NCBI GenBank assembly: GCA_016926475.1
Contig: JAFGON010000083.1
Coordinates: 1-26,495 of the forward strand
Source of the DNA: a candidate division WOR-3 bacterium
Lineage (GTDB): Bacteria > SDB-A
Direction: 5' to 3'
DNA length: 26,495 nt
Part shown: positions 1 through 26,495 of the stretch, piece by piece
Numbering within the stretch: position 1 is the stretch's first letter
How the letters are laid out: each line of letters starts with the position of its first letter
Program-made: the position numbers and the translations under genes
The notes under the pieces: model-generated
The model's database searches: none
The model's input: the letters and a program-made list of their open reading frames with translations, nothing else
Told to the model about the DNA's origin: nothing

Positions 1-495
1 ACCAGGCTTCCTGCCGTGGAACAAGAAGTGGTCGATCTGACGAAAGAAATCATGAAGACAATGGAAAAGACGGAATTTTTTTCAGAGAGCAAAGCTTCCG
101 ACGAAACCAAAACAACTCTTGGAATTTATACGAAAGAGGAAAATTTGATTTCTCAGCCGCGCATAGATGGACTCAAAAAAGCCGCTGAAAGCTACCAAAG
201 CAATATTTATATTGATAAAGGCATGAGCCCTGTGGAGAACGAAGCTTCTCAGCATATTGACGAAACTCTTGATATTGGGAAAAAAGCTGTTTTACAAGAC
301 GATAAAGCTGAAATAAAAAACTTGACAAGCTTTGAAGAAGTAAAACCTGACAAAACGATTCAAAAAGAAGATTCAAACGCGGTTAAAGAGAAAATCGATG
401 AGGATGGGTTTCCGGGGTTTTCTTTTAAAGAACCTTTGACCGCAGAAAAAACACTTCAGGAAGAGGAATCGGAAGGCAACATTGATTTTTTGTAA
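1..495 (+). CDS. C-terminal part of an acidic protein of unknown function (5' end outside window)
   Basis: The frame is open from the first base and ends at TAA 493-495, so only the last 164 residues are seen; a GTG at 16 is in frame but nothing marks it as the start. The visible part is rich in Glu, Lys, Asp, Ser and Thr, has no membrane segment and no motif I recognise, and reads like a disordered tail or linker. The next gene begins 14 bases after the stop, and its Shine-Dalgarno sits between them, so this gene is probably in the same operon as the ExeA-like ATPase and the TPR protein. The TPR protein carries a similar acidic linker. I cannot assign a function. Confidence 0.75.
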   Translation, partial: TRLPAVEQEVVDLTKEIMKTMEKTEFFSESKASDETKTTLGIYTKEENLISQPRIDGLKKAAESYQSNIYIDKGMSPVENEASQHIDETLDIGKKAVLQDDKAEIKNLTSFEEVKPDKTIQKEDSNAVKEKIDEDGFPGFSFKEPLTAEKTLQEEESEGNIDFL

Positions 496-509
496 TGACA
501 GGAGAATAT

Positions 510-1343
510 ATGCACTACAGGGATTTTTACGGTCTTAAAGAAGATCCTTTCAACAACATTCCTGATCTTAGATTTTTTTACCCCGGGAATGAATACACCA
601 GAATTCATACTCGCCTTCTGAGAGTCGCGAAAGAGAAAAAAGGACTCGGAGTTCTCACAGGAAGTGTCGGTGCCGGCAAAACCACTATTGCAAGGCACCT
701 GCTTTACCTTCTTAGAAACGATAAAAGCATCCAATCAGGACTTCTTGTTTTGATGCACAGCGAGTTTGAACCTGGTTGGCTCGTCAAGAGAATAGCCGGT
801 CTTCTCGGCATAAGAGAGATTCCTGAAGACAAAACCGAGGCTTTGGCTATTGTGACGAAAAGGCTTCTTTTGTTCGATGGTGAGGGTAAGCATACAACAA
901 TTCTTATCGACGAAGCAAACAAGATGGTCAACCCTGATCAACTTGAAGAAATCAGAGGGTTTCTCAATCTTGAAAAGGGCAACAGCAGAATTATTACTTT
1001 TCTGCTTTTTGGTACTTCCGATTTTTTGAAACACTTGGAAAGAAACGAATCTCTCGCCCAGAGAACTGCCATGAGGTTAAAAATCAATCCAATGGATTTT
1101 CCCTCGACTGTAAAATATATACAACACAGGTTGAAAACAGCAGGGGGCGATCCCCAGATATTTACACAGAACGCATATTCGCTTATTTTCAAATATTCAA
1201 AGGGTAGTCCCAGAACCACAAATTCTCTTTGCGACAACCTGCTTTTTGAAGGAGCCCTGATAAATCAGAACCCCATAACTGAGAGTCTCGTCGCTGAAAT
1301 CTCCGAAATGTTGGGCTTTGACAAGGGGGGAGAATCCTTTTAA
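510..1343 (+). CDS. ExeA/GspA-like AAA ATPase
   Basis: A 277-residue P-loop ATPase of the ExeA/GspA type (AAA_22-like), a family found with type II secretion, pilus and exopolysaccharide systems. The N-terminus has the family's opening pattern, an FYGL-x-x-x-PF element followed by a PD-x-x-F-x-x-P element at residues 6-25. Walker A is GSVGAGKTT (51-59), Walker B is LIDEAN (132-137), and a QRTAMR stretch near 184-189 supplies a likely arginine finger. The start is placed at ATG 510 because AGGAG at 500-504 lies 5 bases upstream. An in-frame ATG at 495 overlaps the preceding stop, has no such site and would add 5 residues before the conserved N-terminus. No peptidoglycan-binding domain follows, unlike long ExeA proteins. 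It lies between two acidic or TPR proteins and overlaps the next gene by one base. The exact process it powers is not visible here. Confidence 0.9.
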   Translation: MHYRDFYGLKEDPFNNIPDLRFFYPGNEYTRIHTRLLRVAKEKKGLGVLTGSVGAGKTTIARHLLYLLRNDKSIQSGLLVLMHSEFEPGWLVKRIAGLLGIREIPEDKTEALAIVTKRLLLFDGEGKHTTILIDEANKMVNPDQLEEIRGFLNLEKGNSRIITFLLFGTSDFLKHLERNESLAQRTAMRLKINPMDFPSTVKYIQHRLKTAGGDPQIFTQNAYSLIFKYSKGSPRTTNSLCDNLLFEGALINQNPITESLVAEISEMLGFDKGGESF

Positions 1344-3658
1344 TGTCTTTGTCTCAAAGTGAAAAAAAGTTTTTAAAGCAAGTCTCGGATTACAAGCGTC
1401 AGAAGAGGTACGACGAAGCTATTGTAATATGCCGGAAATTGCTTGAGATGAACGAAGACCCTGAAATCCACCGGCAACTTGGCGATCTTTTGGAAAGGAT
1501 CAATAAAAATGATGATGCAAAAGAGCACTTTTTAAAGTCGGCGAAGCTCTACGAAGAAACAGAAATGCTCAGGGAAGCTCTCGGAATATACACAAGACTC
1601 TCAAGATTGATGAAGGGTAAAGAAGACGAACTTGGATGGGACAAAGCGCAACTCTACATTAAACAGAATATGATAGCCGAAGCGATCAAAGAACTGACTT
1701 CCTATGGATTTTTAAAATTTGAACAGAACGATATTCATGAAGCGTGTAAATCATTTGATAAAATAATTGAACTCGACCCTATGAACATGAAAATAAGGGC
1801 GAAATACTCCAATCTGCTTGAGCAGGAAAGCCAGTTTCAAAAAGCAATTGATAATTTTGAGTTCATGAAGACGTATTTTGAAAAAGAAAACGAAATCCAG
1901 ACCGCTAAAGATATAGAAAAAAAGATTGCATCGATAAAGTCAAAAATTAACACTGTCTTTTCAGGAAAACCAAAGGAAACAAAAGATGAATATGGAGAAC
2001 CTACGGGTGACTTCGGCTTCATGCTGGGAGAATTCATCACAGAAGAAAAAACGGAGAAGAAAGGAGCTGAAGAGACTGAGATCGCTTCAAACATAACTCA
2101 GAGTTATTACGAGGATTTTCCCGTCTCCGAGAAAGACAGAAAGCAATCCGAGAGTTCTTATGTTGAAATTAAACTTGAAGATTCTCAACTCGCGCCTTTA
2201 CCGAGTCTTTCAAAAATTGGCGAAGGCTCAGAAACTATAAGCTTGGGAGGACCTGAGCAACAACCGAAACCGGAAATTGAACTCGATATAAGCGACTTGA
2301 AAATCGACAGGGAATTGTCCGTTGAAGATATTTTCGAGACAAAAAAAACCGCTTCTCCTACTTCGCAGAAGACTTCAGGTGTTGGAAAAAAACTTTCAAA
2401 ACAGAAAGAAGTTTCGAAAACTCCGGACGAAGAACTGTTTGAATTTTTAGATGAAGAGAAACGCGAATATGCAGAAATTACTGAAAAGACCGAAGATTTG
2501 ATATCCGGTCTCGATTTGGACGAATTGATAAAAGAGATGAAGGAGGTAAAACCGGCAGATTCGGTTTTTGTTCAGAACGTTCAACAGAGGATTGAAGTTA
2601 ACGAAAAGGTGAAGAAAAGAGAAGACACAATAGAGATGTCTTCTCTTGATCAGTCGCTGTCAATTGATTCTCTCCTCGACGGGGGGGTGGATTCATGGAG
2701 TAACTTGGCTGCAGAACTTGCAAAAGAAATGCTCGACAACAAATCTGCGGGAGAAATCAAGGAAACTCAAAACAAGATGCTCACGTCAACCTGGGAAGAA
2801 TTTGAAGAACAGGCTGAATTGCTGCTGTCGGTGGGAGAAGTCGAAGAAGCAGTCGATTATCTTTACCAGGCGGCGGACGCATACTACGACGAAAACCAAT
2901 TCGACAAAGCTTGGGCGCTTTACGAAAAGATTGTGGACTTGAGACCGTTTGAATTGCGGCCAAGACAGAAAATGGTTCAAATAGCTTTGAAAAGCGAAAA
3001 TGCCGGCAAAGCACTACTGGCTTATATTTCTCTTTATGACTGTCAAAAGCTCAGAGGAGCTTTCATTGACGCGGAAGAGACTATGAAAAAATTGAGAAAA
3101 CTCGCTCCAGAGGATCCCGCTGTGATATCCAGAGACGTCATGAAACCTATAGGTCCCCAAACTCAAAATCAATCAATTGAATTAAGCGACTTGCTTGAAT
3201 ACGAGCATCATAAAAAAGTTCCGCAAAATGACAACGTAGGCACCCTCATAGACGAATTCAAGGAAGAGGTCTATCAGAGCATAAGCTCATCTGAGAGAGA
3301 AAATTTTGACGCTCACTACGACCTCGGAATTACTTTCAAGGAAATGGGTTTGATTGAAGAAGCAATGGAAGAATTCAACATTGCTATGAAATCAAAGAAA
3401 TCTTACGTTAAATCGGTTGAAATGATGGCGAATTGCCTTCTCGAACTCGAGAAAAAGTCTGTCGCGATCAAACAACTTGAAGAAGTAATTGCGAGAGACG
3501 AATTCAACGAAAACGAGCTTGTTGGGATAAGATACCTTCTGGGTAATCTCTATGAAGAAAGCGGAGAGGATGAAAAAGCAAAGCATCATTATTTTCAGGT
3601 GATGAAAGTTTATCCTGATTTTTCTGACATCAAAGACAGAATTAAAAAATACATGTGA
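1343..3658 (+). CDS. large TPR protein with acidic central linker
   Basis: A 771-residue protein with no signal peptide or membrane segment, so probably cytoplasmic. TPR-like helical repeats fill roughly residues 10-200, with A-x-x-x-F/Y-x-K-x-I/A patterns and a typical ELDP repeat end near 145. A charged Glu/Lys/Ser-rich linker covers about 200-470. A second TPR block follows at about 480-600, then a third at about 650-771. The role is likely a scaffold for protein complexes. It starts at ATG 1343, sharing one base with the stop of the ATPase gene; GGGGGAGA lies just upstream. With the ATPase it forms a module that recalls ATPase plus TPR-scaffold pairs of secretion or surface-motility systems, but no secretin, pilin or fimbrial gene is visible, so this is inference. 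The stop codon directly abuts the stop of rarA on the other strand. Confidence 0.88.
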   Translation: MSLSQSEKKFLKQVSDYKRQKRYDEAIVICRKLLEMNEDPEIHRQLGDLLERINKNDDAKEHFLKSAKLYEETEMLREALGIYTRLSRLMKGKEDELGWDKAQLYIKQNMIAEAIKELTSYGFLKFEQNDIHEACKSFDKIIELDPMNMKIRAKYSNLLEQESQFQKAIDNFEFMKTYFEKENEIQTAKDIEKKIASIKSKINTVFSGKPKETKDEYGEPTGDFGFMLGEFITEEKTEKKGAEETEIASNITQSYYEDFPVSEKDRKQSESSYVEIKLEDSQLAPLPSLSKIGEGSETISLGGPEQQPKPEIELDISDLKIDRELSVEDIFETKKTASPTSQKTSGVGKKLSKQKEVSKTPDEELFEFLDEEKREYAEITEKTEDLISGLDLDELIKEMKEVKPADSVFVQNVQQRIEVNEKVKKREDTIEMSSLDQSLSIDSLLDGGVDSWSNLAAELAKEMLDNKSAGEIKETQNKMLTSTWEEFEEQAELLLSVGEVEEAVDYLYQAADAYYDENQFDKAWALYEKIVDLRPFELRPRQKMVQIALKSENAGKALLAYISLYDCQKLRGAFIDAEETMKKLRKLAPEDPAVISRDVMKPIGPQTQNQSIELSDLLEYEHHKKVPQNDNVGTLIDEFKEEVYQSISSSERENFDAHYDLGITFKEMGLIEEAMEEFNIAMKSKKSYVKSVEMMANCLLELEKKSVAIKQLEEVIARDEFNENELVGIRYLLGNLYEESGEDEKAKHHYFQVMKVYPDFSDIKDRIKKYM

Positions 3659-3661
3659 TCA
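3656..3661. other. back-to-back stop codons forming a TGATCA palindrome
   Basis: The plus-strand TPR gene ends in TGA at 3656-3658 and minus-strand rarA ends in TGA at 3661-3659. Together they make the palindrome TGATCA with no base between them. There is no room for an intergenic terminator, so transcription from either side must end inside the opposing gene or run antisense. Confidence 0.95.
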
Positions 3662-4912
3662 CAGATTCTCGTTTATTCCGCCTCTTTTTTTTTGCCAGAA
3701 AGCGATTCTTTTTTTGATTTCTTTTTCGAATCCTCTTTCGGAAGGAGAGTAAAATACTTTACTTGACAGGGAAGGGGGAAGAGTTTCCTGCCCTGAAAAC
3801 GCATTTGGATAATCGTGGTCGTATTTGTATTCTTTCCCGTGTCCCATGCTTTTTGCCAGTTTTGTCGGGGCGTTCCTCAAATGAATCGGAACCGGGAGGT
3901 TTCCAGATTTTTTGACTGCAGAAATTACCTTTGCCCAAGCCGTGTAAACTGAGTTCGATTTTGGAGCTGTTGAAAGGTAAATAGCAGCTTCAACTATGGC
4001 AAGTTCCGCTTCAGGCATACCCACGTAGTCAAATGCCTGTCGGGCTTGAACCGCTACCACAAGGGCGTTTGGATCCGACATCCCGATATCTTCCGAGGCG
4101 ATTCTAATCATTCTTCTCAAAACATAAAGCGGATCTACTCCAGAGAGTATCATCCTTGCGAGATAATAAAGAGCCCCCTGGGGGTCGCTCGATCTGACGC
4201 TTTTATGAAAAGCGCTTATCGTGTCGTAGAAAAAATCTCCTCTCTTGTCGAACAAGAGGATTCTTTCGAGCTTTTTTTCAATTTCATCTTCTGTTGTATT
4301 GTCGTCCATCAAAGATTCGAAAATGTTGATGGCTATTCTGGCGTCTCCTTCGGAAAATTGAGATATCTGAAGCAGAACATTTTCTGATACTCCCTCTTGA
4401 CCAGAGATATGCCGAGCTCTTTTCAATATTTTCAAGATTTCTGATTCCGACAGAGGGTTGAAAATAAAAAGCCTTGTTCTTGACAGCAAGGGGGAGGTCA
4501 CGTAAAAAGACGGATTTTCGGTTGTGCATCCTATCAAGGTTATGACGCCGGATTCTGCGTAAGGAAGCAAAACATCTTGTTGTGACTTTGAAAATCTATG
4601 GATCTCGTCGAGAAAGAGGAAGACTTTGGGAAAAAGACCTTTTTTTCCGTATTCGCCAATTTCTCTTATCTTGTTAACGCCTACCAAAACTGCGCTTTCG
4701 GAGTAAAAAGGAATTTTCGGGTTATTTTTTTTGATTATTTTCGCGAGAGTTGTTTTCCCTGAACCAGGAGGACCCCAAAAAATCATCGACGGGAATTTGT
4801 TGTTTCTAAAATAGGACTTCAATTCACAATTTTCTGACAGCAAATGTGTTTGACCGACGAAGTCTTCTAATTTATCTGGTCTTATTCTATCAGCAAGAGG
4901 TGAGTTTTCCAT
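3659..4912 (-). CDS. rarA: replication-associated recombination protein A (RarA/MgsA family AAA ATPase)
   Basis: A 417-residue AAA+ ATPase of the RarA/MgsA/WRNIP1 family, related to clamp-loader subunits and acting at stalled replication forks. Family signatures are the N-terminal PLADRIRP element, Walker A GPPGSGKTT (47-55), Walker B with DEIH (102-105) followed by RFSKSQQD, sensor-1 region TTENPSF (about 130-136) and the arginine finger in LLSRTR (R145). The C-terminal half has the family's tetramerisation region, with recognisable SEDIGMSDP and ARQAFDYVGMPEAELA elements. Length is close to the usual 420-450. The start at 4912 follows a strong extended -10 promoter by only about 10 bases and no Shine-Dalgarno is visible, suggesting an almost leaderless message. 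It is transcribed divergently from mraZ and converges on the TPR gene with no gap. Confidence 0.97.
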   Translation of the reverse strand: MENSPLADRIRPDKLEDFVGQTHLLSENCELKSYFRNNKFPSMIFWGPPGSGKTTLAKIIKKNNPKIPFYSESAVLVGVNKIREIGEYGKKGLFPKVFLFLDEIHRFSKSQQDVLLPYAESGVITLIGCTTENPSFYVTSPLLSRTRLFIFNPLSESEILKILKRARHISGQEGVSENVLLQISQFSEGDARIAINIFESLMDDNTTEDEIEKKLERILLFDKRGDFFYDTISAFHKSVRSSDPQGALYYLARMILSGVDPLYVLRRMIRIASEDIGMSDPNALVVAVQARQAFDYVGMPEAELAIVEAAIYLSTAPKSNSVYTAWAKVISAVKKSGNLPVPIHLRNAPTKLAKSMGHGKEYKYDHDYPNAFSGQETLPPSLSSKVFYSPSERGFEKEIKKRIAFWQKKRGGINENL

Positions 4913-4928
4913 AGAACTATCAAACTAT

Positions 4929-4937
4929 ATTATATCA
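4929..4937 (-). promoter_or_regulatory. extended -10 promoter of rarA
   Basis: Read on the minus strand, this is TGATATAAT: a perfect TATAAT preceded by the TGn extension. No good -35 hexamer is seen 16-18 bases upstream, which is usual for extended -10 promoters. The predicted transcript start near 4921-4923 leaves only about 10 bases before the rarA start codon. Confidence 0.6.
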
Positions 4938-5029
4938 GGTCTTTTTAGGAAAGTTTTTTAAAAATAATTTTGTGCATTTTTAAAATCTATGCATTGATAT
5001 TATTACTTTATATTTCCATAAAATATCAC

Positions 5030-5057
5030 TTGACAATTCAATACGTGGAATTAAAAT
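5030..5057 (+). promoter_or_regulatory. sigma70-type promoter of the mraZ-dcw operon
   Basis: TTGACA (5030-5035, perfect consensus) and TAAAAT (5052-5057, five of six) are separated by 16 bases. Transcription would start near 5064, about 30 bases before the mraZ start codon and right at the first MraZ-type repeat. It is the only strong plus-strand promoter I found ahead of the cluster. Confidence 0.75.
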
Positions 5058-5063
5058 AACTTG

Positions 5064-5098
5064 TGGGTTAAAATGGGTAAAAAGGGGTAATAATGGGT
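5064..5098 (+). promoter_or_regulatory. MraZ operator: four TGGGT-like repeats with 10-bp period
   Basis: TGGGT occurs at 5064-5068, 5074-5078 and 5094-5098, and a variant GGGGT at 5084-5088. The four units are separated by exactly 5 A/T bases each. E. coli MraZ is known to bind TGGGN direct repeats with 5-base spacers ahead of mraZ, so this array matches the expected operator. The first repeat sits at the predicted transcript start, the third supplies the G-rich ribosome binding site (GGGG at 5084-5087, 5 bases before the start), and the fourth includes the TG of the mraZ ATG. Confidence 0.85.
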
Positions 5099-5521
5099 TT
5101 TTATGGAACACACAGGTGCGCGATAGACGAAAAAGGCCGTTTTTTCCTTCCAGTTAAATACCGAAAAGATCTCAACGAAAACAGAATGTTCTTAACAAGG
5201 GGTTTCGACAGATGTCTAAATCTCTACACAGTCAGAGATTGGGATTCGTTTGAAAAAAAACTTCTTGAACTTCCAACGAGCAAAAAGGACGTAAGAAATG
5301 TATTGAGATATTTTATCGGATCAGGGGATTTTGTTGAAATTGACGGTAAAGGGAGAATGAAAATTCCGACGGAACTACTGTCTTTTGCTGAAATCAAGAA
5401 AGATTTGATGTCGGTAGGGAGAGGAAATTTAATCGAACTTTGGTCTTATGAAAATTTCAAACCAGTCATTGAAAGCATGGATGAAAAAATCACAGACCTT
5501 TTTGAGAATTTAGGAATTTGA
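5093..5521 (+). CDS. mraZ: transcriptional regulator MraZ
   Basis: A 142-residue protein with two tandem AbrB/SpoVT-like swapped-hairpin domains, each marked by a D-x-K-G-R-x-x-x-P core (D12 to P20, D84 to P92). Arginines in these cores contact DNA in the family. MraZ forms ring-shaped oligomers and regulates its own operon, the dcw cluster, by binding TGGGN repeats. The length matches the usual 140-150. The start at ATG 5093 is fixed by the N-terminus (GFYGTHRCAIDEKGR, typical of MraZ) and lies 5 bases after a GGGG site. It heads the operon, and the repeats that cover its promoter-proximal leader and start codon imply tight autoregulation. Confidence 0.97.
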   Translation: MGFYGTHRCAIDEKGRFFLPVKYRKDLNENRMFLTRGFDRCLNLYTVRDWDSFEKKLLELPTSKKDVRNVLRYFIGSGDFVEIDGKGRMKIPTELLSFAEIKKDLMSVGRGNLIELWSYENFKPVIESMDEKITDLFENLGI

Positions 5522-5522
5522 G

Positions 5523-5816
5523 ATGAGAAAAATGATCAGAAGAAAAGTTTTTTATATTTCGGGGGGATTTGACCCGTTCAACAAACCTTCCCAGATACGA
5601 AAATTAGAAAAATTGATACAAGAAGACGATAATGAAATTGTCATCGATTTGAAAAATCTTCATTATATGCATTTTGAAACCGGAAACCTTCTTGAGGAAC
5701 TTAAGGAAAAATTGAGGTCAAAAGGCAAAAAATTGAAATTAAAGAATGTAAACGATTATTTTCTAAAAGTTCTGAATTTATCGGGAAACAACTGGAATCT
5801 GGATTTGACAAAATGA
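5523..5816 (+). CDS. small STAS-like domain protein (anti-sigma factor antagonist-like)
   Basis: A 97-residue protein that by eye follows the STAS fold: a short strand, a helix, the IVIDLKNL strand (39-46), then a helix with LLEELKEKL, the strand KLKLKNV (70-76) and a final helix containing KVLNLSG. STAS proteins such as SpoIIAA bind anti-sigma kinases and are switched by Ser phosphorylation at a DSSG motif; here that position reads HFET (50-53), so the usual D and phosphorylatable Ser are gone and Glu lies near the phosphosite. It is thus more likely a protein-binding or permanently switched variant. AGGA at 5512-5515 supports ATG 5523, although ATG 5532 is possible. It starts one base after the mraZ stop and overlaps rsmH by ATGA. 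No STAS gene belongs to the standard cluster order. Confidence 0.75.
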   Translation: MRKMIRRKVFYISGGFDPFNKPSQIRKLEKLIQEDDNEIVIDLKNLHYMHFETGNLLEELKEKLRSKGKKLKLKNVNDYFLKVLNLSGNNWNLDLTK

Positions 5817-6703
5817 GCATTGTTGAGAAAAAAAAGGCAGAAATTCACGAACCTGTACTAGCTTCATTTGTTGTAGCTGTCTTTTCGGTGTTTTACGGAG
5901 GTAGTTTTCTCGACTTGACCGCTGGTCAAGGAGGGCACAGTCAATGGATATTGAGATCCCTTGATCCATCGCGTGTCGTCTGTGTGGACAGAGATAAAAA
6001 TGCGATAGATTTTACAAAAAACCGGCTTGTAAAATACTCTTCCATTTGCGAATTTCTCAACGTGAAATTTTCAAAAGCTGTTGACTATTTGATTGAGCGG
6101 GGTGACAAATTTGACGCTATATTAGCAGACCTTGGAATGTCAAGCATGCAGCTGAGCTCTGACAGAGGGTTCAGTTATAAAGGAGAACAGCCTCTGGACA
6201 TGAGGATGGACCAAAGCCAGACCTTGAACTTGCAAAATTTAATCAGTGATTCATCTTTGGATGACATAAAAAACATTCTTTCTGTCTCGGGTAAAAGAGA
6301 TGAAATAAACAATCTTGCGACGGCGATATTCAAAAACAAAAATTGTATCAAAACAACGAAAGATTTGGCGGACATAGTAAGGAAAAATGGTTCCAAGAAA
6401 GATGCCGCCAAAAGACTGTCACGGTCTTTTCAATCTTTCAGAATAGCTGTAAATCAAGAAATCGAAGAACTCGGTGGAACTCTCGCTAAAATTCCGACTC
6501 TTGTCAACCAGGGAGGCAGGATCGCGATAATTTCCTACCACTCGGTGGAAGATTCTCTTGTGAAAAGGTGCGTTTTGGATTGGGAAAACAACAACATGGC
6601 TAAAAGAGTTTTTAAACGCACAATCAAACCTTCAAGGGAAGAAAAATTAAAAAACAGTAAATCGCGCAGCGCTCTTCTGAGATGCGCGGAGTTCTGGCGA
6701 TGA
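5813..6703 (+). CDS. rsmH: 16S rRNA (cytosine1402-N4)-methyltransferase RsmH
   Basis: The enzyme (formerly MraW) uses S-adenosylmethionine to methylate N4 of C1402 in the 16S rRNA decoding centre. At 296 residues it is slightly shorter than the usual 300-315. Visible signatures are the N-terminal HEPVL (12-16), the SAM-binding LDLTAGQGGHS (33-43), the ADLGMSSMQL and RGFS elements with PLDMRMD, and the C-terminal AIISYHSVEDSLVK block. Family members normally read D-x-T-x-G-x-GGH at the SAM site, and this one fits. It starts within an ATGA overlap with the STAS-like gene and ends in an ATGA overlap with ftsL, so translation is probably coupled. Confidence 0.97.
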   Translation: MSIVEKKKAEIHEPVLASFVVAVFSVFYGGSFLDLTAGQGGHSQWILRSLDPSRVVCVDRDKNAIDFTKNRLVKYSSICEFLNVKFSKAVDYLIERGDKFDAILADLGMSSMQLSSDRGFSYKGEQPLDMRMDQSQTLNLQNLISDSSLDDIKNILSVSGKRDEINNLATAIFKNKNCIKTTKDLADIVRKNGSKKDAAKRLSRSFQSFRIAVNQEIEELGGTLAKIPTLVNQGGRIAIISYHSVEDSLVKRCVLDWENNNMAKRVFKRTIKPSREEKLKNSKSRSALLRCAEFWR

Positions 6704-6996
6704 GAAAAATCATCGTCATTTTTGTCATTGTTCTTTTTTTTATTTTTATAGAGTTCTTGCTGACTCTTAATCAGAGATCAGCAGGTATGTCTCTTGCCAA
6801 TAAAGCTTTCGCGATGGAAAGGGAGGTTGACAGAGAACATCAGAAAATATTAAAGATACAGACGGTCATCGATGATAGTTACTTTTCAACAGAATACGCC
6901 AAAAATCTTTCCAAGGGTCTTGATTTTTTTTTCTTGAAAGAACCTGAAAGCCTTTTTCTCGAAATTGAAAACCTCGAAGGCGCGAAAGATGATTAA
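6700..6996 (+). CDS. ftsL: FtsL-like bitopic division protein
   Basis: A 98-residue single-pass membrane protein: a very short N-terminus, a hydrophobic segment at residues 3-24, then an extracytoplasmic region with heptad-like spacing (about 30-65) suited to the FtsL/DivIC coiled coil. FtsL sequences diverge strongly, so the name rests on topology, size and position between rsmH and ftsI, where ftsL normally lies. It would pair with an FtsB/DivIC partner and FtsQ to control FtsW-FtsI. The start is placed at ATG 6700, within an ATGA overlap with the rsmH stop and 8 bases after GGAG 6688-6691. An in-frame ATG at 6682 lies deeper in rsmH and lacks a site. Confidence 0.85.
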   Translation: MRKIIVIFVIVLFFIFIEFLLTLNQRSAGMSLANKAFAMEREVDREHQKILKIQTVIDDSYFSTEYAKNLSKGLDFFFLKEPESLFLEIENLEGAKDD

Positions 6997-8641
6997 AAAG
7001 TGGAACAAGCATCCTAAAATACAACTGCTTACAATAATTGCTTTCGCTTCATTGTGTATATTTTTCTTTGAATCTGGCAAAATTGCAAGATCTGAAACAT
7101 TTAGAAATCAAGCGAGGCTTTTGACCGCGTACAGTTTCTCGCCAGAAATACTCAGAGGATCTTTGATTGACAGAAAAGGCAGATGCATAGCTTATTCACA
7201 CACATCTTTGTCTGTTTTCATGTACCCCGAAAGCGTTACCAATATCAATGATTGCGCTCAGAGGTTGGAGAGAATAGGAATTTCAAACTCCGAAGAAATT
7301 ATTCAAAACGTCGAAGGCAGAAAAGGTTTTACCTGGATCGAAAGAGACGTAAGCGGAGACGTCAGCCGAAGGGTGAGAGAAGAAAATATATCTGGAGTTG
7401 GTGTTTTCTACGATCAAATAAGGAGATACGCGAGAAGCGTTTCTTTTGGAAATCTAACCGGTTGCGTGGACCCCAGCAACAGAGGGCTATCAGGTCTTGA
7501 ATACACATTCGACAATTTTTTAAAGGGAGAAAATGACACCGCCATAATGTCTCTAACCCATAGAGGAAACCTTTATCTCGGGGAAGAACTAGACCAAAAC
7601 ACCAGATTCAGAGGAGACGATGTTTTCCTCTGCATAGATATGGATATACAAGACGCTGCTTACAATTCTCTGAAAAAGGCTGTTGAAACGTATTCGGCAA
7701 AATCAGGGACTGTCATTGTCTTGGATCCCAAAACCGGAGCCGTCAGAACCATGGTGACCGTGGGTGAGAATGATCTGAATATGACCGTGGACTGGCAATA
7801 TGAACCAGGTTCGACATTTAAGCTTATTACTGCAGCGGCGGCTCTTTCAGAGAATTCTGTCTCACTCGATGAAATTGTAGAATACGGAAAATGCGAGGTT
7901 CAAATAGGCGATTACTTGATAAAAGACGCTGAAATACACGACACGTTGAATTTTAGAGAAGCTTTTGTGCATTCTTCCAACGTGGGAATGGTAGATGTGG
8001 CTAGGAAAACTGGGACAATGACTTTTAACAAATATATTCTTCTTTTTGGTTTTGGCGAAAAAACCGAAATTGATCTTCCTCATGAAGCGAGAGGGTATGT
8101 TCCTAAACCTAATGAATGGATAGACGTAAAATTGGCAACAGTTTCTTTTGGGCAGGGATTGTCTGTGACGCCCCTGCAACTAACAGCAGCGTATGCGGCT
8201 GTAGCCAACGGCGGATTTCTTCTCAGGCCCAAAATAGTTGACAGTATAGTTTCGCCTTCAAGAGTGGTTTTGATAAAAAAAACCGATACTCTCAGGAGAG
8301 TACTGACAGTAGACGTATGCGATACATTGACAGCCCTTCTTGTGGATGCTGTGGAAAGGGGAACTGGAAAATACGCAAAAATTGAAGACGTCTCTATTGC
8401 CGGCAAAACCGGCACGGCACAGATAGCCTCCGAATCAGGAGGTTACCGTGAAGACGCCTATATATCTTCGTTTATAGGATACTTTCCTGCCGAAGATCCG
8501 CAGTATGTCATATGCGTGATAATTGAAGAACCCAGGGGCGCCTACTACGGCGGGTATGTCGCAGCTCCTGTATTCAGAGAAATTACAGAATATATTATTC
8601 GTACCATGAAACTGATAGAGACAGCGAGATCACAGATATGA
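6989..8641 (+). CDS. ftsI: septal peptidoglycan transpeptidase FtsI (class B PBP)
   Basis: A 550-residue penicillin-binding protein: short cytoplasmic N-terminus, membrane anchor at about 11-30, a PBP dimerisation domain (starting with ILRGSLIDRKG), then the transpeptidase domain. Active-site motifs are all present: S275-T-F-K278, S329-S-N331 and K473-T-G. No PASTA repeats follow, so it is the simple FtsI type. It cross-links septal wall with FtsW. The start is set at ATG 6989 because AAGG at 6977-6980 lies 8 bases upstream and the hydrophobic anchor follows; an upstream TTG at 6965 would add 8 residues without support. It overlaps ftsL by 8 bases and murE by ATGA. Confidence 0.97.
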   Translation: MIKKWNKHPKIQLLTIIAFASLCIFFFESGKIARSETFRNQARLLTAYSFSPEILRGSLIDRKGRCIAYSHTSLSVFMYPESVTNINDCAQRLERIGISNSEEIIQNVEGRKGFTWIERDVSGDVSRRVREENISGVGVFYDQIRRYARSVSFGNLTGCVDPSNRGLSGLEYTFDNFLKGENDTAIMSLTHRGNLYLGEELDQNTRFRGDDVFLCIDMDIQDAAYNSLKKAVETYSAKSGTVIVLDPKTGAVRTMVTVGENDLNMTVDWQYEPGSTFKLITAAAALSENSVSLDEIVEYGKCEVQIGDYLIKDAEIHDTLNFREAFVHSSNVGMVDVARKTGTMTFNKYILLFGFGEKTEIDLPHEARGYVPKPNEWIDVKLATVSFGQGLSVTPLQLTAAYAAVANGGFLLRPKIVDSIVSPSRVVLIKKTDTLRRVLTVDVCDTLTALLVDAVERGTGKYAKIEDVSIAGKTGTAQIASESGGYREDAYISSFIGYFPAEDPQYVICVIIEEPRGAYYGGYVAAPVFREITEYIIRTMKLIETARSQI

Positions 8642-10098
8642 CAAATATTGATGAAATAAAAGAAAATTTTCCAGAACTGAAAATTCACGGATACAGAAAT
8701 GAAAACCCCTGTATAACCGGAATAGGACCCGATTCGAGAACTTTGGAAAAAGGGGATATTTTCGTGGTCACGGATGAAACTTCTTTAAAGTGGATAAAAG
8801 ACGCAGTCGCCAAAGGAGCACCGGCTGTTTTGGCGCGAGAGAAAGTACAAGCAATGATAAAAGTCCCGGTAATTGAATGCAAAAATACAGAAAATGCCGC
8901 TCTGGATTTGGCTCAGTTTATATATAAAAATGAAATAAAAAATCTAAAAATCGTCGGAATAACAGGTACAAACGGCAAAACCACTACGGCTTTCATGCTA
9001 AAATCCATTTTCGAAAAAGCCGGACTGTCAACAGGCATGATTGGCACCACCGGACACTATTTTTCAAATGAAACGGAGAAAGCGTTCAACACAACACCAC
9101 CCGCTTTAGAAATTTATAGGCTTCTCGGAAAAATGACAAAGAAGAGAATATGTCATGTGGTAATGGAAGTTTCCTCACACGCTCTCGAATTGGGCAGGAT
9201 AAAAAACTTGTTGTTTGATTCTGTGCTGTTCACAAGTTTCGGGCAGGACCACCTCGATTTTCACGGAAGTTTGGAGAACTATTTCAAAGCAAAATTGAAA
9301 ATATTCACTCTTATGAAAGAAAACGCTTTCTCCTGCGTCAATGGAGAAATTGTTTTCAAAGACAGTATTTCGAAAGCCACAGACAAGAGCATTTATTTTT
9401 ATTCAGCGAAAGAAGAATCAGACTTCAGAATAATACCTGAAATTCAAAATCTAGACTCTTCTCGATTCCGTCTAGTCGGAAGGGACTGTGATTTTGAAAT
9501 TGAACTGCATATTCCAACTCGCGTAAACATGTTTAACGCCGCGGGAGCCGCCGTATGCGCATTGAAATTTGGGATCGATGAGGAGACGATAAGCAATGGG
9601 TTGAAAAGAATCCGAGAAATACCAGGGCGTTTACAGAAGGTGAAATCAGGCGCCCCGTTCAGCATATTCGTCGATTTTGCGCATACCCCAGACGCTCTCG
9701 AAAATCTGCTTTCTGACTTGAAAAATTTGGAACACAAGAAAATTATTTCTGTCTTTGGCTGCGGTGGAGACAGGGATAAGCTTAAAAGACCTGAAATGGG
9801 TAAAATCGCCGAGAAATATTCAGATGTCGTCATTCTCACCGACGACAACCCAAGGTCTGAGAATCCAGATTTGATTATAGGAGAAATCATGGCTGGAATG
9901 ACTGAGAAACCTCTTGTTTTTCGAGACAGAAAAGAGGCGATCAGAAAAGCGGTAGAAAAAGCCGGTGTAGGCGATATCGTTGTAATCTGCGGCAAAGGGC
10001 ATGAAACGTATCAAATAACTCAGAATAAAGTAAGTGAATTCAATGACAGAGAAGAAGTAAAAAAAACTCTGGCGGAGTATGGATGGATTATGAATTAG
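8638..10098 (+). CDS. murE: UDP-MurNAc-L-Ala-D-Glu:meso-diaminopimelate ligase MurE
   Basis: A 486-residue cytoplasmic ATP-dependent ligase that adds the third stem-peptide residue. The ATP loop is TGTNGKTT (109-116), and a FKAKLKIF segment carries the Lys that is carbamylated in the family. The substrate-specificity motif reads DNPR (403-406), the form associated with meso-diaminopimelate rather than L-lysine, so the wall is predicted to be the DAP type. The C-terminus has the conserved CGKGHE element. Length is standard. It starts in an ATGA overlap with ftsI and overlaps murF by 16 bases. Confidence 0.97.
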   Translation: MTNIDEIKENFPELKIHGYRNENPCITGIGPDSRTLEKGDIFVVTDETSLKWIKDAVAKGAPAVLAREKVQAMIKVPVIECKNTENAALDLAQFIYKNEIKNLKIVGITGTNGKTTTAFMLKSIFEKAGLSTGMIGTTGHYFSNETEKAFNTTPPALEIYRLLGKMTKKRICHVVMEVSSHALELGRIKNLLFDSVLFTSFGQDHLDFHGSLENYFKAKLKIFTLMKENAFSCVNGEIVFKDSISKATDKSIYFYSAKEESDFRIIPEIQNLDSSRFRLVGRDCDFEIELHIPTRVNMFNAAGAAVCALKFGIDEETISNGLKRIREIPGRLQKVKSGAPFSIFVDFAHTPDALENLLSDLKNLEHKKIISVFGCGGDRDKLKRPEMGKIAEKYSDVVILTDDNPRSENPDLIIGEIMAGMTEKPLVFRDRKEAIRKAVEKAGVGDIVVICGKGHETYQITQNKVSEFNDREEVKKTLAEYGWIMN

Positions 10099-11423
10099 AA
10101 CGCATAGTTTCCGTAACGGGGGCAGAACTACACGGAATTGAACCTACGATAAAAGCTAGCGGTTTTTCGACAGATTCGAGAATTGTAGGAAAAGGACAAA
10201 TATTCGTGGCAATTAAAGGGGAAAAAACTGACGGGCATAAATACTTCAAAGAAGCCTTAGAAAACGGTGCTCTGGCGGTGATGTGCGAAAAGAAGTTAAA
10301 CGGTCCTTCGTTGACTGTCAAAAACTGCGTTGAGGCTATGGGACAGCTGGCCTTTGACAGGTTATCCAGATCTAAAGCAAAGATAGTAGGTGTGACAGGA
10401 TCTTTGGGAAAGACCACCGCAAAAGAGGCTATCAAATCAGCTCTCGGATCTGCTTTAAAAGTCGAATCGAGTGAAGGAAATATGAATACAGAAATAGGGC
10501 TGCCTCTCACTATTTTAAACAAAGAGCGGGATCCTGACATTTTTGTGCTTGAAATGGCGGCGAGAAAAATTGGAGACATCGAATACCTGTGCGAGATTGC
10601 CCAACCCGATATTTCTGTTGTCACACAAATAGCGCCTGTTCATCTTGAGATCTTCGGTTCAATGGAAAATATCACAAAAGCGAAATTAGAAATCGCGCTG
10701 AAGACGAAAAATGGAGGTTTCGTGGTTTTAAACGGAGACGACAAAGAACTTTCCAAATTCAAAAAGTTTGAGGGAAAGACTGTACATTATTTCGGTATTG
10801 AGCATCAGAGTGTAAAAGACATAAGATACTCCAAAGAGGAAACTTCTTTCACCGTGCAAAACCACAGAGTCACTGTTAGAGTTCCAGCAAAAGTCGGTCT
10901 TTATGCAGGATTGGCTTCACTCAAGGTAGGTCAGATTTTAGGTCTTGAAATATCTGAGCTCGCCCGTGGTTTGTCTTCAATGGTAATGCCGCCAAACAGG
11001 TTTGGATTATTCCTGGTTTCCGGCAAAACCATCATAGATGATTCTTACAACTCAAGCCCAGTAGCGTTGGAAGCGGTGATGGATTACACCAGCCGGTACT
11101 TTACGGGAAAAAAAATAGCCGTTTTGGGCGATATGAAAGAATTGGGTGAAGACAGCCCAAGATACCATTTTGAAGCCGGTTCCAAAGCTGCCAAAAAAGG
11201 TTTTGCCGAAGTCATAGCGGTGGGAGACTACGCTAAAGACTTATGCCAGGGTTTTAATGAAAAAAGTTCTAAAAATTGTCATGAAGCTCAAAACTGGAAA
11301 GAGGCTTTATCGATTCTGGAAAAAATTATAGACAAGGGAGATGTAATTCTTATAAAGGGCAGCAGAGTCATGGAGCTTGATAAATTAGCTCTCGCACTTA
11401 AAAACGGCGGTAAAAGTGTTTAA
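10083..11423 (+). CDS. murF: UDP-MurNAc-tripeptide:D-Ala-D-Ala ligase MurF
   Basis: A 446-residue Mur ligase that adds the D-Ala-D-Ala dipeptide to complete UDP-MurNAc-pentapeptide. The N-terminal domain contains the STDSR element seen in MurE/MurF. The ATP loop reads TGSLGKTT (105-112), followed by NTEIGLPL, the DDSYNSSP stretch typical of MurF, the LGDM-x-ELG element and the terminal IKGSR motif. GGAG at 10074-10077 lies 5 bases before ATG 10083, deciding the start even though this lies inside the end of murE. The dipeptide must come from a Ddl encoded elsewhere, since none is in the window. Confidence 0.97.
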   Translation: MDYELERIVSVTGAELHGIEPTIKASGFSTDSRIVGKGQIFVAIKGEKTDGHKYFKEALENGALAVMCEKKLNGPSLTVKNCVEAMGQLAFDRLSRSKAKIVGVTGSLGKTTAKEAIKSALGSALKVESSEGNMNTEIGLPLTILNKERDPDIFVLEMAARKIGDIEYLCEIAQPDISVVTQIAPVHLEIFGSMENITKAKLEIALKTKNGGFVVLNGDDKELSKFKKFEGKTVHYFGIEHQSVKDIRYSKEETSFTVQNHRVTVRVPAKVGLYAGLASLKVGQILGLEISELARGLSSMVMPPNRFGLFLVSGKTIIDDSYNSSPVALEAVMDYTSRYFTGKKIAVLGDMKELGEDSPRYHFEAGSKAAKKGFAEVIAVGDYAKDLCQGFNEKSSKNCHEAQNWKEALSILEKIIDKGDVILIKGSRVMELDKLALALKNGGKSV

Positions 11424-12498
11424 ACTGCTTATTCAATTCAAAGAAACTTTTTCTTTTCTCAACATACTGGGTTATATAACTTTCAGATCGGCTTATGCAG
11501 TTGTCACATCCCTTTTAATTTCTTTTTTGGCAGGACCCTATGTCATCAGGAAACTGGAAAAATATAAAACAGGGATGACCGTAAGAGAGTACACGCCGGA
11601 AGGGCATGAAAAAAAAGTCGGGACACCTTCAATGGGCGGCATATTGATAATAGTGTCCATACTAGTTTCGGTATTGTTCTGGGGAGACCTAACGAATAGA
11701 AATATAATAATCCTTCTGTTTTCTCTGGTCTGGTTAGGTGTTTTCGGATTTCTCGACGACTTGATGAAGATTAAAAGAAAAAAAGGCATGAGGGGAAAAT
11801 ACAAACTCGCGGGGCAGATAATTCTCGCAGGTTTTGTCGGTTTTGTTTTGTTTCGATTTCCTTCTCAAGGCGAGCTTAAGGTCACGCAGACAAATGCAAT
11901 GTTTCTGAAAAATCTGATCGTCGATTTCGGGTGGTTTTATATTCCGCTGATTTTGACTGTGATTCTCGGCTCATCAAACGCCGTCAACATAACCGACGGT
12001 TTGGACGGATTAGCTGCGGGTTCCTTGGCTTCAGCTTTTGCCGCGTTTTCAGTTGTCGCTTACATAGTAGGAAATGTCAAAGCTTCTCAATACCTCCATA
12101 TAGGTTTTGATCCTTCTGCGGCTGAAGTGACTATATTCGGAGCTGCGGCTTTCGGAGCTTGTTTAGGTTTTTTATGGTTTAATTCTCATCCGGCTCAGAT
12201 TTTCATGGGAGATACGGGCTCTCTTTCTTTGGGAGGAGCTCTCGGATTGATGGCGGTTTTGTTGAAACAAGAAATTTTACTCGTGTTTGTCGGAGGGGTA
12301 TTCGTCATAGAAGCTCTGTCGGTTATTATGCAGGTCGCTTATTTCAAAACGACGGGAGGAAAAAGAATTTTCAAAATGGCTCCTGTTCATCATCATTTTG
12401 AAAAGTGCGGTTGGTCGGAAAGCAAAATAGTAGTTCGGTTTTGGCTTCTCGCGGTTATGTTTGCTCTTATAGGTTTAAGCACTCTAAAGATAAGGTGA
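11416..12498 (+). CDS. mraY: phospho-MurNAc-pentapeptide transferase MraY
   Basis: A 360-residue multi-pass inner-membrane enzyme (about ten hydrophobic segments) that moves phospho-MurNAc-pentapeptide onto undecaprenyl phosphate to give lipid I. Family motifs: GTPSMGG after the first segment, the aspartate pair D114-D115 in FLDDL, NITDGLDGL, FMGDTGSL with D266, and the HHHFEK motif at 325-330. The length equals that of E. coli MraY. The start is GTG 11416, preceded by GGCGG at a 5-base spacing and overlapping the end of murF by 8 bases; no ATG fits. A 3-base gap separates it from murD. Confidence 0.97.
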   Translation: MFKLLIQFKETFSFLNILGYITFRSAYAVVTSLLISFLAGPYVIRKLEKYKTGMTVREYTPEGHEKKVGTPSMGGILIIVSILVSVLFWGDLTNRNIIILLFSLVWLGVFGFLDDLMKIKRKKGMRGKYKLAGQIILAGFVGFVLFRFPSQGELKVTQTNAMFLKNLIVDFGWFYIPLILTVILGSSNAVNITDGLDGLAAGSLASAFAAFSVVAYIVGNVKASQYLHIGFDPSAAEVTIFGAAAFGACLGFLWFNSHPAQIFMGDTGSLSLGGALGLMAVLLKQEILLVFVGGVFVIEALSVIMQVAYFKTTGGKRIFKMAPVHHHFEKCGWSESKIVVRFWLLAVMFALIGLSTLKIR

Positions 12499-12501
12499 TT
12501 T

Positions 12502-13848
12502 ATGTCTGAAAAAAGAGTGACAGTAATAGGAGGAGGAAGAAGTGGGGAAGCGGCCGCAAAGCTCCTTGTGCACAACGGAATAGATGTTTTTGTGACTGAC
12601 TCTAACTCAATTTCCGATGAAGTCAAAAGAAACCTGAGAGCGATGAATGTCAATTTTGAGGAAAACGAGCACACAAAGAGAGCCTTTGATTGCGACTGGG
12701 CCGTAGCGAGCCCGGGTATAAAAACCGATTCAGAGATCATTTTAAGTTTTAAAGAAATGAAAAAGAAAATAATCCCAGAAATTGAATTGGCGAAAAAGTT
12801 TATGAAGGCAAATTTGCTTTCGGTCACCGGCACAAACGGAAAGAGCACCACGACTGCTTTGGCGGCTCATTTGATAGAAAATAGCGGAGTGAAATGTCAC
12901 GTGGGCGGAAACCTCGCTCCCGGAAAGCCTCTTTCAGAAATATCTATTGAAGCAAAACAAGGCGAGTGGGTAAGCGCGGAAATCAGCAGTTTTCAAATGG
13001 AGCTGGTTTCGGAATTTGAAACAGACGCTGCAATATGGACGAATGTTTCTAGAGACCATCTCGACAGGCATGGAGATATTGAAAACTACGCTTCTTTCAA
13101 GGCTGATCTTGTAAAGAGAGTGAATAAAAACGGATTCGCGGTACTAAATTCTGATGACCAAATCGTCCTGGAGACAACGATCGGGGCTGAATGCAGGAAA
13201 TACTATTTTGGAAACGACAGGGCTATAACACAGGGGTTTATAGACGGCGATGTAGCTATTTTTCAGCCCGATCAGAGCGTGCGTTTTTCTATACGAGAAA
13301 ACGAAACGCAGCTGAAAGGGCGACACAACCTCGAAAATGTTCTAGCTGCAGGTCTCGCGGCTTATTTCATAGGCGTTAAACCCGAAAAGATAATAGAGTC
13401 TGTTAAGACGTTCAAAGGTCTCCCTCACAGGCTTGAGAAAATTGGTGTGTTCGGGGGAGTATTGTTTATCAACAACTCAATGTGCACTAACGAGACAGCG
13501 TTCAGAAAGTCACTTGAAGCGTATAAAGGCGCGATTGCAATAGTTGGAGGAAAAGAAAAAAAAACAGATTTAAACGACATCGCCTTGTCTTGCAGGGATC
13601 TGGCTAAATTCGTGATACTGATAGGCTCGAGTGCTGATGAACTGTCCGAAAAGCTGAAAACATTCAATGTTGGACACGATAAGGTTCTAGACATGGACGA
13701 GGCCGTCATTAAAGCGTCGAAAATCGCCGTCAAGGGAGATACGGTCATTCTCAATCCAGGTATGGCGAGTTTCGATATGTTCAAAGATTTCCAAGACAGA
13801 GGTGAAACCTTTAAAAATTCGGTGAGAAAAAACTATGCTCCTTTATGA
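12502..13848 (+). CDS. murD: UDP-MurNAc-L-Ala:D-Glu ligase MurD
   Basis: A 448-residue Mur ligase that adds D-Glu. It has the N-terminal Rossmann-like GGGRSG element (residues 10-15), ATP loop GTNGKSTT (110-117), the NVSRDHLDRHG stretch, a Lys in ASFKADL likely to be carbamylated, and the C-terminal ASFD-x-F-x-x-F-x-x-RG motif. Unusually, the block normally read NDSKATN is N324-N-S-M-C-T-N330, losing the conserved Asp and Lys that lie near the substrate in E. coli MurD, while Thr and the final Asn remain. The GGK-x-K segment that supplies another substrate-binding Lys is kept. Position between mraY and ftsW is the standard place for murD, so I retain the name. AAGG ends 6 bases before ATG 12502. 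Confidence 0.93.
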   Translation: MSEKRVTVIGGGRSGEAAAKLLVHNGIDVFVTDSNSISDEVKRNLRAMNVNFEENEHTKRAFDCDWAVASPGIKTDSEIILSFKEMKKKIIPEIELAKKFMKANLLSVTGTNGKSTTTALAAHLIENSGVKCHVGGNLAPGKPLSEISIEAKQGEWVSAEISSFQMELVSEFETDAAIWTNVSRDHLDRHGDIENYASFKADLVKRVNKNGFAVLNSDDQIVLETTIGAECRKYYFGNDRAITQGFIDGDVAIFQPDQSVRFSIRENETQLKGRHNLENVLAAGLAAYFIGVKPEKIIESVKTFKGLPHRLEKIGVFGGVLFINNSMCTNETAFRKSLEAYKGAIAIVGGKEKKTDLNDIALSCRDLAKFVILIGSSADELSEKLKTFNVGHDKVLDMDEAVIKASKIAVKGDTVILNPGMASFDMFKDFQDRGETFKNSVRKNYAPL

Positions 13849-15103
13849 AGATAAGTTGGGAGATAAAATCAAAAACGCCAACTATGGTCTTTTGATTATT
13901 GTCGCGGTTTTATTGGGTATAAGTGTGATAACTGTTTTTTCAGCCCATCAAAGAGCTTCAATATTCAGTTTCGAAGCCACGAAAATTCCTTACAAGCATG
14001 TATTCAACATATTGCTCGGTTTTGCCGCTCTTTTTATAGCGTTTTGCATACCTTTAAAGAGGACTGACAACACTGTATTGATCCTTTTTTTCGCTTTTGT
14101 AGCTTCAGTTATGCTGTTCGGTGTGATTCTTTTCGGAGAAGACATAAATGGCGCACACAGGTGGATTAAAATCGGGAGTATCAATTTTCAACCTTCTGAG
14201 ATAGCTAAAATAGTCCTGATATTTTACGTGTCACACTACATAAAGAAAAAAAACACGCGGATAAAAGAAACCAACGTCAAGTGGTCTTGGGGGCTTCTTG
14301 TCGTGATAGGCGGCATAATTGCTTTGATAGCTGTAGAGCCTGATGTATCTACCGCGCTGGTGCTTATTCTTCTGGTTTTTGTTTTCTTTTTTGTGGGCAG
14401 AGTTCCAATAAAATTTTCTTTTGTACTGATAATGAGCGTTTTGATCATCGGTGTAATGCTGTATTTACTGCCAGGCAGCAGATTCAAGCATATAGATGTC
14501 AGGATAAACAACTATATATCATCGATAAGACAGGGAGAGTTGAATTCCCAGGGTAACAAGCAGATAGAAAATTCAATTCTCGCTTACGCAAACGGCGGAT
14601 TTTTCGGCAGGGGAATCTGCAGGGGTGAATTGAAAAATGGTTCATTCATTCCAGAAATTGACAGGGATATGATCGCTGCGGCGATCGGTGAGGAAATGGG
14701 TTTGGCAGGCGTGATTTTGATGATGTCTCTGTATTTTGCCATACTCGTAATTGGCTTCAAAACGGCAGTGTTTTTTGAAGACAAAGACAAGTACCTTTAT
14801 TTTCTCGCGATTGGCATATCAGTCAATATTTTCCTTTTCGCGATTATTCACGCTTTTATAAGCATTGGAGCGCTTCCTGCGACAGGGTTGGTTTTGCCAT
14901 TCATGTCTTACGGCGGAACTTCAATGGTCAGCAATATGTTTTTGATCGGAATACTTTTGAACATTTCTGCGCTTTCTAAAAACCATGAACTTAACGAGAA
15001 TTTGATAAAAAAGAGAGAATTGATTTTTTTCAACTCTAAAAATGCCGTGAGCCCGGATCAAAGAAGGACACTTGAGCGCAAAAAAACGGTGAGAGCGCTT
15101 TGA
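13835..15103 (+). CDS. ftsW: septal peptidoglycan glycosyltransferase FtsW
   Basis: A 422-residue SEDS-family membrane protein with about ten hydrophobic segments; it polymerises lipid II at the septum with FtsI. The long extracytoplasmic loop carries GGFFGRG and P273-E274 with D278 in PEIDRDMI, matching the SEDS pattern PE-x-x-x-D-x-I in which the Asp is the key catalytic residue, then the family's IGEE-x-G element. The last segments contain LPATGLVLPFMSYGGTSM, a strong family signature. The usual AHT between PE and D is replaced by IDR. Position beside murG argues for FtsW rather than RodA. It overlaps murD by 14 bases, with GGTGAG 8 bases upstream. Confidence 0.96.
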   Translation: MLLYEDKLGDKIKNANYGLLIIVAVLLGISVITVFSAHQRASIFSFEATKIPYKHVFNILLGFAALFIAFCIPLKRTDNTVLILFFAFVASVMLFGVILFGEDINGAHRWIKIGSINFQPSEIAKIVLIFYVSHYIKKKNTRIKETNVKWSWGLLVVIGGIIALIAVEPDVSTALVLILLVFVFFFVGRVPIKFSFVLIMSVLIIGVMLYLLPGSRFKHIDVRINNYISSIRQGELNSQGNKQIENSILAYANGGFFGRGICRGELKNGSFIPEIDRDMIAAAIGEEMGLAGVILMMSLYFAILVIGFKTAVFFEDKDKYLYFLAIGISVNIFLFAIIHAFISIGALPATGLVLPFMSYGGTSMVSNMFLIGILLNISALSKNHELNENLIKKRELIFFNSKNAVSPDQRRTLERKKTVRAL

Positions 15104-16158
15104 GAAGAAGTAAACTGATAATAGCTGTCGGCGCGACTGGAGGGCATATATATCCGGCTTTAGCTTGTGCAGAAGAGTTGAAAATAAGATGTGAGTTGGT
15201 TTTTCTCGGCAGCGAAAGGGGATTAGGCGAAAAATTACTCAAGTCAAGCGGTTTCAGGTTCGAAAAAATTAAGAGTAATCCATGGGCAGGGAAAACGCTT
15301 GTTGAAAAATTACGGGCGTTATTTTCGTTTATTTCAGGAACTATTATGAGTTTGAAAATTATGTCCAGGGAAAAGCCGTTTGCTGTTTTCGCGACGGGAT
15401 CTTTCACAACGGTTCCAGTGTTGGCTGCGTGCGTATTGAGCGCCCTTCCTTTTTTTATTTTCGAACCGGATGTTGAGCCCGGGATGACGACTAAATATTT
15501 TGGCGTAAAAGCCAAAAAAATATTTTTGTCATACGAGGACACTCGCGAACACCTGCCGAAAACCCACAGAACTCTTTTTACCGGAACTCCGGTGAGAGCC
15601 AGAATAGGCAAAGTACCATTTGAGGAAGCGAGAGAGAAATTCGGATTTTCTAAGAATGATAAGGTGATACTTGTTTTTGGCGGGAGTCAGGGCTCTGCGA
15701 AAATCGAAAAAACATTTTTTGAAATGTGCGAAAAATACGGAGTTCCTGAAAACGCAAAAATCATTGCTTCATCTGGTAAATTTTCACAGGGTTTGTTCGA
15801 GAAGTGCGGGCAAAGGATATTGTGCATGAATTACATTGAAGATATGCCTTCTGCTTACGCATGCGCCGATACGGTAGTGGCGCGCGCGGGAGCGATGACC
15901 GTAGCTGAATTGATAACGGCGAAAAAATTTTCTGTCTTGATCCCTTTGCCTATAGCGAGAGGTCATCAAGAAGAAAATGCTCGTCAGTTAGAAAAATTAG
16001 GTTGGGCTATTGTATTGAAGGAAAACGAACTCGATGCGCCTGTTCTCTACGAAGCTGTCAAAACAGCTCTGGCGAAAAACTTGGACAAAAAAGAAAACTA
16101 TCACCGGATGAAAAATTCAGCTCGGTTAATCGCAAGGGAGATTTGCGGTGCAGACTAA
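15100..16158 (+). CDS. murG: lipid II synthase MurG (GlcNAc transferase)
   Basis: A 352-residue peripheral membrane GT-B glycosyltransferase that adds GlcNAc to lipid I. The N-terminal G-loop reads GATGGH (11-16) with the following IYPAL. The C-terminal domain holds FGGSQGS, the YIEDM motif, RAGAMTVAEL and IPLPIARGHQEENA, which bind UDP-GlcNAc in the family. The segment normally reading HEQN is F121-E-P-D124, an unusual form, though the following PG is present. The start is TTG 15100 in a TTGA overlap with the ftsW stop; no ATG or GTG lies near the conserved N-terminus. It overlaps murC by 11 bases. Confidence 0.96.
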   Translation: MRRSKLIIAVGATGGHIYPALACAEELKIRCELVFLGSERGLGEKLLKSSGFRFEKIKSNPWAGKTLVEKLRALFSFISGTIMSLKIMSREKPFAVFATGSFTTVPVLAACVLSALPFFIFEPDVEPGMTTKYFGVKAKKIFLSYEDTREHLPKTHRTLFTGTPVRARIGKVPFEEAREKFGFSKNDKVILVFGGSQGSAKIEKTFFEMCEKYGVPENAKIIASSGKFSQGLFEKCGQRILCMNYIEDMPSAYACADTVVARAGAMTVAELITAKKFSVLIPLPIARGHQEENARQLEKLGWAIVLKENELDAPVLYEAVKTALAKNLDKKENYHRMKNSARLIAREICGAD

Positions 16159-17479
16159 AAACGTCCATTTGATGGGGGTATGCGGAGCAGGCATGACGCC
16201 TCTTGCTGTTATGATGAAAAAAAAAGGTTTCAATGTCAGTGGCTGCGACAAAAATTTGAATCAAAACGCAGATATTCTAAAAAACGAGGGAATAAAAATT
16301 GAAAAGGGACACTCGATAAAACATGTCGAAGGAATTGAATTACTCGTCTATTCCAGAGCCATAGACTTTTCTTGCGAGGAACTGAAAGCCGCCGAGAATA
16401 TGAAGATAAGAATAATTTCAAGAGGAGAGGCTTTGAAGGAACAGATCGGGGACAGAGAATTGATTGGAGTCGCTGGAACTCACGGCAAGACTACGACGAC
16501 TTCTATGCTCGTTCACGTTTTAACCGATAACGGCATTCGAGTTCTCGGAATGGCAGGAGGTTCTCCAATCGGATGGGAAAGCGGGTTGGTCTGGTCAAAA
16601 GAGGGTTGGGCTGTTTGCGAATTGGACGAAAGCGACAGAACTTTTCTTCTATTCAAACCAAGCTTGGGGGTCATAACTTCGATCGAAGCCGACCATATTG
16701 GAAAATATTACGCAAGTGAACAGGAAGTATGGGAAGCTTTCAGGGAATTCGCTTTGAAATCAAAGAAATGTTTAGTCCACGTATGCGACAAACTGACAGA
16801 AAATTTGGCAAAAATGAAAATTGATGGGCTTATGACAGTTGGCAAAAAGGGATATTGCGATTTTCTTTTCGAAGAAAAAGACGGATCGGCTTTCTTTAAA
16901 GGGCAAAAAATAAATTTGAAGATGAAAGGGAAACACAATCTTAAAAACGCTGCCGTTGTTTTAGCTGTGTCTGAAATGTTGGGTCTAAAAATCGAAGAAG
17001 CAGTTAAATCTCTTGAGAGCTTTCAGGGGGTAAAAAGAAGAATGGAACTTGTCATCAAAACAAAGCGCTGTGAGTTCATAAGCGATTACGCACACCACCC
17101 AACGGAAATAAAAAACGCCATAGATTCCCTTAAAGATGAAGGAAAAAAGATTACGGCGGTTTTTCAGCCCCACTTGTTTTCCAGAACGAAAGAATTTTTC
17201 TTTGAGTTTGCACGATCCCTTTCTGAAGCGGATGAAATAATACTTTTGCCGGTTTACCCGGCAAGGGAAAATCCGATTGAAGGCGTCGACTCAGGGTTGA
17301 TAGCCGAAGCGCTTAAATCCATGGGCAGGAGTTCAACAATGGTCTTTTCTGAGAGCGAACTGCTGATGCTATTGAGGAAACTTAATCCGACTGGAATTAT
17401 CACTCTTCTTGGAGCCGGAGACGCTGATCTAATGAGAGAAAACATAGTCCGTGTTTTAAAGGAAAACGCAAATGATTGA
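16148..17479 (+). CDS. murC: UDP-MurNAc:L-alanine ligase MurC
   Basis: A 443-residue Mur ligase that attaches L-Ala, the first stem-peptide residue. It opens with a Rossmann element (MGVCGAGM), has the ATP loop GTHGKTTT typical of MurC, an ELDESD block, the DYAHHPTE motif and the FQPHLFSRT segment. The recycling ligase Mpl is similar, but the standard cluster position beside murG and murB favours MurC. The start is GTG 16148, 7 bases after AGGGAG (16135-16140) and overlapping the end of murG. It overlaps murB by 8 bases (ATGATTGA). Confidence 0.96.
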   Translation: MQTKNVHLMGVCGAGMTPLAVMMKKKGFNVSGCDKNLNQNADILKNEGIKIEKGHSIKHVEGIELLVYSRAIDFSCEELKAAENMKIRIISRGEALKEQIGDRELIGVAGTHGKTTTTSMLVHVLTDNGIRVLGMAGGSPIGWESGLVWSKEGWAVCELDESDRTFLLFKPSLGVITSIEADHIGKYYASEQEVWEAFREFALKSKKCLVHVCDKLTENLAKMKIDGLMTVGKKGYCDFLFEEKDGSAFFKGQKINLKMKGKHNLKNAAVVLAVSEMLGLKIEEAVKSLESFQGVKRRMELVIKTKRCEFISDYAHHPTEIKNAIDSLKDEGKKITAVFQPHLFSRTKEFFFEFARSLSEADEIILLPVYPARENPIEGVDSGLIAEALKSMGRSSTMVFSESELLMLLRKLNPTGIITLLGAGDADLMRENIVRVLKENAND

Positions 17480-18338
17480 CTGCCTTAGAAAAGTCGAACT
17501 CGCAGATTTCACTTCTCTGAAATTAGGAGGAAAAGCGGATTATTTTTGTTATGTTGATAATGAACTGAAATTCGATAAAATTGTTACATATTGTGATAAA
17601 AATAGTATACCATACATTATATTGGGTGCCGGGAGCAACATACTTTTCAGCGATGAGGGTCTGAGGGGGTGTATAGTGAAATTTTCGGGGAGCTTTCGGA
17701 ATTTGAATTTTCGAGACAACATTCTACGCGCTGGAGCGGGTGTCACAATTTCAGAAGTGATCTCGAAATCGAGAGAAGCCGGTATGTCTGGTATTGAATG
17801 TCTTTATGGAATACCGGGAACAGTGGGAGGGTCTGTTTACATGAACGCGGGTACAAAATGGGGGGCTATTGGAGATTTCATAAAAAAAGTGAAGACAATG
17901 GATAAGGATTACTTTGAGGTGCGGAAAGAAGATTTTAAATACAGGAATGGTCCAAGAGAAATAATACTCGGAGTAGAATTCGAACTGCGGAGGAAAGATC
18001 CGTATGAAATCGAAAGCGTTATCGAGAAAATCAAAATATTCAGAAATGAAAGATTCCCAAGAAATTCAAGGACGGCCGGTTGTATTTTTAAAAACCCGGA
18101 TGGAGCCCCTCCTGCCGGTAAGTTGATTGAGCAAGCTGGGTGGAAAGGAAAAGTAGTCAACAATATAATAATTTCTGACAGGCACGCCAACTATTTCATA
18201 CCTATGAGAGGCGCTAAAAGTTCGGAATTCACCGATTGTATGAAAATCATTCAAGAAGATATCATGAAAAGATTTTCTGTAAAACTTGAACCGGAGTTGA
18301 AAATTTACGATGAAAACGGCAACAACAAGGAATTTTAA
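17472..18338 (+). CDS. murB: UDP-N-acetylenolpyruvoylglucosamine reductase MurB (type II)
   Basis: A 288-residue FAD enzyme that reduces enolpyruvyl-UDP-GlcNAc to UDP-MurNAc with NADPH. FAD-binding motifs are LGAGSNILFSDEGLRG near 52-67 and GIPGTVGGSVYMNAG near 114-128. The short length fits the type II group that lacks the extra loop of E. coli MurB. The catalytic acid position, usually Ser in GS-x-FKNP, is Cys here (C204 in AGCIFKNP). A C-terminal PELKI stretch supplies the conserved active-site Glu. The start ATG 17472 lies within the end of murC. It overlaps ftsQ by 29 bases. No ddl follows, though it often does in this cluster. Confidence 0.97.
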   Translation: MIDCLRKVELADFTSLKLGGKADYFCYVDNELKFDKIVTYCDKNSIPYIILGAGSNILFSDEGLRGCIVKFSGSFRNLNFRDNILRAGAGVTISEVISKSREAGMSGIECLYGIPGTVGGSVYMNAGTKWGAIGDFIKKVKTMDKDYFEVRKEDFKYRNGPREIILGVEFELRRKDPYEIESVIEKIKIFRNERFPRNSRTAGCIFKNPDGAPPAGKLIEQAGWKGKVVNNIIISDRHANYFIPMRGAKSSEFTDCMKIIQEDIMKRFSVKLEPELKIYDENGNNKEF

Positions 18339-19038
18339 GTTTATCTCAGCGCTTTTAGTTGTAGGAGCGCTGTTTTCTGCCGGAATAGCGGCGGGTAAAC
18401 TGGATTTCTTCAGAATAAAATACGTCGTTGTGGAGGGTAACACGGAATTCAGTTCAGACGAGATTCTCAGTCTATCGGGTGTATCGCTTGGAGATTGCGT
18501 ATTTTTCATAGATATTCGTTCAGCTGAAAATGAATTATCCCGGAAAGTTTTCGCGGAAGATATTCAAATAATAAAGCATGGTTTCAACACCCTCAGAATT
18601 GAAATCATCGAAAGACGCCCTACAATTTCAATTGGCGAGGGCAGAGGAGTGGACTCAGACGGGTATATTTTACCAATGGATACAACATTCGCTTGTTTAA
18701 AAGCCGAGACATTTTTTGAATACGGACAAACTGAAAACAAACTCAGGGGTGAAGACAGAATTTTAAAAGAAGTTGCAGAAATTTGCTCCCGTGATGTCGA
18801 TTTCTCTTTCTTGAGTGAAGTTGTCGTCGAAAGAAAAGGTTTGTCGGTTATAACCGAGGACGGAATTTATGTCTATATAGGTAATTCAGATTTGCTGACT
18901 TGCTTAAGGATAATAATGACATTGAATGGAACAGAATGGTGGGATTCAGGGTATTGCTATGATTTAAGTTCTCCGGGAGAACTTCTGATAAGCCGAAAAT
19001 CTTTTTATGGAAACAACAAAGACTGCTATGGGGGATAA
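18310..19038 (+). CDS. ftsQ: FtsQ-like POTRA-domain division protein
   Basis: A 242-residue bitopic protein with a short cytoplasmic N-terminus, one membrane segment at about residues 11-27, and a POTRA domain starting at RIKYVVVEGNTEFSSDEILSL (about 32-52), followed by a beta-rich FtsQ-type domain. FtsQ links FtsB/FtsL to the septal synthases. Size and place before ftsA are as expected. The start ATG 18310 lies 29 bases inside murB; a GGAG at 18293-18296 is 13 bases upstream, longer than ideal, but no other start keeps the membrane segment. The gene ends 3 bases before ftsA. Confidence 0.92.
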   Translation: MKTATTRNFKFISALLVVGALFSAGIAAGKLDFFRIKYVVVEGNTEFSSDEILSLSGVSLGDCVFFIDIRSAENELSRKVFAEDIQIIKHGFNTLRIEIIERRPTISIGEGRGVDSDGYILPMDTTFACLKAETFFEYGQTENKLRGEDRILKEVAEICSRDVDFSFLSEVVVERKGLSVITEDGIYVYIGNSDLLTCLRIIMTLNGTEWWDSGYCYDLSSPGELLISRKSFYGNNKDCYGG

Positions 19039-19041
19039 TTT

Positions 19042-20271
19042 ATGGATAAAAAAATGATATCAACTGCGCTGGATCTCGGTTCGAGCAAAGTCTGCGCGGT
19101 GATAGCAGAGATAGCTTCGAGAGGAAAGATAAACGTCATCGGAGTAGGGGAATCACTGTCTGAAGGAATGAGACACGGAGTTGTGATCAACCTCGAAAAA
19201 ACGGTTTCTTCTATAAAAAACGCCATACACGACGCCGAAGTAATGGCGGGGATTCAAGCTGGACCTGTCAGTATAGGAGTCACAGGAGAGCACATCAAAG
19301 GAATAGCGAGCAAAGGAGTGATCTCGATTACGAGCAAAGAACAAGGCATTACGATCGCAGATGTCGAAAGGGTAAAAGAATCGGCGAAAAGCATAGCAAT
19401 TCCAGCTGAAAGAGAAATAATCCATACTCTGACCCAGGATTTCATCGTGGACAATCAGCCTAACATTGTCGATCCGGTGGGTTTGATGGGAATGAGGCTT
19501 GAGGCGATTATCTACATAATCACAGCTTCAAGTCTGGCTCTCGGAAACATAAGAAAAGCAGTTGAAGGGGCTGGGCTGTCTGTGGAATCAATGATTTTAC
19601 AGCCCCTTGCTTCTTCTTACGCTGTTCTGGGAGATGAAGACAGGCAACAGGGCATTGGGCTTTTGGACATAGGCGGCGGGGTCACCAACATAGCTATTTG
19701 GTACGGAGGGTCCTTGCGGGATATCGGATTGGTAAAACTCGGGGGAGATTCAATAACAAGGGATATATCTATGGGGCTTGCCACTTCTTACGCTTACGCA
19801 GAAAAGGTAAAAAGAGACAAAGCTTCCGCCCACCCGGCTTACATTGACCCGGATGAAGTTATTGAAATTCAAGCGGTCGCAGGAAGAGCCAACAGGAAAG
19901 TCACGGCTCAAAGACTTCAGGAAGTCGTAGAAGCGAGAGTCGAAGAGATACTTGATTTTTCCTTCAGGAAAATCCAGAGAAGTGAATACGCTCACAACCT
20001 CGCCTCAGGTATAGTTCTCACGGGAGGTTCTGCCAATTTGAGGGGAATCATCGAAGTCGCAGAAGAAATTTTTGAACTTCCAGTCAGAGTTGGCGTTCCG
20101 GGAGAAGAACTGCTTGGTATGGTAGAAGCCGTTTCTTCACCTTCATACGCCACTGCTCTGGGGCTCATAAAATATTCGATTTCAAACCAGGAGGATTCTG
20201 AGATCCAAGGCGAAATGGAAAAGAAAAAAATTGTAAAAGGTTTAAAGAAATGGCTGAGCGATTTTTTTTAA
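19042..20271 (+). CDS. ftsA: cell division protein FtsA
   Basis: A 409-residue actin-like ATPase that anchors FtsZ filaments to the membrane. The ATPase motifs are ALDLGSSKVCAVI near residues 8-20, LLDIGGGVTNIAIW in the middle and VLTGGSANLRG late in the protein. An FtsA-specific 1C domain (GPVSIGVTGEHIKG region) sits between them. The last 15 residues, KKIVKGLKKWLSDFF, form an amphipathic helix suited to membrane targeting. GGGGGA upstream of ATG 19042 is the ribosome binding site; it lies in the last codons of ftsQ. Confidence 0.97.
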   Translation: MDKKMISTALDLGSSKVCAVIAEIASRGKINVIGVGESLSEGMRHGVVINLEKTVSSIKNAIHDAEVMAGIQAGPVSIGVTGEHIKGIASKGVISITSKEQGITIADVERVKESAKSIAIPAEREIIHTLTQDFIVDNQPNIVDPVGLMGMRLEAIIYIITASSLALGNIRKAVEGAGLSVESMILQPLASSYAVLGDEDRQQGIGLLDIGGGVTNIAIWYGGSLRDIGLVKLGGDSITRDISMGLATSYAYAEKVKRDKASAHPAYIDPDEVIEIQAVAGRANRKVTAQRLQEVVEARVEEILDFSFRKIQRSEYAHNLASGIVLTGGSANLRGIIEVAEEIFELPVRVGVPGEELLGMVEAVSSPSYATALGLIKYSISNQEDSEIQGEMEKKKIVKGLKKWLSDFF

Positions 20272-20301
20272 ATCTTACCAAGGTAAATTGCTATAGCGAG
20301 A

Positions 20302-20307
20302 AGGAGG
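20302..20307 (+). promoter_or_regulatory. near-perfect ribosome binding site of ftsZ
   Basis: AGGAGG (followed by T) lies 5 bases before ATG 20313 in the 41-base ftsA-ftsZ gap. It is the strongest Shine-Dalgarno in the window, whereas upstream genes rely on overlaps and weaker sites. This suggests that translation strength raises FtsZ output above that of its neighbours. Confidence 0.85.
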
Positions 20308-20312
20308 TATAA

Positions 20313-21584
20313 ATGGGAATATTTGAAATGGCTCCTCAAGAGCTTCCGCTGGCTAAAATAGTTGTGGTAGGCGTCGGTGGGGCCGGTGGTAATACAGTGA
20401 ATACAATGGTGGAAGAAGGCATTGAAGGAGTTAATATCATAGCCGTAAACACCGACCTTCAAGACCTGATAAAATCAAAAGCCCAAAAGAAAATTCAGAT
20501 AGGAAAAGAAACAGCGAGAGGCTTGGGGACAGGTTTTGACCCTGATAAGGGAAGGAAAGCTGCCGAAGAGAGCATGAGAGAAATCGAAGAGATTTTCAAA
20601 GGCATAGACATGGTTTTTATCACAGCAGGAATGGGAGGGGGGACAGGTACAGGTGCTTCTTCTATTATTGCGAAAGCAGCGAAACAGTCAGGCGCGGTGA
20701 CTGTTTCCGTAGTCACTCTGCCTTTCAACTGGGAGGGTAAAAAAAGGTATGATGTCGCGACGGATGGAGTTAAGGACCTTTCTAACACCTCCGACACGAT
20801 ACTCGTGATACACAACGACAACATCAGAACCCTGTATTCCAAGCAGATAACCGCAAAGGACGCTTTCAAATATGTAGACGGAGTTTTGGTGAAAGCGACC
20901 AAAGGAGTTTCGGACTTGATAATAAAACAGGGACACATAAACCTCGATTTTGCCGATATAAAAAGGGTCATGGGCAAAGGAGGAAAAGCTTTGATGGGAA
21001 TAGGTTATGGATCCGGAGAAGACAGGTCCATTCAAGCCGCGAACGAAGCTATCAATTCTCCGCTTCTCGACAATGTATCGATCACGGAAGCTTCAAGTGT
21101 CTTGGTAAACATAACAGGTCCGGACGACCTCAAGCTTGAAGAAATTGACAATGTGATGAAACTCATTCAGGAAAAAATCGGAGATGACAGCGAAAAGGAG
21201 ATTTTGTTCGGTATCAGATACGAAAACACTTTGGACAACAGAATAGAAATCACGATTATCGCGACTGGGATAGGCGTCAAAAAAGGCAGAAAGGACAACA
21301 GAAAAGAAGATTTCGTTTTGAACAGAAACGAAAGAACAAATACATCTGAAAATCAATGGGCATGGAATTCTGAAGACACAAAGGACGAGCTTTTTGATTC
21401 AGAAATACTCGAAAACGCAGAAGAATCAGTTGAAGAGACTGAAGAAGAAAGGGAAAACCGTAAAAAAGAGATTTTCAACAAGAGACAGAGAATGAGAAAA
21501 AACCGACCTATTGAAGATGAACTAGATTTATACAACGCCGATGAACTAACTGAACCCGCTTATTTGAGAAGGCAGAACAATTGA
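20313..21584 (+). CDS. ftsZ: cell division protein FtsZ
   Basis: The tubulin-like GTPase that forms the Z ring; 423 residues. The globular domain has VGVGGAGGN (19-27), the tubulin signature GGGTGTG (108-114), TLPFNWEG, and the T7 loop INLDFADIKRVM whose Asp completes the neighbouring subunit's GTPase site. A charged variable linker covers about 325-405, and the tail ends in ELTEPAYLRRQNN, which matches the conserved C-terminal peptide (D/E-x-P-x-F/Y-L-R-R) that binds FtsA and other partners. Start and expression are set by AGGAGG. No clear intrinsic terminator follows within the 286-base gap. Confidence 0.98.
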   Translation: MGIFEMAPQELPLAKIVVVGVGGAGGNTVNTMVEEGIEGVNIIAVNTDLQDLIKSKAQKKIQIGKETARGLGTGFDPDKGRKAAEESMREIEEIFKGIDMVFITAGMGGGTGTGASSIIAKAAKQSGAVTVSVVTLPFNWEGKKRYDVATDGVKDLSNTSDTILVIHNDNIRTLYSKQITAKDAFKYVDGVLVKATKGVSDLIIKQGHINLDFADIKRVMGKGGKALMGIGYGSGEDRSIQAANEAINSPLLDNVSITEASSVLVNITGPDDLKLEEIDNVMKLIQEKIGDDSEKEILFGIRYENTLDNRIEITIIATGIGVKKGRKDNRKEDFVLNRNERTNTSENQWAWNSEDTKDELFDSEILENAEESVEETEEERENRKKEIFNKRQRMRKNRPIEDELDLYNADELTEPAYLRRQNN

Positions 21585-21639
21585 TTGTAAGTTCTTTTGC
21601 AATTTTGATCCATATAGAGATTAAAGGTTTATTAGAAAA

Positions 21640-21653
21640 GTCAATAAATTGAC
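21640..21653. promoter_or_regulatory. operator-like palindrome GTCAAT-AA-ATTGAC
   Basis: Two perfect 6-base inverted arms separated by AA. It overlaps the TTGACA (21649-21654) of the candidate divIVA promoter, the place where a repressor dimer would block polymerase. No regulator is implied by neighbours; the binding protein is unknown. Confidence 0.45.
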
Positions 21654-21677
21654 AAATTATGCGTTTAGCTGTAATAA
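21649..21677 (+). promoter_or_regulatory. candidate promoter for divIVA and downstream genes
   Basis: TTGACA (21649-21654, perfect) and TAATAA (21672-21677, three of six) are spaced 17 bases. A transcript starting near 21684 would have a leader of about 190 bases before divIVA. It would let the divIVA-lipoprotein-nadD-polA block be expressed apart from the dcw operon. The -10 is weak, so confidence is modest. Confidence 0.45.
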
Positions 21678-21685
21678 ATAATAAA

Positions 21686-21706
21686 AGGTCGGCAAATTCT
21701 CGACCT
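21686..21706 (+). repeat. inverted repeat AGGTCG/CGACCT in the divIVA leader
   Basis: Six-base perfect arms (21686-21691 and 21701-21706) flank a 9-base loop. It begins right at the predicted transcript start of the divIVA promoter, so it could form a 5'-end hairpin or a protein-binding site. No T tract follows, so it is not an intrinsic terminator. Confidence 0.4.
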
Positions 21707-21781
21707 GTGATAAGAACCTCTCACGAGAGCGAGAATGTTATTTTCGCAGATGAAAATCTTGTAAAGGTTTTAGTTCCTGAA

Positions 21782-21830
21782 ATTTCTTTTGCCGGCTTCT
21801 GCGCAAAAAAGGATTTACTGCGAAAGAAAT
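21782..21830 (+). repeat. long imperfect inverted repeat ahead of divIVA
   Basis: ATTTCTTTTGC (21782-21792) can pair with GCGAAAGAAAT (21820-21830) over 11 positions with one G-U pair, enclosing 27 bases. GGCTT (21794-21798) inside the loop can pair with AAGCC (21832-21836) just outside it, so a compact or alternative fold is possible. It ends about 40 bases before the divIVA start codon. Confidence 0.35.
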
Positions 21831-21870
21831 CAAGCCATGGGAAGAGACCATTTTTGGAAAGAGGTAAAAA

Positions 21871-22419
21871 ATGGGGATAACACCGCTCGAAATAAGGAAA
21901 ATGGAGTTTAAAAAATCTTTCAGAGGTTTTGACGTTCAGGAAGTTCAAAGTTTTCTTGAAATAGTCGCCGACCAGTTGGAAGGTCTAAACAGAGAAAACA
22001 TGTCAATAAAGGAACAACTCAGGAGCTTGGAACAAAGGCTGGATGATTATAAAAGCATGGAGTCCACTTTGCAGAGCACTCTTACATCGGCTCAGAAAAC
22101 ATCGGAGCAGATAAGGAAAAATGCCGAGCAGGAATCGGATCTCATAATTCAGAACGCCAAACTGCAGGCGGAAACAATAATGGAAAAAGCGAGATCGCAG
22201 GTCGTTGAAATAACCAGCGAGATATCCGCTTTGAACACCCATAAGGTGAGCATAAAAGCGCAGATCAAAGGATTCCTCGAAGCTCAGCTCAAAGCTATTG
22301 AGACAGGCGAAATAAAATACAAAAAAGTGGAAATTGACGATGCTTTTCCTCAAATAAAACGCAAAATAAAAACAAATGCACCGACGCTTGACAATCTCTT
22401 CGAACAAAAAAATATTTAG
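21871..22419 (+). CDS. divIVA: DivIVA-domain protein
   Basis: A 182-residue coiled-coil protein. The N-terminal DivIVA domain is clear: TPLEIRKMEFKKSFRGFD with F17-R18 in the exact place of the membrane-inserting pair of B. subtilis DivIVA, followed by EVQSFLEIV. Long heptad helices run from about residue 30 to 150. DivIVA proteins sense negative membrane curvature at septa and poles and recruit partners. AGAGG lies about 7 bases before ATG 21871. The gene starts a block of envelope genes and overlaps the next gene by 44 bases. Its presence close to ftsZ recalls the Firmicutes order, here in a genome with outer-membrane lipoproteins. Confidence 0.93.
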   Translation: MGITPLEIRKMEFKKSFRGFDVQEVQSFLEIVADQLEGLNRENMSIKEQLRSLEQRLDDYKSMESTLQSTLTSAQKTSEQIRKNAEQESDLIIQNAKLQAETIMEKARSQVVEITSEISALNTHKVSIKAQIKGFLEAQLKAIETGEIKYKKVEIDDAFPQIKRKIKTNAPTLDNLFEQKNI

Positions 22420-23275
22420 CGTTATACTTTTCGCTATACTGGCTTGTTCAGTCAGGGCTCCCTCAAAAAGACTTGACAGAGCAAGGCAACTTTATTACGA
22501 CGGATTTTATGACAGAGCAAAAGTTGTACTCGATTCTTCAATTTCATTTGATCACCTAAGCGATGACGAAAGATTGGCAGGACTTGTCCTGTCGGCGGAC
22601 ATTGACATAAAAAGAGGGGAATACGCGAGTTCTTCAGCTGTCCTGGAGGAAATCTATTCGAGCAGAATGGATTTCAAAGATACCGTAGTGATGAGATACC
22701 AGCAGATAATTGATAAATTGGCTTACGAGGGGAGATTTTCAGAAGAGATTTATTTTTCAAAAAAACTTTTCCTCATAGACCAAAACGCGGTCAGAAAAGA
22801 AATACTGCCGGAGTTGACGAGGTCTTTTTTGATGTCCGCTGATACCGCGAACGCTATGAACACCCTTTTGCGATCTCTTTTGTTCGAGGAAAATTCTCTT
22901 AACGCGTGCATGACTTTGAGCGACATTTATAAAAACAGGAAAATGTATGAAGTGGCAGTTTCTTGGCTGGATTCAGCTATTATAAAACCTGATGCCGACA
23001 AAATTCAGATAATGCAGGATAAAGCCGATATACTCGTTGAGATGTCAAAAGAATTGATTCGGCAGAAAAGACAGGGAGAAGCATTGAATTATCTTGCGGA
23101 AGCTTCTTATCTGACTCAAGGCTCTACTTCAGCTGAAGCAGCTTGGCTCGCGGGGAGCTTGTATGTCGCTTCTGAAAATTACCAAAAGGGTAGAATATTT
23201 CTTGAAAGAGTTTTGGAATTGGAAAGAAGTTCTATAACGAGAGAAAAAGCAATAAAGATGTTACAAATGATTTAG
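22376..23275 (+). CDS. TPR-containing lipoprotein
   Basis: A 299-residue predicted lipoprotein. A positively charged N-terminus and hydrophobic segment (about 13-23) end at a lipobox-like ILAC with Cys24. The rest is helical and TPR-like (patterns such as ARQLYYDGFYDRAKVVLD near 35-52, and repeats near 190-290), so it is probably a periplasm-facing scaffold at the inner or outer membrane. The start at ATG 22376 lies 44 bases inside divIVA with no clear ribosome binding site; an in-frame TTG at 22388 would still keep the signal peptide. It resembles the next lipoprotein in plan, and the two may act together. No specific family is recognised. Confidence 0.82.
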   Translation: MHRRLTISSNKKIFSVILFAILACSVRAPSKRLDRARQLYYDGFYDRAKVVLDSSISFDHLSDDERLAGLVLSADIDIKRGEYASSSAVLEEIYSSRMDFKDTVVMRYQQIIDKLAYEGRFSEEIYFSKKLFLIDQNAVRKEILPELTRSFLMSADTANAMNTLLRSLLFEENSLNACMTLSDIYKNRKMYEVAVSWLDSAIIKPDADKIQIMQDKADILVEMSKELIRQKRQGEALNYLAEASYLTQGSTSAEAAWLAGSLYVASENYQKGRIFLERVLELERSSITREKAIKMLQMI

Positions 23276-23283
23276 GAGAAAAC

Positions 23284-24069
23284 GTGAGGATAATTTTCAT
23301 CGCTTTAATTTTGGCGTTTCTTGGATGTTCGACCAAGAGAATTGACATAGCAAGGTATACGGACGAGGAAGCCGCACTGGCAGTCGCTCAGGATCTTTTC
23401 GAAAACCGAAAATACGATGAAGCTGCCCAGGCTTTCAACTATGTCTATATGGGGTTTGATTTTACCAGAAACAAAAGTTACGCCCTTTACATGGCTGGAC
23501 TGTCGTATTACGAAGACGGAAAATACGATGATGCGATTGAAACTTTCAAAGTATTTTACGGAAAATATGGAGCTGACAGCTTGATTCCAAGCGCTCTGTA
23601 TTATTGGGCTAAATCTTACGAGGAATCTTCTCCTTCTTTCGAAAGGGACCTTTTGAAGACGAGATACGCTCTTGAGACCTACAAACTTTTCGCGGCACGG
23701 TTTCCCTCAGACCCAAGGGTGACTGAGGCGACCGAAAGAATCAGAGAATGCGAAAATGTTCTTTTGAAGAAACTCGTCTATGAAGCCCAGGTTTACAAGA
23801 AAATGAACAAGCACGAATCGGCTTTTGTCGTTTTGGCTACCGCCGCGAGGATGTATTCTAACTCGGATTATATTCCCGAGGCTCTTTACGAAGCCGGAAC
23901 GGCAGCGGCGGAAATTGGCGATTTCACAAACGCGGGTAAATTTTTGTCTGAAGTTTTGAAATACGACGGCGAGTACGCCCTTAAGGCGAGAGAAGCCCTC
24001 TCAAGACTCGGTATACCCGAAGGCGCATACCCTGACCTGTATCCCGGTGATTCCTCCCAGGAAGAATAA
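23284..24069 (+). CDS. BamD-like TPR lipoprotein
   Basis: A 261-residue lipoprotein with a short signal peptide and lipobox FLGC (Cys15). It then follows the BamD/YfiO pattern: an initial A-x-x-x-F-x-x-x-K-Y-D-E-A-A repeat near 35-50, YEDGKYDDAIETFKVF near 78-93, a third repeat with YKLFAARFPSDPRV near 135-150, and later helices ending in A-x-x-x-L-x-x-V-L. BamD is the essential lipoprotein partner of BamA in outer-membrane protein assembly; the size matches. BamD-like TPR lipoproteins are diverse, so a different envelope role is possible. The start is GTG 23284, with AGGAG at 23274-23278. It shares one base with nadD. Confidence 0.82.
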   Translation: MRIIFIALILAFLGCSTKRIDIARYTDEEAALAVAQDLFENRKYDEAAQAFNYVYMGFDFTRNKSYALYMAGLSYYEDGKYDDAIETFKVFYGKYGADSLIPSALYYWAKSYEESSPSFERDLLKTRYALETYKLFAARFPSDPRVTEATERIRECENVLLKKLVYEAQVYKKMNKHESAFVVLATAARMYSNSDYIPEALYEAGTAAAEIGDFTNAGKFLSEVLKYDGEYALKAREALSRLGIPEGAYPDLYPGDSSQEE

Positions 24070-24638
24070 TGAAGCTGGGGATTTTTGGCGGAAGTTTCGA
24101 CCCCCCTCACATAGGCCACCTGATATTTTCCACGGACGCTCACAATGATTTCGGAATAGATGAAGTTGTATGGCTTGTCAACCACACCCCTTGCCATAAA
24201 ACAAAACCAGTCCTTCCTTTTGCCCAGAGAATCCAATTCTGCAGGTTGATCACAGAGAAATTCAACTTCATAACTGTATCCGATTTGGAAGAAAGCTTGA
24301 GTAAACCCAATTACACCTTTGATTCTTTGCAGAGTATAAAAAAGGGAAGAGGAGAAAAGGATGAATACTTTCTGATGATTGGAATGGATCAGGCAAAAAC
24401 TATAGACACGTGGAAAAATTCGGACTCACTAAAAGAAAACTGCCAATTCATCGTCATGAACAGGGGGGATGAAGAAGAAGAAAACTTGCTGAACTTGAAA
24501 GAATACAGGCTTATAAAAAGAAGAATCGATGTTTCTTCAACAGAAATCAGAGAAAGGATAAGGAAAGGCGATGAATACAAAGCCTATTTGGGCGAACAAT
24601 TGGCGGATTTAATAAAAAGCGCGGGTTGTTATAGGTGA
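24069..24638 (+). CDS. nadD: nicotinate-nucleotide adenylyltransferase NadD
   Basis: A 189-residue enzyme that joins nicotinate mononucleotide and ATP to form deamido-NAD in NAD synthesis. The nucleotidyltransferase signature FGGSFDPPHIGH (residues 5-16) and the C-terminal VSSTEIRERI, the equivalent of the ISST-x-IR motif, are both present, and LMIGMDQAKTIDTW matches the family's GaD...W region. A GGAAG stretch precedes the start. It starts in a TAATG overlap with the BamD-like gene and ends in a GTGA overlap with polA. The metabolic gene is likely carried along in the envelope operon. Confidence 0.96.
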   Translation: MKLGIFGGSFDPPHIGHLIFSTDAHNDFGIDEVVWLVNHTPCHKTKPVLPFAQRIQFCRLITEKFNFITVSDLEESLSKPNYTFDSLQSIKKGRGEKDEYFLMIGMDQAKTIDTWKNSDSLKENCQFIVMNRGDEEEENLLNLKEYRLIKRRIDVSSTEIRERIRKGDEYKAYLGEQLADLIKSAGCYR

Positions 24639-26495
24639 TTATAATAGATTCCTCTTCAATAGCATACAGAAGCTATTTTGCCCTTCAAAGGGCGGACCTT
24701 AAAACTCCGGACGGAAGGGAAAGCGGAGCTGTCTATGGTTTTCTTCAAACGTTATTGTCTCTCAAAAAATCTTTTCCAGGCCATGATTTGGTTGCAGTTT
24801 TCGACAGTTCAAAACCTTCTTTCAGACGCGATTATTACGAAGGTTACAAAGCCAACAGGGAGAGGATGCCTGAACCTCTTGCGGCTCAAGTTGAAGCCCT
24901 TGTCGAGAATCTACCGTTTTTCGGATGCCCTGTACTGAAGATGGAGAAATTTGAAGCCGACGACATCATCGCCTCGTTGGTCAGGGTTCATTCTTTTTCG
25001 GAAGATATTTTAATACTTTCGAAAGATAAGGATTTAGCTCAACTTGTAAAAAAAAATATTTGCCTGATATATCCCGGGAAATCAGGAGATTGGAACGTGA
25101 TGAATGAAAAAACCGTCAAGTTCAAATTCGGTGTTGAGCCTTCACAGATAAAGGATTTTCTTGTTCTGACAGGAGATACAAGCGACAACATACCGGGCGT
25201 GCCCGGGGTTGGTCCCAAAACCGCGGCTAAATTGCTCGAAAAAGGAGGTGATCTTGAAGAGATTATCCGTAACCCCGAGATTTACGCCTCCAAAAAGATC
25301 GCTTTGTCGATCAAAAACAGCAAAGACATAATAGACAGGGCAAAAAAGCTTATCGAGCTCAAATCGGATCTTGAAGTCCCGGATATTCAGGCGTTGAAAA
25401 ATAAAAAAGTCTCAAAAGAGTTTATGGACTTTTTAATTCAATGGGGTTTAAAAAAAATGGCGCGGGAACTGGGCTTTGAAAGAGACGAAAAGTTAGATTT
25501 AGACAGAGAAGAAAAAAGTCTTTATTTTGAAGGGGGATTTATCTCTGCTTCTCACAGAGACGGGATTTTATTGTGGTCTGGAGAAGAATTAGACCTATCG
25601 GATGATAAAAATATTTTAAAAAAAAGAAAAGATAAGAATATTATTGTTAGCGACGACATAAAAAGAATAATGGTAGATGAAAACTTCATACCGGATAAAT
25701 TTGAAGACTTAGGAACTGCATCTTACATAATTGATCCTGAATCCGGTCCGTTTGACTGTGTTTCGATTGTCAGAAAGCACACTGGAATTATTTCCAGCTT
25801 TGAGAAATCGTTGTTATCTCTTCCGGGATTATGGAAAATTCTGAAAACAGAGATGGATAGACTCAAACTGGTCAGTTTATATGAAAATATTGAAAAACCT
25901 CTCATACCCATCGTGTCGGAAATGGAGAAACGCGGAGTTTACATTGATTGTGAATACTTACAAAAAATGAGTCTTTCTTTCACAAAAGAACTCCAAGAAA
26001 TCGAGGAAGGCATAAGAAAAATCACCGGTCGGGAAGTAAACCCGAGATCCCCGAAACAACTATCGGATTACTTGTTCGACGAGTTAAAGCTTCCTTCCGT
26101 CTCGAAAACAAAGACCGGCCTCTCTACCGATTCTCACGCTCTTGAGCAAATCAGAGCTCTGCATCCCATCGTCGATCTGATTCTCGAGCACAGATTTATT
26201 TCAAAAATGCTATCTACGTACATAGACGTGATCCCCTCGTTGACTGACGAAAACCGGAGGTTGCACTGCAAATTTGATCTCAGGGCAACCGCAACCGGAA
26301 GATTTTCCTCCCGCGATCCCAACCTTCAGAATATCCCTTTTAAGAATCCGAGGGCGAAAGAGATAAGAAAAGCGTTCAAAGCTCCAGGGGGAAAAAAACT
26401 GCTTTCTGCGGATTACTCACAGATTGAATTGAGACTCGCGGCTCATCTGTCGGGGGATGAAACTTTTTTAAAGGCTTTCAGGGACGGAGAAGACA
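24635..26495 (+). CDS. polA: DNA polymerase I (3' end outside window)
   Basis: The first 620 residues are present in one uninterrupted frame. Residues 1 to about 285 are the 5'-nuclease domain, with MIIIDSSSIAYRSYF at the start, KFEADDIIASL, LSKDKDLAQLV and the helix-hairpin-helix TGDTSDNIPGVPGVGPKTA. About 290-415 is a shortened 3'-5' exonuclease-like domain with no DTE-type metal motif, so proofreading is probably lost, as in Taq polymerase. The polymerase domain begins near 420 (IEKPLIPIVSEMEKRGVYID) and includes RATATGRFSSRDPNLQNIP and motif A ADYSQIELR with catalytic D593. It fills gaps in repair and removes RNA primers. The start is GTG 24635, overlapping the nadD stop (GTGA); no better start is near the conserved N-terminus. 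Confidence 0.96.
   Translation, partial: MIIIDSSSIAYRSYFALQRADLKTPDGRESGAVYGFLQTLLSLKKSFPGHDLVAVFDSSKPSFRRDYYEGYKANRERMPEPLAAQVEALVENLPFFGCPVLKMEKFEADDIIASLVRVHSFSEDILILSKDKDLAQLVKKNICLIYPGKSGDWNVMNEKTVKFKFGVEPSQIKDFLVLTGDTSDNIPGVPGVGPKTAAKLLEKGGDLEEIIRNPEIYASKKIALSIKNSKDIIDRAKKLIELKSDLEVPDIQALKNKKVSKEFMDFLIQWGLKKMARELGFERDEKLDLDREEKSLYFEGGFISASHRDGILLWSGEELDLSDDKNILKKRKDKNIIVSDDIKRIMVDENFIPDKFEDLGTASYIIDPESGPFDCVSIVRKHTGIISSFEKSLLSLPGLWKILKTEMDRLKLVSLYENIEKPLIPIVSEMEKRGVYIDCEYLQKMSLSFTKELQEIEEGIRKITGREVNPRSPKQLSDYLFDELKLPSVSKTKTGLSTDSHALEQIRALHPIVDLILEHRFISKMLSTYIDVIPSLTDENRRLHCKFDLRATATGRFSSRDPNLQNIPFKNPRAKEIRKAFKAPGGKKLLSADYSQIELRLAAHLSGDETFLKAFRDGED

Follow-up and report, generated by a model that had tools for sequence, protein, structure and literature searches.

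A STAS gene in the division cluster

Why is a STAS protein encoded among the division genes of the dcw cluster, and does the phosphorylation switch of its better known counterparts survive there? The question is raised by a contig of a candidate division WOR-3 bacterium (JAFGON010000083.1), whose full 26,495 nucleotides we analyzed and refer to as the window. The gene, which we call dcw-STAS (5523..5816, + strand), encodes a 97-residue protein with a single STAS domain, as judged from its Pfam match, its structural model, and its conserved place. It is tightly packed between its neighbors: the ATG lies 1 nt past the stop of mraZ (5093..5521, +; over the NCBIfam TIGR00242 cut-off), and the stop codon overlaps the start, at 5813, of rsmH (mraW; 5813..6703, +; over the NCBIfam TIGR00006 cut-off) in the tetranucleotide ATGA. 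Co-transcription and translational coupling of dcw-STAS with mraZ and rsmH are probable. The next gene of the cluster (6682..6996, +) encodes a small membrane protein that has no match in Pfam and that we assign to the ftsL position from its place and its hydrophobic segment. The window otherwise follows the usual dcw order of mraZ, rsmH, the ftsL position, ftsI, the mur genes, ftsW, ftsQ, ftsA, and ftsZ. Soon after ftsZ, a DivIVA-family gene is present at 21871-22419 (PF05103, E 1e-36), in a genome that also has a Mla-type outer-membrane lipid transport locus.

Across the start of mraZ (5064..5097, +) a (T/G)GGG motif is repeated four times, once every 10 bp. Since this layout is that of the Burkholderia cenocepacia MraZ site, which consists of four 7-nt repeats separated by 3-nt spacers (PMC7761207), the element is a probable MraZ operator. 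The four-repeat pattern gives one exact match against 0.01 expected, and it is also found in two relatives of the window genome (G001 and G002).

We surveyed the mraZ-rsmH interval in the phylum using four genomes from two genera, the window's own genome (G000) included. The arrangement mraZ-STAS-rsmH is present in 4/4, with the other three STAS proteins 77, 64, and 53% identical to that of the window. Between G000 and G001 the STAS gene has a pN/pS of 0.17, close to the 0.21 of mraZ and indicative of purifying selection; this value, together with the same-place copies in the three other genomes, confirms that the window gene is real and not a chance open reading frame. No other STAS domain was found in any of the four genomes, a weak second match in G003 being an ABC ATPase. 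The phylum members include the deposited WOR-3 MAG Zod_Metabat.185 and a MAG deposited as 'Desulfuromonas sp. SDB' (G003, LKUE01000042.1). By their collection codes and by this locus the latter belongs to one family with the WOR-3 genome, and its placing by NCBI in the Thermodesulfobacteriota looks wrong.

Fold of the window protein

The initial annotation, made from the letters of the DNA, had described the product as a STAS domain of the SpoIIAA type, and the domain assignment is borne out by both sequence and structure prediction. The protein scores 34.7 bits against the Pfam STAS family PF01740, where the cut-off is 22.6 (E 1.6e-8), and each of the 16 members of the wider group also matches this family, with E values no higher than 0.01. 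An AlphaFold model built from four sequences adopts the STAS fold with a mean pLDDT of 90.3. The top Foldseek match to this model is RsbV (E 4e-5, probability 1.00), and VIA-align likewise ranks RsbV first with a Z score of 11.3 (rmsd 2.5 over 90 residues), followed by TM1442 at 11.0 and SpoIIAA at 10.7; chain K of the Pseudomonas aeruginosa MlaFEBD complex aligns with a Z of 9.5.

The phosphosite is occupied by an aromatic residue

STAS proteins bind their partners through a helix face, and the canonical ones are switched off by phosphorylation of a serine at the start of helix α2. This serine is residue 58 in Bacillus subtilis SpoIIAA, the first Ser of its DSSG motif, and residue 56 in RsbV, the Ser of DSTG. 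The initial annotation had aligned DSSG with HFET of the window protein and had called the phosphosite altered. Both statements prove correct: the alignment is gapless, and of the residues H50-F51-E52-T53 (codons at 5670..5681, +) it is Phe51 (5673-5675) that holds the place of the phosphoserine. In the model α2 spans residues 53-66 and α3 residues 78-85, so that F51 sits in the loop before α2. A second residue that marks the group, Y79 (codon 5757..5759, +), lies in the first turn of α3.

It had further been proposed that a glutamate stands at or beside the modified serine and keeps the protein in a constantly phosphorylated-like state. A glutamate is indeed found beside the site, as Glu52 one position on, but the site itself is Phe51. 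Nor is the glutamate kept: the residue after the phosphosite is E, Q, Q, and K in the four phylum members, and in the wider group M, R, and Q predominate. A glutamate that varies in this way is unlikely to serve as a fixed phosphomimic, and we rejected that role for position 52; what the group conserves is an aromatic side chain in place of the serine. Read at the level of sequence, the site shows loss of the phosphate acceptor, not mimicry of the phosphorylated form.

The aromatic character of the site extends well beyond the phylum. In a profile alignment to SpoIIAA the Tyr of the wider group falls on the phosphoserine, and among 68 distinct STAS proteins from mraZ-rsmH intervals the position is Tyr in 57, Phe in 5, and Leu, His, Ile, Val, Asn, or Gln in one each, so that Ser or Thr occurs in 0/68. 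The 61 STAS proteins from elsewhere, a non-random sample in that they were gathered in the same searches with the dcw group's own profiles, have Ser in 58 and Thr, Lys, or Val in one each (Ser or Thr in 59/61). An earlier count on 34 dcw and 59 other sequences gave the same picture. The next-best separator is the column of window Y79, which is Tyr in 54/68 dcw-STAS and mostly Lys, Arg, or His in the others, and positions 59-60 in α2 are frequently Glu-Arg in dcw-STAS. Sequences within a family are non-independent, and all of these residue counts are accordingly a description of the pattern and not a test statistic.

Occurrence across phyla

The place of the gene between mraZ and rsmH had been regarded as unusual. 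That place is confirmed, but it is not peculiar to this genome. We searched 386 diverse genomes with the STAS alignment of the phylum and followed up with improved profiles. The first match outside the phylum adjoined mraZ, and when read its locus proved to be mraZ-STAS-rsmH; a third case was then found. With the improved profiles the arrangement appears in 18/20 genomes of the second phylum and 3/3 of the third, in single members of families f2, f29, f64, f132, and f183, in two members of f130, and in three of f7. Nearly all of about 66 relatives of genome G279 (families f216, f140, and f260-f268) also gave a strong STAS match, and at about 35 of these loci that were read, the STAS gene lies between mraZ and rsmH in all but one, the exception being a contig that stops short of mraZ. 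Altogether the arrangement is present in at least 21 families and at least four phyla, the latter minimum resting on f1, f25, and f69, which phylum lists place in distinct phyla, and on other families that fall outside them.

Within a set chosen only by a strong MraZ score, a STAS match occurs in 4/59 intact mraZ-rsmH intervals, and dcw-STAS is thus a common but not a general component of the cluster. Six other intervals of 315-490 bp (L164, L166, L175, L185, L188, and L213) have no STAS match. One of them, L185, contains a MerR-like open reading frame, and genes of other kinds can evidently enter the interval as well.

This distribution bears on the simplest alternative, in which the gene is a passenger with no role in division that owes its retention solely to its place within an essential operon. 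The 4/59 count illustrates that many bacteria lack it. It is nonetheless retained in place in nearly all checked members of several phyla, is under purifying selection, and has a residue signature of its own, and with these properties we regard mere carriage as very improbable.

Inheritance and a possible link to MraZ

In a tree of 93 STAS domains, 29/34 dcw sequences form one clade (82/89), while the four from the window's phylum and one other sequence fall outside it without support. When the phosphosite columns are removed, a single clade for all dcw-STAS is not rejected (p-AU 0.176). STAS distances track those of RsmH (r = 0.82; partial r = 0.65 given MraZ), from which the gene has apparently been inherited vertically with the cluster.

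The same comparison speaks to the possibility that the protein is a cofactor or antagonist of MraZ, which would bind MraZ and modulate repression of the cluster much as SpoIIAA sequesters SpoIIAB. At all loci read, the gene follows mraZ, in most of them immediately, and a MraZ-type operator precedes the operon. However, the co-divergence of STAS with MraZ vanishes once RsmH, which carries the species signal, is removed (partial r = 0.006), leaving a special partnership with MraZ without support, and in many mraZ-bearing genomes the interval lacks a STAS gene. We consider direct action on MraZ unlikely, though it deserves more weight than carriage as a passenger.

Relation to anti-sigma switches

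The initial annotation suggested that the gene ties the division operon to a partner-switching (anti-sigma) pathway. In its strongest form this would make dcw-STAS an anti-anti-sigma factor locked in the phosphorylated-like state, and the nearest folds, RsbV, TM1442, and SpoIIAA, are what such a factor would be expected to resemble. Several observations stand against it. The phosphosite is Phe or Tyr rather than Glu or Asp, and the neighboring Glu varies. Against the NCBIfam anti-sigma antagonist model TIGR00377 the window protein scores 26.5 bits, far below the cut-off of 53.45. When the three genomes of the window's genus were searched for a cognate kinase with HATPase_c_2, the profile of RsbW and SpoIIAB, no protein passed the cut-off.

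Where a canonical switch does occur among carriers of dcw-STAS, it is encoded separately. In genomes of the second phylum the contig with the dcw cluster also encodes, 26-28 kb away, a Ser-type STAS (motif WINSTG), which is followed by a 165-residue HATPase_c_2 kinase (E 6e-21) and recG. Taken together, these results do not support the reading of the protein as a phosphorylated-like anti-sigma antagonist, which we judge to be highly improbable, nor do they support the proposed tie to partner switching.

Candidate partners in G000 were considered and set aside. The two weak HATPase_c_2 matches in this genome are sensor histidine kinases, one of TPR/PAS/HATPase_c and one of HisKA/HATPase_c architecture, and were rejected as RsbW-type partners; a candidate SpoIIE-type phosphatase fits the description of a PP2C phosphatase better, and its gene adjoins one for sigma-70. 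A PP2C-type phosphatase with a membrane segment directly follows a sigma-70 (RpoD-like) gene at 919-4561 of locus L068 (contig C57 of G000), and each of the four phylum genomes has one SpoIIE-profile match of the same size. The STAS-kinase-recG arrangement described above was read in genomes of family f69 (L119, L121, and L122); it is a canonical RsbV/RsbW-like partner-switching pair near the division cluster and is separate from dcw-STAS.

Relation to the Mla transporter

A link to membrane lipid sensing had also been raised, and it can be framed as a displaced MlaB: the only STAS protein of the genome would serve the MlaFED phospholipid transporter from a distance. The genomes of the phylum offer an opening for this, as each has a single mla locus, in the order dnaB-mlaE-mlaF-mlaD-radA, that contains neither mlaB nor any STAS gene, and dcw-STAS is the sole STAS in all four. 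In the window genome, mlaE-mlaF-mlaD are at 6241-8747 of locus L064 (contig C82 of G000); the locus is also seen in L067.

The known interface fits less well. In the Escherichia coli complex MlaB contacts MlaF entirely via α1-α3 and the C-terminal coil, and Thr52 lies close to the center. The C-terminal extension of MlaF (residues 247-269) docks at the MlaF-MlaB interface, although MlaB binding does not depend on it (PMC7367683). The MlaF proteins of G000 and G003 are 248 and 251 residues long, and those of G001 and G002 end alike, so that most of the extension is missing. In dcw-STAS the equivalent of Thr52 is replaced by Phe. In the third phylum, moreover, mlaE and mlaF are immediately preceded by the gene of a Ser-type STAS (motif YIDSSG), and the dcw Tyr-STAS is encoded in those genomes too; G027 and G174 have both a Ser-type STAS beside mlaE-mlaF and a dcw-STAS. 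The presence of both genes in the third phylum and the shortened MlaF of the window's phylum speak against the proposed lipid link, and we find a displaced MlaB improbable. In the second and third phyla the canonical Ser-type STAS proteins are separate genes, so that dcw-STAS is not the local anti-anti-sigma factor there, and it is not a displaced MlaB either.

Proposed role of dcw-STAS

The reading we prefer is that dcw-STAS is a phosphorylation-independent STAS adaptor of the division or cell-wall machinery, a function that we infer and hold with even confidence for and against. The serine at the start of α2 is replaced, nearly always by Tyr or Phe, and most members have a Tyr where α3 begins; with the acceptor gone, the switch is presumably gone as well. 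The two aromatics, which lie on the side contacted by partners in related STAS complexes, may instead be part of a constitutive binding surface. An adaptor of this kind would bind a cytoplasmic component of the division or wall-synthesis machinery, and its activity would be set by the amount of protein, under the control of MraZ.

More broadly, the dcw cluster of several phyla may have an additional, old component, in which the phospho-switch of a STAS protein has turned into a constitutive aromatic binding site that controls division or wall synthesis; we see this as about equally likely to be right or wrong. The place of a STAS-only protein in the division cluster and its lost switch are new, while STAS-only proteins as such are known. 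A review of the latter mentions neither division nor mraZ, and among the open-access papers searched we found none that connects STAS proteins to mraZ or to the dcw cluster, which is weak evidence of absence since most subscription papers lie outside that search.

Few gene clusters of bacteria are as stable as dcw, and a gene kept between mraZ and rsmH across so many families is either an exception to that stability or a component that has been overlooked. Nature also provides here a series of STAS proteins without a phosphosite, and some of the same genomes encode paralogues in which the site is retained, which makes the role of the switch testable. Finally, the roles of MraZ and RsmH in the control of division are poorly understood, and a protein encoded between them offers a handle on both.

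Comparison with known systems

The evolution of the dcw cluster has been surveyed in 903 genomes (PMC8871954). That survey describes a longest cluster of 17 genes, does not mention a STAS gene, and, looking back to before the last bacterial common ancestor, concludes that there was 'likely no gene gain'. The window shares the usual gene order of that cluster but holds a gene outside the 17 described, and dcw-STAS looks like a gene that the survey did not count. RsbV, SpoIIAA, and TM1442 are alike to dcw-STAS in fold and length and are its best structure matches, as well as the best PDB sequence matches for the wider group. Unlike them, dcw-STAS has Phe, in its relatives mostly Tyr, in place of the phosphoserine; it is encoded in the division cluster of a genus without a cognate kinase over cut-off, and it falls below the NCBIfam cut-off for anti-sigma antagonists. 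With MlaB it shares a minimal STAS domain (Z 9.5) and a genome that encodes MlaE, MlaF, and MlaD, whereas it differs in lying outside the mla locus, in having Phe at the equivalent of Thr52, and in the company of a MlaF that lacks the C-terminal extension.
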